Positions 1 to 64,000 of a DNA stretch of 64,000 nucleotides are shown in pieces. Every line of letters starts with the position of its first letter. Position 1 is the first letter of the stretch. The stretch lies in contig VBMV01000061.1 in the NCBI GenBank assembly GCA_005878835.1, forward strand, positions 1 through 64,000. The letters run 5' to 3'. The position numbers were made by a program, and so were the translations under genes. Under the pieces are notes generated by a model. The model had not been told where the DNA came from, did not search any database, and worked only from the letters and a program-made list of their open reading frames with translations. The DNA comes from Gammaproteobacteria bacterium. Lineage in GTDB: Bacteria; Pseudomonadota; Gammaproteobacteria; Steroidobacterales; Steroidobacteraceae.

Positions 1-2866
1 CGCTGGCCGTGACGCTGCCCGCGCCGGCGTGCGCCCCGCCGTTGAAATCCAGTCCGGTCTCGCTCAGGCGCGCATCCAGCTGCAGCTGGCGCAGGGCGAG
101 GTTCACCTGGTAGACATCGATCTCGCCGTCGCTCACCTTGAGCGCCCCGGAGAGCTGCGGCATCCCGGCGGTGCCGGCGAGCCGGATGTCCGCGTTCAAG
201 TGGCCGGCGGCGCGGTCGATGTCCGGCTCGTACAGCGACAGGAGGCCGAGCTCGGCCGTCTGCGCGTGCAGTTCGCCGCTGAGCGGCATGTCCTGCCAAC
301 GCGCGAGCGTTGCTACTTGCGCTGTTCCCCGCGCCTGCGTTGCTCCTGGCGCTGTTCCCCGAGCTTGCGTTTCGACCGGTGATGTTCCCCGCGCCGTGGT
401 GCGTTGCGCCTCGAACCGGCCGTGGAGGGTGCCGACCTCGCCGTCGCCGAGATCGGCCTGGGCACTGACGAGCGCCGCGGTGGCGCTCAGCGTCACCGTG
501 CCCGAGCCGATGCGGGTGTGCTCGATCTTGTGGCTCGCGAGCTTGTGAGCGAGCTCGGCATCGGTCAGCTCGGCCCGCAGGGTTCCCATGAGCGGCGTGC
601 CCGCGCCGCCCGACAGGCGCGCGAGTGCGTTGACGCGGCCGAGATATTCCACGGCCGGGGTCATGCCGGCGGTGAGCGTGTTGAGCGGCAACTGGTTGGT
701 CATGACGGTCGTGAACCACGCCGCCGCGCTCCATTCGCCGTCCGCGCACATGCTGCCCGGTGTGCCCACCAGGCACAGCCATTCCAGGCGCACGTGATCG
801 GGCGCCGCCGTGAGTCCCACCGGACGCTCGAGCGACAGGTGCAGCGACTCGCTGCCGTTGATGGTGAGGGCGTTGAGCGCACCGGTGAAGGTTCCGTGCG
901 CGTAGGCTCCGCGCGCCGCGGCGCTCGCGGTGAGACCGGTGGCCGCGACCGCGAGCTGCACCTGGTAGGCGGCCGGCGGACCGCTGAGAGTGAGCGTGAC
1001 GCTCTCGAGCGCACGGTCCTGATAGCTCAGCTTGCGCAGGCGCGCGTCGATTTTCGACTCCTGCCCGGATGCGCCGGGATCGAAGTTCACCTCCGCGTCG
1101 ACGCTGCCGAGCTGGATGCCCTGGTAATCGAGGTCCCGGCCGTGCGCCGTGGCGACGATCACCGGATCGGCGAGCGTGCCGGCTACGGTCCCGGAGGCCT
1201 TGAGCTCACCGCGGGTGCCGGGCGCCAGCAGGCTCAGATCCTCCGCGGAGACGGCAAAGCGCACATCCAGGCGCTCGTTGATGTGCCCATCGAGCGCGAG
1301 GCGCGTGGTTCCCAACCCGACGCGCACCGCACTGAAGCCCCAGGTATTTCCCGAGCGTGTCACGGTGCCGGAGCCGCTCGCCGCCACGCCGCGCAGCTTG
1401 CCGCTCAAGGCGCTGAACGAGGCGCTGAGATCGCCCCGGGTGTCGAAGCCGCGCCCCGATGCCCCGAGCATGAAGCTGACGCTGCCGGGCAGGTCCGCGC
1501 GCAGCGCGCCCGGGTTGATGCCGCTCAGGTGACCCAGGACCGACCAGCTCTGCAGCGGCGACCACACCACCTCCCCGCTCACGCTCGCGTGACCGCCTAA
1601 CAGCTCGATCTGCGCGCTGTCGAACGCGAAGCCGTCCCGGCCGAGTGTGCCGCTGACCTGCGCCGGCATCGCCGCCAGCCCGGCGAGCTGCGCACTGCCG
1701 CTCGCCCGCACCCGATACGGCAGCACGCCCTCGAGGGTGAAGGAGCCGGACGCGCTGCGCAGCGCCGGGTCACGGCCCACGAGCGGCCAGCGCAGCCCGC
1801 TCACCTCGCCGCTGAGGTCGAGTCGCGGCCCGTCGATGCCGATGGTGCCGGCGCCGCGCAGCACGGCGCCGGAGCCCGGGTGGCGCAGCTCCACGTGCCT
1901 GGCGCTCAGCACGCGATCGGCGTAGCTGCCGGAGAACTGCGCCTCGAACACCCCGGCGCGCAGTCCGACGGGATTGACGGGTCCGTGCGCGCTGAAGCCC
2001 GCGTCGTCGCCGGAGGCGGCGAGGTGAGCGGTGATGCCGCCGAGCGGACTGCGCACGCCCCAGGCGCGCAAATCGAAATCCCGCACCACGGCATCGGCCG
2101 CCCAGTGCCACTGGCTGGTCAGGTCGTGCAACTGCCCGGTGACGTCGGCGCGGAACGGATTCTCGATATGTGCGACGATGCTGAGGAGGTTGAGATCCCC
2201 CCGGGCGCTGCCGGCGACCACCCAGGCGGGCTGCCCGGCCGGGCTCCAGCGCACGCTGCCTTTGACCTCCATGCCGAGCGCATCGGTGGCGCGCAGCTCG
2301 CCGATGCCGCTGACGCGCGCCTCCTCTCCCAGCATCCCGTCGGCCTGGAAGAAGCGGATGACGCGGTGACGCAGGACCGCGGCGCTCTCGATGCCGGTGG
2401 CCTGCAGACGAAAGCCGTTGTAGACGGTGAGCGTCGCACTCGCCACCCGCCCCTGCTCGGCGCTGACGATGAGCCAGCGCGGCATGAAGACCAGTGGACC
2501 GGGGAGCGAGGGATGAGTGCGGCGCTTCACCTGAATGAGGGCGCTCCTCACCGTGCCGTGACGCACGCGGATGGTCTGCAGTACGAGCGGCATGAGCGCC
2601 ACCTGACCCTCGATGCCTTCGAACTTCAGGTGCACCAGGTCGTGATCGATCTCGACGCGCTCGACGCGCACGCCCTCGGCCACCGTGCCGCTGACGCCGA
2701 CGATGTCGAGCTGCACGCCGCCCATGCGGTGCGGGATGTGCCCGATGACGAACTGCAGGCCGCTGGTGGTGTAGAGCGCCGACCAGACGAGCGCCGCCGG
2801 CGCCACGATGGCCAGGACGACTGCCGCGCAGGCGAGGATCAGCAACAGGCGGCGCAGGCTGAGCAT
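1..2866 (-). CDS. tamB: TamB, translocation and assembly module inner-membrane subunit (3' end missing)
   Basis: About 955 residues are visible and the frame stays open to the left edge, so the C-terminal DUF490/TamB domain lies outside the window. The protein starts MLSLRRLLLILACAAVVLAI, a signal anchor, followed by the typical TamB N-terminal stretch (VSGTVAEGVRVERVEI at about residues 58-75). TamB proteins form a long periplasm-spanning beta-taco that works with TamA in outer-membrane biogenesis and lipid transport. The ATG lies only 2 bp beyond the tamA stop codon, so the two are one operon and probably translationally coupled. A 30-bp tandem repeat inside the gene is listed separately. 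Identity rests on the N-terminus plus the tamA neighbour. Confidence 0.88.
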   Translation of the reverse strand, partial: MLSLRRLLLILACAAVVLAIVAPAALVWSALYTTSGLQFVIGHIPHRMGGVQLDIVGVSGTVAEGVRVERVEIDHDLVHLKFEGIEGQVALMPLVLQTIRVRHGTVRSALIQVKRRTHPSLPGPLVFMPRWLIVSAEQGRVASATLTVYNGFRLQATGIESAAVLRHRVIRFFQADGMLGEEARVSGIGELRATDALGMEVKGSVRWSPAGQPAWVVAGSARGDLNLLSIVAHIENPFRADVTGQLHDLTSQWHWAADAVVRDFDLRAWGVRSPLGGITAHLAASGDDAGFSAHGPVNPVGLRAGVFEAQFSGSYADRVLSARHVELRHPGSGAVLRGAGTIGIDGPRLDLSGEVSGLRWPLVGRDPALRSASGSFTLEGVLPYRVRASGSAQLAGLAAMPAQVSGTLGRDGFAFDSAQIELLGGHASVSGEVVWSPLQSWSVLGHLSGINPGALRADLPGSVSFMLGASGRGFDTRGDLSASFSALSGKLRGVAASGSGTVTRSGNTWGFSAVRVGLGTTRLALDGHINERLDVRFAVSAEDLSLLAPGTRGELKASGTVAGTLADPVIVATAHGRDLDYQGIQLGSVDAEVNFDPGASGQESKIDARLRKLSYQDRALESVTLTLSGPPAAYQVQLAVAATGLTASAAARGAYAHGTFTGALNALTINGSESLHLSLERPVGLTAAPDHVRLEWLCLVGTPGSMCADGEWSAAAWFTTVMTNQLPLNTLTAGMTPAVEYLGRVNALARLSGGAGTPLMGTLRAELTDAELAHKLASHKIEHTRIGSGTVTLSATAALVSAQADLGDGEVGTLHGRFEAQRTTARGTSPVETQARGTAPGATQARGTAQVATLARWQDMPLSGELHAQTAELGLLSLYEPDIDRAAGHLNADIRLAGTAGMPQLSGALKVSDGEIDVYQVNLALRQLQLDARLSETGLDFNGGAHAGAGSVTAS
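307..396 (-). repeat. Three tandem 30-bp repeats inside tamB
   Basis: Three head-to-tail, imperfect 30-bp units lie at 307-336, 337-366 and 367-396, sharing a gcgtt...tgttcccc core. Read in the tamB frame they encode three 10-residue units rich in Gly, Asn, Ser and Ala, each ending in Asn-Ala (for example SSGNSARSNA). The unit length keeps the frame, so copy-number changes would lengthen the protein without breaking it. Confidence 0.8.
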
Positions 2867-2868
2867 CG

Positions 2869-4815
2869 CTACAGCTTGGGCGAGAAGTTGACGTGCAGGC
2901 GCGGGCCGGGGTGCACGGACCTGAACACTTGCGCGGTGGCGTCCCAGCGCAGGCTGCTCGTCAGGGGCTCGGCGATGTCCACCCCGAGCGTCAAGACCGG
3001 CAGGCGCACCCGCAGGCCGACGCCGACCGAATACTGCAGCGAGGTACACTGCTGCTGCTGAGCGGCCGCCGGCGAACACTGGTGGGCGAGCTGGGCGAAG
3101 CTGTTGAAGGCGTTGCCATAGTCGAAGAAGGCGGCGATGCCGAAATTGTTCGGCAGATCGCGGATCACTTCCACGGTGCCGGTGATCACGTCCTTGCCGC
3201 CGACCTTGATGTACTGGTCGATCCGCTGGCAGCTGCCGTCGGGATTGCGCAGGAACTGCTTGCTGGTCGGGTCCTGGGTGCACACCGCCTCGGTCGGCGA
3301 CAGATCATTGTAGGCGAAGCCGCGCACGCTGTTGTCGCCGCCGGCGAAGAAGCGGAACACGGTCGGCAGCTGGCTGAAGCGCGACACCAGGCTCGCGCCC
3401 ACCTCATCGCGCAGCAGCAGATGCCATTTCCTGCCGAGCCGGAACACCCGCTCGGCCTGCAGGTGCAGCTGGATGAAGTTGGAATCGGAGCCGAGTGAGC
3501 TGTGCGAGCCGCGCAGCTCGGCGAAGAACGGATGCTCGAACAGCGCCTCGCCCAGATACCCCTTGGGGACCGAAGCGAGGTCGACTCCCGGCACCAGCAG
3601 GCGATCGGTATGCGCACCCGGGAACAACTCCGCTCCGAGCGGCAGGTCGCTGGTGGTACGCATTGCGGTCACCAGCCACACGTGCTGCCAGCTGCCCGTG
3701 ACCTCGGTGATGCTCGGACCCAGCGAGAAGCTATGTGTGGTCACATCCGCGAGCTGGCGCTGCTCGACCGTGCCCGCCAGGGTGAGTTTCTCGACCGCCG
3801 GGTCGCCGATCGGCACGTTGTAGCGGCTCTGCAGGCTGTAGCGCGTCACCTGCGCCGCCTGCACCTCGACGCTGAAGCTGTGGCCGAGCGAGTTGATGCG
3901 CCGGTCCTCGAAGCCGAGCGTGCCGCGCGGGCCGGTGTCGGTGGCATAGCCGGCGCCGAAGGAGTAGCGATGTCGCCGGCTCGGGTCGGCGTGGATGCTC
4001 ACCGGCACGATGTACGTGCTGCGATCGGGGTCCCCGGGCAGCACCTCGAGGTTGGAGAAGTACTGCGAGTCGTCGAGGGCGAACTGGGTGCGCAGCACCT
4101 GCGTGAGATCGAAGGGGTCGCCCTTCTGGTAGCGCAGGTAACGGCGTACCAGCGCCTCGCGGACCACGCCCTGGCTTATGCTGGTGGCGCCGAAGTGATA
4201 GCGCTCACCGGTATCGAGCTCGAGCGCGATGTTCGCCCTGCGGTTGGGCGGGTCGACGACCAGCTCGTTGCGGATGAGGCGCGCATCGAGGTAGCCGTAG
4301 GTGGCCGCGGTGCGCTGCAGGTCGGTCTTGATGCTCTCGTAGGCGGCGTGCTTGAGGCGCTCGCCATCGTGCAGCGGCAGGTGCCGCAGGATGCGCTGGA
4401 ACAGCGGATCGTTTTCCCCCGAGCCGTCGACGCGCACGTCGATGTGCGCGACCAGCACGGGCTTGCCCGGGTTGATGTTGATGATGACGCGCCACTCGCC
4501 GTGGCCCAGGTCGCTGACGCTGGAGTCGACCTGCGGCTCGTAGTAGCCGAAGGGTCGGAGGGCCGACTGCACCTCGCGCTCCACGCGGTTGTGCAGCCGC
4601 TCGATCGTGTCGGCGTTGAGCTCCGCGCCGCCCTTCTTGTAGCGCTCGAAACTCAGGTAGACGAGCACGTTGGCGCGCAGCTCCTCGTCGACGCCGCGGA
4701 TCTCCACTTTCACCCCGGCGGCGTGCGCGAGCGGGCAGGCGAGCAGACACAGGGCAACCGCCGGGGCCCGCCTGTGCCGTCGACGAGCCTGCGGCAGGGG
4801 ATTGCGCTGCGTCAT
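2869..4815 (-). CDS. tamA: TamA, Omp85-family outer-membrane assembly factor
   Basis: A 648-residue protein with a signal peptide (cleavage probably after the Ala-rich stretch near residue 32, ...PLAHA). It has three N-terminal POTRA domains (roughly residues 35-270) and a 16-strand Omp85 beta-barrel ending in the aromatic/Leu-rich terminus ...LHVNFSPKL. The motif FAGGDNSVRGF near residue 490 is the conserved Omp85 strand/L6 region (VRGF/Y). TamA sits in the outer membrane and pairs with TamB, encoded 2 bp downstream, to insert autotransporters and other barrels. Length and domain order match the family. A cluster of alternating Cys (AVCTQDPTSK, DGSCQRID) in an extracellular loop is a local feature. 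Confidence 0.93.
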   Translation of the reverse strand: MTQRNPLPQARRRHRRAPAVALCLLACPLAHAAGVKVEIRGVDEELRANVLVYLSFERYKKGGAELNADTIERLHNRVEREVQSALRPFGYYEPQVDSSVSDLGHGEWRVIININPGKPVLVAHIDVRVDGSGENDPLFQRILRHLPLHDGERLKHAAYESIKTDLQRTAATYGYLDARLIRNELVVDPPNRRANIALELDTGERYHFGATSISQGVVREALVRRYLRYQKGDPFDLTQVLRTQFALDDSQYFSNLEVLPGDPDRSTYIVPVSIHADPSRRHRYSFGAGYATDTGPRGTLGFEDRRINSLGHSFSVEVQAAQVTRYSLQSRYNVPIGDPAVEKLTLAGTVEQRQLADVTTHSFSLGPSITEVTGSWQHVWLVTAMRTTSDLPLGAELFPGAHTDRLLVPGVDLASVPKGYLGEALFEHPFFAELRGSHSSLGSDSNFIQLHLQAERVFRLGRKWHLLLRDEVGASLVSRFSQLPTVFRFFAGGDNSVRGFAYNDLSPTEAVCTQDPTSKQFLRNPDGSCQRIDQYIKVGGKDVITGTVEVIRDLPNNFGIAAFFDYGNAFNSFAQLAHQCSPAAAQQQQCTSLQYSVGVGLRVRLPVLTLGVDIAEPLTSSLRWDATAQVFRSVHPGPRLHVNFSPKL

Positions 4816-4898
4816 CTCAACGGAATTCTAGAGCCTCGCGAGCGCTGCCGCTCGCCGCTGGTAGTGAGAGCGCGCGCCTGTGGCGCCGGTTCCGTGCC

Positions 4899-5696
4899 TC
4901 ACGGCCACTCCCCCGGGTTCAGCTCGAATTCAGTTACGCCGGCCGGTTCGCCGCGCGGGTCGAAGCGCCGCTCGGCGAAGTACAGCCGGCCGCCGGGCTC
5001 GAGCAGCACGACGCTCGAGCAGCGGGTGCCGTACTGCGGGTGCACTACGAACGGCGCGGACAGGATCCGGTCCCACTCCGGCGGCAGCCCGCTGCCGCTG
5101 CGCGGCAGCGCGCCGTCCTCCGCCGCCTGCGTGCGGTCCTCGAGGAGCTCGAACAGCGCGGCGGGCGATCCGGACTGCGGCCGGGTGAGCCACGCCTCGA
5201 AGCCGCGCCGCACCCGCTGCAGTTTCGGCCACGGTGTGTCGAGAAGCTCGTTCGACAGACCGTAGATGCCCGGGGTCAGCGCGCGCGCGAACGGGCTGGC
5301 GCGGTTTGAGCCGTACCAGAGCGAATCACGGTCGCTGAGCAGCAGGTTGAATCCGGAGTAGCGCTGCGCCTCACCTTCGAGGGCGGCGAAGAACTGCTGC
5401 GCGCTCACCGCAAGCGCCGGCGCATTCAGGTAGCGCGGGATCAGCTCCCCGCGCGACGGCGCCCCGGGCCGCGGTGGCTGCAGCTCGCGAAAGTTGGTGA
5501 CCACGCCGAAGCGCCGCTCACGGTCCACGCCGAGCCAGGCGCCCTGCGCACGCAGGTCGCGCCCGGCGATGAGAGCCGCCGGCGGCGGCCACTTCGCCAG
5601 CGCCGCGGCCGCTCGCTCGTGATACTCGTCACGGTTGGCGGCCACCACCAGGCGGTAGCGGGGATGGGCCTGCCATGCGAGCACCAGCAGACACAT
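4899..5696 (-). CDS. NRDE/TANGO2-family protein
   Basis: A 265-residue protein beginning MCLLVLAWQAHPRYRLVVAANRDE. The NRDE motif falls at residues 21-24, with Cys2 exposed directly after the initiator Met, as in the Ntn-hydrolase-like NRDE family (eukaryotic TANGO2). The family's biochemical role is unsettled, with links to heme or metabolite trafficking proposed for the eukaryotic members. The conserved body (GAWLGVDRERRFGVVTNFRE; YGLSNELLDTPWPKLQR; GTRCSSVVLL) is complete. The start was chosen because the family begins MC; it lies 2 bp after the nudC stop, so both genes share a transcript. A longer in-frame extension upstream merely runs through nudC in another frame. Confidence 0.9.
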   Translation of the reverse strand: MCLLVLAWQAHPRYRLVVAANRDEYHERAAAALAKWPPPAALIAGRDLRAQGAWLGVDRERRFGVVTNFRELQPPRPGAPSRGELIPRYLNAPALAVSAQQFFAALEGEAQRYSGFNLLLSDRDSLWYGSNRASPFARALTPGIYGLSNELLDTPWPKLQRVRRGFEAWLTRPQSGSPAALFELLEDRTQAAEDGALPRSGSGLPPEWDRILSAPFVVHPQYGTRCSSVVLLEPGGRLYFAERRFDPRGEPAGVTEFELNPGEWP

Positions 5697-5698
5697 GG

Positions 5699-6616
5699 CT
5701 AGCCGCGTCCCTTCAGCCAGGTCTCGATCAGGCGCCAGGAAATGGACTGCGAGGGCGGCGCCAGCGCCTCGCCCGCATCGATCTGCGCGCGCGTGAACCA
5801 GCGCGCCTCCTCCAGCTCGCCGCTCACCCGTACGCTGCTGCCGGCGGCTGCCGAGGCCTGAAAGCCGATCATCAGCGAGGAGGGAAACGGCCACGGCTGC
5901 GAGGAGTCGTAGCGCAGGCCGGTCACGACGACGCCGGTCTCCTCCGCCACCTCGCGCTCGACCGCGTCCTCCAGGCTCTCGCCGGGCTCGACGAAGCCGG
6001 CGATGGTGGAATAGCGCCGCAGCGGCCAGCTCGACTGGCGTCCGAGCAGCGCCCGCTCGCCGTCGCTCACCAGCACGATGATGGCCGGATCGATGCGCGG
6101 AAACAGCTCCTGCGCGCACGCCGCGTTCGAGCACACCAGAATGTGGCCGGCGCGGGTCGCGATCGTGCGTGCGCCGCACACTCCGCAGTGGCGGTGACGC
6201 GCGCGCCAGATCGCCATGGCTCGCGCATAGGCGAGCAGGCCCGCTTCGTCCGCGGCCAGGAGCGGCGCGAGCGGCCGCAGCTCTTCGAACGCCGTGCCCG
6301 CCGGCGCCCCGACCGCCTGTCCGGGAGGCAGATCCAGCAGCACGCAGCGCCTGTCGCGAAACCACCCCAGCAGCACCAGGCTCGCCTCGTCCGCGGCGCG
6401 CACCAGCGGCGCGCCGTGCGCGAGGAAGGCGATGCGCGGCGGGCTGTCCGCATGCAGCAGGTGCGCGGTGCCGTGGCCGACCAGGTAGAGGGTCGCCGGA
6501 TCGGCGCGCGCGGATGCGATCCAGTCCGGGTCCTCGCGTGCCTCCGCACGCCGCTCGAGATAGGGACCGGAGAAGAAGTTGGCGCGATCGTGATGCATGA
6601 ACGAAGCTCGCCGCAT
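5699..6616 (-). CDS. nudC: NAD+/NADH pyrophosphatase (RNA de-NADding Nudix hydrolase)
   Basis: A 305-residue NudC. A zinc ribbon has cysteines at 144, 147, 162 and 167 (CGVC...CSNAAC). The Nudix box at 207-229 (GFVEPGESLEDAVEREVAEE core) carries the metal-binding glutamates. The NudC signature SQPWPFPSS follows at about 239-247. NudC hydrolyses NAD(H) to NMN(H) and AMP and removes NAD caps from RNA. All diagnostic motifs are intact. It forms a two-gene unit with the downstream NRDE gene. The start could also be Met7 (MHHDRANFF). Confidence 0.96.
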   Translation of the reverse strand: MRRASFMHHDRANFFSGPYLERRAEAREDPDWIASARADPATLYLVGHGTAHLLHADSPPRIAFLAHGAPLVRAADEASLVLLGWFRDRRCVLLDLPPGQAVGAPAGTAFEELRPLAPLLAADEAGLLAYARAMAIWRARHRHCGVCGARTIATRAGHILVCSNAACAQELFPRIDPAIIVLVSDGERALLGRQSSWPLRRYSTIAGFVEPGESLEDAVEREVAEETGVVVTGLRYDSSQPWPFPSSLMIGFQASAAAGSSVRVSGELEEARWFTRAQIDAGEALAPPSQSISWRLIETWLKGRG

Positions 6617-6718
6617 GGGCAGTGGCGGCGGATTCTATCCGGGACGTGCGGGAAATTGCGCGTCCTGCCGGGGGGCGCGCGCTCATGCGTCGAGGCAGGC
6701 GCGTTTTTCCCGGGTGGT

Positions 6719-7270
6719 TCAGCAGGAGTGCATCGGGCTCGCGCAATGATGGCAGCGCCGCTCGCGCAGCGGAAAACGCTCGGTCACCAGCAGGCCCCCG
6801 CAGTCGCTGCAGCAACCGAAGCGCAGCTGGTCGCCGCGCGCGAGTGCGGTGGCGAGAAACACGGTGTGCTCGAACGAGATCTGCGCCGCGGGCAGCAGCA
6901 GCCGGTAGGCCTCGAACGCCTGGCACAACAGCTCCCCGCGCGTGAGCCCCGGCAGTGCGCCGGGCGCACCCGCGGCAGGCGCCGCCGGCACGACGTCCAG
7001 CAGCGACAGCACGCTCGCCAGCACCGCGGTCTCCTGCTGCAGGCGCAGCGAGCGGGTGAAATAGGCGACCTGGTGCGGGGACTTGCCGCGATGACGCGGC
7101 AGGTAGCGGCGCGCCTGGCTCATGTAGGAACGGTACAGCTTGCGGATGCGGTCGTCCGACAGGCCGGTCCAGGCGCGGATGGTCTGGGTGCGCGCCTCGT
7201 GCCGCAGGAAGCGCAGCGCCAGCTCCATGCGCGCTCGCTCGCGCCGGTAGCGATCGTCGCAGATGCGCAT
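6719..7270 (-). CDS. FlhC-like transcriptional regulator, orphan
   Basis: A 183-residue protein related to FlhC, the DNA-binding partner in the FlhD4C2 flagellar master regulator. It has a helical N-terminus (AIELI/LGARL-like segment ELALRFLRHEARTQTI), the AFEAYRLLLP helix at about residue 118, and a C-terminal zinc-binding region with CSDC at 154-157 and CHHC at 173-176. FlhC normally co-occurs with flhD and controls flagellar genes; neither flhD nor any flagellar gene is present here. It faces the unknown gene at 7422 across a 151-bp gap holding a near-perfect palindrome. Function as a regulator is inferred from the fold; the target is unknown. Confidence 0.75.
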   Translation of the reverse strand: MRICDDRYRRERARMELALRFLRHEARTQTIRAWTGLSDDRIRKLYRSYMSQARRYLPRHRGKSPHQVAYFTRSLRLQQETAVLASVLSLLDVVPAAPAAGAPGALPGLTRGELLCQAFEAYRLLLPAAQISFEHTVFLATALARGDQLRFGCCSDCGGLLVTERFPLRERRCHHCASPMHSC

Positions 7271-7301
7271 GGGAGTCGTCCGGCGGCCGTGGGGTCGCTA
7301 C

Positions 7302-7329
7302 ATTGTGGGAAAGATGCGGCAAAACTCAA
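7302..7329 (-). promoter_or_regulatory. Possible sigma-70-type promoter for the flhC-like gene
   Basis: On the minus strand, TTGAGT (7329-7324) is followed after 16 bp by CACAAT (7307-7302). Each hexamer matches its consensus at four of six positions. It would start transcription about 25-30 nt before the start codon at 7270. The match is weak and untested. Confidence 0.3.
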
Positions 7330-7335
7330 CCCGCA

Positions 7336-7359
7336 AATTTGGTAAAAAAATACCAAATT
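7336..7359. promoter_or_regulatory. Perfect inverted repeat, likely operator
   Basis: AATTTGGTA (7336-7344) and TACCAAATT (7351-7359) form perfect 9-bp arms around six A residues. This is a strikingly AT-rich island in GC-rich DNA. It lies between two divergently transcribed genes, 65 bp from the flhC-like start and 62 bp from the start at 7422, which suits a dimeric repressor or activator. The regulator is unknown; autoregulation by the FlhC-like protein is only a guess. Confidence 0.6.
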
Positions 7360-7421
7360 CCACGGATGGCTTCGCGGCCCGGCCCCGTTACGATAGCGCC
7401 TCGTGACTGGAGGGGCGCGCC

Positions 7422-8111
7422 ATGCTGTTGCAGTGCGAGACGCACGACGGGACCTGCGGCGAAGGCTGGGGTCTGGCGGAGCGCTGGCTGCACCCCGAGA
7501 CGCTCGAGTCGCTGGTCGAGCTCAACGAGCTGTGCCTGGGATTGTTCGCGGAGCAGGCCGCGGTGCGCTGCGCCCAGCCGAGCGTGCTGTTGCGGCAGGT
7601 CGGGGAGCTGTGGCGCCTGCTGGATGCCGCGGCGCGGCGGCGCGCCGCCGCCTGTCCCTACCTGCTGGTGGACGCGGGCTTCGCCGACCCGCAGCGCTGG
7701 CGGCAGCCGGCGCCGCTGGGCGTGGGCGATGCCGGGGAGGCCGCCTACGGCACATTCTTTACCGTGGCCGGGGCGACCGAGGTTGCGAGGCTGGTGTTCA
7801 CCTACGCCTGGCACCTGGCGCGTGCGCACGGCGCCGCGGCGCGGCTGCTGCTCGGTATGAGCGCGCCGTGCGCCGCGCTCATCGCACACCTGAGCCTGCG
7901 CCAGATCCACTCACTGGCGCAGACTCACCCGCACTGGCTGCGGCCGCGCTGGCCGGCGCGTGTGCAGGTGTGGCGCGAGCTGCTGCTGGCGGCGGCCTCC
8001 GGCGAGGCGCCGGTGCTCGAGCGGGCGCGCTTGCACGGGCTCACGCTGCTCGCGGCGGACGCCCGCGCCTCGCTGCCCGAGCGCTCCGATGCCGGCGCGC
8101 TCGCGCCGTGA
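7422..8111 (+). CDS. Uncharacterised protein divergent from the flhC-like gene
   Basis: A 229-residue, Ala/Leu/Arg-rich, predominantly helical protein with no signal peptide or transmembrane segment. I do not recognise a family. Codon use is typical of the window (strong third-position G/C) and the frame is complete, supporting a real gene. The first Met (MLLQCETHDGTC) is preceded by GGAGGGGCGCGCC, a usable ribosome binding site. Recognisable pieces such as LVELNELCLGLFAEQA near residue 32 hint at a helical regulatory or adaptor protein. Its divergent arrangement with an FlhC-like regulator over a shared palindrome suggests co-regulation. Confidence 0.7.
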   Translation: MLLQCETHDGTCGEGWGLAERWLHPETLESLVELNELCLGLFAEQAAVRCAQPSVLLRQVGELWRLLDAAARRRAAACPYLLVDAGFADPQRWRQPAPLGVGDAGEAAYGTFFTVAGATEVARLVFTYAWHLARAHGAAARLLLGMSAPCAALIAHLSLRQIHSLAQTHPHWLRPRWPARVQVWRELLLAAASGEAPVLERARLHGLTLLAADARASLPERSDAGALAP

Positions 8112-8130
8112 GCCGCGCACCCGGCGCGGC
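8112..8130. terminator. Hairpin between convergent genes
   Basis: GCCGCGC (8112-8118) pairs with GCGCGGC (8124-8130) around a 5-nt loop. It fills exactly the space between the two facing stop codons, consistent with a bidirectional terminator. There is only a weak T-tract (ctatttcg), so efficiency is uncertain. Confidence 0.5.
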
Positions 8131-9063
8131 CTATTTCGCGAGCTGGAACAGCGTGGAGGGCACCCAGCCCTCGTTGCCGAGCTCGTCACTCACCTTCCAC
8201 CACAGGCCGTCCTTCTCGCCGCTCGGATAGAGCGTCATCCCCGGGTCGAGATCGCGCACCTTCTTCGACTTGATATTGGCCGCCTCGTACATCTTGCCCG
8301 GCTTGGCCATGGTCACCGACTGCGTGGCGTTGTCGGCCTTGGCGTTGAGAGTCATGCCCTTGACTTCATTGACGAGCTTGGTGAACGCGTCGAGGTAGGC
8401 CATGGTGACGACCTGGCCGATCTCGGTGTTCGCGTAACTGCTCGCGCCGGCCGCCGCGAAGCCGCCGAAGAAGGCGCCGCCGCCGGCGCCCCAGCCGAGG
8501 TCGGTCTTCTTCGAATGTCCCTGCTGCATGGCGAGCTGCTCGGTGGAGCGCACGTCGGTCAAGGTCAGCACGACATCCGCGGTCTTGCTCTTGAGACTGA
8601 TGCCGCCGACCACGGCGCCCGCCACCCCGCCGAGCAGCCCCCCGACCAGCCCGCCGAGGTTGCGGCCGCCGGAGTTGCTGTTCTTGGTGACCACATCCGG
8701 CACCAGCACGTAGTCGGCCGCCTTCATCTGCCCCTTGCCGACGTTGGAGCCGCCGCGCATCTCGCCGCTGCCGGCCAGCGCCCGCTCCTGCTGCGCAGCC
8801 GCGAGGCCCTTGCCGCGATCGAGCAGCGTGAAGCATTTGGACTGGGACACGAACACCTTGATGAGCGCTTCGGGGGACTCGAGGTTGTACGCGAGCCACC
8901 ACTTGTTCTCCGGCTCGGTGACCGCGAGCGTGCCGATCCTCTTGTCGCAGGTTGGAATCTGCGGTGGCGGCTGATCGGCGGCCCACGCGGTGAGCGTGGC
9001 GCCCAGGCTCGACAGCGCGAGCCATGGCAGAACGACGTTCTTTAGCCTCTGGTGCGGCAGCAT
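8131..9063 (-). CDS. CsgG/HfaB-like secreted protein with C-terminal SH3-like domain
   Basis: A 310-residue protein with a signal peptide (cleavage near ...LTAWA-ADQPP, residue 28). The body resembles CsgG-type proteins: IGTLAVTEPE opening strand, LLDRGKGLAAAQQERAL, ADYVLVPDV, a Gly-rich segment (GGLVGGLLGGVAGAVVGG), then ADVVLTLTDVRS. CsgG itself is a lipoprotein pore for curli secretion; here no lipobox Cys is placed correctly, so it is probably periplasmic. The last about 60 residues (MYEAANIKSKKVRDLDPGMTLYPSGEKDGLWWKV) form a bacterial SH3 domain. A strong GGGAGGAG ribosome site precedes the ATG. No curli genes are nearby, so the substrate is unknown. Confidence 0.75.
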   Translation of the reverse strand: MLPHQRLKNVVLPWLALSSLGATLTAWAADQPPPQIPTCDKRIGTLAVTEPENKWWLAYNLESPEALIKVFVSQSKCFTLLDRGKGLAAAQQERALAGSGEMRGGSNVGKGQMKAADYVLVPDVVTKNSNSGGRNLGGLVGGLLGGVAGAVVGGISLKSKTADVVLTLTDVRSTEQLAMQQGHSKKTDLGWGAGGGAFFGGFAAAGASSYANTEIGQVVTMAYLDAFTKLVNEVKGMTLNAKADNATQSVTMAKPGKMYEAANIKSKKVRDLDPGMTLYPSGEKDGLWWKVSDELGNEGWVPSTLFQLAK

Positions 9064-9092
9064 GCACTCCTCCCAAGGAATCGCTGTTTTTG

Positions 9093-9109
9093 CGAAGCGA
9101 CGCGCTTCG
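9093..9109. promoter_or_regulatory. Short inverted repeat in the 9064-9175 divergent gap
   Basis: CGAAGCG and CGCTTCG flank ACG, 29 bp upstream of the CsgG-like start and 66 bp upstream of the hydrolase start. It could be an operator or a leader hairpin; nothing more can be said. Confidence 0.35.
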
Positions 9110-9175
9110 TGCGCTAGTGTAGGCCCAAGTCCCCGCCCCGGGGTAGGCGCCTTTATCTACGGAGGCTCGCAGGCC

Positions 9176-9736
9176 ATGAAGCAGGCTCTGATCGTCATCG
9201 ACGTGCAGGAATCCTTCCGCCGGCGGCCCTACTTCCGGGACGAGGAGCTGCCGCGGTTCCTGCGCAACGTGCAGTCCCTCATCGATCGCTGCGCCGCGCG
9301 CGGCATTGCGCTGCTGCAGGTGTTCCACGAGGAGCCGGGCGATGATCCCGGCAATCCGTTCTCGGCGGCCTCGGGCTGCGTGCGCGCGATGCCCGAGCTG
9401 TCGCTGCGCGCCGATGCGGTGTTCTACAAGCAGGTGCATTCGGCGATGTTCGGCAGGACCGAGGACGGCGCGACGCTCGAGGCGTGGTTGCGCGAGCGCG
9501 GCATCGGGGAGCTGCTGATCAGCGGGATCCGCACCGAGCAGTGCTGCGAGACCACGACCCGCCACGCCTCGGACCTGGGGTTCAGCGTGCGCTACGTGAG
9601 CGATGCGACGCTCACCTTCCCGATGCAGACGCGCTCCGGGCGCGAGGTGTCGGCGCAGGAAATCCTCGAGCGCACCGAGCTGGTGCTCGACGGGCGCTTC
9701 GCGCGCATCGTGTCGACCGCCGATGCGCTGGCGTGA
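9176..9736 (+). CDS. Isochorismatase-family cysteine hydrolase
   Basis: A 186-residue alpha/beta hydrolase of the isochorismatase/nicotinamidase superfamily. The expected catalytic residues are visible: Asp9 in LIVIDVQESF, Lys85 in YKQVHSAMF, and Cys123 in GIRTEQCCETTTRHASDLGF. The family hydrolyses isochorismate or small amides such as nicotinamide, biuret or N-carbamoyl compounds; the substrate cannot be read from sequence. The ATG is preceded by GGAGG at a slightly long spacing. The longer upstream open frame would overlap the divergent CsgG-like gene. It converges on the isoaspartyl peptidase gene with 9 bp between stops. Confidence 0.9.
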   Translation: MKQALIVIDVQESFRRRPYFRDEELPRFLRNVQSLIDRCAARGIALLQVFHEEPGDDPGNPFSAASGCVRAMPELSLRADAVFYKQVHSAMFGRTEDGATLEAWLRERGIGELLISGIRTEQCCETTTRHASDLGFSVRYVSDATLTFPMQTRSGREVSAQEILERTELVLDGRFARIVSTADALA

Positions 9737-9745
9737 GGATCTCTT

Positions 9746-10684
9746 TCAGTAGATCGCGATCTCGCGCCGGCCGGCCGAGTCGCGCGCGCCGCGGAACATG
9801 CCTTCGGTGCTGAAGTCCATGACGATCTGCCCGTCGCCACCGACCGCGATGAGGCCGCCGTCCCCGCCGAGTGCGGGGAGTATCCCGTGCAGCATCTCGC
9901 GCACCGCCTGCTCGAGGCTCAAGGCCCGGTACTCGACCGCGGCGCACACGTGATGGGCGGCCACCGCGCGGATGAAATACTCGCCGTGCCCGGTCGCCGA
10001 GACCGCGCACACGCGGTTCTTGGCGTAGGTGCCGGCGCCGATGATCGGGGAGTCCCCGACGCGCCCCGGGCGCTTGTTGGTCATCCCGCCGGTGGAGGTG
10101 GCGGCGGCGAGATTCCCGTCGCCGTCGAGCGCCACCGCCCCCACCGTGCCCTGCGCGGCGGGGACCAGGTCCGAGACGCGCTCGCCGCGCTGCTCGGACT
10201 CGAGCTGCTCCTGGCGCTCCGCGATGCGGAAGTAGTGGTTGGGAACCAGCGCCAGACCCTCCTCCAGGGCGAACTCCTCGGCGCCCGAGCCCACCAGCAG
10301 CACGTGCCGCGACTTCTCCATCACCCGGCGCGCGAGCTCGATCGGATTTCGCACGTGCCGCACGGAGGCGACCGCGCCGGCGCGCAGCTGCCTGCCGTCC
10401 ATGATCGCGGCGTCGAGCTCGGCCGCGCCCTCGCGGGTGAGGGCGGCGCCGTGCCCGGCGTTGAAGCAGGGGTCGTCCTCGAGCACGCGCACCGCGGTGG
10501 TGACGGCATCCAGAGCGCTGCCGCCGCGCTCGAGCAGCGCAAAGCCGCCGTCGAGCGCCGCCTCCAGGCCCGCGCGGTAGCGCTGCTCGCGCAGCTTCGG
10601 CAGCATCGCACGCGGCACCGCCCCTGCGCCGCCATGGATGGCGATCGCGAACCTGTGCGGCTCCTGCGGGCTCTTACTGCGCAT
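9746..10684 (-). CDS. Isoaspartyl peptidase / L-asparaginase, cytoplasmic copy
   Basis: A 312-residue Ntn hydrolase of the plant-type asparaginase (IaaA) family. It carries AIAIHGGAGA at about 13-22, FNAGHGA at 74-80 and the autocleavage motif GTVGAVA, with nucleophile Thr180 exposed after self-processing. Substrate-loop residues GRVGDSPIIGAGTYA and GHGEYFIR follow. These enzymes cleave isoaspartyl dipeptides formed from damaged proteins, and some hydrolyse asparagine. There is no signal peptide. Its start overlaps the end of the upstream paralogue by 11 bp, so the pair is co-translated. It is about the family's usual length. Confidence 0.93.
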   Translation of the reverse strand: MRSKSPQEPHRFAIAIHGGAGAVPRAMLPKLREQRYRAGLEAALDGGFALLERGGSALDAVTTAVRVLEDDPCFNAGHGAALTREGAAELDAAIMDGRQLRAGAVASVRHVRNPIELARRVMEKSRHVLLVGSGAEEFALEEGLALVPNHYFRIAERQEQLESEQRGERVSDLVPAAQGTVGAVALDGDGNLAAATSTGGMTNKRPGRVGDSPIIGAGTYAKNRVCAVSATGHGEYFIRAVAAHHVCAAVEYRALSLEQAVREMLHGILPALGGDGGLIAVGGDGQIVMDFSTEGMFRGARDSAGRREIAIY

Positions 10685-11669
10685 CGCGATACATGGCGAT
10701 GTCGCGCCGGCCGCGCGAGTCGCGCGCGCCGCGGAACATGCCGACGCTGTTGAAATCCATGGCGATGTTCCCGTATCGGTCCACGGCGATCACGCCCCCC
10801 TCGCCGCCGGTGCGGCGCAGCTTCTCGTGGATGAGCTCGCGCACCGCCTGCGCCAGCGTCAGGCGCCGGTATTTCACCAGCGCGCAGATGTCGTAGGCGA
10901 CCACCTGACGGATGAAGAACTCGCCCTGTCCGGTGCCGGAGACCGCGCAGGAGTCATCGTCGGCGTAGGTGCCGGCACCGACGATGGGCGAGTCGCCGAC
11001 CCGCCCGCGGTGCTTGTCGGTGAGCCCGCCGGTGGAGGTGGCGGCGGCGAGATGGCCCGCCCGGTCGAGGGCCACCGCCCCCACGGTGCCGGTGGGCCCG
11101 GGCGCGGCCGCCTTGAGCTCGCCGGCCCGACGCCGCGCCTCCTCCAGCTCGCGTATGCGCGCCGCGGTGCGGAAATACTCGCGCGGCACGAGCACCGCGC
11201 CCTGCTCGAGCGCGAACTCCTCCGCGCCCTCGGCCACCAGCAGCACGTGCGGGCTCTTCTCCATCACCAGGCGCGCGAGCTCGATGGGGTTCTTCACGTG
11301 GCGCACGCCCGCCACCGCCCCGGCGCGCGGCCCGTGTCCGTCCATGATGGCGGCGTCGAGCTCCGCATCGCCGTCGTGGTTCAGGACCGCGCCGCGGCCG
11401 GCGTTGAACTGCGGGTCGTCCTCCATGGTGCGCACCGCGGCCGTCACCGCATCCAGGCTCGAGCCGCCGCGCTCGAGGATCGCGTAGCCCGCATCGAGCG
11501 CCGCCGCCAGCCCCGCGCGGTAGGAAGCCGCGTGCGCCGGGGTCATCTTCGCCGGGTCGATCACACCCGCGCCGCCGTGGATGGCGATCGCCAGCGGGCG
11601 CGGCTCGCTGGCGTGAGCCGGCGCGATGAGGCCCAAACACAGGAGCGCGAGCAGTCTCGGGCGCGACAT
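10674..11669 (-). CDS. Isoaspartyl peptidase / L-asparaginase, exported paralogue
   Basis: A 331-residue paralogue of the adjacent enzyme. It starts with a clear signal peptide (MSRPRLLALLCLGLIAPAHA-SEPRP), so it should act in the periplasm. The same landmarks are present: AIAIHGGAGV, FNAGRGAVL, and GTVGAVA with nucleophile Thr195, then GRVGDSPIVGAGTYA and GQGEFFIR. Tandem duplication followed by a change of cell compartment is the simplest reading. It overlaps the downstream copy by 11 bp. The start codon is 17 bp from the divergent pyruvate carboxylase start, leaving very little room for two promoters. Confidence 0.93.
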   Translation of the reverse strand: MSRPRLLALLCLGLIAPAHASEPRPLAIAIHGGAGVIDPAKMTPAHAASYRAGLAAALDAGYAILERGGSSLDAVTAAVRTMEDDPQFNAGRGAVLNHDGDAELDAAIMDGHGPRAGAVAGVRHVKNPIELARLVMEKSPHVLLVAEGAEEFALEQGAVLVPREYFRTAARIRELEEARRRAGELKAAAPGPTGTVGAVALDRAGHLAAATSTGGLTDKHRGRVGDSPIVGAGTYADDDSCAVSGTGQGEFFIRQVVAYDICALVKYRRLTLAQAVRELIHEKLRRTGGEGGVIAVDRYGNIAMDFNSVGMFRGARDSRGRRDIAMYRDAQ

Positions 11670-11686
11670 CGTTTCCTCTCAACGTT

Positions 11687-14600
11687 ATGATCGAAAGCGG
11701 TCTCCCGCCGGCACGCACGCGTGCCCGCGGGCTCCCAAACACCGCAACGGCGGATCTTAAGGTGAAACCCGCCACCTCGCAGGGGATCCGCAGCCTCCTG
11801 GTCGCCAACCGCGGCGAGATCGCCATCCGCGTCATGCGGGCGGCGAGCGAGCTCGGCCTGCGAACGGTGGCGATCTATTCGCAGGAGGACCGCTTCTCGC
11901 TGCACCGGACCAAGGCGGACGAGGCGTACCTCGTCGGCGCCGGGCGCGGGCCGGTCGAGGCCTACCTCGACATCGCCGGCATCCTCGCCATCGCGCGCGA
12001 GGCGCGCGTGGATGCGATTCATCCCGGCTACGGTTTCCTGTCCGAGAACCCCGAATTCGCGCGCGCGACACGCGCGGCGGGCATCGTGTTCATCGGCCCG
12101 CAGACCGAGACCCTGCGGCTGCTCGGCAACAAGGTCAGGGCGCGCGAGCTGGCCGCCGCGGCGGGTGTGCCGGTGATGCCGGCCACGGGCCCGCTGCCGG
12201 CGAGCCTCGGGGAGAGCGCGCAGCTGGCGCGCGCCCTCGGCTACCCGCTGATGCTCAAAGCCAGCTGGGGAGGCGGCGGGCGCGGCGTGCGCGTGGTGAC
12301 GAGCGAGGCGCAGCTTCAGGAGCTGCTGCCGCTCGCGCGGCGCGAAGCCCTGGCCGCCTTCGGCAACGACGAGGTCTACCTGGAGAAGCTCCTCGAGCGT
12401 GCGCGGCACGTGGAGGTGCAGCTGCTCGGCGACCATCACGGCGCCCTGGTGCACCTGTTCGAGCGCGACTGCACGGTGCAGCGGCGCAACCAGAAGGTGG
12501 TGGAGCGCGCGCCGGCGGTGTTCCTCACACCCGCGCAGCGCGAGGAGCTCAGCGCCGCGGCGCTCGCCATCGGCCGCGCCGCGCACTACCGCAACGCCGG
12601 CACGGTCGAGTTCCTGCAGGATGCCGACAGCGGCCGCTGCTATTTCATCGAAGTGAATCCGCGCGTCCAGGTCGAGCACACGGTCACCGAGTGCGCGACC
12701 GGCATCGACCTGGTGAAGGCGCAGATCCGCATCGCCGACGGCGCGCGCATCGGTGAGCCGGCAAGCGGCGTGCCGGCTCAGCCCGACATCCGCATCGGCG
12801 CCCACGCCCTGCAGTGCCGCATCACCACCGAGGATCCGGAAAACGACTTCGTCCCCGACTACGGCAAGATCACCGCCTACCGCAGCCCCGCCGGCTTCGG
12901 CATCCGGCTCGATGCCGGCACCGCCTACAGCGGCGCGATCATCACGCGCTCCTACGATTCGCTGCTGGTCAAGGTGACCGCCTGGTCGCCGACGCCCGAG
13001 GAGACCATCGCACGCATGCACCGGGCGTTGGCGGAGTTTCGCGTGCGCGGCGTGGTCACCAACCTGCGCTTCCTCGACCAGCTCATCACGCATGCCCGCT
13101 TCGCGCGCGGCGAGTACACCACGCGCTTCATCGACGACACCCCGGAGCTGTTCCGCGGGCCGCGCAAGCGCGATCGCGCCACGCGCCTGCTCAGCTACCT
13201 CGGCGCCCTCATCGTCAACGGCAACGACGAGACCCGCGGCCGCCCCCGCCCGCGGCCGCTCACCGCCGCCAGGCTGCCGCCGGGCCCGCTGCCCGCGCCC
13301 GCGCCGGGCACGAAGCAAAGGCTCGATGAGCTCGGGCCGGAGCGTTTTGCCGCCTGGATGCTCGCCGAGCAGCGCGTGCTGCTCACCGACACCACCATGC
13401 GCGATGCGCACCAGTCGCTGCTGGCGACGCGCCTGCGCACGCTCGACATGACGGCGATCGCGCCGTACTACGCGAGCCTCCTGCCCGAGTTGTTCTCGCT
13501 CGAGTGCTGGGGTGGGGCGACGTTCGACGTCGCGCTGCGTTTCCTGCGCGAGGATCCCTGGCAGCGCCTCACGCTGCTGCGCGAGCGGCTGCCGAACCTG
13601 CTGCTGCAGATGCTGCTGCGCTCGGCCAACGCGGTGGGCTATGCCAACTATCCCGACAACGTGGTGCGCTTCTTCGTGGCGCGCGCCGCCGAGCGCGGCA
13701 TCGACCTGTTCCGTATCTTCGACTCGCTCAACTGGGTGGAGAACATGCGGGTCGCGATCGATGCGGTGCTGGAAGCCGGTAAGCTCTGCGAGGCCTCGAT
13801 CTGCTACAGCGGGAATCTGAGCGATCCGCACGAGAAGAAGTACACCCTCGACTACTACCTGAAGCTGGCGCGCGAGCTCAAGGCCGCCGGCACCCATGTG
13901 CTCGGCATCAAGGACATGGCGGGCCTGGTGCGGCCGCGCGCCGCGTACGCGCTGGTCAAGGCCCTGAAGGAGGAGGTCGGGCTGCCGGTGCACTTCCACA
14001 CGCACGACACCAGCGGCATCGCCGCCGCCAGCGTGCTCGCGGCGATCGACGCCGGGGCGGATGCCGTCGACGGGGCCATCGACGCCATGAGCGGATTGAC
14101 CTCGCAGCCCAACCTCGGCTCGCTCATCGAGGCCCTGCGCCACGGGCCGCGCGATCCGCTCGTCGATCCGCAGCGGCTGCGGATGATCTCCTCGTACTGG
14201 GAGCAGGTGCGGCGGCAGTACGCGGCCTTCGAGAGCGACATCCGCGCCGGCGCCTCCGAGGTGTACGTGCACGGCATGCCCGGCGGGCAGTACACCAACC
14301 TGCGCGAGCAGGCGCGCGCGCTCGGCATCGACGAGGCGCGCTGGCCGGAGGTGGCGGCGGCTTACGCGGAGGTCAACGCCCTGCTGGGCGATATCGTGAA
14401 GGTCACCCCGACTTCCAAGGTGGTCGGCGACCTGGCGCTGCTCATGGTGACGAGCGGCATCAGCCGCGAGCAGGTGCTCGATCCGGACACGCAAGTGGCG
14501 TTCCCCGAGTCGGTGGTGGAATTCTTCCGCGGCGCGCTGGGCCAGCCCCACGGGGGCTTTCCGCCGGCGTTGCAGCGCAAGGTGCTCAAGGGCACGGCGC

Positions 14601-15220
14601 CGCTCACCGCACGCCCCGGCGCGACGCTGCCGCCGGTGGACCTCGCCGCCGAACGCGCCCGCATTCAGGAGCGCCTGCCACGGCCGGTCACGGACGAGGA
14701 TCTCGCCTCCTATCTGATGTACCCGCGCGTGTGGCTGGAGTACGCGCAGGAGCGGCTGCTGTACGGGGACGCGGGGATCCTGCCGACGCCGGTGTTCTTC
14801 TACGGCATGGAGCCCGGGCAGGAGATCAGCGTCGATCTCGAGCGCGGCAAGACCCTCATCGTGCGTTACATCGCGTGCAGCGAGCCGCACGAGGACGGCA
14901 CGCGCACGGTGTTCTTCGAGCTGAACGGGCAGCCGCGCTCGGTGCGCGTGCCCGATCGCAGCCAGGTCGCGCGCCGGCCCGCGCCGCGCAAGGTCGAGCC
15001 CGGCAACGTGAGGCACGTGGGGGCGCCGATGCCCGGGGTGGTGGTCACCGTCACGGCGGCCGCGGGCGCGAGCGTTGCGCGCGGGGATCTGCTGCTGACG
15101 CTCGAAGCGATGAAAATGGAGACTGCGGTGCGCGCCGAGCGCGACGGCCAGGTCGCCGAGGTGCTCGCCCGGCCCGGGCAGGCGGTGGAGGCCAAGGATC
15201 TGCTGATCGTCCTGCACTGA
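11687..15220 (+). CDS. pyc: Pyruvate carboxylase, single-chain
   Basis: A 1177-residue biotin enzyme that carboxylates pyruvate to oxaloacetate (anaplerosis). Order: biotin carboxylase from about residue 33 (LLVANRGEIAIRVMRAA; NPRVQVEHTVTE), carboxyltransferase beginning LLTDTTMRDAHQSLLATR at about 566 with the metal/carboxylated-lysine site GIKDMAGL near 740, the PYC tetramerisation region (HGMPGGQYTNLREQA), and a C-terminal biotinyl domain with EAMKMET (biotinylated Lys1143). Length matches canonical PYC. The ATG lacks an obvious ribosome site; the GTG at 11761 (VKPATSQGIRS) is an alternative start closer to the conserved domain. Confidence 0.96.
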   Translation: MIESGLPPARTRARGLPNTATADLKVKPATSQGIRSLLVANRGEIAIRVMRAASELGLRTVAIYSQEDRFSLHRTKADEAYLVGAGRGPVEAYLDIAGILAIAREARVDAIHPGYGFLSENPEFARATRAAGIVFIGPQTETLRLLGNKVRARELAAAAGVPVMPATGPLPASLGESAQLARALGYPLMLKASWGGGGRGVRVVTSEAQLQELLPLARREALAAFGNDEVYLEKLLERARHVEVQLLGDHHGALVHLFERDCTVQRRNQKVVERAPAVFLTPAQREELSAAALAIGRAAHYRNAGTVEFLQDADSGRCYFIEVNPRVQVEHTVTECATGIDLVKAQIRIADGARIGEPASGVPAQPDIRIGAHALQCRITTEDPENDFVPDYGKITAYRSPAGFGIRLDAGTAYSGAIITRSYDSLLVKVTAWSPTPEETIARMHRALAEFRVRGVVTNLRFLDQLITHARFARGEYTTRFIDDTPELFRGPRKRDRATRLLSYLGALIVNGNDETRGRPRPRPLTAARLPPGPLPAPAPGTKQRLDELGPERFAAWMLAEQRVLLTDTTMRDAHQSLLATRLRTLDMTAIAPYYASLLPELFSLECWGGATFDVALRFLREDPWQRLTLLRERLPNLLLQMLLRSANAVGYANYPDNVVRFFVARAAERGIDLFRIFDSLNWVENMRVAIDAVLEAGKLCEASICYSGNLSDPHEKKYTLDYYLKLARELKAAGTHVLGIKDMAGLVRPRAAYALVKALKEEVGLPVHFHTHDTSGIAAASVLAAIDAGADAVDGAIDAMSGLTSQPNLGSLIEALRHGPRDPLVDPQRLRMISSYWEQVRRQYAAFESDIRAGASEVYVHGMPGGQYTNLREQARALGIDEARWPEVAAAYAEVNALLGDIVKVTPTSKVVGDLALLMVTSGISREQVLDPDTQVAFPESVVEFFRGALGQPHGGFPPALQRKVLKGTAPLTARPGATLPPVDLAAERARIQERLPRPVTDEDLASYLMYPRVWLEYAQERLLYGDAGILPTPVFFYGMEPGQEISVDLERGKTLIVRYIACSEPHEDGTRTVFFELNGQPRSVRVPDRSQVARRPAPRKVEPGNVRHVGAPMPGVVVTVTAAAGASVARGDLLLTLEAMKMETAVRAERDGQVAEVLARPGQAVEAKDLLIVLH

Positions 15221-15297
15221 GGCGCCGGTCAACGCACCGCGCTCGCGTGCGTTGTGTGTTTCCGGCCGTGCCGACGGCGGGCAAGTGGAGTGCCCTG

Positions 15298-15897
15298 ATG
15301 CACGACAACAGGGTCGGTCGCACGCGGCGATCCGGGTGGGCGGCCAGTGTCGCCGCCTTCGTTCTGTCGCTTGCGGCGCCCACAGGGCAGGCCGCTACCC
15401 CCTTCGGGCTCTACGTGGGGGGTACCTTCGGTCAGGCGCGCGTCGAGGCAACCCTCCCGGACGCCAGTCAGTTCAGGGAAGACCATGCAGCGTTCAAGGT
15501 CATTCTGGGTGTGCGTCCGATCCCGGTCGCAGGTGCCGAACTCGCGTATGTCGACTTCGGTCATCCCAGTCGCCTCGGCGGCAGTTATGTACCGAACGTC
15601 GCCATGAAAGGCGCGACGGCATTCGCGATGTTCTACCTTCCGCTGCCGGTGGTGGAGGTCTTCGTCAAAGGCGGTGTCGCGCGGCTGCAGAGCAAGGCTG
15701 GCCTCGACCTTGTCTGTCCCTCCTGCCTGTTGGCTCCGCTGTTTCTGCCCATCAGCCGCACGAACACCAGCTTTGCCGCAGGCGCCGGCGTCCAGTGCAA
15801 GCTGGGCGCCTTCGCGGTGCGCGGTGAGTACGAGGGCTTCAATGCGGCCGGCGGCAACCCGCGTCTGCTATCGCTCGGGGTCAGCTGGGCGTTCTGA
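15298..15897 (+). CDS. Small outer-membrane beta-barrel protein (OmpA/opacity-like fold)
   Basis: A 199-residue protein with an N-terminal signal (hydrophobic segment ASVAAFVLSLAAPTGQA, cleavage near residue 31). The rest alternates hydrophobic and polar residues in strands (FGLYVGGTFGQARVE, VAGAELAYVDFG, VEVFVKGGVARL, FAVRGEYEGF) and ends ...LLSLGVSWAF. The terminal Phe is the beta-barrel assembly signature. It resembles eight-stranded porin-family proteins with unknown ligands. A CPSC pair lies in a long loop. The ATG at 15298 was chosen because it starts the signal peptide; an open frame upstream overlaps the end of pyc. Confidence 0.75.
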   Translation: MHDNRVGRTRRSGWAASVAAFVLSLAAPTGQAATPFGLYVGGTFGQARVEATLPDASQFREDHAAFKVILGVRPIPVAGAELAYVDFGHPSRLGGSYVPNVAMKGATAFAMFYLPLPVVEVFVKGGVARLQSKAGLDLVCPSCLLAPLFLPISRTNTSFAAGAGVQCKLGAFAVRGEYEGFNAAGGNPRLLSLGVSWAF

Positions 15898-15921
15898 CTT
15901 CCTGTCCGGACATCGCTTCGC

Positions 15922-17687
<1,766 letters not shown>

Positions 17688-17692
17688 CGGCT

Positions 17693-18112
17693 TCAGCGCG
17701 GCAGGTGCGCGACGAAGAAGTAAGCGATTCCGAGCAGCACGGCCGTCTGGCCCAGCATCGCCGCGTACCTCTGCCGTACGTTGCTGCTGGCGAGGCCGTG
17801 CATTTCCGTTCGCAGATCGCCGATCTTCTCGCTGAGCTCGTTGCGCAATACGAGCAGGTCGTGCTTCGTGGCCAGGGTGTCCCTGGCTCCTGCAATCTGG
17901 ATCTCCATCGCCTGGACGATGGCCCGCGCCTGCGCGGGCGGCACGTCGGCCTTCTCCAGAATCTCGAGCGAGGCGGCTTGCACGGCCGTGAGGATACTCC
18001 CGACTGACCCCGCCTGCGACTCTATGCTTCGGCTCACGATGAGCTGAAGGCTGCGAAACTCACGGATTCGCCTCCTTATTGGCGCAAGGACGTGCTGCCA
18101 GGCGCATGCCAC
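17693..18112 (-). CDS. Small coiled-coil protein with C-terminal membrane anchor
   Basis: Up to 139 residues, with heptad-rich sequence LATKHDLLVLRNELSEKIGDLRTEMHGL (about residues 81-108) followed by a single hydrophobic segment YAAMLGQTAVLLGIAYFFVAHL at the C-terminus. This layout matches the CCDC90/DUF1640-like bacterial coiled-coil proteins (tail-anchored, function unknown). The start is uncertain. The longest frame uses GTG at 18112, but an AGGAGG site at about 18070 sits upstream of a nine-codon open frame whose TGA overlaps an in-frame GTG at 18037 (GTGA). Starting there gives 114 residues and still keeps the coiled coil. Confidence 0.65.
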   Translation of the reverse strand: MACAWQHVLAPIRRRIREFRSLQLIVSRSIESQAGSVGSILTAVQAASLEILEKADVPPAQARAIVQAMEIQIAGARDTLATKHDLLVLRNELSEKIGDLRTEMHGLASSNVRQRYAAMLGQTAVLLGIAYFFVAHLPR

Positions 18113-18153
18113 AGGCTTGGGGCTCGCGCCGCGCGCGGGCTATGCTTCACCCC

Positions 18154-19128
18154 ATGCCCACGACGATCCGCTTCCACGCGCACGGCGGACCTGAAGTCCT
18201 GCGTTGCGAGGAGCTCGAGCCCGGCAAACCCGCCCCTCACGAAGTGCAGGTGCGCCACACAGCGATCGGCGTCAACTACGTCGACGTGTATGACCGCACC
18301 GGGCTTTACCCGGTGAGCCTGCCCAGCGGCCTCGGGCGCGAGGCGGCGGGGGTCATCACGGCGCTGGGGCGCGGGGTGCGGGGCCTGCGCGTCGGCGAGC
18401 GCGTCGCCTACGTGCATTCGCTCCCTGGAGCCTACAGCGAGCTGCGCAATGTGCCCGTGGAGCGGGTGGTGAAGGTGCCGCGCGGCATCTCCGACGAAGA
18501 GGCCGCCGCGCTGATGCTGAAGGGGCTGACGGCGCACTTTCTCATCCGGCGCACCTACAAGGTCGCGCGCGGCGACACCATCCTGGTGCACGCCGCCGCC
18601 GGTGGCGTCGGGCTCATTCTGTGCCAGTGGGCGCACGCGCTGGGTGCGAAGGTCATCGGTGTGGTCGGCAGCGATGCGAAAGCCGAGCTCGCCAAAAAGC
18701 ACGGCTGCCGGCACGTGCTGATCTCCGGGCGCGATGAGCTCGTGGCCGGCGTCAAGGCCCTGACCCGCGGCGCGGGCGTGCCCGTGGTCTACGACGCCGT
18801 CGGCAAGGACACCTTCATGGACTCGCTCGACTGCCTGCGGCGCTTCGGGATGATGGTCACCTTCGGCAACGCCTCCGGCCCGCCCCCGGCCATCAGCCCG
18901 CTCGAGCTCACCAAGCGCGGCTCGCTGTTCCTGACGCGTCCCACGCTTTTCAATTACATCGCCTCGCGCGAAGAGCTGGCGGCGGGGGCGCGCGAGCTGT
19001 TCGCGGCGGTGCGCGCGCGCAAGGTGCGCGTGCTCATCGGCCAGAGATACCCGCTGGCGCAGGCCGCCGAGGCGCATCGCGATCTGGAAGGCCGCCGCAC
19101 CACCGGCTCGACGGTGCTGGTGCCCTAG
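18154..19128 (+). CDS. qor: NADPH:quinone reductase (zeta-crystallin type)
   Basis: A 324-residue medium-chain dehydrogenase without zinc ligands. It opens MPTTIRFHAHGGPEVLRCEE, carries the QOR signature region HTAIGVNYVDVYDRTGLYP, and binds NADPH through VHAAAGGVGLILCQWA (AxxGGVG) at about residues 150-165. It reduces quinones with single-electron release and is often protective against oxidative stress. Its TAG stop lies in a CTAG shared with the ilvH stop on the other strand, a 4-bp convergent overlap. ATG 18154 fits the family; ATG 18142 would add four residues. Confidence 0.93.
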   Translation: MPTTIRFHAHGGPEVLRCEELEPGKPAPHEVQVRHTAIGVNYVDVYDRTGLYPVSLPSGLGREAAGVITALGRGVRGLRVGERVAYVHSLPGAYSELRNVPVERVVKVPRGISDEEAAALMLKGLTAHFLIRRTYKVARGDTILVHAAAGGVGLILCQWAHALGAKVIGVVGSDAKAELAKKHGCRHVLISGRDELVAGVKALTRGAGVPVVYDAVGKDTFMDSLDCLRRFGMMVTFGNASGPPPAISPLELTKRGSLFLTRPTLFNYIASREELAAGARELFAAVRARKVRVLIGQRYPLAQAAEAHRDLEGRRTTGSTVLVP

Positions 19129-19640
19129 GCGCCCGCCGGCGCCGGCCGCGCCCGCAGCGGCCGGGCGCTGCGGCTGATGCCGAGCGCGCCGCTGCGCACC
19201 ACCTCCAGCAGCTGCGCCCGGCGGCCGAGATCGGCGACGAAGCTGTTGACCTCCGCCTCGCTCGCCGTCAGCTCGACGATGAAGCCCTCCACCGCCGGAT
19301 CCAGCACCCGACCGCCGCTGCGCACCACCTGCCCGCGCACCGCATCGGTGTGGGCGGGCTCGAGCCTCAGTTTGAGCAGCACCAGCTCGCGCTCCAGATG
19401 CTCCCCGCGCGTCATATCGAGCACGTTGACGACGTCCACCAGCTTGTTGAGCTGGCTGGCGATCTGCTGGATGACCTGATCGGACCCCGTGGTGACCAGC
19501 GTCAGGCGCGATACCGTGGGGTCGTCGGTCGGCGCCACCGACAGTGATTCGATGTTGTAGCCGCGCGTGGAGAACAGCCCGGCGACGCGCGTGAGGGCGC
19601 CGGCTTCGTTTTGCAGCAGGATCGCGATGATGTGGCGCAT
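19125..19640 (-). CDS. ilvH: Acetolactate synthase small (regulatory) subunit
   Basis: A 171-residue regulatory subunit of acetohydroxyacid synthase. The N-terminal ACT domain (MRHIIAILLQNEAGALTRVAG...SVAPTDDP...RLTLVTTG) binds valine for feedback control. The second domain (DPAVEGFIVELTASEAEVNSF) completes the subunit. Start MRHIIAILL matches the family; an upstream in-frame GTG would add 12 residues. Unusually, it is transcribed away from the catalytic-subunit gene at 19746 rather than following it, with 105 bp between their starts. Confidence 0.95.
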   Translation of the reverse strand: MRHIIAILLQNEAGALTRVAGLFSTRGYNIESLSVAPTDDPTVSRLTLVTTGSDQVIQQIASQLNKLVDVVNVLDMTRGEHLERELVLLKLRLEPAHTDAVRGQVVRSGGRVLDPAVEGFIVELTASEAEVNSFVADLGRRAQLLEVVRSGALGISRSARPLRARPAPAGA

Positions 19641-19667
19641 GCGCCAGAATAAAGGATCGGCGCGAGT

Positions 19668-19695
19668 TTGCACCACGGAAGCAAGCTGTTAGGCT
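19668..19695 (+). promoter_or_regulatory. Weak candidate promoter for ilvB
   Basis: TTGCAC (19668-19673) and TAGGCT (19690-19695) are 16 bp apart in the ilvH-ilvB divergent gap. The -10 match is poor (three of six positions). No leader-peptide attenuator with branched-chain codons is evident in the about 45-nt leader. Confidence 0.25.
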
Positions 19696-19745
19696 GATTT
19701 GTTCCCCCCACGTCCCCTGCAGCACGGGTTCCAAAGAGCGCGTCC

Positions 19746-21593
19746 ATGAGCGACACGGTGATCCAGCCACGCCCGCTGGGAAATCCGCTGGCCGGCCAGA
19801 GCATGAGCGGCGCCCGCATGATCATGCAGGTGCTCGCGGACGAAGGCGTCACGGCCATATTCGGCTACAGCGGCGGGGCGATCCTGCCCACCTACGACGC
19901 CGTGTTTCTCTACAACCAGCAGTGCGCACGCCTCGGCGAGCCGCAGATCCCGCTCATCGTCCCGGCCAACGAGCAGGGGGCGGGTTTCATGGCGGCCGGC
20001 TACGCCCGCGCCTCGGGCCGGGTGGGGGTGTGTCTGGTCACCTCGGGCCCGGGTGCGACGAACACTGTTACGCCAGTGCGCGATTGTATGGCGGACTCGA
20101 TACCGATTGTCGTGATTTGTGGGCAAGTCGCCACTCCCTCCATCGGCACCGACGCGTTCCAGGAGGCGCCGGTCCCCTCGATGATGGGAGCGGTCGCGAA
20201 GCATATTTTCCTGGTCACCGACCCACTCAAGCTCGAGGCCACGGTACGCACGGCGTTCGAGATCGCCCGCACGGGCCGGCCCGGGCCGGTGGTCGTGGAT
20301 ATCCCCAAGGACGTCCAGAACTGGGAGGGCGTTTTCCACGGCGAGGGCCTGCTGCCGATTCCCGGCTACCGCCGGCGCATGCACGAGCTCAGCCAGGCGG
20401 TGCTCGACACGCCCTCGGCCGAGCGCTTCTTCGCCATGCTGGGAGAGTCGCGCCGGCCGCTCATCTACGCCGGCGGCGGCGTGATCAACGGCAACGCCGC
20501 CGGCGCGCTCACCGAGTTCGCCAGCACCTTCGGCGTGCCGGTGGTGACCACGCTCATGGGGATCGGTGCGCTCGACACCACGCACGCGCTCTGCCTGCGC
20601 ATGCTCGGCATGCACGGCGCCGCGTTCGCCAACTACGCCGTCGATGATTGCGATTTTCTCATCGCGGTCGGCGCGCGCTTCGATGACCGGGTGGCGGGCG
20701 TGCCCGCGAAGTTCGCCCGCAACGCGCGGCACATCGCGCACCTGGACGTCGATCGCGCCGAGGTGAACAAGGTCAAGCGCGTGCACTGGAGCTACGTGGG
20801 GCTGGTCGCGGGGGCGCTGCGGGCACTGACCGCGCACGGGCGGCAGCGGCAGTTTCAGGCCGACTTCGGCCCCTGGCGGGCCGAGGTCGCGGAGCTGAAG
20901 CGCGTCTACGCCATGAACTACGACCGCGCGAGTCCCCTGATCCAGCCCTACTACGTCATCGAGGAGCTCAACCGCCGCGCGCGCGGGGAGGCCATCATCA
21001 CCACCGGCGTCGGCCAGCACCAGATGTGGGCGGCACAGTACTGCGATTTCACCGCACCGCGGCTGTGGCTCACCTCCGGCAGCATGGGCACCATGGGTTT
21101 CGGGCTGCCGGCGGCCATCGGGGCGCAGATCGCCCAGCCCGGGCGCCTGGTGATCGACATCGACGGGGATTCCAGCATCCGCATGAACATCGGGGAGCTG
21201 GAGACCGTGACCACCTACGACCTGCCGCTGAAGGTGGTGGTGCTCAACAACTTCGGCGACGGCATGGTCAAGCAGTGGCAGAAACTGTTCTTCAAGGGTC
21301 GTCTGTCGGCGAGCGACCGCTCGCTGCACAAGAAGGACTTCGTCAAGGCGGCGCAGGCGGACGGCTTTCGTCACGCGGTGCGCCTGGAGCGCAAGCAGGA
21401 CGTGCCGCGCGTCATCGCGGAGTTCGTGGCGTTCGAGGGCCCCGCGTTCCTGGAAGTGATGATCGACCCGGACGCCGGTGTGTACCCGATGGTGGGGCCG
21501 GGGCAGAGCTATGAGGAGATGATCACCGGCGAATTCATTCCCTCGCGCCACAAGGTCGACATCAAGACTCCGGACCCCTCGGAGATGTTCTGA
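19746..21593 (+). CDS. ilvB: Acetolactate synthase catalytic (large) subunit
   Basis: A 615-residue ThDP enzyme. It shows the substrate-domain signature ANEQGAGFMAAGYARASG (catalytic Glu), SGPGATN, the FAD-binding stretch LGMHGAAFANYAVDDCDFLIAVGARFDDRVAG and the ThDP/Mg motif GDSSIRMN...NN near residue 475. It condenses two pyruvates, or pyruvate and 2-oxobutyrate, in valine and isoleucine synthesis. The usual QEADIVG-like segment is replaced by QEAPVPSMMGAVAKH, so it is a somewhat divergent AHAS. Partners ilvH (divergent, adjacent) and ilvA (31643) are in the window. Confidence 0.93.
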   Translation: MSDTVIQPRPLGNPLAGQSMSGARMIMQVLADEGVTAIFGYSGGAILPTYDAVFLYNQQCARLGEPQIPLIVPANEQGAGFMAAGYARASGRVGVCLVTSGPGATNTVTPVRDCMADSIPIVVICGQVATPSIGTDAFQEAPVPSMMGAVAKHIFLVTDPLKLEATVRTAFEIARTGRPGPVVVDIPKDVQNWEGVFHGEGLLPIPGYRRRMHELSQAVLDTPSAERFFAMLGESRRPLIYAGGGVINGNAAGALTEFASTFGVPVVTTLMGIGALDTTHALCLRMLGMHGAAFANYAVDDCDFLIAVGARFDDRVAGVPAKFARNARHIAHLDVDRAEVNKVKRVHWSYVGLVAGALRALTAHGRQRQFQADFGPWRAEVAELKRVYAMNYDRASPLIQPYYVIEELNRRARGEAIITTGVGQHQMWAAQYCDFTAPRLWLTSGSMGTMGFGLPAAIGAQIAQPGRLVIDIDGDSSIRMNIGELETVTTYDLPLKVVVLNNFGDGMVKQWQKLFFKGRLSASDRSLHKKDFVKAAQADGFRHAVRLERKQDVPRVIAEFVAFEGPAFLEVMIDPDAGVYPMVGPGQSYEEMITGEFIPSRHKVDIKTPDPSEMF

Positions 21594-21595
21594 AG

Positions 21596-22228
21596 ATGGA
21601 AGAGCATGGCCACCAACACGCCCACCTGCCGCACCGCACCGGCCATTCCTGGCTCGACATCAGCCTCGCGGTGTCGGCGTTTTTCGTGAGTCTGAGCTCG
21701 CTGTGGCTCACCCTTCACAACGCCCGCACGATGGAGAGGCTGGTCGCGGCCAACAGCTATCCGAACGTCGATATCTCCGTCGGTAACCAGTTCGACTTCC
21801 AGGACGGACGCGGGGTGCGGCACGCGCTGTACCTGTCGCTGCTGAACACCGGGATCGGTCCGGCGCGGCTGCGCTCCGTTGAGCTGAGCTTCGCCGGCCG
21901 GCCGGCGGCCACGGTGCGCGCGCTGCTCGCCATCTGCTGCACGCAGGAGCCCGAGAGCTCGTTGCCGAACACCAGCCACTGGTCCTCCGGGGACCTGCGC
22001 GGGTTCATGCTTCAGGCGGGCAAGGACCTGGCTCTATTCGCCTGGCCGGACGCCCCGGGGGACCCGCGCTGGGCGCGCCTGGACGCCGCACGCAAGAACG
22101 ACAAGATCGGTGTCCGCGTCTGCTATTGCTCGGTGTTCGACGAATGCTACCTGCACGACAGCGCTTACCGCGAGCCGCGCCGCATCGGCGCGTGTCCGAC
22201 GCCTGCCGTTGCGTATGTCGGCGGTTGA
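21596..22228 (+). CDS. Uncharacterised single-pass membrane protein
   Basis: A 210-residue protein starting 2 bp after the ilvB stop, so it is co-transcribed. A His-rich cytoplasmic N-terminus (MEEHGHQHAHLPHRTGHS) precedes one transmembrane helix (ISLAVSAFFVSLSSLWLTLH, about residues 21-40). The remaining globular part is predicted periplasmic and beta-rich (VRHALYLSLLNTGIGPARLRSVELSF), with paired cysteines (ICC, CYC, CYL, ACP). The sandwich-like pattern with 'NTGIGPA' is seen in many anchored proteins of unknown function. I do not recognise the family. Confidence 0.7.
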   Translation: MEEHGHQHAHLPHRTGHSWLDISLAVSAFFVSLSSLWLTLHNARTMERLVAANSYPNVDISVGNQFDFQDGRGVRHALYLSLLNTGIGPARLRSVELSFAGRPAATVRALLAICCTQEPESSLPNTSHWSSGDLRGFMLQAGKDLALFAWPDAPGDPRWARLDAARKNDKIGVRVCYCSVFDECYLHDSAYREPRRIGACPTPAVAYVGG

Positions 22229-22277
22229 CGGCAGCGGCTCTGGAGATAGGCTTCCCACCCGCCCATCCGAGGCTCAC

Positions 22278-22697
22278 ATGAAGTACCTGCACACCATGGT
22301 GCGCGTCACCGATATCGACGCATCGCTGAAGTTCTACCGCGACGCGCTCGGGCTGCAGGAGCTGTCGCGCAAGGACTACCCAGCCGGACGCTACACGCTG
22401 GTGTTCCTGGCGGCGCCCGGCGACGAGTCGGCGCAGGTGGAGCTCACTTACAACTGGGACCCGGAGAGCTACGGCGGCGGGCGTAACTTCGGGCACCTCG
22501 CCTACGCCGTTGAGAACATCTACGCCACCTGCCAGCGCCTGCGCGATCACGGCGTGACCATCCTGCGGCCCCCGCGCGACGGGCACATGGCTTTCGTGCG
22601 CTCGCCGGACGACATTTCCATCGAGCTGCTGCAGCAGGGTGCCTCGCTCGCGCCCGCGGAGCCCTGGAAGTCGATGCCCAACACCGGCAGCTGGTAG
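22278..22697 (+). CDS. gloA: Glyoxalase I / lactoylglutathione lyase-like VOC enzyme
   Basis: A 139-residue VOC protein. It carries HTMVRVTDIDASLKFYRDALG with the first metal-ligand His5, VELTYNWDPESYGGGRNFGHLAY (Glu and His ligands) and IELLQQ with the last Glu. The sequence and length match GloA, which isomerises the methylglyoxal-glutathione hemithioacetal to lactoylglutathione. The C-terminal tail (PAEPWKSMPNTGSW) is somewhat longer than in E. coli. The start follows directly from the family's MKYLHTM opening. Confidence 0.88.
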   Translation: MKYLHTMVRVTDIDASLKFYRDALGLQELSRKDYPAGRYTLVFLAAPGDESAQVELTYNWDPESYGGGRNFGHLAYAVENIYATCQRLRDHGVTILRPPRDGHMAFVRSPDDISIELLQQGASLAPAEPWKSMPNTGSW

Positions 22698-22712
22698 GCG
22701 CCTCCAGCGCGC

Positions 22713-25361
22713 ATGAAAATGCTCCCGAGTCTGCTGATCGCGTCGGTGTTCGCCACGCTGACGTTCGCGGTCTGGGCCTGGCTCAACCGCCCGACGCTCG
22801 AGCCCCCCTGGCCGGCGCGCATCCAGGGCTTCGCGTTTTCGCCGTTCCGCGCCGACGAGGACCCGACTCAGCTGCAGATGCCCACGGATGCGGAGATCGA
22901 CTCGGACCTCGCGCTGCTCGAGGGCAAGGTCAACGCGGTGCGTACCTACAGTGTCGAGAAGACCCTCGCCGACATTCCCGAGCTCGCCGAGCGCCACGAC
23001 CTGAACGTCGCCCTCGGCGCCTGGATCGACGCTCACCGCGACAACAACGAGCTGCAGCTGCGCACCGCCGTGGCGCTCGCCAGCACCCACATCAACGTGG
23101 TGCGGGTCATCATCGGCAACGAGGTGCTCTTCCGCGGCGACCTGCCGATCGAGCAGCTCGAGGCCTATCTGGATCGCGCGCGCGCGGCCATCGAGCAACC
23201 GGTGGGCACCGCCGAGACCTGGCACGGGTGGATCGAGCACCCGGAGCTGGCGCAGCACGTCGACTTCATCGGCGTGCACCTGTTGCCGTACTGGGAAGGC
23301 GTGCCGGTGGATGCCGCCGTCAGCTACTCGCTGGCGCAGGTCAAGCGCCTGCAGCAGCTGTTCCCGCACAAGCCGGTCGTGGTGGCGGAGATCGGCTGGC
23401 CGAGCCGCGGCCGTACCCGCGAGTCGGCGGTCGCCTCGGATTCCAACGAGGCGCTGTTCCTGCGCCGCTTCCTGCGTCGCGCCGAACAGGAGCAGCTCGT
23501 TTATTACGTGATGGAGGCCTTCGATCAGCCCTGGAAGGCCTACCTGGAAGGCGCGGTCGGCTCCTACTGGGGGGTGTACGACGTGAACCGGCAGCCGAAG
23601 TTCGCCTTCAGCGCGCCGATCGTGCGCGTGCCCGAGTGGCACATTCTCGCCGCGGTGTCGGTCGCGGTGGCGCTGCTGGTGCTGGGACTGCTGTATCTGA
23701 ACAGCGAGGCGCTGCGCAACCGCGGCCGCAGTTTCCTCGCGGTCGTGGTGTACGCCGCCGCCACCATCGCGGTGTGGGTGATCTACGACTTCACGCAGCA
23801 GTACATGACCGTCGCGAGCGTCATCGCCGGCGTGCTGCTGCTGCTGGGGATGCTGGGGGTCATGCTGGTGCTGCTGGCCGAGGCGCACGAGTGGGCCGAA
23901 GCTCACTGGGTCGAGTACCGGCGGCGGCTCGGCGCGCCGCTGCTCTGCCACGGCGCGCGGCCGCCGAAGGTGTCGATCCACGTGCCGGCCTACGACGAGC
24001 CGCCGGCGATGCTCATCGAGACGCTCGATGCGCTCGCGCGGCTCGACTACCCGGACTTCGAAGTGCTGGTCATCGACAACAACACCCGCGACGAGCATGT
24101 CTGGCGGCCGGTCGAGGCGCACTGCGCGCAGCTCGGCGCGCGCTTCCGCTTCTTCCACGTCGCACCGCTCGCGGGCTTCAAGGCCGGAGCGCTCAACTAC
24201 GCGCTCGCGCGCACCGCGCCGGACGCCGAGATCGTCGCGGTCATCGACGCCGACTACGTGGTCGATGCGCGCTGGCTGCGCGATCTGACGCCCGGTTTCC
24301 AGGATGCGCGCATCGCCGTCGTGCAGGCGCCGCAGGACTACCGCGACGGGGGCGAGAGCGCCTTCAAGGCCATGTGCTACGCCGAGTACCGCGGCTTCTT
24401 CCACATCGGCATGATCACGCGCAACGAGCGCAACGCCATCATCCAGCACGGCACCATGACCATGGTGCGGCGCGCGCAGCTGGTCAGTTGTGGCGGCTGG
24501 GCGCAGTGGTGCATCACCGAGGATGCGGAGCTCGGCCTGCGCATCTTCGAGGGCGGCTTCGATGCCACCTTCGTACCCGCGAGCTACGGCCGCGGCCTGA
24601 TGCCCGACACCTTCATCGATTTCAAGAAGCAGCGCTTCCGCTGGGCCTACGGTGCCATGCAGATCCTCAAGGCACACGCGCGCACGCTGTTCATGGAAGG
24701 CGGCCCGCTGTCCACGGGGCAGCGCTATCACTTCATCGCCGGCTGGCTGCCGTGGGTGGCCGACGGCTGCAACCTGCTGTTCAACCTGGCGGCGCTCGGC
24801 TGGTCGGTCGCCATGGTGTGGGCGCCGAAGCACATCGAGCCGCCGCTGGTGATGTATTCGGTCCTGCCGCTGTCGCTGTTCACCTTCAAGCTCGCGAAGC
24901 TGGCGCATCTGTATCAGGTGCGCGTCGGCGCCAACGTGCGCCAGACGCTCGCCGCGGCGATCGCCGGGCTGGCGCTCACCCACACCATCGGCAAGGCGGC
25001 GGTGAAGGGCCTGGTCACGAACAGCGAGCCCTTCTTCCGCACTCCGAAGCAGGGACGCTCCTCGGGACTCGCCGCGGCGCTCCTCGCCGCACGCGAGGAG
25101 GCGCTGATGATGCTCGGCCTGCTGCTGTCGGCGTGGGGTGTGGCGCATGCACCCCAGGCTGCCGGCCTCGACCGGGTCGCACTCGCAGGTCCCGACCGGC
25201 TCGCGTGGATCGTGGTGCTGCTCGTTCAGTCCGTGCCGTACGCCTCCTCATTGCTGGTATCGCTCTCGAGTGCGTTCCCGCTGCCGGCGGGGCTGCTGGG
25301 CACGCACTATCGTCCCATCAAGGCCTCGGGCAAGCGCGCCGAGACGGGCCCGGCGAGCTGA
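22713..25361 (+). CDS. ndvB: NdvB-like beta-1,3-glucan synthase (GH17-like domain plus GT2)
   Basis: An 882-residue membrane glycosyltransferase. An N-terminal anchor precedes a periplasmic GH17-like glucanase domain (about 35-300) that keeps both acidic motifs, GNE at about 137 and AEIGWPS at about 225. Three transmembrane helices (about 310-395) lead to a GT2 domain with DAD near 512, TEDAE near 602 and QRFRW near 640, then further membrane helices. This order is that of Pseudomonas NdvB-type enzymes, which make cyclic beta-1,3-glucans linked to osmoadaptation and biofilm antibiotic tolerance. Assignment is by architecture; product linkage is inferred. Confidence 0.85.
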   Translation: MKMLPSLLIASVFATLTFAVWAWLNRPTLEPPWPARIQGFAFSPFRADEDPTQLQMPTDAEIDSDLALLEGKVNAVRTYSVEKTLADIPELAERHDLNVALGAWIDAHRDNNELQLRTAVALASTHINVVRVIIGNEVLFRGDLPIEQLEAYLDRARAAIEQPVGTAETWHGWIEHPELAQHVDFIGVHLLPYWEGVPVDAAVSYSLAQVKRLQQLFPHKPVVVAEIGWPSRGRTRESAVASDSNEALFLRRFLRRAEQEQLVYYVMEAFDQPWKAYLEGAVGSYWGVYDVNRQPKFAFSAPIVRVPEWHILAAVSVAVALLVLGLLYLNSEALRNRGRSFLAVVVYAAATIAVWVIYDFTQQYMTVASVIAGVLLLLGMLGVMLVLLAEAHEWAEAHWVEYRRRLGAPLLCHGARPPKVSIHVPAYDEPPAMLIETLDALARLDYPDFEVLVIDNNTRDEHVWRPVEAHCAQLGARFRFFHVAPLAGFKAGALNYALARTAPDAEIVAVIDADYVVDARWLRDLTPGFQDARIAVVQAPQDYRDGGESAFKAMCYAEYRGFFHIGMITRNERNAIIQHGTMTMVRRAQLVSCGGWAQWCITEDAELGLRIFEGGFDATFVPASYGRGLMPDTFIDFKKQRFRWAYGAMQILKAHARTLFMEGGPLSTGQRYHFIAGWLPWVADGCNLLFNLAALGWSVAMVWAPKHIEPPLVMYSVLPLSLFTFKLAKLAHLYQVRVGANVRQTLAAAIAGLALTHTIGKAAVKGLVTNSEPFFRTPKQGRSSGLAAALLAAREEALMMLGLLLSAWGVAHAPQAAGLDRVALAGPDRLAWIVVLLVQSVPYASSLLVSLSSAFPLPAGLLGTHYRPIKASGKRAETGPAS

Positions 25362-25364
25362 CCC

Positions 25365-26336
25365 GTGCGTGAGGCGAGGCTGCGCGCGATCGCCCTCATG
25401 ATCGCGGCCGTCGCCGTGTTCTCGGGCATGGATGCGCTGCTGAAGCTGCTGTCGGCGCACTACCCGCCCATGGAAGTGACGGTGCTGCGCGGCGCGGCCT
25501 CGCTGCCGTTCATGCTGCTGCCGCTGCTGGTCACGGGCCGGTGGCGCGAGCTGCGGATGCGGCGCTTCCCGATGCATCTGCTGCGCGGCCTGCTCGGGGT
25601 CGTGTCCTTGGGCGGCTTCGTGTATGCCGTGCGGGTGCTGTCGCTCGCCAATGCCTATGCGGTGTTCCTCTCGGCCCCGCTCATCGTGACCGCCCTCTCG
25701 GTACCGCTGCTCAAGGAGCGCGTCGATGCCCGCAACTGGGGCGCCATTCTGCTGGGCCTCGCCGGAGTGCTCACCATGCTGCGGCCGAGCGCCGCGGGCT
25801 TCGTCACCTGGGGAGCGCTGGCGGCGCTGATCGCGGCCAGCGCTTATGCCCTGAGCATCATCGCGGTGCGGGTGCTGACACGCAGCGACAGCACCGCGAG
25901 CGTGGTGGTCTGGACGGTGGGCCTGATGACCGCATTTGCCGCCCTGATCGCCGCGCCCGACTGGGTGCCGCTCGAGCGCGTGCACTGGCGCTGGCTCGTC
26001 GGGCTCGGCGGACTCGGCGCGCTGGGGTCGTACCTGCTCACGGCGGCCTTCCGGTCCGCGCCGGCCTCGGTGGTGGCGCCGTTCGAATACACCTCGCTCC
26101 TGTGGGGCATTGCCATCGACCGGGTGGTGTGGCACGTGCTGCCCTCGATGCGGGTGTGCCTGGGCGGGGGGCTGGTGATCGCCAGCGGTCTGTATCTGAT
26201 CTGGCACGCGCGGACCCGCACAGGAACCGTGTCATCGCAACAGTCATGGAAGTGGCGCGCGTGGCAAGGCAGAATGTCGCGCCGATCGCCGGCTGTGGAA
26301 GATGTCGCTCGCAAACAAGAGGAAGACTCACCATGA
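25365..26336 (+). CDS. EamA/DMT-family permease
   Basis: A 323-residue, ten-helix drug/metabolite-type transporter made of two EamA repeats (for example ALLKLLSAHYPPMEVTVLRGAA and the second-repeat APFEYTSLLWGI segment with the typical P-x-E-Y motif). Members export amino acids, riboflavin, S-adenosylmethionine or drugs; the substrate is not evident. The start is GTG, 3 bp after the glucan synthase stop. The C-terminal tail after helix ten is basic and hydrophilic. The TGA overlaps the ATG of the next gene (ATGA), implying coupled translation. Confidence 0.88.
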   Translation: MREARLRAIALMIAAVAVFSGMDALLKLLSAHYPPMEVTVLRGAASLPFMLLPLLVTGRWRELRMRRFPMHLLRGLLGVVSLGGFVYAVRVLSLANAYAVFLSAPLIVTALSVPLLKERVDARNWGAILLGLAGVLTMLRPSAAGFVTWGALAALIAASAYALSIIAVRVLTRSDSTASVVVWTVGLMTAFAALIAAPDWVPLERVHWRWLVGLGGLGALGSYLLTAAFRSAPASVVAPFEYTSLLWGIAIDRVVWHVLPSMRVCLGGGLVIASGLYLIWHARTRTGTVSSQQSWKWRAWQGRMSRRSPAVEDVARKQEEDSP

Positions 26337-27451
26337 GCACCGCCGATGTCCGTGGACGATTCATCTGGCACGAGTTGCTGACGACTGATACGGCGGGCGC
26401 CGCCGCCTTCTACCCCAGGGTCGTCCCGTGGCGCACCCAGCCTTCCAGCATGCCCGGCTACACGTTATGGATGGCCGGACAGACCCAGATCGGCGGCCTG
26501 ACGGCGCTGCCGCAGGAAGCGGGCGGCCCGCCCCCTCACTGGCTGATCTACGTGGGTACGCCCAGTGTGGACGCCTCCTGCCTCCAGGCCCAGAGCCTCG
26601 GTGCCAGGGTGCTGAAGGCCCCCGCGGACATCCCCAACGTGGGCCGCTTCGCGGTGCTGTCGGACCCGCAGGGCGCGACGTTTGCGCTGTTCACCCCGGG
26701 CAGCGGGCCGCCGCCGGGCCCGGAACCCCTGCAGGGCGGATTTTCGTGGCATGAGCTGGCGACGACGGATGTAGCGGGCGCGGCGCGCTTCTACGGCGAG
26801 CTGTTCGGCTGGCGCAAGGGACGCGCACACGACATGGGCGCCATGGGCACGTACCAGATCTTCGAGCACGCCGGCAACCAGGCGGGCGGCATGTGCAATG
26901 TGCAGGGTCCTTCCATCCCGCCGTCGTGGCTGAGCTATGTGCACGTGGCCGATTCCAACCGGGCGGTCACCGCCGCCAAGGCAACCGGGGGACGGCTGAT
27001 GCACGGGCCGATCGAGGTTCCGGGCGGCAGCTGGATCGCGCTGATGATGGACCCGCAGGGCGGTGCCTTCGCCGTCCAGGAAGCGCCGCGGCCCGCAACT
27101 CAGCCGCGCCCGGCGACGGCCGCGTCCGCCGCCCCCAGGCCGGCGACTGCGCCCAAACCCGCCCTGGCGCCCCAGCCGACCGCCGCGCCGATGAGGGCGG
27201 CCTCCGCCGCGCCCCAGCCGGCCGCCGCGCCGATGAAGGCGGCCCCCGCCGCGCTGCCGCCGGCCGCGGTCAGGAAACCGGCGAAGAAGGCGGCGAAGAA
27301 GAAGGCGGTAAAAAAGGCCAGGAAGAAGGTGGCCCGCAAGCCGCGGGCCGCGAAGCGCAAGAGCGGCGGCAGGAAGGTCGCGAGGAAGTCAGCGCGCCGG
27401 AGCGCGAGAAGGGCGGCGCCGAAAAAGCGCGCGCGGAGCCGGCGCGGCTAG
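26333..27451 (+). CDS. Two-domain VOC protein with histone H1/AlgP-like basic tail
   Basis: A 372-residue protein. Two glyoxalase-like VOC repeats occupy about residues 8-125 (FIWHELLTTDTAGAAAFYPRVV) and 133-248 (FSWHELATTDVAGAARFYGELFGW), resembling the CFP-30/hydroxylase-type VOC family. A Pro/Ala-rich linker (about 250-315) with a 14-residue direct repeat then leads to a roughly 60-residue Lys/Arg/Ala tail (KPAKKAAKKKAVKKA...) with no acidic residues, like AlgP and histone H1 C-termini. Such tails bind DNA non-specifically; joining one to a VOC pair is unusual. The enzyme's substrate is unknown. It is translationally coupled to the DMT permease gene. Confidence 0.85.
   Translation: MSTADVRGRFIWHELLTTDTAGAAAFYPRVVPWRTQPSSMPGYTLWMAGQTQIGGLTALPQEAGGPPPHWLIYVGTPSVDASCLQAQSLGARVLKAPADIPNVGRFAVLSDPQGATFALFTPGSGPPPGPEPLQGGFSWHELATTDVAGAARFYGELFGWRKGRAHDMGAMGTYQIFEHAGNQAGGMCNVQGPSIPPSWLSYVHVADSNRAVTAAKATGGRLMHGPIEVPGGSWIALMMDPQGGAFAVQEAPRPATQPRPATAASAAPRPATAPKPALAPQPTAAPMRAASAAPQPAAAPMKAAPAALPPAAVRKPAKKAAKKKAVKKARKKVARKPRAAKRKSGGRKVARKSARRSARRAAPKKRARSRRG
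27170..27253 (+). repeat. 42-bp direct repeat in the VOC-protein linker
   Basis: Two adjacent 42-bp copies (27170-27211, 27212-27253) encode PQPTAAPMRAASAA and PQPAAAPMKAAPAA. The duplication keeps the frame and lengthens the flexible linker before the basic tail. Confidence 0.75.
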
Positions 27452-27475
27452 CACGCCGCGCCGGAGCGTCCCGGC

Positions 27476-27501
27476 CAACGCGTTGCGGGCGCAACGCGTT
27501 G
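27476..27501. terminator. Perfect 12-bp hairpin between convergent genes
   Basis: CAACGCGTTGCG (27476-27487) and CGCAACGCGTTG (27490-27501) are exact reverse complements two bases apart, and each arm also contains the palindrome CAACGCGTTG. It lies in the 82-bp gap between the stops of two facing genes. No T-run follows, so if it terminates transcription it does so as a bulky hairpin; a protein-binding palindrome is possible. Confidence 0.55.
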
Positions 27502-27533
27502 CCGCGAGCGCGCGATGGCCCGCCGTGGCGTCC

Positions 27534-28514
27534 TCAGACCCTCACCAGGGGCCGGCCGAAATTCCCGTGCTGCATCGCGAGCAGCAGGTGCGCCGGTGCA
27601 TTGGCGAGTCCCTCGACGACGTGCTCCTTGGCGGCAATGCGGCCCGCCCCGTACCAGGCAATCGCGTCGCGCAGAAATTCGCCGCGCCGATGCTCGTAGT
27701 CGCACGCCCTGACACGCAGCGCCCGCACCTGCGCGTTGCCGGGCAGATAGCCCCCGCGGGCGAGGATCGCCTCCGGATCCTCGGCCTTCACCGTGTTCTG
27801 CACGATGCGCCCGCCCGCTGCCAGGTGCCGCCCGGCGACGATGGTGTCGAGCAGCTCCCCGCCGGTATTGTCGAAGTAAACATCCACGCCGCGAGGGGCG
27901 AGAGCTTTCAGCCGCGCGCTCACGTTCTCCGCCGCGTGGTTGATGCAGGCCGACAGCCGGGCGTGGCGCGTCACCCAGTCGCATCTTTCCCGGTTGCTTG
28001 CGATGCCGATGGCCCGCGCGCCCTTCAACATCGCGATCTGTCCGGCCATGGCGCCGGCCGCATCGGCTGCGGCGGACACCAGCACGGTCTCTCCCGGGCG
28101 CAGCTGCGCGAGGTCCAGCAGGCCGAAGTAGGCGGCCATGCCCGGGGCTCCCAGCACCCCCAGCGCACTCGAGGCGGGTGTCTGCCCGGAATGCAGCAGG
28201 CGGGCATGCCGGCCGTCCGAGACACACAGCTGCTGCAGGCCGCACTCGAGCACCACCAGGCTCCCGACGCCGAACACCTCGTGGCGCGACTCGATCACCT
28301 CGCACACGCCGTGCGCCGGTACCAGATCCCCGGGTTTCACCGCGTCGTGCGCCGCGGCGTCGGGCGCGCACACGAACGGGTCGAGCGCCAGCCACAGTGT
28401 GCGGGCGAGGAACGCGCCGTTGGTGAGGGTCGGCCCGGGTGCCTCGATCAGCTCCAGGTCGCTCGGCTGCGAAGGCGGCCGCCTGACCCTGATCTGGAGG
28501 TTGTGCGTGAACAT
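27534..28514 (-). CDS. NADP-dependent MDR oxidoreductase (CurA / leukotriene-B4 dehydrogenase-like)
   Basis: A 326-residue medium-chain reductase of the zinc-free CurA/PTGR group. It shows LARTLWLALDPFVCAP near residue 38, a central LGAPGMAAYFGLLDLAQLRPGETVLVSAAADAAGAMAGQIA (nucleotide-binding region AADAAGAMAG) and VDVYFDNTGGELLDTIV. These enzymes reduce alpha,beta-unsaturated ketones or aldehydes with NADPH. The ATG at 28514 was chosen because MFTHNLQIRVRRPPS fits the family; it lies 1 bp after the stop of the small lipoprotein gene, so both form one transcript. Confidence 0.85.
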   Translation of the reverse strand: MFTHNLQIRVRRPPSQPSDLELIEAPGPTLTNGAFLARTLWLALDPFVCAPDAAAHDAVKPGDLVPAHGVCEVIESRHEVFGVGSLVVLECGLQQLCVSDGRHARLLHSGQTPASSALGVLGAPGMAAYFGLLDLAQLRPGETVLVSAAADAAGAMAGQIAMLKGARAIGIASNRERCDWVTRHARLSACINHAAENVSARLKALAPRGVDVYFDNTGGELLDTIVAGRHLAAGGRIVQNTVKAEDPEAILARGGYLPGNAQVRALRVRACDYEHRRGEFLRDAIAWYGAGRIAAKEHVVEGLANAPAHLLLAMQHGNFGRPLVRV

Positions 28515-28515
28515 C

Positions 28516-28728
28516 CTATTGTCCGTCCGCTTCGGCGGCGCGCCGCTGCTCGGCGGCCTTCTGGTAACTGGCATCGATCTGCTGCTTCACGCGCGCTTCG
28601 GTCTGCTGCGCCTCAGCTGCCTGCCGCGCCTCGGATGCAGCTCCCGCTGTCGCTGCCGCGCCGCTGCCGGCGAGTCCACAACCGCCCAGGCAACCCACCA
28701 GGGCGAGCAGTACTGTCAAGCGTCCCAT
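28516..28728 (-). CDS. Small Ala/Gln-rich lipoprotein
   Basis: A 70-residue protein, MGRLTVLLALVGCLGGCGLAG..., with a lipoprotein signal peptide and lipobox LGGC (lipidated Cys17). The mature part is a short helical, Gln/Ala/Glu/Arg-rich segment (SEARQAAEAQQTEARVKQQIDASYQKAAEQRRAAEA), probably a coiled coil like small murein- or envelope-associated lipoproteins. It is positioned upstream of the MDR reductase gene with 1 bp between them. An upstream in-frame ATG (MDLAVDTHM) is possible but gives a poorer signal peptide. Confidence 0.65.
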   Translation of the reverse strand: MGRLTVLLALVGCLGGCGLAGSGAAATAGAASEARQAAEAQQTEARVKQQIDASYQKAAEQRRAAEADGQ

Positions 28729-28824
28729 ATGCGTGTCGACCGCCAGGTCCATCGGAGGTTTCTCGAATTTACGCGCCCGGACCGCCGGCGCAAGGGCCGC
28801 TGCGGTCGTGGCACTATGTAGCGC

Positions 28825-29577
28825 ATGCTTAGGGAAACCCCCACCCGCCGCCCGATTGCAGCCGCGGCACGAGTACGGCGCAGCTACTTCGAGTGCCGCT
28901 ACGGGCAATTGCACGTGCACAACTCGATTCCGCCGGGAGGCGGTTTCGAGGAAGCCGCACCGCTGCTGTGCCTGCACGACTGGCCAGGGTCGGGCCGCGT
29001 GTTTGCACGCTTTCTGGCCCTGGCCGGCGCCGACCGCTCGGCGTACGCGCCGGACCTGCCCGGGTTCGGGGAGTCCGACCCCCCGGCGCCCGGCCCCGGG
29101 ATCGCAGACTACGCGGGCGCGATCGGAGACTTTCTCGACAGCATGCACCTGCGCCACGTCGACCTGCTGGGCCAGCGCGCCGGGGCACTCATCGCCACCG
29201 AGCTTGCCGTCACGCGCCCGGCGCAGATCGGTCGGGTGGTCATGGCTTCCGCGCCCCTGCTGACGGAAGCTGAGCGACAGGCGGGGGGGAGGGGGGCGGC
29301 GCCTGCGGCCGGCGCCGAGGCGACGCTGCGGCCGCCCGACTGGGAGCGCTGGGCTACACAGGCGGCGGCGCAGTATCCTCTGCGCGAGCGCCTGGCCCGG
29401 CTCACGCAGCGCCTGCTGGTGCTGCGGCCGCGCGATGAGCTGTGGGAGGCGACCGGGCGCGTGCGGGAAGCGCTGCCGGGCGCACGCCTGCTCGAGCTGG
29501 AAGTACCGGGGGCGGAGCTGTTTGCGTCCTGCGCGGCGCGCGTAGCGGACGCGGTGCGGGAGTTTCTGCGCGGCTGA
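28825..29577 (+). CDS. Alpha/beta-hydrolase-fold protein lacking the catalytic nucleophile
   Basis: A 250-residue alpha/beta hydrolase fold: PLLCLHDWPGSGRVFARFLA oxyanion-loop region, YAPDLPGFGESDPP, then the nucleophile elbow. The expected G-x-S-x-G reads G116-Q-R118-A-G120, so the serine is arginine. The HG of the oxyanion loop is HD (51-52), and the C-terminal segment where GHF is expected reads GAELF, leaving no catalytic histidine. The Asp-containing strand (LVLRPRDELWE) survives. The fold and length are otherwise complete with normal codon use, suggesting a maintained pseudoenzyme rather than decay. The role is unknown. Confidence 0.8.
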   Translation: MLRETPTRRPIAAAARVRRSYFECRYGQLHVHNSIPPGGGFEEAAPLLCLHDWPGSGRVFARFLALAGADRSAYAPDLPGFGESDPPAPGPGIADYAGAIGDFLDSMHLRHVDLLGQRAGALIATELAVTRPAQIGRVVMASAPLLTEAERQAGGRGAAPAAGAEATLRPPDWERWATQAAAQYPLRERLARLTQRLLVLRPRDELWEATGRVREALPGARLLELEVPGAELFASCAARVADAVREFLRG

Positions 29578-29622
29578 TTGCGGATTTTCGGGATTCGTCT
29601 CACACACTTGCTGAACGCACCC

Positions 29623-31581
29623 ATGCCGTCACCCCCCGTCTCACCCCACACCGAGTCCGATGCGGAGCACACCGCCGAGCTGCCGGCGCCCGACTCCACG
29701 GCTCACGCGCATCCGGGCGAGCATCGGATGTCGCAGACCGACACGTGGATCGCGCCCGCGCCGCCCGCGCGCCTGACCGAACCCTCGGCGCCGGCTACGC
29801 GTGCGGCGCCAGCTCCACCGCCGGCCACGCGCGCGACCGAAGCCTCACCGCCGGCTACGCGCGCGGCGCAGGCCCCACCGCCGGCTGCGCGCCTGACCGA
29901 AGCGCCGCCGGCCGCGGGCGCGGCGCAGGCTCGGCAAGCGGAGCTCGCTCAGCAGGCACTGTCGGCCAAGCTGCACGAGGCGCAGGAGCTGCTCGCCGCC
30001 AAGAGCGCGCGCCTGACGCAGGCCGAACGCGCCCGCGACGCGGCGTATGCGGCGCGCGCGGCCGCCGAGCAGCGCACCGCGCAACTGAACACCGAGCTCG
30101 GGCAGGTGCGTGCCGAACTGGCGTTTCAGCTGGATGAGCTGACGCGTGCGCGCGTGCAATCCGAGGAGCAGGTGGCGCAGTCGCGCGCTGTGCTGAGCAC
30201 TGAGAGTGCGCGCGCCGAGCAGCTGCAGCGCCAGCTCGGGGAACAGGAAAGCACCACGCGCACGCAGCGCAGCCTGGAGCTCGAGCAGCGCCGGCTGGCG
30301 GAGCAGGATCGTACCCGCGCCGCGGGCACCTTGAGCGACCTGCAGCGCGAGCGCGAGCGGGCCCTCGGTTACCTCGAGTCGCTGCAGAGCGCCGAGGGCC
30401 GCCGGCTGATCCTCGAAGGGCTGGCGACCGAGCTGCAGCGCCAGGTCGAGGAGCGCGAGCGCGACCTGGCGCGCGCAGGGCGTGAGCTCGCCGGCCGCGA
30501 CGCACAGGCGCGCGAACTGCAAGCCGAGCTCGCGCGGCGCACGGCGCGCATCACGCAGCTCGAGCAGCAGGTGAGCTCGTTCGGTGCGACGGTGGCACGA
30601 CGCGACACGCAGTTGCGCGAGACACGACACGAGACGCAGGGCCTGCAGGGAAGTGTCGCGACGCCGCGGGCACGCGGCGAGCAGCACGGCAGCAGCGACT
30701 CACTACAGCACGCGGAGCTGGCCCGGCTCCAGGCGCAGCACGCGGACCTGACCGCGGCGGTCGAGTCGGCGCGCGCCGCTACCCTGGCCACCAACGCGCA
30801 GGCCGCCGAGCACGGGGCCGCGCTCGAGCAGCTGCGCAGCCGCAATGCGGAGCTGGAAGCGACGCTGATCGCCGAGCGGCAGCGTGCCCGGCAGCTCGAG
30901 GACGAGCTGGCCGCCGCGCGCCACGCGCACGCCGCCGGCCGCGGCACCGCCGAGGCGCCCCCCCGTGGACTGGATGACAGTGTCGCAGAACAGCTGGAGG
31001 CCGTGCGCGTGCTGCAGATGGAAGCCAGCACCAGCGCGGCGCGCGCCCGCGAGCTCGAGGGGGACCTGCGGGCCGCCGAGGATACCGTCCATCGTCTCGA
31101 GTCTGAGGCGCGCGTGCGCAACGCCCGCATCGAGGAGCTCGAGAAGGCCAATCTTCAGTTTCGCACCGCCGTCGCGGAGGCGCGCCCCACAGCACCCGAC
31201 ACCGCCGCCAACCAGGGGGGCGATGCCGCCCAGGCCGCCGACGCCCCCGCCGCTCCGCAGCCGGTATCCGCGGGCGCGGTGCGCGTGCTGACCCGCCACA
31301 CCGAGGAGGGGCGGGAGGTGGTCCACGTTCTGGGCCGCAGAACCAGTATCGGACGTACTCCCGACAACGATCTGCAGATCGACTCCAGGTCCGTCAGCCG
31401 CCACCACGCCGTCATTCTGGTGGGCCCGGTGCACAGCATCATCGAGGACCTCAACAGCACCAACGGGGTGTACGTCAATGGCCGGCGCATCACCCGCAAC
31501 ACGCTCAAGGACGGTGACACGGTGGTCTTTGGGCAGGTGCACTACCGCTTCGCCGTGCACAGGAGCGGCGACAAAACCTGA
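29623..31581 (+). CDS. Long coiled-coil protein with C-terminal FHA domain
   Basis: A 652-residue cytosolic protein in three parts. A Pro/Ala/Thr-rich N-terminus contains five 10-residue repeats. A coiled coil of about 400 residues (about 110-540, rich in Glu, Gln, Arg and Ala heptads) follows. The last part is an FHA phosphothreonine-binding domain (about 570-645) with intact GRRTSIGRTPDNDLQI, SVSRHHAVI and NSTNGVYVNG motifs. It probably serves as a scaffold reading Ser/Thr phosphorylation; a Ser/Thr kinase is encoded at 42159. ATG 29623 is preferred to the in-frame TTG at 29578. There is no signal or membrane segment. Confidence 0.85.
   Translation: MPSPPVSPHTESDAEHTAELPAPDSTAHAHPGEHRMSQTDTWIAPAPPARLTEPSAPATRAAPAPPPATRATEASPPATRAAQAPPPAARLTEAPPAAGAAQARQAELAQQALSAKLHEAQELLAAKSARLTQAERARDAAYAARAAAEQRTAQLNTELGQVRAELAFQLDELTRARVQSEEQVAQSRAVLSTESARAEQLQRQLGEQESTTRTQRSLELEQRRLAEQDRTRAAGTLSDLQRERERALGYLESLQSAEGRRLILEGLATELQRQVEERERDLARAGRELAGRDAQARELQAELARRTARITQLEQQVSSFGATVARRDTQLRETRHETQGLQGSVATPRARGEQHGSSDSLQHAELARLQAQHADLTAAVESARAATLATNAQAAEHGAALEQLRSRNAELEATLIAERQRARQLEDELAAARHAHAAGRGTAEAPPRGLDDSVAEQLEAVRVLQMEASTSAARARELEGDLRAAEDTVHRLESEARVRNARIEELEKANLQFRTAVAEARPTAPDTAANQGGDAAQAADAPAAPQPVSAGAVRVLTRHTEEGREVVHVLGRRTSIGRTPDNDLQIDSRSVSRHHAVILVGPVHSIIEDLNSTNGVYVNGRRITRNTLKDGDTVVFGQVHYRFAVHRSGDKT
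29761..29910 (+). repeat. Five tandem 30-bp repeats in the FHA protein gene
   Basis: Five head-to-tail 30-bp units starting at 29761, 29791, 29821, 29851 and 29881 encode 10-residue variants of PATRAxEAPP (such as PATRATEASP and PATRAAQAPP), with a degenerate sixth. The repeat expands a disordered N-terminal region in frame. Confidence 0.85.
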
Positions 31582-31642
31582 CAGCCGTCCCCACCACCGC
31601 TAAGCTTGAGCGCGTTCCCGCCGGCGACCGCGAGACTGTCAG

Positions 31643-33160
31643 GTGGCGAGTCCCTACATCGAGAGAATCCTCAAGGCGCGCGTCTACGACGTCGCCATCG
31701 AATCCCCGCTGGAGGAGGCGGCGCGCCTGTCGCGGCGGCTCGGCAACCGGGTGCTGCTGAAGCGCGAGGACCTGCAGCCGGTGTTCTCCTTCAAGCTGCG
31801 CGGCGCGTACAACCGCATCGCCCACCTGTCCGAAGCGAGTGCGCGGCGCGGCGTGGTGTGCGCCTCGGCCGGCAATCACGCGCAGGGGGTCGCGCTCGCC
31901 GCCCGCCGGCGCGGCATTGCGGCGGTGATCGTCATGCCGCACACCACCCCGCACATCAAGGTGCAGGCGGTGATCGATCTGGGCGCCGAGGTGCTGATGC
32001 ACGGCGATGACTACGACAGCGCGTTCGAGCAGGCGCTGCAGCTCGCGCGCGAGCGCGAGCTGGTGTTCGTACACCCCTTCGACGATCCGGACGTCATCGC
32101 CGGGCAGGGAACCATCGCGGTGGAAATCCTGCGCCAGAGCGGCGGCGATCTGGATGCGATCTTCGTGCCGGTCGGCGGCGGCGGGCTGCTCGCCGGTATC
32201 GCGGTGTACGTCAAGTACCTGTACCCCGGCGTGAAAGTGATCGGCGTCGAACCGCAGGACGCCGCCGGCATGCACGACTCGCTCAAGGCGGGCCGGCGCA
32301 TCACCCTCGAGCGGGTGGGAATTTTCGCCGACGGCGTGGCGGTGCGACGCGTCGGCGAGGAGACCTTTGCGCTGTGCCGCGGCCACGTGGATGAGATCGT
32401 GCTGCTCGGCACCGACGAGATCTGTGCCGCGATCCAGGACGTGTTCGAGGACACGCGCTCGATCGTCGAGCCGGCCGGCGCCCTGGCGGTCGCCGGGCTC
32501 AAGAAGTACGTGGCACGCGAAGGCTGGCGCGGCAAGCGCCTGGTGGCGATCAACAGCGGCGCGAACATGAATTTCGACCGGCTGCGGCACGTCGCCGAGC
32601 GTGCCGATCTGGGCGGCGAGCGCGAGGCGCTGCTGGCGGTGGTGATTCCCGAGCGGCCGGGGAGCTTCCTGCATTTCTGCGAGGTGCTCGGGCGGCGCAG
32701 CGTCACGGAGTTCAACTACCGCTACGCCGCCGCGGACGGCGCGCAGATTTTCGTGGGTCTCGCGCTCAGCCAGGGGCGCACGGAGAAGGACGCGGTGGTG
32801 CACAGCCTGCGCGCCGCGGACTTCGCGGTCACCGACATGACCGATGACGAGATGGCGAAGCTGCACGTGCGCTATATGGTCGGCGGGCACGCGCGCGGCA
32901 TACGCGATGAGCTGCTGTACCGCTTCGAATTCCCGGAGCGCCCCGGCGCACTGCTGAAGTTCCTGCAGGCGATCGGCTCACGCTGGAACATCAGCCTGTT
33001 TCACTATCGCAACCACGGCTCGGACTACGGTCGGGTGCTGGCCGGCATCCAGGTGCCGCCCGCCGAGCGGCCGGACTTCCTGCAGCACCTGAACGAGCTG
33101 CACTACGCCTACGTGGAGGAGACCGGCAACCCGTCCTACCGGATGTTCCTCGGCGCCTGA
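31643..33160 (+). CDS. ilvA: Threonine ammonia-lyase, biosynthetic
   Basis: A 505-residue PLP enzyme that deaminates threonine to 2-oxobutyrate, the first committed step of isoleucine synthesis. PLP Lys51 lies in SFKLRGAYN; SAGNHAQGVA and the phosphate loop VGGGGLLAG are present. Two C-terminal ACT-like regulatory repeats (LLAVVIPERPGSFLHFCEVLG and LYRFEFPERPGALLKFLQAIG) identify the long, isoleucine-inhibited form. The start is GTG, preceded by an uninformative leader. With ilvB and ilvH in the same window it supplies the isoleucine branch, although the genes are not in one operon. Confidence 0.97.
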   Translation: MASPYIERILKARVYDVAIESPLEEAARLSRRLGNRVLLKREDLQPVFSFKLRGAYNRIAHLSEASARRGVVCASAGNHAQGVALAARRRGIAAVIVMPHTTPHIKVQAVIDLGAEVLMHGDDYDSAFEQALQLARERELVFVHPFDDPDVIAGQGTIAVEILRQSGGDLDAIFVPVGGGGLLAGIAVYVKYLYPGVKVIGVEPQDAAGMHDSLKAGRRITLERVGIFADGVAVRRVGEETFALCRGHVDEIVLLGTDEICAAIQDVFEDTRSIVEPAGALAVAGLKKYVAREGWRGKRLVAINSGANMNFDRLRHVAERADLGGEREALLAVVIPERPGSFLHFCEVLGRRSVTEFNYRYAAADGAQIFVGLALSQGRTEKDAVVHSLRAADFAVTDMTDDEMAKLHVRYMVGGHARGIRDELLYRFEFPERPGALLKFLQAIGSRWNISLFHYRNHGSDYGRVLAGIQVPPAERPDFLQHLNELHYAYVEETGNPSYRMFLGA

Positions 33161-33188
33161 GCCTGCAGCGCCGCGTGAGGTCAGGCTC
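33159..33188. terminator. Hairpin spanning convergent stops
   Basis: GAGCCTG (33159-33165) pairs with CAGGCTC (33182-33188) across a 16-nt loop between ilvA and the permease gene on the other strand. It overlaps both stop codons. No T-tract is present, so confidence as a terminator is moderate to low. Confidence 0.35.
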
Positions 33189-34248
33189 GCGGGGCCGCCG
33201 CGGCGCTCTCCAGCAGCCACTCGCGCCAGATCGCCAGCAGCACCGCGAGTATGACCGGACCGACGAACAGGCCCACCAGCCCGAATGCGGCCAGTCCCCC
33301 CAGCACGCCGAACATGACCACCAGGAAGTGGATCTCCGCCTCGCGGCTGATGAGGAACGGGCGCACGATGTGGTCCGTCCAGCTCATCACGATACTCCCC
33401 CAGATCAGAAGCCCGACACCCGCCACGGTGTTGCCCTTCAACAGCAGCCAGGCCACGACGCAGCCCCAGATCGTCGGCGCGGCGAACGGGATCAGCCCGG
33501 AGACGGTGGTGAGCGCCGCCAGAAATACCGGTGCCCCCGTGCCGGCGAACCAGTAGCCCAGTCCCACCAGCACGCCCTGCACCAGGGCTGCCAGCACCAG
33601 GCCGTAAACCACGGCCTTGACGGTCTGCCCGATGGCCTGCAGGTACTTGTGCACGCGCGGACCGAGCACCTGCTCGAGGCCGCGGGTGAGCTGGGTCGCG
33701 AGTCGCTCCCCGTCGCGGTAGACGAAGAACAGGCTCACCACCGCCAGCAGCAGCTTCACCGCCTCGCGGCCGATCCCGCCGATCACGTGCGCGATCTGAT
33801 TGAAGGAGCGATCGGTGACCTTGCGCAGCGCCTCACCGAGCACCTGCGGGTCCTGGGCGGCGCGCGTGGTCAGATCGCGCAGCTGCTCCCCGATCCACGG
33901 CAGCTTCAGCACCGCAGGGGGCAGCTGCACCCCGCCGGCGAGCAGCGTCTGAGTCTCGCGCCAGGTGTGGACGAGCTCGACGCGCAGCACCACGGCGAGC
34001 CACGCCAGCGGTGCGATGACCGCCGCGGTCACCGCGCCCGTCATCAACAGCGCGGCGACCGTGGTGTGTCCGCGGCACTTGTCGCGCAGCCACCGGTACG
34101 CGGGCCAGCTGACGAACGCCAGAATTCCTGCCCACACCAGCGGGACGATGAACGGGTCCATGACGCGAAAGCCGAGCAGCACGCACGCCGCGAGCAGCCC
34201 TGCGATGATCAGTCGGCGCAGCCATGGGGCGGATACGAGGTCTTCCAT
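33181..34248 (-). CDS. AI-2E family (PerM-type) membrane transporter
   Basis: A 355-residue polytopic protein of the AI-2 exporter/PerM family. About eight helices follow the family plan, with the central soluble segment (residues about 100-160, LLAGGVQLPPAVLKLPWIGEQLRDL) and the conserved C-terminal helices ALTTVSGLIPFAAPTIWG and GVLGGLAAFGLVGLFVGPVILAVLLAIWREW. Functions proposed for members include autoinducer-2 export and Na+/H+ antiport; nothing here selects one. It is convergent with ilvA and divergent from the B12 riboswitch/btuB unit. Confidence 0.9.
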   Translation of the reverse strand: MEDLVSAPWLRRLIIAGLLAACVLLGFRVMDPFIVPLVWAGILAFVSWPAYRWLRDKCRGHTTVAALLMTGAVTAAVIAPLAWLAVVLRVELVHTWRETQTLLAGGVQLPPAVLKLPWIGEQLRDLTTRAAQDPQVLGEALRKVTDRSFNQIAHVIGGIGREAVKLLLAVVSLFFVYRDGERLATQLTRGLEQVLGPRVHKYLQAIGQTVKAVVYGLVLAALVQGVLVGLGYWFAGTGAPVFLAALTTVSGLIPFAAPTIWGCVVAWLLLKGNTVAGVGLLIWGSIVMSWTDHIVRPFLISREAEIHFLVVMFGVLGGLAAFGLVGLFVGPVILAVLLAIWREWLLESAAAAPRA

Positions 34249-34387
34249 CGTGTCCGGCGATCATGCCACGCGCGCGGCGCGTGTGTTGCCCTTGACGCCG
34301 GATAGGCCCGGCAGGCACGCTTCCTGCCGCGTGAGGTGTCCGTTGCAACGCATGCGGGACGCAGGCTGTGACCGCGTGCGCAGCAAC

Positions 34388-34553
34388 GGTTAAAACGGGA
34401 AGTCCGGTGCGGATTCGTCCAAAGCCGGCGCTGCCCCCGCAACGGTAATCGAGATCAAGCGGATCACATGAGCCACTGCGCCCCCTGAGGGGCACGGGAA
34501 GGCGATCCGCCGGAGCCGGCGAGCTCCTGCTCGAAAGCCCGGAGACCGGCCTT
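34388..34553 (+). ncRNA. Cobalamin riboswitch
   Basis: Conserved blocks appear in the right order: GGGAAGTCCGGTG (34398-34410), GCTGCCCCCGCAACGGTAA (34430-34448), the B12 box GCCACTG (34472-34478), a GGGAAGGCGA block (about 34497-34505) and the closing GCCCGGAGACCGGCC (about 34537-34551). Adenosylcobalamin binding to this element normally shuts off expression of B12 uptake or synthesis genes. It lies about 130 nt upstream of the btuB start. The 432-bp gap 34249-34680 is otherwise leader sequence, including a possible helix that could occlude the AGGAG ribosome site at about 34670. Confidence 0.95.
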
Positions 34554-34680
34554 GCGTGAACCGATGGGCGTCGCGGCGGGCGATGCTGGTCCGGCGGTAC
34601 GCCTCGCTTGCCGCGCGCTTGCCAGCTTCTGAAGCCACGACCCATCCGCACGGGTGTGTGCAACCTCAGGAGCTTTGCCC

Positions 34681-36570
34681 ATGACAACAGGTCTCACCGC
34701 GCGCCGCGCGCTGTCGTACGCGGCTGTCCTGGTTTGTGTTGGTCTTGCAACCCCTGCGCTGAGCGACGAGCAGGAGCTGTCGCAGGTCATCGTCACCGCG
34801 TCGCGCGTCCCGGAGCCGCTCGCCGACTCGTTCTGGTCGACCACGGTGCTCACGCGCTCCGACATCGAAGCGCGCCAGGTGCAGTCGCTGCCGGATCTGC
34901 TCGCCGATCTGGCCGGCATCAACATCGACAACACCGGCGGGCTCGGGCAGGCGAGCGCGGTCTTCATCCGCGGCGCCGACTCCGATCACACGCTGCTGCT
35001 GATCGACGGGGTGCGCGTCGGCTCGGCGACGCTCGGCACGCCGCCGGTCGAGCTCGTGCCGCTCGAGCAGATCGATCACATCGAAGTGGTGCGCGGCCCG
35101 CGCTCCACACTGTACGGTTCCGACGCCGTCGGCGGCGTCATCCAGATATTCACGCGCCACGCCACCGAGCCGGGCCTGAGCTTCGGCGGCGGCGTCATGG
35201 ATGCCAGTCACGACACCCACGAGTTCAGCGGCAATCTCACCGCGCGCGGCGAGCGCGCCTGGCTGAGTCTCGGCGGCGACACGCTCACCACCGACGGCAT
35301 CGCCACCTGCCTGCCGGGCGCGCTGACGGCCGGCGCCGGCTGCTTCCAGGATCATCCGAACCCGGCGGCCAACGGTTTCCACAACCACTCCGGCTCCCTG
35401 AGCGCGGGGCTCAAGGTGACCGATCAGCTGACCGCGCAGGTCGACGGGCTCGTCGCCAACGGCTGGACGGCCTTCGATGGAGATTTCGACAACAACCTGG
35501 AGTTCAGCGAGAAAGTCACGACGCTGCACCTCGACCAGGCGCTCCCCGGCACCTGGCACCTGCGGGCGCTTGCCGCACGCGACCTCGATGAGGAGCGGGA
35601 CTTTCTCAATCTCACCCCGGCGGGCGTGTTCGACACCACCCGCAACAGCGCGAGCCTGCAGATCGACGGTAAACCGGGCAAGGCGCTGCGCCTGCTCGGC
35701 GGCATCGACTACGAGCGGGTCGAGGTCGACAGCGACACCCGGTACCCGATCACCGCTCGCACCAGCCGCGGCGGGTTCGGCGAGCTGCGCGGCGAGCTCG
35801 GTCCCTGGTCCGCACTCGCCGGCGCGCGCCTCGAGGACAACGGGCAATTCGGCAACCATGGCACCGGCAACCTGGGACTGACACGCAAGCTGGGCGAGGC
35901 GCAGCGCCTCACCCTGACCTGGGGGACGGCCTTTCGCGCGCCGACCTTCAACCAGCTGTACTTCCCCGGCTTCGGCAGCCCGCAGCTGCGACCCGAGACC
36001 TCGCGGTCGCTCGAAGCGGGCATCGACGGCGAGCGCGACGCGCTGCGCTGGTCGCTGCACGCATACCAGACCGACCTCAACGACGAGATCGGCGTCGATC
36101 CCGGTACTTTCCAGGCGGTAAACATCGACCGGGCCCGCGTCCGCGGCGTGGAGCTGCAGGGGGACTGGCACAACCGCGATTGGCGCATCGGCGGGCAGCT
36201 CACCGCAATGGAGCCCCTGAATCTTTCCCCGGGACCCGATTACGACAAGCTGCTCAACCGCCGCGCCAGGCAAAGCGCCGCGCTCAGCGTGCGCCGTTTC
36301 CTGAGAGCGCCGGTTCTTGAGGGCGCCAACGGCTCGATCGGAGTGGTGGGCCGCTGGGAGGGACGCCGCTACGACGACCTGGCGAACACTCTGCCCATGG
36401 GCGGATACCTGACCGTCGACCTCCTCACCCAGTGGGCGCTCGGCAACGGCTGGTCGCTCGAGGCGCGGGCAGCCAACCTGTTCGACCGCAATTACCAGAC
36501 GGCCGCGTACTTTGCGCAGGACGGCCGGCATTACGGCCTGACGGCCCGTTATCAGACACGGGGAAAGTGA
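34681..36570 (+). CDS. btuB: TonB-dependent vitamin B12 receptor
   Basis: A 629-residue outer-membrane receptor. The signal peptide (about 1-25, cleavage near ALS-DEQ) is followed by a TonB-box-like stretch (ELSQVIVTASR), the plug domain with LPDLLADLAGINIDN and VRGPRSTLYGSDAVGGVIQI, and a 22-strand barrel ending ...NYQTAAYFAQDGRHYGLTARYQTRGK, close to the BtuB terminus. It imports cobalamin using TonB energy. Placement behind a cobalamin riboswitch fixes the substrate. ATG 34681 has an AGGAG site; a GTG 27 bp upstream is less likely. Confidence 0.96.
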   Translation: MTTGLTARRALSYAAVLVCVGLATPALSDEQELSQVIVTASRVPEPLADSFWSTTVLTRSDIEARQVQSLPDLLADLAGINIDNTGGLGQASAVFIRGADSDHTLLLIDGVRVGSATLGTPPVELVPLEQIDHIEVVRGPRSTLYGSDAVGGVIQIFTRHATEPGLSFGGGVMDASHDTHEFSGNLTARGERAWLSLGGDTLTTDGIATCLPGALTAGAGCFQDHPNPAANGFHNHSGSLSAGLKVTDQLTAQVDGLVANGWTAFDGDFDNNLEFSEKVTTLHLDQALPGTWHLRALAARDLDEERDFLNLTPAGVFDTTRNSASLQIDGKPGKALRLLGGIDYERVEVDSDTRYPITARTSRGGFGELRGELGPWSALAGARLEDNGQFGNHGTGNLGLTRKLGEAQRLTLTWGTAFRAPTFNQLYFPGFGSPQLRPETSRSLEAGIDGERDALRWSLHAYQTDLNDEIGVDPGTFQAVNIDRARVRGVELQGDWHNRDWRIGGQLTAMEPLNLSPGPDYDKLLNRRARQSAALSVRRFLRAPVLEGANGSIGVVGRWEGRRYDDLANTLPMGGYLTVDLLTQWALGNGWSLEARAANLFDRNYQTAAYFAQDGRHYGLTARYQTRGK

Positions 36571-36667
36571 TTTAGGCCGGCGGCGGCTGAGCGCGGTTCC
36601 GGTGTAGGATCACGCCCCGCCAGGGCGGAATGCTGTCTGGCTAACGGGCTGAGCAGGGCCGCGCCGC

Positions 36668-37048
36668 ATGAACGAGCCGACAGATCCTCCCGTGCCCGGG
36701 GCGGCACCCACGGAGAACGAGCGCACCTGGGGCATGCTCGCGCACCTGTCGGCGCTGGTGGGACTCGTCATTCCGCTGGTCGGCAACGTGTTGGGGCCGC
36801 TGCTGGTCTCGATCGCCCGGTCTGATCAGTCGGTCTTCGTCGCCGCGCACGCCAAGGAAGCGCTCAACTTCAACATCTCGGTGACGCTCGCGGCGCTGGT
36901 GTGCACGCTGCTGATGCTGGTGTTCGTCGGCTTCCTGCTGGGGAGCGCCCTGTTCATCGCCTGGCTGGTGATGACACTCATCGCCGCCATCAAGGCGAGC
37001 GAGGGCGCGGCGTACCGCTATCCGGTTTCACTGCGGCTGGTGAGCTGA
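36668..37048 (+). CDS. DUF4870 (Tic20-like) membrane protein
   Basis: A 126-residue protein with a Pro-rich cytosolic N-terminus, then the DUF4870 pattern: TWGMLAHLSALVGLVIPLVGNVLGPLLVSI, HAKEALNFNISVTLAALVCTLLMLVFVGF, and a last helix. Three transmembrane helices are evident. The conserved HAKEALNFN motif is diagnostic. The family's function is unknown (distantly related to Tic20). It lies about 100 bp upstream of the LexA-controlled gene but has its own leader. Confidence 0.88.
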   Translation: MNEPTDPPVPGAAPTENERTWGMLAHLSALVGLVIPLVGNVLGPLLVSIARSDQSVFVAAHAKEALNFNISVTLAALVCTLLMLVFVGFLLGSALFIAWLVMTLIAAIKASEGAAYRYPVSLRLVS

Positions 37049-37132
37049 CGCGGGCGAGCTTGAGCGCGGCGCGGGCGCTAAGTGCCCGTCGTTGCAGCGT
37101 TTTTGACTGCCGCACGCGGCTTTACTGGCGAT

Positions 37133-37148
37133 CTGTATATATATACAG
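37133..37148. promoter_or_regulatory. LexA (SOS) box
   Basis: CTGTATATATATACAG is a perfect 16-bp palindrome identical to the core of the E. coli-type LexA consensus, followed by TA as in the full consensus. It ends 7 bp before the radical SAM start codon, so bound LexA would cover the promoter and translation start. A TTTACT/TACAGT hexamer pair 17 bp apart (37121-37126, 37144-37149) would place transcription at or near the ATG, implying a leaderless mRNA; no ribosome site is visible. Confidence 0.92.
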
Positions 37149-37155
37149 TATCGCA

Positions 37156-39279
37156 ATGCGCCGCACGATTACGGGCCGGCACTCATTTAGCGGCAGGGGA
37201 GCGCTCTCTAATCCGCCCGGGCGCTTCGATCTGCAGAAGCTCGAGGCGGTGGATGACGGCTGGTACCTCGAGGAGGCACCCGAGAGCATCGCGACAACGC
37301 TCGAGCCCGAGCGGGCGCGCACCGTCATCAGCCACAACGACTCGCCCGACATTCCTTTCGAGCGCTCGATCAATCCGTATCGAGGATGCGAGCATGCGTG
37401 CTCATACTGTGTAGCTGGAGACACAGCTGTCCTGATGGCTGATGGAAGCACGCGGCCTCTGTACCAGTTGAAGGTCGGGCACGAGCTCTACGGCACGCGG
37501 CGCGTCGGTCACTATCGGCGATTCGCAAAATCCCGGGTGCTCGCGCACTGGAGCACCATCAAGCCCGCATTCCGAATAACGCTGGAGGATGGCACCACGC
37601 TCGTGACCAGCGGGGATCACCGTTTTCTCACGGAGCGAGGTTGGAAGTACGTGACCGGCTCTGAGCAGGGCAGAGCACGCAGGCCACATCTCACAAGGTT
37701 CAACAAACTCATGGGAACGGGGGCTTTCGCCGAGCGGGCACTTCAGAACGCGGATTATCGTCGCGGGTATCTCTGCGGCCTGATTCGCGGCGATGCTCAT
37801 CTGAAGACATACACCTACCAACGCAACGAGGGACGCACTGATACATCGCACCAGTTTCGTCTCGCGCTCTGCGACCTTGAGGCCCTCGTCAGGGCTCGCA
37901 ACTATCTCATCAACTTTGAGATCCGCACCTGCGGGTTTCTGTTTCAGGCGGCCGCCGGCAACCGGCGAGCCATGCACGCGATCCGCGCTGGATCTTCCAT
38001 GAGCGTTCAATCGATTCGAGAGCTGATCGCGTGGCCGACTTCACCGACGAGAGCGTGGTCGGGAGGCTTCCTCGCCGGGATATTCGACGCCGAAGGGAGC
38101 TTCAGCCAGACGGTCCTTCGCATTCCCAACACCGATCCCGAAATCGTCTCCTGGATTCGGCGGTGTTTGTTTGACTTCAATTTCAGCTCCGTAATTGAGC
38201 ACATCCACCACGAAGACCGCAAACCCATGGACGTCGTGAGACTGAAGGGCGGACTGCGCGAGCATCTGCGCTTCTTCCACACCGTCTGCCCGGCCATTTC
38301 GCGCAAGCTCGACATCGAGGGCCAGGCCGTCAAGAGCGACGCGCGCCTGAACGTGATCGGCATCGAGCCGCTCAAGACCATGCGACTCTACGACATCACG
38401 ACCGAGACCGAGGATTACATCTGCAACGGTATAGTCGCTCACAACTGCTACGCCCGCCCGAGCCACGCCTACATGGGGCTCTCGCCCGGCCTCGACTTCG
38501 AGACGCGCCTCTTCTACAAGGCCGACGCCGCGAAACTGCTCGAGGCCGAGCTCGCCCGGCCAGATTATGTCTGCAAGCCCATCATGCTGGGCGCGAACAC
38601 CGACCCCTACCAGCCGGTGGAGCGGCGCATGCAGGTCACGCGCTCGATCCTCGAAGTGCTGGCGCGCACCCGGCACCCGGTCACGGTCGTCACCAAGAGC
38701 GCACTCGTGCTGCGCGACCTCGACCTGCTGAGCGGCCTGGCGCGCCAGGGCCTGGCGAGCGTCGCGGTCAGCGTCACGACACTCGACGCCGAGCTCAAGC
38801 GCAGACTCGAACCGCGCGCCGCCTCCCCGCAGGCGCGCCTGCGCACGCTCGCGGCGCTCAGCGCTGCCGGGGTTCCCAGCGGCGTGCTCGTCGCACCGGT
38901 GATTCCCGCCCTCACGGACCACGAGCTGGAAGCGATCCTGGCGGCGGCGGCCGCAGCCGGGGTGCGCTGGGCGGGGTACGTGCTGCTGCGTCTGCCGTAT
39001 GAAATCAAGGACCTGTTCAGCGAGTGGCTGGCGCAGCACTACCCGGAGCGGGCGCAGCATGTGATGTCGCTGATTCGCGCCATGCGCGCAGGGCGCGCCA
39101 ACGATGCGAATTTCGGCTCGCGCATGCGCGGCACCGGCCCCTATGCGCTGTTGCTCAGGAACCGCTTCCGCCTCGCCTGCGGCCGCCTGCACCTCGATCC
39201 GGCCGCGCGCGCCGCGCTGAACACCACGCTGTTCTGTCCCCCGGCTCCCGCCGGCTCGCAGTTGCGGCTGGGCCTGTAG
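37156..39279 (+). CDS. PA0069/Rv2578c-family radical SAM protein interrupted by an intein
   Basis: A 707-residue precursor. The host protein is residues 1-84 plus 431-707 (361 residues after splicing). The N-part ends ...NPYRGCEHACSY; the C-part resumes CYARPSHAYMGLSPGLDFE. Joined, they form the cluster motif CEHACSYC, with Cys78, Cys82 and Cys431 binding the [4Fe-4S] centre. The intein therefore splits the radical SAM active site. PA0069 is reported as part of the P. aeruginosa LexA regulon; its reaction is unknown. An ideal LexA box sits 7 bp upstream. The start MRRTITGRHSFSGRGA fits the family opening. The radical SAM barrel continues through LGANTDPYQPVERR and VTVVTKSALVLRDLDLL. Confidence 0.95.
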   Translation: MRRTITGRHSFSGRGALSNPPGRFDLQKLEAVDDGWYLEEAPESIATTLEPERARTVISHNDSPDIPFERSINPYRGCEHACSYCVAGDTAVLMADGSTRPLYQLKVGHELYGTRRVGHYRRFAKSRVLAHWSTIKPAFRITLEDGTTLVTSGDHRFLTERGWKYVTGSEQGRARRPHLTRFNKLMGTGAFAERALQNADYRRGYLCGLIRGDAHLKTYTYQRNEGRTDTSHQFRLALCDLEALVRARNYLINFEIRTCGFLFQAAAGNRRAMHAIRAGSSMSVQSIRELIAWPTSPTRAWSGGFLAGIFDAEGSFSQTVLRIPNTDPEIVSWIRRCLFDFNFSSVIEHIHHEDRKPMDVVRLKGGLREHLRFFHTVCPAISRKLDIEGQAVKSDARLNVIGIEPLKTMRLYDITTETEDYICNGIVAHNCYARPSHAYMGLSPGLDFETRLFYKADAAKLLEAELARPDYVCKPIMLGANTDPYQPVERRMQVTRSILEVLARTRHPVTVVTKSALVLRDLDLLSGLARQGLASVAVSVTTLDAELKRRLEPRAASPQARLRTLAALSAAGVPSGVLVAPVIPALTDHELEAILAAAAAAGVRWAGYVLLRLPYEIKDLFSEWLAQHYPERAQHVMSLIRAMRAGRANDANFGSRMRGTGPYALLLRNRFRLACGRLHLDPAARAALNTTLFCPPAPAGSQLRLGL
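37408..38445 (+). mobile_element. Intein with LAGLIDADG homing endonuclease
   Basis: 346 residues, from Cys1 (CVAGDTAVLMADG, block A) to the C-terminal YDITTETEDYICNGIVAHN (blocks F and G, ending His-Asn) followed by Cys+1 of the host. Block B is LVTSGDHRFLT. Two dodecapeptide motifs, YLCGLIRGDAHLK (about intein residue 127) and FLAGIFDAEGSF (about 220), mark a DOD-type homing endonuclease, and acidic residues are retained in both. All splicing residues are intact, so a class 1 splicing mechanism is expected. The region is visibly richer in A/T than the rest of the window, consistent with recent acquisition. Confidence 0.95.
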
Positions 39280-39397
39280 GGCGTTCCCCCCGGGAACCGC
39301 CTCCCAGGGCGCGCGGTCAGACACCTCGAGCGGTGGCATACTGCGCACAGCAGTTTCGCGTGTAATTTCGGCTCGCGCATAGGACGGGGAGTCGACC

Positions 39398-40111
39398 ATG
39401 AACAGCCGCTACGTCATGTCGTACAGCGCCCTCCTGGCGGCGCTCGCCCTGCCCGGTTGCATGCAATCGCGCGTGGACGAGTCGCGCGAGCTGCACACCC
39501 GGATCGAGAAGAGCGAAGCGGTGGTCATCCTCCCCAAGCCCCAGGTCGAGGGCGCCGCCGCCGAGGAAGGTTTCATGGATTGCGTGGGCGGCGGTCTCGC
39601 GGGCCATGGCGACAGCGCCATCGCCGTCCGCGGCCACCAGGAGTTTCTCGATTCGACCTTCCCGTGGTTCGAGCCGGGCACGGCGCCCTCGCGCCCCGAG
39701 GCCGTCGAGCAGCTGCTGACACGACCGGGACTCGCCGAGAAGGTGGCGCAGTCGCACGTGCGTTACATCGTCTGGCTTGACGGCGGCACACGCAAGACCG
39801 ACGGCGGCGGCAGCATCGCCTGCGGCGCAGCGCCGGGCGCGGCGGGTTGCATCGGCTTCGGCTGGTGGGAGAAGGAAACCAACTACGAGGCGACGATCTG
39901 GGATATCAAGCAGGCGAAGACCGCCGGCAGCGTCGGCACCGACGTGACCGGGACTTCCGCCATTGTGGGGGCGGTGGTCCCACTGCCCTTCATCGCGCGC
40001 GTGCAGGGCGTGGCCTGCGATCGCATGGCCGGCCAGCTGCGCACCTTCTTCAGCGGCGCAGACGACGCCCTCGAGGGCGGCGCCAAGTACCGACCGGCGT
40101 CCTCGAAGTGA
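39398..40111 (+). CDS. Lipoprotein, first gene of the kinase/VWA cluster
   Basis: A 237-residue lipoprotein: signal MNSRYVMSYSALLAALALPGC with lipobox LPGC (Cys21), then an unrecognised globular domain. Notable features are FMDCVGGGLAG, YIVWLDGGTRKTDGGGSIACGAAPGAAGCIGFGWWEKETNYEATIWDIKQ and a mild membrane-like stretch TGTSAIVGAVVPLPFIARVQGVACDRMAGQLRTFF. The four or five cysteines may form disulfides in the periplasm. GGGGAG precedes the ATG at good spacing. It begins the run of closely spaced co-directional genes through 51560; the 118-bp gap before it probably holds the operon promoter. The DWxI-like pattern 'ATIWDIKQAKTAGSV' resembles periplasmic sensor lipoproteins, without a firm family. 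Confidence 0.75.
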   Translation: MNSRYVMSYSALLAALALPGCMQSRVDESRELHTRIEKSEAVVILPKPQVEGAAAEEGFMDCVGGGLAGHGDSAIAVRGHQEFLDSTFPWFEPGTAPSRPEAVEQLLTRPGLAEKVAQSHVRYIVWLDGGTRKTDGGGSIACGAAPGAAGCIGFGWWEKETNYEATIWDIKQAKTAGSVGTDVTGTSAIVGAVVPLPFIARVQGVACDRMAGQLRTFFSGADDALEGGAKYRPASSK

Positions 40112-40846
40112 GTGAGGCGCGTGCGTACCCCACTGAATTGCTTCCTGCTGGTCAGCGCGCTGCTGATCGGCGCGGGCTGTGCCTCCTCGCCCTCGGTGCC
40201 GTCGGCGACGCGCGGCCAGGAGGGCGGCGCGGGCGCCGCGCCTCCGGCTCAAGCGCAGCCGGCCACGGCGCGCACTGGCGCCGCCGCCGATCCGGCGTCC
40301 GGCGGGCCCGCGCCTGCAGGCGGCGGGCCGGGCGAGGCCAGCGCCGCGGGCGCCAGCGGGCCGGGACAGACTTCGGAAGAACGCCGGGCGGCGATCGACA
40401 AGCGGCTCGATGATTCGCTCGGCTCCTTCGATGCCGAGCTGCGCACCGAGCAGCAACGCGTCGCGCAGGAGCGCGACGCGCGCCGGGCGGCCGCTGCGGG
40501 CAGCGCTGCCGCCGAGGGACGAGGCGCGGACAAGAGCGGTGACTCCGCGGGCACTGCCGCCACCGAGGCGCCGCCGGAGGACACAGACAGCTCGGCACCG
40601 GGCCGGCACCCGGGTAGGCACAAGCCCCGCGATCCTTCGGGTGACCTGAAGTCCGAGAAGGCCGGCAAGAAACCCGACGACAACGCCGGCAACGGCGCGA
40701 GCGCGCGTGAGATTCCCGACGGCAGCGACGACGATGTGGTCGCGCGCCGGCTGCGGCAGGCGGCGCAGCAGGAGACCGATCCGGAGCTGAAGGAGAAGCT
40801 CTGGCAGGAATACATCGACTACAAGAAGAATGCGCAGGGGAAGTGA
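40112..40846 (+). CDS. Lipoprotein with long disordered Ala/Gly/Pro region
   Basis: A 244-residue lipoprotein: signal ending LLIGAGC (lipobox, Cys23), then a low-complexity Ala/Gly/Pro/Ser linker (about 24-90), a charged helical segment (SEERRAAIDKRLDDSLGSFDAELRTEQQRVAQERDAR), more disorder, and a C-terminal helix with DVVARRLRQAAQQETDPELKEKLWQEYIDYKKNAQ. No family recognised. The first GTG follows immediately after the previous stop; a second GTG at 40121 is equally plausible. Its stop is overlapped by an in-frame GTG of the next gene. Probably a tether spanning part of the periplasm. Confidence 0.7.
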   Translation: MRRVRTPLNCFLLVSALLIGAGCASSPSVPSATRGQEGGAGAAPPAQAQPATARTGAAADPASGGPAPAGGGPGEASAAGASGPGQTSEERRAAIDKRLDDSLGSFDAELRTEQQRVAQERDARRAAAAGSAAAEGRGADKSGDSAGTAATEAPPEDTDSSAPGRHPGRHKPRDPSGDLKSEKAGKKPDDNAGNGASAREIPDGSDDDVVARRLRQAAQQETDPELKEKLWQEYIDYKKNAQGK

Positions 40847-40848
40847 CG

Positions 40849-42150
40849 ATGCGCACGACGGACACGCAGCGGTGGGGGATGGGGCGAGCGCTCGCCGTGC
40901 TGGGCTGCGCGGCGCTGCTCGCGGCGGGCGGCTGCGTCATGCAGGAATCCAAGCCCCTGCCCAAGCTCAACCTCGTCCAGGCGGACCGGCAGATCCCGCA
41001 GGATGAGCTGCTCGACGTCGTCGTGCACCCGCTCGACGCGGGCATCCCGCCCAACCTGGACGCCAAGGCGCTCGACAAGCAGCGCATCAACCCCGATATC
41101 CGCAAGGCCGAGTCGCGCTACATGGCCACGCAGTTGCGCGGCACGCTCGAGTCCTCGGGACAGTGGGGAGCGGTGCGCGTTGCTCCCGAGAGCGCGCAGT
41201 TCATCGACGTGCTCGTGTCGGGCCGGATCCTCGAGTCTACCGGCGCGAAGCTGGCGCTCGAGATCACGGTGAAGGATTCCACCGGGCGTGTCTGGATCGA
41301 CGCGCGCCACTACCAGAGCCCGCCGGATACCGGCTCGTACAAGACCGACGCCGCCCTGAAGGCACGCGACCCGTTCCAGAACCTGTATTCGGCCATCGCC
41401 AACGACATGGTGGCGGCGCGCGATGCGCTGCCGGCCGGCGAGCGGCGCGACATCCGCCGCGTGACGCAGCTGGCGTTCGCGGGTGATCTGGCGCCGGCGG
41501 CGATGAGCGGCTACCTCGCGAAGGACCCCAAGGGCCTGGTGAGAGTGGCGCGCCTGCCGGCCACCGACGATCCGATCGCCACGCGCGTCGAGCGCATCCG
41601 CCAGCGCGACGCCACCGTGATCGACACCGTCAACGGCTACTACGCGAATTTCAGCGACCAGATGAGCCTCTCTTATGGCCAGTGGCGGCGCGCCAGCTTC
41701 GAGGAGATCGAGAAGGAGCAGCGTGCGCTCAACCAGGCGCGCACCCGCACCTACCTCGGTGCGGCGGCGGTGCTGGCGAGCGTGCTGGTGCCCAATCAGT
41801 GCAGCCCCTACGACTACAACTGCCAGCGCGTTCAGTCCGCGGCGCGTTACGGCGGCGCCATCGGCGGCACGGCGGCCTTTCTGTCGGGACTGAAGAAGTA
41901 CGCGGACGCGAAAGTGCACGCCCAGGCGCTCAAGGAAATGTCGGAGACGTTTCAGTCCGAGGTCGCGCCGCAGGTCATCGACGTCGAGGGCCGCACGCTC
42001 AGGCTCACCGGGACCGCCGAGGAACAATACCGACAGTGGCGCACGATGCTGCACGCTCTGTACCTGGAGGAGAACGGCACTCCGGTGCAGGTGCAAACCG
42101 AGGCCGCTCCCGTGCCCTCGGAACCGGTCGCGGTGGATGCGGCACACTGA
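40849..42150 (+). CDS. Lipoprotein of the kinase/VWA cluster
   Basis: About 433 residues with a lipoprotein signal (LAVLGCAALLAAGGC, lipidated Cys near residue 29). The N-terminal domain (FIDVLVSGRILESTGAKLALEITVKDSTGRVWIDARHY) looks like a periplasmic CsgG- or LPP20-type fold. A helical region (EEIEKEQRALNQARTRTYLGAAAVLASVLVP) and an Ala/Gly-rich segment (ARYGGAIGGTAAFLSGLKK) precede a C-terminal beta-rich part. An NQCSPYDYNCQ cysteine pair may form a disulfide. No known family. ATG 40849 is preferred over GTG 40843. The kinase gene starts 8 bp after the stop. Confidence 0.75.
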   Translation: MRTTDTQRWGMGRALAVLGCAALLAAGGCVMQESKPLPKLNLVQADRQIPQDELLDVVVHPLDAGIPPNLDAKALDKQRINPDIRKAESRYMATQLRGTLESSGQWGAVRVAPESAQFIDVLVSGRILESTGAKLALEITVKDSTGRVWIDARHYQSPPDTGSYKTDAALKARDPFQNLYSAIANDMVAARDALPAGERRDIRRVTQLAFAGDLAPAAMSGYLAKDPKGLVRVARLPATDDPIATRVERIRQRDATVIDTVNGYYANFSDQMSLSYGQWRRASFEEIEKEQRALNQARTRTYLGAAAVLASVLVPNQCSPYDYNCQRVQSAARYGGAIGGTAAFLSGLKKYADAKVHAQALKEMSETFQSEVAPQVIDVEGRTLRLTGTAEEQYRQWRTMLHALYLEENGTPVQVQTEAAPVPSEPVAVDAAH

Positions 42151-42158
42151 GACGGGCC

Positions 42159-44582
42159 ATGAGCGATGCGCTGACCGCGAATCCCGGAGGCGCACTCAAG
42201 GCCCGCTACACTCTGCACGAACGGCTGGGCAGCGGCGGTCAGGGCGAGGTGTGGCGCGCGCATGATTCGCAGCGCGGGCTCGACATTGCGCTGAAGATCC
42301 TGCACCCGGCGCCCGGGCGCAGCGCCACGGCGTGGGCCGCGCTGCTGCACGAGTACCAGAGCGCCAGCCGCCTGGATCATCCCGGGGTCCTCAAGGTGTT
42401 TCCCCCGGAGCGCGAGGACGGTGCGCTGCTGCTGCCCATGGAGCTGGCCTGCGGAGGCGATCTGCGCCGGCTGCGGGGCAGCGGCTACCTCGCCATCGTC
42501 CCGGTGCTGCTGGAGATCGCGCAGGCGCTCGAGCACGCGCACGAGCGTGGCGTGATCCACCGCGACCTCAAACCCGGTAACGTACTGTTCGACGCGCACG
42601 GGCGCGTGAAGCTGGCGGACTTCGGCGCCTCCGCCCGGATGCTGGAGCCGGGCAGCGAGCCGCCGCGCGCGCTGTCGCCCTTCAGCGCAAGCCCCCAGCA
42701 GCTGCGCGGCGAGCCACCCGTGCCGGCCGACGACGTGTACGGGCTGGGCGCGCTCGCGTACGAGCTGTTGTCGCGCTACCCGCCGCATTATCCGCATTTC
42801 GACGCCCAGCGCGTGCAGCGCGAGCCGGTGCCGCCGCTCGAGCCCGCGCAGCGGATGCCGGCGCAGCTCGGCGCGCTGCTCGAGCGCATGCTCGCCAAGG
42901 ATGCCAGCGAGCGGCCAGCCTCGATGCGCGAAATCATCGATGAGCTCGATGTGGCGCTCAACGACACCCTTACGTTCGACTTCGAGACCGCCGAGCCGCC
43001 GCGCGAGGCGCCGCTCGCCAACCCGACGGGTCCGCCGGATCGGCCGCCGCCGGGGCTGCCGTCCGTGTCGCCGAATCCGCCCTCGGGCGCCCTGGCGCCC
43101 GGCGTGGTCGACGGACAGGCGCTGTGGGAGGAGTTGCGGCAGTCGGCCATCCCGCAGCGGTCGCGGCTCGAGCCCATGTCCGGCCATGCGCCGCGGGTAC
43201 TGCTCGCTCTCGCCGGGCTCACCGTTGCGGCATTCGCCGCGTTCTTCTGGCTGCCGCGTTACGCCAGGCTCCCCTCGGCGGCGGCCCCGGCGCCGTTCAA
43301 CGGCGCCCGCGACAACGTCCCGGCCCCCGGCAGCAGCGCGGCGCCTGCGGCGAACCCCGACGCGAGCGCGAGGTTCGCGATGGAGCGGACGCAGTTCGAC
43401 CGCCGCCTCGCCGTGCTCGAGACGCGCGGCGCGGGTGTCTGGGGCGGCGCTGACTTCGCCGCGGCCAAGACACGCGCTGCCGAGTCGGTTGGCGCGTACG
43501 ACGCCGGGAGCCTGGCGCTCGCGCAGCAACGCCTCGCGCAAGCCTCGCGGCTGCTCGAGGCGGTCGGGCGTGCGGCGCCGGCGGCGCTCGCCGCCCAGCT
43601 CGCCGCGGGTGATCGCGCGCTCAGCGCCGGCCAGCAGGAGCTCGCCGCCCAGGCCTTCGATCTGGCGGCGCGCATCGATCCGCAGGACGAGCGCGCGGCG
43701 CTCGGGCAGAGCCGCGCCCGAGGTCTGTCGGGCGTTCTGCCGCTGCTCGCGGACGCCGAGAATGCGCAGGCCGCGCGACAGTACGCGCGCGCGGCGCAGG
43801 ACTACACCCAGGTGCTCACACTCGACCCGAAGAATGCGCAGGCCCGCATGGGGCTCGCCCGGGCGAGCGCCGCCCTGGGCGATGACAGTTACGCCCGGGC
43901 GGCCGGCGAGGGTTTCGCGGCACTGGGCGCCGGCCGCCTCGAGGAGGCGCGCGCGGCTTTCACACGGGCGCGGAGCCTGCGTCCCAACGGGGTCGAGGCC
44001 CTGGAGGGCCTGCGGCGGGTCAATGCGGCCACCGGCGAGCGCGGCTTCGCCGCGCTCCGCGCGCGCGGCGAGGGTCTCGAGGCGCAGGAACGTTGGCACG
44101 AGGCGTTGCAGCTCTACACCTCGGCGTTGCGTCAGGATCGCTCGCTCGTCTTTGCGCAGGAAGGCAAGGCCCGGGCCGCCGCGCGCCTGCAGCTCGGGGA
44201 TTCTCTGCAGGCGCTGATCGATCGCCCCGAGCGGCTGGCGTCGCCCCAGGTTCGCATCGAGGCGGTCGCGCGGCTGCAGTCGGCGCAGGAGCAGCCGTCG
44301 CCGGGTCCGACGCTGCGCGCGCAGATTGCGCGCCTGTCTGCGCTGCTGCCGGAGTTCGACCAGCCGGTACATCTGTCCCTGATATCCGACAGCCGCACGC
44401 AGGTGGCGATACCCAGCGTCGGCGCGTTCGGCGCCTTCGCCAGGCGCGACATCGAGCTCAAGCCCGGCCACTACACCGTGATCGGTACGCGCGACGGTTA
44501 CCGCGACGTGCGCCGCGACATCACCGTCAACCCTGGGCAGCAGACTCAGACGGTGAACGTCAGCTGCTCCGAGCCCATCTAG
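42159..44582 (+). CDS. Membrane Ser/Thr protein kinase with periplasmic TPR-like and PEGA-like parts
   Basis: An 807-residue Hanks-type kinase. Kinase domain (about 17-265): glycine loop LGSGGQGEVW, Lys46 in IALKIL, Glu65, catalytic HRDLKPGN with Asp136, and DFG at 154-156. The P+1 region reads SASPQQ instead of the usual SPEQ. A Thr/Pro-rich juxtamembrane linker with DTLTFDFETAEPP, an attractive phospho-Thr/FHA ligand, precedes one transmembrane helix (about 345-366). Outside are helical TPR-like repeats (about 420-690) and a C-terminal PEGA-like strand region (ELKPGHYTVIGTRDGYRDVRRDITVNPG). It lies between lipoprotein and FHA/PEGA genes in one transcript. Confidence 0.92.
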   Translation: MSDALTANPGGALKARYTLHERLGSGGQGEVWRAHDSQRGLDIALKILHPAPGRSATAWAALLHEYQSASRLDHPGVLKVFPPEREDGALLLPMELACGGDLRRLRGSGYLAIVPVLLEIAQALEHAHERGVIHRDLKPGNVLFDAHGRVKLADFGASARMLEPGSEPPRALSPFSASPQQLRGEPPVPADDVYGLGALAYELLSRYPPHYPHFDAQRVQREPVPPLEPAQRMPAQLGALLERMLAKDASERPASMREIIDELDVALNDTLTFDFETAEPPREAPLANPTGPPDRPPPGLPSVSPNPPSGALAPGVVDGQALWEELRQSAIPQRSRLEPMSGHAPRVLLALAGLTVAAFAAFFWLPRYARLPSAAAPAPFNGARDNVPAPGSSAAPAANPDASARFAMERTQFDRRLAVLETRGAGVWGGADFAAAKTRAAESVGAYDAGSLALAQQRLAQASRLLEAVGRAAPAALAAQLAAGDRALSAGQQELAAQAFDLAARIDPQDERAALGQSRARGLSGVLPLLADAENAQAARQYARAAQDYTQVLTLDPKNAQARMGLARASAALGDDSYARAAGEGFAALGAGRLEEARAAFTRARSLRPNGVEALEGLRRVNAATGERGFAALRARGEGLEAQERWHEALQLYTSALRQDRSLVFAQEGKARAAARLQLGDSLQALIDRPERLASPQVRIEAVARLQSAQEQPSPGPTLRAQIARLSALLPEFDQPVHLSLISDSRTQVAIPSVGAFGAFARRDIELKPGHYTVIGTRDGYRDVRRDITVNPGQQTQTVNVSCSEPI

Positions 44583-44586
44583 AGTC

Positions 44587-47037
44587 ATGAACGACGGCGT
44601 GTCGATGCAGCCGGGAGCGTGGGGGCAGGTGCGTGTGCGCGAGCCCGCCGGCGAGCGTGTGCTCGGGGAAACGCTCTCGATCGGCGGCACGGGATCGGAC
44701 GTCGTGGTCCCGGGTGTGGAGGCCGGAGCGGCGTTGTCGGTCAGGCGCCTGAAGGGGCTGTGGCTGGTGCAGCCCGCGCCGGGGGCGGTGGTGCGCTTCA
44801 ACGGCCGCCCGCTCCCCGGCGAGCGCGATCTGCGCCGCGACGATGTGCTCAGCATCGGCGACGCGCAGGTGCGGGTCGGTGACGCGTCGCGCACCCTGCT
44901 GCGCCTGGTGGTGGAGCATCTCGCCGGCAACGTCACCATCGCGCCCGCGGCCGCGCTCGCCGCCGTGGCGCCCCCCGAGGGCGGGGGGGATGAGGAGCTC
45001 GAGATCCAGGTGCCGGCCGCCCTGGCGGTCGCGCACCCCGGCAAGGCGGCGGCCTCACCCGCGAGCGCGCGGCGCGCCTGGTGGCTTGCCGCGGCGGCGG
45101 GGGCTGCCGCCGCGCTCGTCCTGCTGGCTGGCCGCGTCGGGTCCGTGGCCCTGGATGTACGCCCGCAGGACGCACGGGTACGCACGCCCGGGGCGCTGTC
45201 GCTGCACCTGGGTCGGCGGCTGCTGGTTCTCCCGGGCCGCAGGATCGTGCGCGCGGAGCGCGATGGCTTCATGCCGGCCGAGGCTGCAGTGCTCGTGCAG
45301 CCCGGCGCTGCGGGCGCGGTGCATCTGGTGCTCGCCAGACTCCCCGGGCAACTGCAGATCGACACCGCGGGCGTGGTGGCGGCGGTGAGTATCGACGGCG
45401 TCGCTGCGGGTCTTGCGCCCGGAATCCTCGCCGTGCCCGCGGGGGAGCGCACCGTCAGCCTGCGCGCGCCGCGTTACGTCGACTACGCGACGACGCTCAC
45501 CATCCAGGGAGCGGGCGTGCGCCAGGAGCTGCGCGTGCGCCTGCAGAGTGCGTGGGGGACTCTCACGGTGACGGCCGTTCCGCAAGGTGCGCACGTCAGC
45601 GTGGATGGCGTGGACAGCGGCGTGGCGCCGGTGAGCATTGCCGCGCCCTCAGGGGTGCGGCGCATCCGCATCGCGGCGGGGGGCTGGAAGAGCTGGGAGA
45701 GCAGCGTCGTGCTCAGGGGTGGCCAGCGGCTCGCCGTCGGACCGGTGACCCTCGGTCAGCCGGACGCGCACCTCAGTGTGCGCTCGGCGCCTGCGGGCGC
45801 GGAGGTCACGATCGCCGGAACCCATCGCGGCCGAACGCCGCTCGCGGTGGAACTGCCGGCCGGTATCCCGTATCCGGTGCTCGTGAGTCTTCCCGGCTAC
45901 GCGACCTGGACGCAGGAGGTGTTCGCCACGGCGGGTCGCAGCCTGAGCGCGGACGCGCGGCTCACCCCCGTATTCGCGCGGGTGAAAGTGGCCGGCGAGC
46001 CCGCGGACGCCGAGCTGCTCATCGACGGGGCACCTCGCGGGCAGACTCCACAGTCGCTGAGCCTGCCGGCCGTCGAGCACCGCATCGAGGTGCGCAAGGC
46101 GGGATTCGTCTCCTTCGAGGGCATCGTCACGCCCGCACCCGAGCTCGAGCGCACGGTGTTGTATCACCTCACGCCCTCGGATCGCGGGCAGGCGCTCCTG
46201 GAGAGCGCGCCGCTCATCAGAAGTCAGACCGGCTACCTGCTGCGCCTCGTGCCCCCCGGCACGTTCCAGATGGGCAGCGAACGGCGCGAGCCGGGCCGGC
46301 GGCCGAACGAGGGCCTGCGCCGCGTCACGTTGCAGCGACCGTTCTACCTCGGGGTGCAGGCGGTTACCAACGGCGAGTTCCGCAGATTCCGCGCCACGCA
46401 TGCCTCGGGCTACATCGACCGCCAGTCGCTCGATCTGGACAGCCAGCCGGTCACTCAGGTGAGCTGGGATGACGCCGCGGAGTTCTGCAACTGGCTCTCG
46501 CAGCAGGACGGATGGCCGCCGGCGTACGCGCGCAGCGGCAACGGCTTCGTGCTGACGCGGCCGGTCACCCGGGGCTACCGGCTGCCGACCGAGGCCGAGT
46601 GGGAGTATGCCGCGCGCTACGGCGCTGCCGGGCAGTCGCAGCGCTTCGTCTGGGGCGATTCGCCGCCGGTCCCGCCGCAGGTCGGCAACCTGGCGGGCAG
46701 CGAGACGGGCAGCTCGCTGCCGGCGACTCTCCCCGGGTATCGCGACGATTACCCGGTTCTCGCCCCGGTCGGGAAGTTCCGCCCGACGGCCCTCGGGCTG
46801 CACGACGTGTCGGGCAACGTGTCACAGTGGGTGAACGACTACTACGAGTCCTTCGTGGACGCGGCTGCGGTGACCGACCCGCTGGGCCCCGAGCAGGGTA
46901 CGCTGCACGTCGTGCGCGGGGCGAACTGGAAAACCGCGAGCATCTCCGAGCTGCGGCTGGCGTGGCGCGACACCGCGGAGGGTCCGGCGCCCACGCTGGG
47001 GTTCCGGGTCGCACGCTATGCGGAGGATGCACCGTGA
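44587..47037 (+). CDS. FHA-like / PEGA-repeat / formylglycine-enzyme-fold membrane protein
   Basis: An 816-residue protein. An FHA-like cytosolic domain (about 15-105, LSIGGTGSDVVVPG...LSIGDAQVRVG) is followed by one transmembrane helix (about 164-182). Several PEGA-type beta repeats come next (about 250-560: GTLTVTAVPQGAHVSVDGVDSG, AHLSVRSAPAGAEVTIAGTHRGRTPL, ARVKVAGEPADAELLIDGAPRGQTP). A C-terminal FGE-sulfatase fold (about 575-810) has PPGTFQMGSERR, FYLGVQAVTNGEF, RLPTEAEWEYAARYG and GNVSQWVNDYY. The catalytic cysteine region (RGGSW...C.S..R) reads RGANWKTASISELRLAWRD, without cysteine, so formylglycine synthesis is unlikely. Its start is 4 bp after the kinase stop, making it a likely kinase partner. 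Confidence 0.9.
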   Translation: MNDGVSMQPGAWGQVRVREPAGERVLGETLSIGGTGSDVVVPGVEAGAALSVRRLKGLWLVQPAPGAVVRFNGRPLPGERDLRRDDVLSIGDAQVRVGDASRTLLRLVVEHLAGNVTIAPAAALAAVAPPEGGGDEELEIQVPAALAVAHPGKAAASPASARRAWWLAAAAGAAAALVLLAGRVGSVALDVRPQDARVRTPGALSLHLGRRLLVLPGRRIVRAERDGFMPAEAAVLVQPGAAGAVHLVLARLPGQLQIDTAGVVAAVSIDGVAAGLAPGILAVPAGERTVSLRAPRYVDYATTLTIQGAGVRQELRVRLQSAWGTLTVTAVPQGAHVSVDGVDSGVAPVSIAAPSGVRRIRIAAGGWKSWESSVVLRGGQRLAVGPVTLGQPDAHLSVRSAPAGAEVTIAGTHRGRTPLAVELPAGIPYPVLVSLPGYATWTQEVFATAGRSLSADARLTPVFARVKVAGEPADAELLIDGAPRGQTPQSLSLPAVEHRIEVRKAGFVSFEGIVTPAPELERTVLYHLTPSDRGQALLESAPLIRSQTGYLLRLVPPGTFQMGSERREPGRRPNEGLRRVTLQRPFYLGVQAVTNGEFRRFRATHASGYIDRQSLDLDSQPVTQVSWDDAAEFCNWLSQQDGWPPAYARSGNGFVLTRPVTRGYRLPTEAEWEYAARYGAAGQSQRFVWGDSPPVPPQVGNLAGSETGSSLPATLPGYRDDYPVLAPVGKFRPTALGLHDVSGNVSQWVNDYYESFVDAAAVTDPLGPEQGTLHVVRGANWKTASISELRLAWRDTAEGPAPTLGFRVARYAEDAP

Positions 47038-47267
47038 AGAACTGGATCCTGGCTCTGCTCGCCGCGCTGTGCGCCGCCGTGGGGGTGGCGACCCTGCGCG
47101 CCGCCGCGCAATCGGTCATGACCGGGCCGCGCACACCGCCGGGCCTCGGGACGGCGGCACCAGCCCCTGCGGCGCCCAGTCCTGCAAGCGCGATCCATGA
47201 TGCGACGGTGGCGCCCGACAAGCGCCAGTCGGCCGACAACAACGTGAGCTTCCCGATCGACATCTGA
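47034..47267 (+). CDS. Small exported peptide in the kinase/VWA cluster
   Basis: 77 residues starting at a GTG that overlaps the previous TGA (GTGA), which supports translational coupling. An N-terminal hydrophobic segment (KNWILALLAALCAAVGVATLRAAA) is a signal peptide or anchor; the remaining about 50 residues are Pro/Ala-rich and end KRQSADNNVSFPIDI. No homology recognised. Operon position is the best evidence that it is real. Confidence 0.6.
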   Translation: MKNWILALLAALCAAVGVATLRAAAQSVMTGPRTPPGLGTAAPAPAAPSPASAIHDATVAPDKRQSADNNVSFPIDI

Positions 47268-47299
47268 AACGCCGCAAAATCTGCAACGCCGCAAAGCCG

Positions 47300-48679
47300 A
47301 TGAAGCCGTTTGCCATCGAGCCCGATGATCGCGCGTTCGCTGTGGCGCGCGCCGGGGTGGTGCTCGCGAGTTCCCCGTCGGCGGTGTCCGAGGGCTCCGC
47401 GGCGCAGACAGTCGGCGCCGACGCCTGGCACCTGGTGCGTCAACACCCGACGACCACTTCCACGCGTCACCTCGGCAGTGTGCTGCGCGAGGCGCAACCC
47501 GCGGCGCGCGCGCTGTCGCTGGTCGCGGCGGAGCTGGCGCGGCGCCTCACCGCTCACCCGCCCGCGTCCGGGGAGCGCATCTGGATCGCCGCGCCCGCGG
47601 GCGCGGAGCGCTTCGGCCTGGGGGCGCTGTTGGGCGTCGCCCGCCAGCTGGGTCTGTCGGTCGACGGCTTCGTCGACGCGGCGGTGGTGTCGGCCGCGGC
47701 GCTCGGCGGCACGGGAGCCGCGATCGTCGTCGAGCTCGGCCTGCACCACGTGGCCGCAACCCTCATCGAGCGCGACGGCGGTCCGACCTGCCGCCGGCGC
47801 TCGCTGGTGAGCGCGCGCGGCGGACTGTGGCTGCTTTATCAGGGATGGCTCGATCTCATCAACACGGCCATGGTCAGGCAGACGCGCTTCGACGCGTTGC
47901 ACGACGCCGCCACCGAGCAGCAGCTGTTCGAAGCGCTTCCCCGTCTGGCGCGCGATGCCATGGCGCAGGGCGTTGCTACCGCCGCGCTGACCACCGCTGG
48001 CGAGCGCGTCGAAGTGCCGGTCACCCGCGACCAGCTGGCGCACGCGGCGCAGCCGGTGTGGCGCGAGATCGCCCGTCTGCTGCACGAGCTGCGGCCGGCG
48101 GGCGGCGCGCTCACGCTGCTCGTGCCGCGCGTGGTGGCGGGGCTTCCGGGCGTGCGCGAGGCGCTGGCGCAATTTGCCGGCTGCGAGCTCGTGGGCCTGC
48201 CGGCCGGCTTCGCGGCAGCCGCGACCTCGCTGCTCGATCTGACCCCGCGCGGCGCCACCGAGCCGGTGCGATTGCTGCGCCGCTTGCCCTCGGGTGCCGA
48301 GCCCGCGCTGGCGGCGCTGGTCGAGCGCGAGAGCGCGCAGGCGGACGCGCCGTGGCTCGCGCCGTCGCACGTGCTGTTCGCCGGCCGCACGTTCGCGCTC
48401 GGCGAGAAGCCGCTGGTGGTGGGCCGCGCTCCGGGCGCGGGGCACGCGATCACCCTGGCGGAGGGGCTGGCGGGCGTGTCGCGCCGCCACTGCACGTTCC
48501 TGCGCGATGGGGCGCAGCTGCTGCTGCTCGATCACAGCCGCTTCGGCAGCTTCGTGAATGGCGAGCGGGTCGCGGAGCGCGTGCGCGTGCGCGCCGGGGA
48601 CGAGGTGCGCATCGGCGACCCGGGCGTCGCTCTGACACTCATCGCCGTCGCCGACACGCCCCCCGGCTCGCGCGGCTGA
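47300..48679 (+). CDS. Actin/Hsp70-like protein with C-terminal FHA domain
   Basis: 459 residues. The first about 330 residues have the rhythm of the actin/Hsp70 ATPase superfamily: an N-terminal beta segment (FAVARAGVVLASSPSAV), AAPAGAERFGLGALLGVARQLGLSVDGFVDAAVVSAAALGG (like the peptide before phosphate loop 2) and IVVELGLHHVAATLIERDGG. The usual DxGTT and DLGGGT loops are degenerate, so ATP binding is doubtful. The FHA domain (about 365-445) is intact: LVVGRAPGAGHAITL, VSRRHCTFL, RFGSFVNGERV. No signal or membrane segment. The combination suggests a cytosolic, phosphorylation-responsive scaffold. Assignment of the N-domain is tentative. Confidence 0.75.
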   Translation: MKPFAIEPDDRAFAVARAGVVLASSPSAVSEGSAAQTVGADAWHLVRQHPTTTSTRHLGSVLREAQPAARALSLVAAELARRLTAHPPASGERIWIAAPAGAERFGLGALLGVARQLGLSVDGFVDAAVVSAAALGGTGAAIVVELGLHHVAATLIERDGGPTCRRRSLVSARGGLWLLYQGWLDLINTAMVRQTRFDALHDAATEQQLFEALPRLARDAMAQGVATAALTTAGERVEVPVTRDQLAHAAQPVWREIARLLHELRPAGGALTLLVPRVVAGLPGVREALAQFAGCELVGLPAGFAAAATSLLDLTPRGATEPVRLLRRLPSGAEPALAALVERESAQADAPWLAPSHVLFAGRTFALGEKPLVVGRAPGAGHAITLAEGLAGVSRRHCTFLRDGAQLLLLDHSRFGSFVNGERVAERVRVRAGDEVRIGDPGVALTLIAVADTPPGSRG

Positions 48680-48703
48680 AGCTGCCGCAGAAAGAGTTCT
48701 ACC

Positions 48704-49786
48704 GTGGCCCGACGCCGCAGCTTCGAGGTCTTCACGCTCTCGTTCCTGGACACGATCTGCTGCGGATTCGGCGCGGTGATCCTCTTCTACACCATTCTCA
48801 GCGCGCAAGCCGGCGCGGTGCGCCTCAAGGACCACGACATCCTCAGCTCCGAGGTCGATCGTCTGAAGGAGGAGGTGCAGCAAGGCGACCGCAACCTCGC
48901 CGTGCTGCGCGACACGCTCACCCGCACGCGCAACGAGATCGCGGGCGCCACGCGCGAGACCAACCGCATCGTGACCGATCTCGCCAGCCGCCGCGAGCAG
49001 CTCTCGAGCTATGACGCGCAGACCGTGGCGCGCCGCGAGCACATCGAGAAGCTCAAGGCCGACATCCGCTCGCTGGAGGAGGGCAACCGCCGGCTCGAGG
49101 CCGGCAGTCTCGAGCGCGCGCCGCTCGGCCAGCAGGTGAGCGGGCGAACGGCCGTCGAGCGCCGCTACATCAACGGTCTCATCCTGCGGGGCAGGCACAT
49201 CCTGATCCTGCTCGACGTCTCCGCCAGCATGCTGCACGAGGATCTGGTCGCGATCCTCCGGCTGCGCAACCAGGACGACGCGCACAAGCGCGCCGCCGCC
49301 AAGTGGCGCCGCGCGGTGGCGATCGTCGACTGGCTCATGTCGCAGATACCCGCCGCGAGCGGCTACCAGGTCCTGACTTTCAACACTCAGGCGCAGCCGC
49401 TCGTGCCGGGCGGGTGGCTCGCGGGCTCGGACACGGCGGCCCGCGCGCGCGGTATGCAGGCGCTCGAGACGCTCGTCCCGGCCGACGGCACCAGTCTCTA
49501 TAACGCCTTTGCCGCCGCGCGCGCCTTGAGCCCGCAGCCCGACCAGATCGTGCTGATCACCGACGGCCTGCCGACGCAGGGCAAGACCCGGGGACTGCGC
49601 CGCTACGTGAACTCCGCCGAGCGGATGCGCCTGTTCGACGAGGCGCTGTCGCAGCTCCCCGAGCACGTGCCGATCGACAGCGTGCTGCTGCCCATGCAGG
49701 GGGACCTGCAGGCCGCGCACCGCTTCTGGCACCTCTCGCGCGTCACCGACGGTACGCTGCTCATGCCGTCGAAGGACTGGCCGTAA
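48704..49786 (+). CDS. Membrane-anchored VWA-domain protein 1
   Basis: A 360-residue protein. N-terminal sequence RRRSFEVFTLSFLDTICCGFGAVILFYTILSA contains a single transmembrane helix with two adjacent Cys and a conserved Asp (FLD). A coiled coil (about 45-135) separates it from a von Willebrand A domain (about 165-345) with an intact MIDAS: DVSAS, GTSLYNA and ITDGLPT. The domain should bind a metal and a protein ligand in the periplasm. The start is GTG. Its TAA overlaps the next ATG (TAATG). The following gene repeats the N-terminal 25 residues almost exactly. Confidence 0.88.
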   Translation: MARRRSFEVFTLSFLDTICCGFGAVILFYTILSAQAGAVRLKDHDILSSEVDRLKEEVQQGDRNLAVLRDTLTRTRNEIAGATRETNRIVTDLASRREQLSSYDAQTVARREHIEKLKADIRSLEEGNRRLEAGSLERAPLGQQVSGRTAVERRYINGLILRGRHILILLDVSASMLHEDLVAILRLRNQDDAHKRAAAKWRRAVAIVDWLMSQIPAASGYQVLTFNTQAQPLVPGGWLAGSDTAARARGMQALETLVPADGTSLYNAFAAARALSPQPDQIVLITDGLPTQGKTRGLRRYVNSAERMRLFDEALSQLPEHVPIDSVLLPMQGDLQAAHRFWHLSRVTDGTLLMPSKDWP

Positions 49787-50769
49787 TGCACCGGCGCCGC
49801 AGCTTCGAGGTATTCACCCTCTCGTTCCTGGACACGATCTGCTGCGGCTTCGGCGCCATGATCCTCTTGCTGGTGCTGACCGAGGTCGGGAAGCCCGCGG
49901 CGCTCGAGGAGAGCCGCAAGCACCTGGGCGGCGAGGTGCGACTCCTCGAGGAGCAGTTGAACATCATCCGCGGGCAGACCGATGAGCTCAACCGCGAGCT
50001 CGTGGGGAGTCGCGAGACCCTCGAGCGCGAGCGCGGCAAGCTCTCGAGCCTCGCCGGCGATCTCAGCCGCATCCGGGGCCGCTACGCCGGCAGCCGCGAG
50101 GATGCCGCGGTGACCAACATCATCGAGCGCCAGCTCGTGGCCGGGCAGGAGGCCCTCACCGAGGAGATGCAGCGCCTGACCGCGCAGCGCGCTCAGAGCC
50201 CGCGCACGGCGGACATCGGCGGCATTCCGCTCGACAGCGAATACGTCATCTTCATCATCGACACGTCCTCCAGCATGACCAGCAATCACTGGGAGGTGAA
50301 CCTCGGCGTCGTGGAGGAGCTCCTCAGCCTGTACCCGCACGTGCAGGGCCTGCAGGTCATGAACGACCAGGGAACCTACATGTACGAGGGGACCCGCGGC
50401 CGCTGGCTCTCCGACACGCCCGAGCAGCGCCAGGACATCCGCGAGCGCGCCAGGAAGTGGCGCGCCTTCAGTCAGTCCGATCCCGTTCCCGGCATGGAGG
50501 AAGCGGTGCGACGCTACTGGGCGCCCGACAAGCGGATCGCCGTCTTCGTGCTCGGCGATGAGTTCACCGGCGATTCCATCCAGGAGGCGCTCGACTCGAT
50601 CGGCGCTCTCAACAAGCCCGGGCCCGATGGACGCCGGCCGATGCGCGTCCACGCCATCGGCTTTCCCGAAGCGGCGGACATGCCGCCGTTTACAAATATC
50701 CGCTTTTCCGCCCTAATGAGATTGATATGCGAGCAGAACGGCGGCACGTTCGTCGGCATGAAGCATTAG
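49786..50769 (+). CDS. Membrane-anchored VWA-domain protein 2
   Basis: A 327-residue paralogue of the upstream gene. The N-terminus RRRSFEVFTLSFLDTICCGFGAMILLLVL is nearly identical over 25 residues; the coiled coil (about 40-120) and VWA domain (about 145-320, MIDAS DTSSS) have diverged strongly. It shares one base with the preceding stop codon. The second half of the VWA (AVFVLGDEFTGDSIQEAL, RVHAIGFPEAADMPP) is typical. The two proteins probably form a heteromeric membrane complex through the shared helix. Confidence 0.88.
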   Translation: MHRRRSFEVFTLSFLDTICCGFGAMILLLVLTEVGKPAALEESRKHLGGEVRLLEEQLNIIRGQTDELNRELVGSRETLERERGKLSSLAGDLSRIRGRYAGSREDAAVTNIIERQLVAGQEALTEEMQRLTAQRAQSPRTADIGGIPLDSEYVIFIIDTSSSMTSNHWEVNLGVVEELLSLYPHVQGLQVMNDQGTYMYEGTRGRWLSDTPEQRQDIRERARKWRAFSQSDPVPGMEEAVRRYWAPDKRIAVFVLGDEFTGDSIQEALDSIGALNKPGPDGRRPMRVHAIGFPEAADMPPFTNIRFSALMRLICEQNGGTFVGMKH

Positions 50770-51560
50770 GTCGCGCGCGTCTCGCGGCCGCCGCGCTCGC
50801 GCTCGGCGCGCTGGCCGCCTGTGGCGGCGTCGCGATCAAACCCGATGCGGTCCTGCCCCGGCCGCTGCTGCAGCCCTTGCCCAGTACCGTCGGGCTCGTC
50901 CTTCCGGAGGAGCTGCGCAATTACGTGCACAAGGAGACACGCTGGGGTGTCGAGTGGCACATTGCGCTGGGCCCGGGGCACGTGCACCTGCTGCGCGACA
51001 TCTTCAAGGACTCGTTCCGCGAGGTGCGGGAATTCAAGGATCTGGAGGCGGCGCGCGCCGCCACGGGGCTCAGGGCGGTGTTCGAGCCGCTGATCGACCA
51101 GTATTCCTTCGTGATCGACCGCGACACCGGCGGACGCTACGACGCCGCCACCATCCGCTACCGCATCAATGTCTACACACCACAGGGGGAGAAGGTCGAC
51201 ACCCTGTCCCTCACCGGTTATGGCAGCGAGCTCGCCAAGGGCCTCTCGAGCGGCAAGCCGCTCGAGCGCGCCACGCTCGCGGCCATGCGTGATGCGGCGG
51301 CGAAATTCCTGGTGCAGTTTCCGCAGCAGGCCCTCGCGCAGCAGCTGGCGCACGACGAGCCGCTCACGGTGCAGTCGGGCGTCGGCACCGCCGCCAATGT
51401 GCTGATCGAGGCGGTGCCGATCGAGGAAGGCGGTGCGGACACGGATGCGGGGGCGGCGCCGACACCGGCCCAGCCGCCATCGCCCGGCGCCGTGCCCGCG
51501 ACGCCCGCGCCACCGGCACCTGCGGCCGACGCCCCGAAGGCGCCCGGCGCCGGGCGGTAG
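50727..51560 (+). CDS. Lipoprotein, last gene of the kinase/VWA cluster
   Basis: 277 residues. A long basic N-region precedes a lipoprotein signal (LAAAALALGALAAC, lipidated Cys32). The mature domain (LRNYVHKETRWGVEWHIALGPGHVHLLRDIFKDSFREV; YSFVIDRDTGGRYDAATIRYRINVYTPQGEKVDTLSLTGYG) resembles LptE/YajG-like periplasmic alpha/beta lipoproteins. A Pro/Ala-rich tail of about 50 residues follows. The gene overlaps the end of VWA gene 2 by 43 bp, strong evidence of co-translation. Its stop abuts the stop of the convergent TPR gene. Confidence 0.8.
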   Translation: MRAERRHVRRHEALGRARLAAAALALGALAACGGVAIKPDAVLPRPLLQPLPSTVGLVLPEELRNYVHKETRWGVEWHIALGPGHVHLLRDIFKDSFREVREFKDLEAARAATGLRAVFEPLIDQYSFVIDRDTGGRYDAATIRYRINVYTPQGEKVDTLSLTGYGSELAKGLSSGKPLERATLAAMRDAAAKFLVQFPQQALAQQLAHDEPLTVQSGVGTAANVLIEAVPIEEGGADTDAGAAPTPAQPPSPGAVPATPAPPAPAADAPKAPGAGR

Positions 51561-52905
51561 TCAGGGCTGGCGCGGCCGCTTCGACAGGAGCTTCTCGACC
51601 AGCGTGACGCCTTCGGTATCCACCGGCTCGCCGTTCAGCAGGCGCGGCGCGTAACGGGCGCGCCTCACCGCGGCCAACACGATCTTCTGCTGCGCGGCCG
51701 TGGCATCGCTGCCGCTCGTGCTCACGTTGGCGGTGTGCCCGTCGCGCTTCACGGTGAAGGTCGCCTGCACCGAATGCTCGTCGGTGTTGTCGCGCTCGGC
51801 GAGCGGTGAGCGTGCCGCCGACGAGGCCGGCGTCCGGTAGGCCAGTTGCCTCGGCGCATCGAGCGGTGCGGTCGAGCCGGCCTGCTGGAATTCCTTCCAG
51901 GCCTCGCGGTAGCGCGCCAGGCTCCTGTCGGCCTGATCGGCGCACAGATACCAGTCGCCCAGCTCCATCAGGGACGTGCCGCGCAGCTCATGATCGACCG
52001 GCTGCATCTTGTCGATGGTCTGCAGCGCGAGCAGCAGCGCCTTCTCGCCGTCGGGGTTCAGTCCGCGCCCGGCATGCTCGGGCAACCCGCTGAGGCTCGA
52101 CTGCGCGAACGGGTCCACGTACTGGGCGGTTTCCTCGTCGCTGCCGTTCGTGGCCTCGAGCCGGTAGCTGCGCGCGATCCCCAGCAGCGGGTCGATCACC
52201 AGGCGTGCGGCGCGACTGCCGGCACCCTCGGCGATGGTGAGCTCACGGGCGTACGCGGCGCGCGCGGAAGGGTAGCGGCCCATATGCTCGAGCCAGTGCG
52301 CATAGCGATCCACCGGGCGGATGACGCGCCGATCGGTGCTGCCCCAGGCGCTCTGGGCGACCCGCACCGCGTACTGCCTCGCCATGGCGCTCGAGACTCA
52401 CCAGGCTGCCGATCAGCGGATCGAGGATCGGCAGCTGCCCGGGGTTCAGCAGGCCGTCGAGATTGCGGCTCAGATCGAGCGCGCGCTGCAGCGTGACGCT
52501 CGCATCCTCATACTGCCGGGTGGCGTAATAAGTTGCACCGAGCCCCTGCAGCGGGCGCAACAGCAGCCGGTCGCCGTTGCCGCCGGTGTCGGCGGCGATT
52601 TTCACGCTGCGCAGGTAGACCTCCTCGGCACCCTTGTAGTCGCCCATGCGGTACCGGGTGGTGCCGAGATTGGCCAGCGGATTGACCAGCTCGCGATCCT
52701 TGGCGCCGTACTGCTCCTGAGTGAGCGCCACCAGCTTCTCGGCCAGCGGCAGCGCGTCCGGGTAGCGGCGTGCATCGAACGCCGCACGGAAGTCCCGGTA
52801 TACCGCCACCCGCTCGGCATCGGTCACGGCGAGCGCCACGGCCGGCGCCAGCACCGCCGCCGCCAGCACCGCCGCCGCCAGCATCAGCCGCTTCAAGGGT
52901 CTCAC
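51561..52905 (-). pseudogene. TPR protein with TonB-like C-terminus, broken by a frameshift near 52380
   Basis: Two overlapping frames read as one protein. The first (from GTG 52905) has a signal peptide and TPR helices (YPDALPLAEKLVALTQEQYG, YKGAEEVYLRSVKIA, YEDASVTLQRALDLS) up to LVSLERHGEA, where recognisable sequence ends. The second (from ATG 52385) continues RQYAVRVAQSAWGS...RYAHWLEHMGRYPSARAAYARELTIAE, then TPR helices and a TonB-like C-terminal domain (ATFTVKRDGHTANVSTSG...ARYAPRLLNGEPV). A single-base slip would rejoin them at about residue 175. Alternatives are a sequencing error, true decay, or two coupled genes using the ATG embedded in GCCATGGCG. Confidence 0.65.
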
Positions 52906-53077
52906 CGGGCGCGCCCATGGTCAGCGCACAACGCGCTGTGAGAAATGGTAGCACCGCGATGCGGCCCGGTGCGCCGCCGGCGCAGCGCCGGGGCGCTGCA
53001 GTGGCGCAACAGCGCGCGCGCCTTGCCGCGGGAAGCGTGCGCTTCTAAGCTGTCGGAAAACAACATCCGCGGTTGCG

Positions 53078-53818
53078 ATGAGGGGTGCACCGATGGCAGG
53101 CGCAGAAGGGCAGCTCGCGCTGCTGGCCGGAGCGAGCGGGCTTGCCGGGGGCTACGCGCTCACAGCGCTCCTCGAGGCGCCGGACATCAGGCGCGTGCTG
53201 GCCGTTTCACGGCGACCGCTCGGGCGTGAGCATCCGCGACTCGCCAATCGCATCGTGCAATTCGAGCACCTCGAGGCGCAGCTCAAGGGCGCCAGCTGCG
53301 AGGTTGCATTGTGCTGTCTTGGCGCGACCCTGCGCCAGGCCGGCTCGCAGGAGCGCTTTCGCGCGGTCGACATCGAGTGCGTGCTGGCGTTTGCGCGCGC
53401 CGCCAGGGCGGCGAATGCCCGGCGCTTTGTCATCATATCGAGCGTGGGCGCGGACCCCGGTGCGCGCAACTTCTACCTGCGCACCAAGGGCGAGATGGAG
53501 CAGGGGCTGGTGGAAACGGGCTTCGAATCGCTGGATATCCTGCAGCCCTCACTGCTGCTCGGCTGGCGCGGCGAGACGCGCCCGCTGGAGCTCGCGGCAC
53601 ACGCCTTCATGCCGCTGGTGAATCCACTGCTGCGCGGCCGGTACATTCCCTACCGTGCCATCCCGGCGCGTACCGTGGGCGAGGCCATGCTCGGCGCAAT
53701 TCGCAGCGGTCGACGCGGCGTGCAGCGCTACACCTACGAGGGTATCGGGACGCTGGCGCGCCTGGCGGCTTCGCGCACGCGCGCGCCGGCGCAGCCCAAG
53801 GCGCCCGCCCGCACTTAG
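53078..53818 (+). CDS. NAD(P)-binding Rossmann oxidoreductase (HTATIP2/YbjT-like)
   Basis: A 246-residue atypical short-chain dehydrogenase. It has AGASGLAGGYALTALL (GxxGxxG nucleotide site, about residue 17), AVSRRPLGR, CEVALCCLGATLRQAGS, RFVIISSVGADPGARNFYLRTKGEMEQGL (active-site-like YLRTKGE) and LDILQPSLLLGWR. Members include CC3/TIP30 homologues that bind NADPH, with poorly defined roles. The start may be ATG 53078 or ATG 53093. Its C-terminus (RAPAQPKAPART) is basic. The next gene starts 2 bp after the stop. Confidence 0.85.
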   Translation: MRGAPMAGAEGQLALLAGASGLAGGYALTALLEAPDIRRVLAVSRRPLGREHPRLANRIVQFEHLEAQLKGASCEVALCCLGATLRQAGSQERFRAVDIECVLAFARAARAANARRFVIISSVGADPGARNFYLRTKGEMEQGLVETGFESLDILQPSLLLGWRGETRPLELAAHAFMPLVNPLLRGRYIPYRAIPARTVGEAMLGAIRSGRRGVQRYTYEGIGTLARLAASRTRAPAQPKAPART

Positions 53819-53819
53819 C

Positions 53820-54299
53820 TTGCGCGCCGCGCTCGCCATCGCCGTCGCGCTGCTCGCCGCCGCGTGCAGCAGCCTTCCGGCGACCCCGCCCGCGTCCCCG
53901 CAACAGGGGGCAGCGATCGCGCAGGCGGCGGCAGCGCTGGTCGGGACCCGCTACCGGTTCGGCGGCGCCGACGCGGCCGGCTTCGACTGCAGCGGGCTGG
54001 CGCGGTACGTGCACGAGCGCGTCGGCGTGGCCATTCCGCGCACCGCCGCCGAGCAGCAGCGCGCGGCGCACCCGGTGCCGCTCGCCGAGCTCGCGCCCGG
54101 GGACCTGGTATTTTTCCGCATCCGCCAGCGCGGCATCGATCACGTCGGCGTCTATGCCGGCGGCGGCCGCTTCATCCACGCGCCGCGCGCGGGCCTGACC
54201 GTGAGATACGGCGACCTGCGCGGCGGCGGCTTCTACGCGCGGCGTCTGGTGGGCGCGGGCCGCTTCTGGGACCGTGGCACGCCACCCTCGCCGCGGTGA
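53820..54299 (+). CDS. NlpC/P60 cysteine peptidase lipoprotein
   Basis: 159 residues from a TTG start. A lipoprotein signal (LRAALAIAVALLAAAC) ends in lipobox LAAAC. The NlpC/P60 domain has catalytic Cys in FDCSGLARYVHERVG, PGDLVFFRIR, His in IDHVGVYAGGGRFIHAP, and GFYARRLVGAGRFW. It should cleave peptidoglycan stem peptides at the inner face of the outer membrane. TTG was chosen because it starts the signal peptide and lies 1 bp after the preceding stop; an upstream frame only overlaps the neighbour. Its TGA is the first base triplet of a 22-bp tandem repeat. Confidence 0.85.
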   Translation: MRAALAIAVALLAAACSSLPATPPASPQQGAAIAQAAAALVGTRYRFGGADAAGFDCSGLARYVHERVGVAIPRTAAEQQRAAHPVPLAELAPGDLVFFRIRQRGIDHVGVYAGGGRFIHAPRAGLTVRYGDLRGGGFYARRLVGAGRFWDRGTPPSPR

Positions 54300-54391
54300 G
54301 ACATCGCCCTCGCTGCGATGAGACATCGCCCTCGCCGCGGTGAGACATCGCCCTCGCCGCGGTGAGACATGCCCTCACCGCTGTGAGACAT
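54297..54391. repeat. 22-bp tandem repeat beginning at the nlpC stop codon
   Basis: Four copies of TGAGACATCGCCCTCGCCGCGG-like units (54297-54318, 54319-54340, 54341-54362, 54363-54383) plus a partial fifth (TGAGACAT, 54384-54391). The first TGA is the stop codon of the upstream gene. Copies differ at a few positions only, so the array is recent. It precedes the c-di-GMP riboswitch by about 90 bp. This and the riboswitch account for the 371-bp gap 54300-54670. Confidence 0.85.
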
Positions 54392-54482
54392 AAAGCGACG
54401 CGCCATAGGTATAAGCCCGACGTGAGAGGCGCGGCACATTATCGGCACTTGACTGCAATCGGCGACGCTTTGACACTGGCGC

Positions 54483-54568
54483 CTCAGTGACAACGGCAAA
54501 CCCGTCGAAAGACGGGGACGCAAAGCTACCGGTCTAAGGGACGTTCCTATGACGGCGGGGCCGCCACG
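54483..54568 (+). ncRNA. Cyclic-di-GMP-I (GEMM-I) riboswitch
   Basis: The GEMM-I core is plain: GGCAAACCCGTCGAAAGACG (54494-54513; P2 with a GAAA tetraloop) then GGGACGCAAAGC (54514-54525), ACCGGTCTAAGG, and a second stem ending GACGGCGGGGCCGCCA (54551-54566), which supplies the tetraloop-receptor side. Members bind c-di-GMP with nanomolar affinity and switch downstream genes tied to motility, biofilm and envelope. The only co-directional downstream gene starts at 54671. Confidence 0.9.
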
Positions 54569-54664
54569 ATTCGCGCGCCAGGCGCGAGCGCTCGCACTCC
54601 TACCGTCGCGCGAATCAGCGCAGTCCCCGAAGACCGTGTGCGTTGAGTGTTTGGGTTTTCGGGG
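54568..54664 (+). promoter_or_regulatory. Possible expression platform of the c-di-GMP riboswitch
   Basis: Two helices lie between aptamer and start codon. GATTCGCGCG (54568-54577) pairs perfectly with CGCGCGAATC (54607-54616). CCCCGAA (54625-54631) pairs with TTCGGGG (54658-54664), which would hide the purine-rich GGGGAAG just before ATG 54671. The second suggests translational control. No T-run marks a terminator. This is inferred from complementarity only. Confidence 0.5.
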
Positions 54665-54670
54665 AAGTCT

Positions 54671-56257
54671 ATGATAGCCACGTCGAACTTTTCTTCGGTG
54701 CGTGCCGGCGCCGAAGCCAGGCATACCGAGGCACCGGCGGCCAGCGCCGCGCCGTTCGTTCTCAACCTCTGCTCGTCGACGACGCCGATGGCGCTGGCGC
54801 AGACGGATCTGCCGGAGCTCAAGCGCTTCACGTTCTTCGTCAGCCGGCGCTTCGAGGAAGGGCGGGAGCGCTTCCGTCTGCACATGGGCTATTTCGCCAC
54901 GCTGGCCGAGGCCGAGGAGTGGCTGGGCGTCGTGCGCGAGATCTACCCGGGCGCCTGGGCCGGTGAGGCCCCGGGCCGCAAGCTGCGCGAGCGAGCCTCG
55001 GCTGCGGCCGCCGCCCAGGCCCGGCATGCCGCGGGACCTCAGCCGCGGGTCGCGCCCGCGCCCTCGCGCGCCCCGGCTGCCGCGGCTGCGTTGCCCGGCG
55101 CGCCGAACCCCCTTCGCGTGCCCGTCGTTCACGCTGCGCCGCCTGCGGCGCGGCGCGCCGCCGCGGCGCCGGTGGTGGCTGCGCCTGTCGCCCGGCCCGC
55201 CGTGCGCCGCAGCACCCCGCCTGCTCCGGCGCGCACACCCCCGGCCGCAGCGAGTTCCGCCGCGCGCTCCCCGGGCCGGAGCGTCAGACCGGTGTTTGCA
55301 GACTCGAACGTGCGCGAGGTGCTCGCGGCGCTCGGCGATGCCAGCGCCACCGGCGAGACGCGCCTGATGCATGCGCCGCCGCCGCCGCGCGCGACCCCGC
55401 CCGAGAGCCCGCTCTCCGACACGCAGGTGTTGAGGATGCTCGAGACTCGCCGCCCCGAGGGCCGCGAGCCGCCGTCCGCCGAGGCCCCGCATGGCAGCAT
55501 TCCGATGCTCAAGCCCGACGATACCGGGACGCGCCGGTCGCTCAGGGAGGCCGTCGCCAACAACGCGCCGGTGTCCTTTGCGGTGCAGTTGCAATGGTCG
55601 GTGCAGCCAGCCGAGCTCGACAAGGTGCCTGCGCTGGCCATCTTCAGCGCCTACACCCTGTATACCGTCGAGGGCAGCCGCGACGGGCGCAAGTGGTATG
55701 GGCTGCGTCTCGGCTTCTTCAGCGACGCCATCTCCGCCAAGCAGGTCGCCCACTACGTGCGCTCGGAATTCGCCTCGGTCGCCGTGGTGCCGGTGAGCCC
55801 CCAGGAGAAGACGCGCGCGACGGATCAGGACGTGAAGGCCGCGACGCGGGCGGCTCCGGTCGCAACCCGCTCGCGTGCCGCGGACGAGTTCAAGCTCATC
55901 GACGACGACAGGGCGAACATTGCGGTGGCGGCGCTGCTGCACGGCAGGCAGCAGGCGGCAGGCAACCCGGGGGTTGCGCCCTCAGCCAAGGCGACGTCGA
56001 AGGTGGCGGCGGGCCGCACCGTGCGCCAGCCCACCAAGGGCCGCACCCGCGCCAAGGTGGGTGCGCGCGAGCGCCGTGGCCCGCACACTCTGGAGGAGAC
56101 GCTGGAGATTCTCGGCGCGAGTCAGCTCACGATCGATAACGGCACCGGCGAGACCCTCAACGACTCGGGGGTGCGTCACCTGCGCGTCGAAGTGCAGAAG
56201 AATTCGCCGTTCACGCGCCTCCTCGAGCGCCTCAGCGAGCGGGTGAAGAAGCTCTAG
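54671..56257 (+). CDS. Two-domain SPOR-like protein under c-di-GMP riboswitch control
   Basis: 528 residues, no clear signal peptide or transmembrane helix. Two SPOR-like segments are seen: FVLNLCSSTTPM...LKRFTFFVSRRFEEGRERFRLHMGYFATLAEAEEWLGVVREIYPGAW (about 29-95), and SFAVQLQWSVQPAELDKVPALAIFSAYTLYTVEGSRDGRKWYGLRLGFFSDAISAKQVAHYVRSEF (about 305-370). Between and after are Ala/Pro/Arg-rich disordered regions. A last segment (HTLEETLEILGASQLTIDNG) precedes the basic C-terminus. SPOR domains bind denuded peptidoglycan, but without export signals this role is unproven. The riboswitch implies that its amount follows c-di-GMP. An upstream in-frame GTG (54647) is possible. Confidence 0.8.
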   Translation: MIATSNFSSVRAGAEARHTEAPAASAAPFVLNLCSSTTPMALAQTDLPELKRFTFFVSRRFEEGRERFRLHMGYFATLAEAEEWLGVVREIYPGAWAGEAPGRKLRERASAAAAAQARHAAGPQPRVAPAPSRAPAAAAALPGAPNPLRVPVVHAAPPAARRAAAAPVVAAPVARPAVRRSTPPAPARTPPAAASSAARSPGRSVRPVFADSNVREVLAALGDASATGETRLMHAPPPPRATPPESPLSDTQVLRMLETRRPEGREPPSAEAPHGSIPMLKPDDTGTRRSLREAVANNAPVSFAVQLQWSVQPAELDKVPALAIFSAYTLYTVEGSRDGRKWYGLRLGFFSDAISAKQVAHYVRSEFASVAVVPVSPQEKTRATDQDVKAATRAAPVATRSRAADEFKLIDDDRANIAVAALLHGRQQAAGNPGVAPSAKATSKVAAGRTVRQPTKGRTRAKVGARERRGPHTLEETLEILGASQLTIDNGTGETLNDSGVRHLRVEVQKNSPFTRLLERLSERVKKL

Positions 56258-58316
56258 TCCCGGCGTCGAACTGCGCCAGCATCCAGCGCCGGTACGCGTC
56301 CAGGTTGGGCTCGCGGCCGAGGAAGTCGCGCACCAGCTGCGCGGCGGGCCTGGTGGAGCCGGGCTCCAGCACCGCCTGCCGATAGCGCATGCCCGCCGGA
56401 CCGTGCAACAGGTTCTGCGGATCGAACTGCGCGAAGAAGTCCAGCGCGATCACCTTGTCGAGCACGTAGGTGTAGTAGTTCGAGCTGTAGCCGTTCAGGT
56501 GCGTGAAGCTCGCCCAGAAGTGATCGCCCGGCACGAACGCGTTGGTGTTGAAGCGCTCGAAATCGCGCCGGTAGACCGCGTCGAAGTCCAGCGTCGCCGG
56601 CGGCAGCGCATGGAAGTCCAGTGACACCGCCGTGTACATGAGCTGGCGCTGCTGGCCGCTGGCGCGCCCGTAGGCGTCGGCGCGGGTCATGCGCGTGAAC
56701 AGATCCCGGGGCAGCACCTCCCCGGTCTGGTAATGGCGGGCGAAGGAGGTCAGCACGCCGTAATCATGGAAGAACTCTTCCAGCATCTGCGAGGGCGCCT
56801 CGATGAAATCGCCCTCCACCAGGAAGCCGCCCTCGCCGACGAACGCGTTCTGGCTGCCGATGAGGTGATGCATGAGATGGCCGAACTCGTGCAGGAACAC
56901 CACCACGTCGCCGTACTGCATCAGGCCCGGGTCACCGGGCGTGCCGCCCGCGAAGTTGCACACCAGTACACCCTCGGGCAGCTGTCGGCCGTGGATACCG
57001 TAGGTGAGCGGCTGGGTGGAGAACCACTTGTCCTTGCCTGCGCGCGGATGCATGTCCAGGTAGATGCGGCCGAGCCTCACCTGGCCGTCGAAGACGTCGT
57101 AGGTGGTGACCGACGGATGCCAGGTGCGCACTGCGGCCACCGGTTTGATGTCGACATGAAACAGCGTCGCGGCGGTGGCGATCACGCCGCGCTCGACCTG
57201 AGCGTAGGGGAAGTAGGGCCGCACGCTCTGCGAGTCGAAGCTGAACCTGGCACGCCGGTACTGCTCCTGCCAGTAACGCGCATCCGCAGCCGAGATCTTC
57301 TGCAGCGACGGCTCGCGCTCCCGGGCGAATGCCAGCAGCGCCGCATCCTCGCGCGCACCCGGCTCGCGCGAGGCCGCATCGATGTTGCCGAGGTATTCGG
57401 CCAGCCTGGCCGGCGAGCCGATCATCTGGTCGGCCATGGCGAAGGCGGCCCAGGTCGGATAGCCCAGCAGGCGCGCCAGCTCCTCGCGCCGCGCGAGCAG
57501 CGCGCGCAGCGTCTCGCCGTTGGCCGGGTAACCGACCTGCTGGGCCGCGAGGTACAGCCTGCCGCGCAACTCCGCGCTGCTGGAGAACCTCTGCGCGGGC
57601 CAGCCATCCGGCGGGTCGGTCGTTATCCTGACGTGCCCCTCGGCATCGGCGGGGTGCGTGGCGAGGTAGTCCGGCGCCAGTCCGTCGAGCTGCCCCTTGT
57701 CGGCCACGGTCGTGCGCACGTCGTCGTGCACCGCGCGCTCGAATGCCAGGCCGAGCTCGGTGATCTTGTCCTGCAGCGCCTTGATCTTCGCCCGCGTGGC
57801 GTCGTCCTTGTCCACGCCGGCGAGGCGGTACTCGAGCAGGGTGTGCTCCAGATAGTGCCGGGTGCGCGCGTCCGCCGGCGCGGGCACCGCGGCGAGCGCC
57901 CGGTAGACCGGCTGGTTCAGGCTGAGCGCCGTATAGGCGGCATTCGCGGTCTGGGTGAGCGCCTGCGCCTTGTCGCGCAGCTCCTTGGTGGCACCCACAC
58001 CATACAACACGCTGGACTGTGCGACCGAGAGCATGAGCTCGTTCGCCGCATCATCGTACGGACGCAGGGTATTGCCCACGGTGCGCGCACTCTTCACGGC
58101 CAGCAGGCGCCCGATATCGGCGTCGGCGCGGCGCAGGCGCTCGTGCACCCACGCCTCGAGGGCCCCCGGGTCGTCGCCCGCCTCCCAGGCGTGCAGCTGC
58201 GCGGAGGCTAGCGCCCTGGCCGGTGCGGCGCCTGCCGCCCAGGCGGGCAGGGCGGCGCCGGCCAGCACGGCCGCGACGAACGGCAAATACTGCCCGCGGG
58301 GCGATCGCTCGACCAT
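56232..58316 (-). CDS. M3-family zinc oligopeptidase, exported
   Basis: 694 residues with a signal peptide (YLPFVAAVLAGAALPAWA, cleavage near residue 28). The thimet-oligopeptidase fold is complete; the zinc site is HEFGH at 476-480 with the downstream glutamate in EGDFIEAPSQMLEEFF about 25 residues later. The substrate-side Tyr/His region (FTHLNGYSSNYYTYV) is present. Members (Dcp, OpdA, PepF) degrade short peptides; export suggests periplasmic peptide turnover. ATG 58316 begins the signal peptide. Its 3' end overlaps the facing SPOR-like gene by 26 bp. Confidence 0.94.
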   Translation of the reverse strand: MVERSPRGQYLPFVAAVLAGAALPAWAAGAAPARALASAQLHAWEAGDDPGALEAWVHERLRRADADIGRLLAVKSARTVGNTLRPYDDAANELMLSVAQSSVLYGVGATKELRDKAQALTQTANAAYTALSLNQPVYRALAAVPAPADARTRHYLEHTLLEYRLAGVDKDDATRAKIKALQDKITELGLAFERAVHDDVRTTVADKGQLDGLAPDYLATHPADAEGHVRITTDPPDGWPAQRFSSSAELRGRLYLAAQQVGYPANGETLRALLARREELARLLGYPTWAAFAMADQMIGSPARLAEYLGNIDAASREPGAREDAALLAFAREREPSLQKISAADARYWQEQYRRARFSFDSQSVRPYFPYAQVERGVIATAATLFHVDIKPVAAVRTWHPSVTTYDVFDGQVRLGRIYLDMHPRAGKDKWFSTQPLTYGIHGRQLPEGVLVCNFAGGTPGDPGLMQYGDVVVFLHEFGHLMHHLIGSQNAFVGEGGFLVEGDFIEAPSQMLEEFFHDYGVLTSFARHYQTGEVLPRDLFTRMTRADAYGRASGQQRQLMYTAVSLDFHALPPATLDFDAVYRRDFERFNTNAFVPGDHFWASFTHLNGYSSNYYTYVLDKVIALDFFAQFDPQNLLHGPAGMRYRQAVLEPGSTRPAAQLVRDFLGREPNLDAYRRWMLAQFDAGTRASSPAR

Positions 58317-58326
58317 GGTGACTCCC

Positions 58327-58629
58327 TCAACCCTTGCCGAACAGTTTTTCCAGCTCAGTGCGCGCCTTGTCCACCTCTGCGGTGTTGGGCGGCGTGAACG
58401 CCGCGGCGCGCGGCTTGAAGTGATCACAGAAGTTCGCGTGCGTCTTGTCGTTCACTTCCTCCGCGGTCGGCTCGCGGCAGTGCTTGGCGACGCGCGTGTC
58501 GTACTCGATGCACATGCGGCACACGTGCAGCTCGGCGTGGCACTGCGGGCACTCCTCGAGCCGTCGCAGCGGCAGGGTGAGCTCGGCGAGCGGCGCCCCG
58601 CATTTCCAGCAGACCAGATCATGAGCCAT
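58327..58629 (-). CDS. Small zinc-ribbon protein
   Basis: 100 residues. A treble-clef/zinc-ribbon N-terminus carries CWKC (7-10) and CPQC (about 27-30), followed by CRMC (about 37-40), a Cys/His pair in KHCREPT, then an ND(K)THANFCDHFKPR motif. This matches a widespread proteobacterial family of small predicted zinc-binding proteins of unknown function. The start MAHDLVCWKC was chosen from the family; an upstream frame reads through the regulator remnant. It precedes the M3 peptidase gene by 10 bp and is likely co-transcribed. Confidence 0.85.
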   Translation of the reverse strand: MAHDLVCWKCGAPLAELTLPLRRLEECPQCHAELHVCRMCIEYDTRVAKHCREPTAEEVNDKTHANFCDHFKPRAAAFTPPNTAEVDKARTELEKLFGKG

Positions 58630-58647
58630 GGGCCTGGATATCATACA

Positions 58648-58809
58648 ATGCAGCTGCTGGCCGCGTGCCGCGGCGCCGTGAACAGCCTGCTGGCGGAAGT
58701 CGTCAAGGATCACATCCGCGAGCACCTCGTGGCGCGCCGGCCGCGCGCCGCGGCCACCGACGAGCTCATCGACGTCGCGCACAGTTCAAGTGAGACCGCC
58801 AGCGAGTGA
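58648..58809 (+). pseudogene. C-terminal remnant of a CsoR/RcnR-family (DmeR/FrmR) metal-responsive repressor
   Basis: Only 53 residues remain: MQLLAACRGAVNSLLAEVVKDHIREHL...DELIDVAHSSS. The stretch LLAACRGAVNSLLAEVVKDHIREH is the characteristic second helix of DUF156 repressors, which should be about 90 residues. The N-terminal helix with the family's Arg-rich DNA-contact segment and first metal-ligand residues is absent, and the space it should occupy now holds the start of the opposite-strand zinc-ribbon gene. A DmeR/RcnR regulator next to dmeF is the normal arrangement. The ATG lacks a ribosome site. Deletion or recombination at about 58640 is inferred. Confidence 0.7.
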
Positions 58810-58820
58810 GACCGCCAGCG
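58790..58820. repeat. 16-bp tandem duplication at the dmeR-remnant/dmeF junction
   Basis: GTGAGACCGCCAGCGA (58790-58805) is followed directly by GTGAGACCGCCAGCG (58806-58820). It extends the repressor remnant by a few codons past its original end and duplicates a potential GTG start for dmeF. Confidence 0.8.
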
Positions 58821-59812
58821 TGACTGCAGAGGCCGCAGGGCTGCAGGAGGAGCACTCGCACGTGTTCCTCGGCGCCGGCCATGCGAGCAACGAGCGCAAG
58901 GCCTGGGCGGTCATCGCTCTGTGCTCGGCGATGATGGTGCTGGAGATCGGCGGGGGCATCGCCTTCGGCTCGCTCGCCCTGGTCGCGGACGGCCTGCACA
59001 TGTCGACCCACGCGATTGCCATGCTGATTGCCGCGTGGGCCTACACCTTCGCCCGCAAGCACGCGCGCGATACGCGCTTCAGCTTCGGCACCGGCAAGCT
59101 GGGTGATCTGGCCGGCTTCACCAGCGCCGTCGTGCTGGCGCTCATGGCGCTGCTCATCGGTTACGAAGCCGTGCGGCGCTTCCTGGCGCCGGTCCACATC
59201 GAGTTCCGCGAGGCGATTCCGCTCGCTTTTCTCGGCCTGCTGGTGAACATCGTGAGCGCCTGGCTGCTGAGCGGCGGAGAGGCGCACGGGCACTCGCCTG
59301 CTCACGCCGGGCAGGCCGGCGGCCAGCGGCTGGACTGCGAGGAGCCCCAAGAGCGCGTCGCGCACGGCGCACACCGGGATCACAACCTGCGCGCGGCATT
59401 CATCCACGTGGCGGCCGACGCCGCCGTGTCGGTTCTCGCCATCCTCGGGCTCACGGCGGCCCGCTTCCTGGGTTGGATGTGGATGGACCCCATGATGGGA
59501 ATCGTGGGCGGGGGTGTCATCGTGCTATGGGCCTATGCCCTGGTGCGCGACACCAGCTGCATCCTCCTCGACATGACCCCCGATACGGCGCTCGCCGCGC
59601 GTATGCGGCGGCGTCTGGAGCAGGACGGCGACCGGGTGGCGGACCTGCACCTGTGGCGGCTCGGTCCGGGCCATTTTGGCGCCATCGTTTCGATCGTGCC
59701 GCGCGAGGCGCGGGATGTGCATTTCTACCGCTCAGCGCTGCGCGGCTTCTCCTGCCTGTCGCACCTGACGATCGAAGTCGTGAGCCCGAAGCGCGGCGCA
59801 GGGGCCTCCTAG
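58820..59812 (+). CDS. dmeF: CDF-family metal cation exporter, DmeF type
   Basis: About 330 residues. Opening EEHSHVFLGAGHASNERKAWAVIALCSAMMVLEIGGGIAFGSLALVADGLHMSTHAIAML is the DmeF hallmark: TM2 HxxxD-like metal site (DGLHMSTH). The TM5 site AAFIHVAADAAVSVLAI holds the second His/Asp pair, and a His-rich loop (GGEAHGHSPAHAGQAGG) sits between TM4 and TM5. DmeF proteins export Co2+ (also Ni2+, Fe2+) by proton antiport and are normally controlled by DmeR, here truncated. The start could be GTG 58820 (preferred by family length) or GTG 58790. Confidence 0.9.
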   Translation: MTAEAAGLQEEHSHVFLGAGHASNERKAWAVIALCSAMMVLEIGGGIAFGSLALVADGLHMSTHAIAMLIAAWAYTFARKHARDTRFSFGTGKLGDLAGFTSAVVLALMALLIGYEAVRRFLAPVHIEFREAIPLAFLGLLVNIVSAWLLSGGEAHGHSPAHAGQAGGQRLDCEEPQERVAHGAHRDHNLRAAFIHVAADAAVSVLAILGLTAARFLGWMWMDPMMGIVGGGVIVLWAYALVRDTSCILLDMTPDTALAARMRRRLEQDGDRVADLHLWRLGPGHFGAIVSIVPREARDVHFYRSALRGFSCLSHLTIEVVSPKRGAGAS

Positions 59813-59844
59813 CGCGGCGCAGGGGCCTCCTAGCGCGGCGCAGG
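59791..59844. repeat. 21-bp tandem repeat at the dmeF 3' end
   Basis: GCGCGGCGCAGGGGCCTCCTA occurs at 59791-59811 and 59812-59832, with a partial third copy at 59833-59844. The first copy contains the last codons and most of the dmeF stop; the array separates the two convergent stops of dmeF and uvrA. Confidence 0.85.
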
Positions 59845-59849
59845 CCATA

Positions 59850-62800
59850 TCAGCGCTGCGGCGCTTGCGGCCGGGTGCGCTGGCGCAGGAAGTCCTCGAG
59901 CACCCGGCCGGTGTGGGAGTGCTTGCTGCGGCGCGCGATCTGCGCCGGCGCACCCTGGGCGACGATGCGCCCGCCGCCATCACCGGCCTCGGGCCCCAGG
60001 TCGAGGATCCAGTCCGCCTCGGCCATGACGTCGAGGTTGTGCTCGACCACGACCGCGGTGTTGCCGGCGGCAACCAGCCGGTGCAGCACCTGCAGCAGCT
60101 TCTCCACGTCGGCCATGTGCAGACCCACGGTGGGCTCATCCAGCACATACAGCGTGTGCTTCGGCTTCTGCCGCGGGCCGTGGGCGGGCTCGTCGCGCAC
60201 CTTCGAGAGCTCGGCGACCAGCTTGATGCGCTGGGCTTCGCCGCCCGACAGCGTGGGGCTGGGCTGTCCGAGCGTGAGGTAGCCGAGGCCCACGTCCTGC
60301 AGGAGCTTCAGTGCATGATGCACGCGCGGATGGGCCGCGAAAAACCCGACCGCATCCTCGACGCTCATCGCCAGCACATCCCCGATGCTGGCCTCCCGCC
60401 ACGACACGGCGAGCGTCTCGGAGTTGAAGCGCCGCCCGCCGCAGACGTCACACAGCACCTTGACGTCGGGCAGGAAGCTCATCTCGATGGTCTGCATGCC
60501 CTGCCCTGCGCACGCCTCGCAGCGGCCGCCGGCGGTGTTGAATGAGAAGCGGCTGGCGCTGTAGCCGCGCATGCGCGCCTCGGTGGTACCGGCATACACG
60601 CGGCGGATGTCGTCCCAGAAGCCGATGTAGGTCGCGGGGCAGGAGCGCGGGGTCTTGCCGATCGGCGTCTGGTCCACTTCCAGTACGCGATCGAGCAGCT
60701 CCAGCCCCTGCACCGCCGCGCAGCCGATGAGCTTCACGCCGGCGGCGCGCCTGCGGGCGCGGCTCCCGGGCGCGTTCTGCCCGAGCAGCCGCTTCAGATT
60801 CGCATACAACACGTCGCGCGCCACGGTCGATTTGCCCGAACCGGACACGCCGGTGATCACGACCAGGCGCCCGAGCGGGATGCGCACGTCGCTCCCGGTG
60901 ATGTTGTGCAGCGCCACGCGCTGCAGTGTCAGCAGGGGTGTGGCGGCGTTCACCACGCGCTGCGGGCGCGCCGGATGCAGCAGCGGCTCGCGCAGGAAGC
61001 GCCCGGTGGTCGAACGCGGGTTGCGCATGAGCTCCGGCACCGTCCCGGCACCCACCAGCTCCCCGCCGCGCAGGCCGGCCTGGGGACCCAGGTCCAGCAC
61101 GTGATCGGCGCGGCGGATGGTCTCCTCGTCGTGCTCCACGACCACCAGCGTGTTGCGGTGCCCGGCGAGCTCGGCCAGGCAGCCAAGCAGGATGCGGTTG
61201 TCGCGCGGATGCAGCCCGATGGTGGGCTCATCGAGCACGTAGCACACGCCCTGCAGGTTCGAGCCCAGCTGTGCGGCGAGGCGGATGCGCTGCGCTTCGC
61301 CCCCCGAGAGCGTGGGCGCGCCGCGATCGAGCTGCAGGTACCCCAGTCCGACCCGCTCGAGGAATTTCAGGCGCGCGCGGATTTCCGCCAGCAGGTCGCG
61401 CGCAATCTGCCGCTCACGCGGGCCGAGCCTGAGCCTGGCGAAGAATTCGCCGCTGGCGCTGACCGATTCACCCGCCAGCGCGGCGATCGAGTGCTCGCGG
61501 AAGCGCACGTTGAGGGCCGTCGGGTTCAGCCGCTGCCCGCGGCACGCGCCGCAGGCCTGAGGCTCGCGCGCGTACCACTCGTTCCACCACAGCTCCTCGC
61601 CGCTTTGCTGCTCATCGAAGCCTGGCATCTCGACGCCGGTCCCGTAACAGCTCTCGCACCAGCCGTGTCGGGAATTGAAGGAGAACAGGCGCGGGTCGAG
61701 CTCGGCGAAACTGCGGCCGCAGGACGGACAGGCGCGCCTGGTGGAGAACACCGTCGCCCGGGCGGACTGCGGTCCCAGCACGTGCACCAGCCCCTTGCCG
61801 AAATCGAGCGCGCGGGCCAGAGCTGCGCGCAGGGCGGCCTCGCTGCGCACGGCGACGTCGATTTGCGCAACCGGCAACTCGATGGTGTGCTCGCGGAAGC
61901 GCGACAGGCGCGGCCACGGCGCCGTCGGCAGCGCCTGGCCATCGACACGCAGTGTCTTGAAGCCCTTCCTGGCTGCCCACTTGGCCAGATCGGTGTAGTA
62001 GCCCTTGCGCGCCACGATGAGCGGCGCCAGCAGCGTGATGCGCTTGCCGCGGTAATCGCGTACCAGGCGCGCGCCGATCGAGGCGGCGCTCTGCGGCTCG
62101 ATCGGCCGATCGCAGTCCGGGCAGTACTGCGTGCCGAGCTTCACGTACAGCAGCCGCAGGAAGTGATAGATCTCGGTGAGCGTCGCCACGGTGCTCTTGC
62201 GGCCGCCGCGGCTGGTGCGCTGCTCGATGGCGACCGTGGGCGGGATGCCGAAGATCGCGTCCACGTCCGGGCGCGCCGCGGGCTGCACGAACTGGCGCGC
62301 GTAGGCGTTCAGCGATTCCAGATAGCGGCGCTGGCCCTCGTTGAAGAGAATGTCGAAGGCGAGCGTCGACTTGCCCGAGCCGGACACGCCGGTGATCACG
62401 GTGAAGCGGTCGCGCGGGATCTCGACGTCGATGTTCTTGAGGTTGTGCTCGCGCGCCTTGTGAATGACCACGTGGCGGTCGCGGCCGTTACCGCCGCGGT
62501 AGTGCGGGCGCGGCTCGGCAACTGCGGGCGCGGCGCTGGCCTGCGCCGCCACCGACAGCGCCTGTGCGTAGGCGCGCAGCGCCTCGCCGGTGAAAGAGCG
62601 CGGGTGCGCGCGTAGCTGCGCGGCGGTGCCGGCGCAGATGATCTCGCCGCCGCGCTCGCCGCCCTCGGGGCCGAGATCGATGATCCAGTCGGCGGCGCGG
62701 ATCACATCCAGGTTGTGCTCGATCACCAGCAGCGAATGACCGGCGATGAGCAGTTTGCGGAACGCCTTCAGCAGCTTCGCCACGTCCTCGAAGTGCAACC

Positions 62801-64000
62801 CGGTGGTCGGCTCATCGAACAGGAACAGCTTGCCACGGTGAGTGGTGCTCGAGGGCACGGCAGCCGCCCGCGCCAGGTGCCCGGCGAGCTTCAGTCGCTG
62901 CGCCTCGCCGCCCGAGAGCGTGGGTACCGGCTGGCCGAGCTTCAGGTACTCGAGGCCGACGTCGGCGAGCGGCGTGAGGCGCGAGGCCACCTCGGGGGTG
63001 TCGGCGAAGAATGCCCGCGCCTGCGTCACCGTGAGATCCAGCACCTCCGCGATGCTGCAGCGGCGGCCGTCGGCACCCTCGCGCCGGATCTCGAGGACTT
63101 CATCGCGATAGCGGCGGCCGTTGCAGTCGGGGCAGCGCAGGTAGACATCGGAGAGAAACTGCATCTCGACATGCTCGAAGCCGTTGCCGTTGCAGGCCGG
63201 GCAGCGGCCGTTGCCGGAGTTGAAGCTGAAGGTTCCGGCACCGTACTTGCGCTCCTGCGCCGCCGGCTCGGTGGCAAACAGTGCCCGGATCGCATCGAAG
63301 GCGCCGACATAGCTGGCCGGATTGGAGCGCGTGGTGCGGCCGATGGGATTCTGGTCGACCATCACGACGTCATCGATCAACTCAGCCCCGGTGAGGCCTG
63401 CGAACTCACCGGGTGCCTCGGTCGGCTTGCCGTGATACTTCAGAAGCGCCGGATACAACACGTCCTCGACCAGCGTCGACTTGCCCGATCCCGACACGCC
63501 GGTCACGCACACCAGGCGCTTGAGCGGAATGCGCACATCGAGGTTCTTCAGGTTGTGCTCGGCCACGCCCCGCAGCTCGAGCCAGCGGTTGGCAGTGGCC
63601 ACGGCCACCACGCCGTGCGCGGCAGATGCGCCCTCGGCTGGCGGCTCGCTCACCGGAGCGACCGTCCTGCGACCGCCGAGGTACTGGCCGGTGAGCGAGC
63701 CGGCGCTGGAGCGGATCTCAGCGGGACTGCCGTAGAAGACGATCTCGCCGCCGCGCTCGCCGGCCCCGGGCCCCAGGTCCAGTATGCGGTCGGCCTCCAG
63801 CATGATCTGTGGATCGTGCTCGACCACGAGCAGCGAATTGCCGGCGTCCCGCAGGCGCTTCATGACGCCGATCACGCGCCGCATGTCGCGCGCGTGCAGG
63901 CCGATGGAGGGCTCGTCGAGCACGAACAGCGTGTTGACGAGGGAGGTGCCGAGCGCGGTGGTGAGGTTGATCCGCTGCACCTCCCCGCCCGAGAGCGTGC
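59850..64000 (-). CDS. uvrA: UvrA made of two tandem UvrA units (5' end missing)
   Basis: At least 1,382 residues are visible and the start lies beyond the right edge. The visible part begins inside a first UvrA copy at ABC signature TLSGGEVQR and runs through its second ATPase half (Walker [29 protein letters not shown]). After a linker (near 62540) a complete second UvrA follows: [16 protein letters not shown], the UvrB-binding/insertion region, zinc module CPSCGR...[34 protein letters not shown] and [12 protein letters not shown]. Four signature motifs and three Walker A motifs are in view. UvrA recognises DNA damage for nucleotide excision repair as a dimer; this chain would be a covalent dimer. 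Zinc-finger cysteines appear intact in both copies. Confidence 0.92.

Follow-up and report, generated by a model that had tools for sequence, protein, structure and literature searches.

Why does an intein sit inside the cluster-binding motif of a radical SAM enzyme, and does its position make it a switch for that enzyme? The question arises from a 64,000-nucleotide stretch of a Steroidobacteraceae genome (contig VBMV01000061.1; hereafter the window), in which a precursor gene (37156–39279, + strand, like every feature below) translates into 707 amino acids with no internal stop. NCBIfam and Pfam identify the product as a PA0069-family radical SAM protein: it scores 493.7 bits on NF033668 against a cut-off of 360, bearing out the family named in the first-pass annotation, and Pfam Radical_SAM is above its cut-off. 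Reading the junctions divides the gene into an N-extein of 84 residues (37156–37407), an intein of 346 residues running from Cys1 to His-Asn (37408–38445, also supported by the family alignment) and a C-extein of 277 residues plus stop (38446–39279), with junctions CEHACSY/CVAGD and VAHN/CYARP. The translation and junctions thus agree with the intein ends already described, CEHACSY and CYARP flanking 346 residues, and with the proposal that the insertion splits a CxxxCxxC motif whose third radical SAM cluster ligand is Cys+1, the first residue of the C-extein. The other two ligands, Cys78 (37387–37389) and Cys82 (37399–37401; Cys-3 relative to the intein), are invariant in 26 aligned precursors. 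The spliced product is predicted to have 361 residues.

The residues of a class-1 Cys-intein are present: Cys1, the block-B His, the block-F Asp, the His-Asn end and Cys+1. His71 of block B (37618–37620) and the penultimate His345 with the terminal Asn346 (38440–38445) are invariant in 17 aligned inteins. Because the key residues are kept across the family alleles (33 rows), sequencing errors in their codons are unlikely. In class-1 inteins the block-B motif reads TxxH; in place of its Thr the 33 inteins have Gly (21), Ser (11) or Ala (1), and the window intein has no Thr. The general splicing models stay below their cut-offs (Pfam Intein_splicing PF14890, 23.8 vs 35.8; TIGR01445 intein N-terminal region, 22.9 vs 24.5), and the endonuclease model is above it (LAGLIDADG_3 PF14528, 27.1 vs 22.5). 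LAGLIDADG motif 1 is GYLCGLIRGDAH (37765–37800) and motif 2 is GFLAGIFDAEGSF (38065–38103), and both catalytic acids (D and E) are present. From these features we infer a bifunctional class-1-type intein with a LAGLIDADG homing endonuclease, for which splicing is predicted. A structure model of the precursor has a mean pLDDT of 75 but falls below 50 in the cluster loop (residues 77–83), too low for a reading of cysteine distances.

The insertion site is fixed and frequently occupied. We fetched 109 distinct PA0069-type loci from a genome sample of the window's own bacterial family, and at one common site 33 carry complete inteins and 72 are intein-free; two further inteins are cut by a contig end, one intein allele is decayed, and one intein-free gene has a broken frame. 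Alleles with and without the intein at the same place, which the first-pass annotation had suggested looking for, therefore both exist. Among named genomes (the best 80 of 511 relatives), the junctions are identical in all 78 loci with readable ends, 77 of which keep His-Asn, and these loci, isolates among them, span eight named phyla. The combination is not a rarity: it recurs in the window's own family and in other Proteobacteria. The expected actinobacterial intein relatives were also found, with loci 50–60% identical to the window's intein. Across a sample of 274 genomes of the class, most of the matches listed start at residue 431, like intein-free genes, so that most members of the family appear, among these matches, to be intein-free. 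A viral origin was considered and rejected: when viral contigs were scanned for the intein alignment, 66 pattern matches came up, and tblastn showed no relative among them.

The same genome contains a second intein, which splits the cluster CxxC of the aconitase AcnA in a register equal to that of the radical SAM intein. We rejected the idea that the AcnA intein is a widespread element: of 200 genomes of the family, 11 have strong matches (E <1e-30), its own counted, and of the 398 in the phylum sample only its own genome matched at E 1e-6.

Several observations indicate that the radical SAM intein moves. On the host-gene tree its presence requires 20 changes, at least 10 of them forced by well-supported branches. 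The exteins of L005 and L006 are sisters (support 100/99), and their inteins fall in separate supported clades; between L001 and L004, dS is 0.33 in the extein versus 1.02 and 1.18 in the intein. Both endonuclease acids are kept in 23 of the 33 family inteins and lost or deleted in 10, and Cys1, His-Asn and Cys+1 are intact in all 33, those with decayed endonucleases included. In the pair L020/L029, where L029 lacks both acids, dN/dS is 0.97 in the endonuclease part, 0.28 in the splicing part and 0.23 in the extein. In the closest pair, L001/L003, the extein has a dN/dS of 0.13, which the intein exceeds with 0.23 and 0.35. These values come from ten hand-picked pairs, and most of those for the intein are rough because dS above 1 is near saturation. 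Taken together, the conflict between trees, the dS values and the decay of the endonuclease suggest an ordinary homing intein with a splicing core under selection, and homing would be the route of its spread.

A LexA box, CTGTATATATATACAG (37133–37148), ends 7 nt before the ATG of the precursor gene; the first-pass annotation had pointed out an ideal LexA box, and this one is a perfect palindrome and conserved in relatives. The bare pattern CTGT-N8-ACAG is common by chance (0.5 expected per window; at least one in 38 of 100 shuffles), so only position and conservation make the box convincing. Both kinds of family allele have it, 26 of the 32 with the intein and 47 of the 72 without, where shuffles give rates of 0.31% and 0.21%; in relaxed form it is on 31 of the 32 intein alleles. 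A predicted -10 element TACAGT (37144–37149) overlaps the box and is found in 73 of the 92 family rows with a relaxed box; the predicted -35 element is TTTACT (37121–37126), and in 30 of these 92 rows TTTAC precedes the -10 by 17 nt. A generic sigma-70 scan found no consensus promoter upstream of the gene, and TTTAC-N17-TACAGT is a prediction from the comparison of relatives, by which the transcript would be leaderless. The genome has a lexA gene with two boxes of like kind upstream of it. The precursor gene is a probable member of the SOS regulon, presumably repressed by LexA. PA0069 is reportedly listed in a Pseudomonas SOS-regulon study; our search of the open literature (titles and abstract starts, mostly of non-subscription journals) found nothing linking PA0069 with LexA or SOS. 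SplB radical SAM proteins (COG1533) are described as SOS-regulated in several species (PMC8565304), and LexA sites are described for the splB genes of alpha- and beta-Proteobacteria; such regulation was not observed in gamma-Proteobacteria, which counts against our reading (PMC3323433). The splB genes of these papers are possible members of the PA0069 family.

The box does not follow the intein. Once the gene tree is considered there is no link between them, and without the tree Fisher's test gives p = 0.10 (relaxed box) and 0.11 (exact box). Because intein-free alleles have the box too, SOS control is a trait of the host gene and independent of the intein, and the two-layer switch is not supported in the form envisaged in the first-pass annotation. 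Farther away, 14 actinobacterial intein alleles have GAAC-N4-GTTC, which we take to be the Gram-positive LexA motif, at the equivalent place; among the 14 betaproteobacterial intein alleles whose upstream DNA is long enough, only 3 have the CTGT box, and neither motif was found at 39 of the 75 named loci, though their LexA motif may differ.

What the enzyme does is suggested by its fold. When the intein-free relative L037 is modelled, the first six PDB matches are spore photoproduct lyase (E 1.1e-8 to 4.2e-8), at a moderate TM of 0.55–0.62 and 14–15% identity; this lyase thus appears to be its nearest solved fold, which does not imply family membership. By sequence, the best match is SkfB (5e-5), with spore photoproduct lyases at 0.24 or worse. 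Spore photoproduct lyase has an H-donor Cys after its cluster motif; a family Cys 42 residues past the third ligand might correspond to it, but only 79 of 105 rows have that Cys. The host enzyme is probably a SplB-like radical SAM enzyme of DNA repair.

Based on these findings, we consider it highly probable that the element is a homing intein lodged at a fixed and frequently invaded site, and that its host, a SplB-like radical SAM gene under LexA, has SOS control of its own. What we observed directly is the anatomy, the conserved site, the signs of mobility, the selection on the splicing core and the boxes on both kinds of allele. On DNA damage LexA would leave the promoter, the precursor would be made, and the intein would excise itself through Cys1 and Cys+1, restoring C-x3-C-x2-C in a 361-residue enzyme. 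The intein would persist by homing into empty alleles, and also because it interrupts cluster ligands, so that imprecise loss would kill the enzyme.

An alternative is that the intein is a redox or metal switch protecting an oxygen-sensitive enzyme: a Cys82–Cys85 disulphide, or iron or zinc held by Cys78, Cys82 and Cys1, would block splicing until reducing, metal-free conditions permit splicing and cluster assembly alike. Intein Cys1 (Cys85, 37408–37410) occupies the place of the third ligand, so the unspliced precursor still reads C-x3-C-x2-C, with Cys-3 and Cys1 both present, in 33/33 family alleles and 78/78 named loci. The unspliced precursor could thus bind metal or a cluster, and the earlier claim that no cluster can assemble until splicing is unproven. 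MoaA is a radical SAM enzyme. In the Pyrococcus abyssi MoaA intein a native Cys-3/Cys1 disulphide controls splicing, according to reviews (PMC3922620 and PMC10663303); as the arrangement is the same, redox gating has a precedent and is, by analogy, plausible for the window intein. The AcnA intein has the equal register, and H2O2 inhibits the Mycobacterium smegmatis DnaBi1 intein in vivo, although the same 2018 source says that not every intein is subject to redox inhibition (PMC6195587). However, as a cluster ligand Cys-3 is invariant in any case (105/105 family rows, among them the 72 without an intein); those 72 relatives keep the gene free of any intein, mostly under a like LexA box, and frequent gain or loss argues against a needed switch. 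We judge this reading unlikely. Its extension, that inteins in iron-sulphur CxxC ligand pairs (Cys-3, two residues, Cys1, and Cys+1 after the intein) are a recurring maturation checkpoint, stalled by oxidation or premature Fe/Zn binding at Cys-x3-Cys-x2-Cys1 with Cys1 as surrogate ligand, seems to us quite improbable; if it were true, only reduced apo-precursor would become enzyme, and the device would have arisen twice in one genome, in the radical SAM enzyme and in AcnA, the first joined to SOS control.

Homing itself might instead be coupled to SOS. The endonuclease would be made only when LexA is cleaved, and cutting of empty alleles would induce SOS, giving more endonuclease and more RecA for copying, and the host gene would be a favoured site. 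The M. tuberculosis RecA intein likewise lies in an SOS gene. The 23 intact endonucleases, the near-universal relaxed box on family intein alleles and its position on the predicted -10 element are consistent with this scheme, but the missing link between box and intein on the tree, the few betaproteobacterial boxes and the named loci with neither motif tell against it, and we give it rather little credence. No paper on SOS-driven homing was found by title among the matches listed for intein homing endonucleases in the open literature. That we are looking at a dead intein in a gene about to become a pseudogene, as in the decayed allele of the relative L111, is scarcely credible given the open frame, the intact splicing residues and endonuclease acids, and an extein dN/dS of 0.13–0.14 against L003 and L004.

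The family provides a natural experiment rare for inteins: one site of one probably damage-induced enzyme has, across related bacteria, many alleles that are intein-plus, mini-intein, dead-endonuclease or intein-free. Two questions become testable: whether an intein at cluster cysteines can serve as a redox or metal checkpoint, and whether an endonuclease homes better when expressed under SOS. An often invaded enzyme family of unassigned function is also linked to a probable DNA-repair fold.

The site is already known in other bacteria, since NCBIfam has a model, NF038136, for intein-containing Rv2578c relatives, with the same insertion site, an intein homologous over its full length and a homologous host enzyme. 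Our searches of the open literature, mostly non-subscription journals, found no paper on the Rv2578c intein and, among the matches listed for inteins in radical SAM, MoaA, aconitase, SufB or spore photoproduct lyase (titles and abstract starts), no work on this site. Proteins of Actinoallomurus purpureus, Micromonospora sonchi and Blastococcus aurantiacus score 815–899 bits on NF038136, and those above the cut-off (L163, L187, L190) have the window's C-x3-C-x2/C junctions. The window protein differs, with 480.7 bits against a cut-off of 700 and a host half of PA0069 type; intein proteins of Rubrobacter (L157), Planctomycetota, Myxococcota and Betaproteobacteria also fall below 700 and score as PA0069, and one of Omnitrophota (L149) is under both cut-offs. 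The best structural matches of the precursor model are the inteins PI-PfuI and PI-SceI and the endonuclease I-DmoI, which have other hosts and sites and 12–18% identity among the top rows. The P. abyssi MoaA intein, described as a redox trap, shares the Cys at -3 near Cys1 but has another host enzyme, the likeness being one of cysteine arrangement. The window gene resembles the PA0069 family and SplB (COG1533) in its SOS-type promoter and in the lyase-like fold modelled for its relative.

The window's precursor is an open frame of 707 codons on the + strand (37156-39279), and its intein of 346 amino acids (37408-38445, + strand; precursor residues 85-430) lies between an N-extein, the part of the host protein before it, that ends in ...GCEHACSY and a C-extein that starts with CYARPSHAY. 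The host halves score above the cut-off of the PA0069 family model. On the open frame, the junctions and this family score, the intein that the first-pass annotation placed in a PA0069-type radical SAM gene is real and was well read. Its LAGLIDADG domain exceeds the Pfam cut-off and has both catalytic acids; the whole protein matches the intein-containing Rv2578c family model (NF038136) below cut-off, and general intein models also score it under their cut-offs. Modelled with AlphaFold from a 26-row alignment (mean pLDDT 75), the precursor best matches PI-PfuI, a TliVMA intein, PI-SceI and I-DmoI.

We searched 200 genomes from the window's bacterial family; 140 of them gave matches, and some of these 140 seem from weak matches to have other inteins only. 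We read 110 stretches; L031 and L110 are one stretch read twice, leaving 109 distinct loci from 108 genomes, our own locus included. Intein-plus and intein-minus PA0069 alleles, whose search at one site had been suggested, both occur: 33 of the 109 loci have a complete intein (in L029 and L030 the contig ends within the host gene) and 72 are intein-free with an open frame, while contig ends truncate the intein in two (L027, L038), one intein-free frame is broken (L060) and one intein allele is decayed (L111). In that allele (genome G079), the N-extein is followed by a frame break and then just a C-terminal intein remnant ahead of CYARP. All 33 complete inteins have C-x3-C-x2-Cys1, Cys1 being the first intein residue, and Cys+1 just after the insertion site.

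Scanning named genomes with the intein alignment gave at least 511 relatives, and among the best 80 of these, the 78 loci with both ends readable share the insertion site; 77 of the 78 end in His-Asn and one (L114) in Leu-Asn. At least 12 of the 80 rows are, judged by length, contigs already in the family sample. The rows as a whole come from Pseudomonadota, Actinomycetota, Omnitrophota, Planctomycetota, Myxococcota, Elusimicrobiota, Armatimonadota and Rhodothermota, with one row lacking a phylum; many are metagenome bins whose contigs are possibly misplaced, but Micromonospora sonchi and Blastococcus aurantiacus, among others, are isolates. Three actinobacterial intein proteins exceed the NF038136 cut-off; the fourth tested, from Rubrobacter (L157), scores instead as PA0069 family, as do 4 of 5 non-actinobacterial ones tested, and the Omnitrophota protein L149 is under both cut-offs. 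The window's intein is a known kind of intein at a known site. In a class-wide sample, 101 of 274 genomes match, and among the matches listed nearly all start at residue 431, like intein-free genes; besides our own genome, only G238 has a match that reaches residues of the intein, and this match contains a stop, so that the intein allele looks rare among them.

On a host-gene tree of 105 rows with the intein removed, intein presence requires 20 changes, at least 10 of them on well-supported branches, and the intein and extein trees of the family alleles are in conflict. The exteins of L005 and L006 are sisters (100/99); the L005 intein clusters with those of L001 (the window's own allele), L003 and L004 (100/99), the L006 intein pairs with the L032 one (96/90), and L013, a locus of a different genus, has an intein that joins the window's clade (95/90). 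Genome G195, of the window's own genus, has two PA0069-type genes (L005, L032), each with an intein, and the two inteins fall in different clades. Between L001 and L004, dS is 0.33 in the extein and 1.02 and 1.18 in two intein parts; between L001 and L003 it is 0.06 in the endonuclease part versus 0.26 in the extein, and that part looks younger by this measure. Loss or deletion has removed the endonuclease acids from 10 of the 33 complete family inteins, some of them mini-inteins (158 and 174 aa); Cys1, His-Asn and Cys+1 are kept in all 33. Our dN/dS values come from ten hand-picked pairs, many with dS above 1. For L020 (which retains acidic residues) and L029 (which has lost both acids), they are 0.97 in the endonuclease part, 0.28 in the splicing part and 0.23 in the extein, indicating that the endonuclease part is drifting and the other two are not. 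However, the closest pair, L001/L003, counts against this: dN/dS is 0.13 in its extein and higher, at 0.23 and 0.35, in the intein. Taken together, tree conflict, dS and endonuclease decay indicate a homing cycle with splicing under selection. The best use of the PA0069-site alleles is as a rich natural system.

The first-pass annotation also proposed a two-layer switch of SOS and redox control. Of 32 intein alleles (L039, with upstream DNA too short, being excluded), 26 have CTGT-N8-ACAG near the start, as do 47 of 72 intein-free alleles (shuffles 0.31% and 0.21%); a relaxed box is present in 31 and 61 of them, respectively (shuffles 1.6% and 0.8%). Our own genome's lexA gene has two relaxed-type boxes upstream. 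Box and intein are not associated among the family alleles (Fisher p 0.10 for the relaxed form, 0.11 for the exact one); across 10 independent pairs, the box seldom differs. SOS control is likely real, but these sequences indicate a trait of the host gene; the proposed tie to the intein does not hold, since intein-free alleles also have boxes. Alignment of relatives reveals TTTAC-N17-TACAGT: of 92 family rows, 30 have TTTAC and 73 have TACAGT, which consists of the LexA box's right half and one further base. In 59 of the 92, the start codon lies 7-8 nt past the box. In the window, we predict a leaderless SOS promoter (37121-37158; TTTACT-N17-TACAGT, ATG 7 nt past the box): LexA would cover the -10 element and the spacer, with transcription starting at or near the AUG. 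Among 75 named loci with sufficient upstream DNA, 19 have CTGT-N8-ACAG (shuffles 0.07%), 17 have GAAC-N4-GTTC (14 actinobacterial, 2 betaproteobacterial, 1 armatimonadote; shuffles 0.33%), which we take to be the actinobacterial LexA motif, and 39 have neither. This suggests SOS control across phyla, by a different LexA motif in actinobacterial alleles. The actinobacterial intein alleles with GAAC-N4-GTTC near the gene start are L142, L145, L150, L158, L162, L163, L169, L170, L177, L185, L186, L188, L189 and L190.

As for the enzyme, PA0069 is presumably a member of COG1533. The six best PDB matches of a model of the intein-free relative L037 (26-row alignment; mean pLDDT 79) are spore photoproduct lyase; the family sequence profile finds SkfB at 5e-5 and spore photoproduct lyases at 0.24 or worse. 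Parts of the literature describe SplB radical SAM proteins (COG1533) as SOS-regulated in several species (PMC8565304) and LexA sites at splB in alpha- and beta-Proteobacteria, though not in gamma-Proteobacteria (PMC3323433). A putative repair role is the likeliest reading for the enzyme.

When the precursor was searched against our own genome, a second, weak match appeared (36% over residues 79-167) in a gene for aconitate hydratase AcnA (NF006757 above cut-off). Its intein of 516 aa (genome G000, contig C89, 113990-115537, - strand; L002, L198) follows GCTT, reads C...HN and precedes CIGNSG. The two aconitase cysteines at this site are cluster ligands, and the intein splits the cluster CxxC in a register identical to that of the window's intein, with a ligand at -3, a ligand at +1 and Cys1 as stand-in. 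The N-terminal junction occurs in nine genomes, our own included (L198-L206), and in the seven of them whose C-terminal end can be read CIGNSG follows the intein, which closes with His-Asn in six and with Ser-Asn in L199. His-Asn before CIGNSG is also seen in L207 and L208. Of the 200 family genomes, 11 give strong matches, our own among them; in the phylum sample of 398 genomes, only our own does. Judged by eye from the flanks, other family inteins lie in genes resembling DnaB, dCTP deaminase and others, and cluster sites are therefore not the sole targets. The dCTP deaminase-like gene has one intein in L218 and two in L226.

The cluster motif is split as first described, but that description overlooked that the unspliced precursor already has a C-x3-C-x2-C, with Cys1 as its last cysteine. 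There are two possible outcomes: iron or zinc on Cys78, Cys82 and Cys85 would occupy the splicing nucleophile, or the precursor binds no metal because the barrel is incomplete. The precursor model, with residues 77-83 at pLDDT below 50, decides neither. Cys-3 (Cys82) is present in 105 of 105 family rows because it is a cluster ligand, with or without an intein, and its conservation is therefore no evidence of regulation. The redox idea has a precedent, since passages of two reviews (PMC3922620, PMC10663303) report that a native Cys-3/Cys1 disulphide controls splicing of the P. abyssi MoaA intein; the window's intein is alike in its Cys at -3, and by this analogy redox gating of its splicing is possible.
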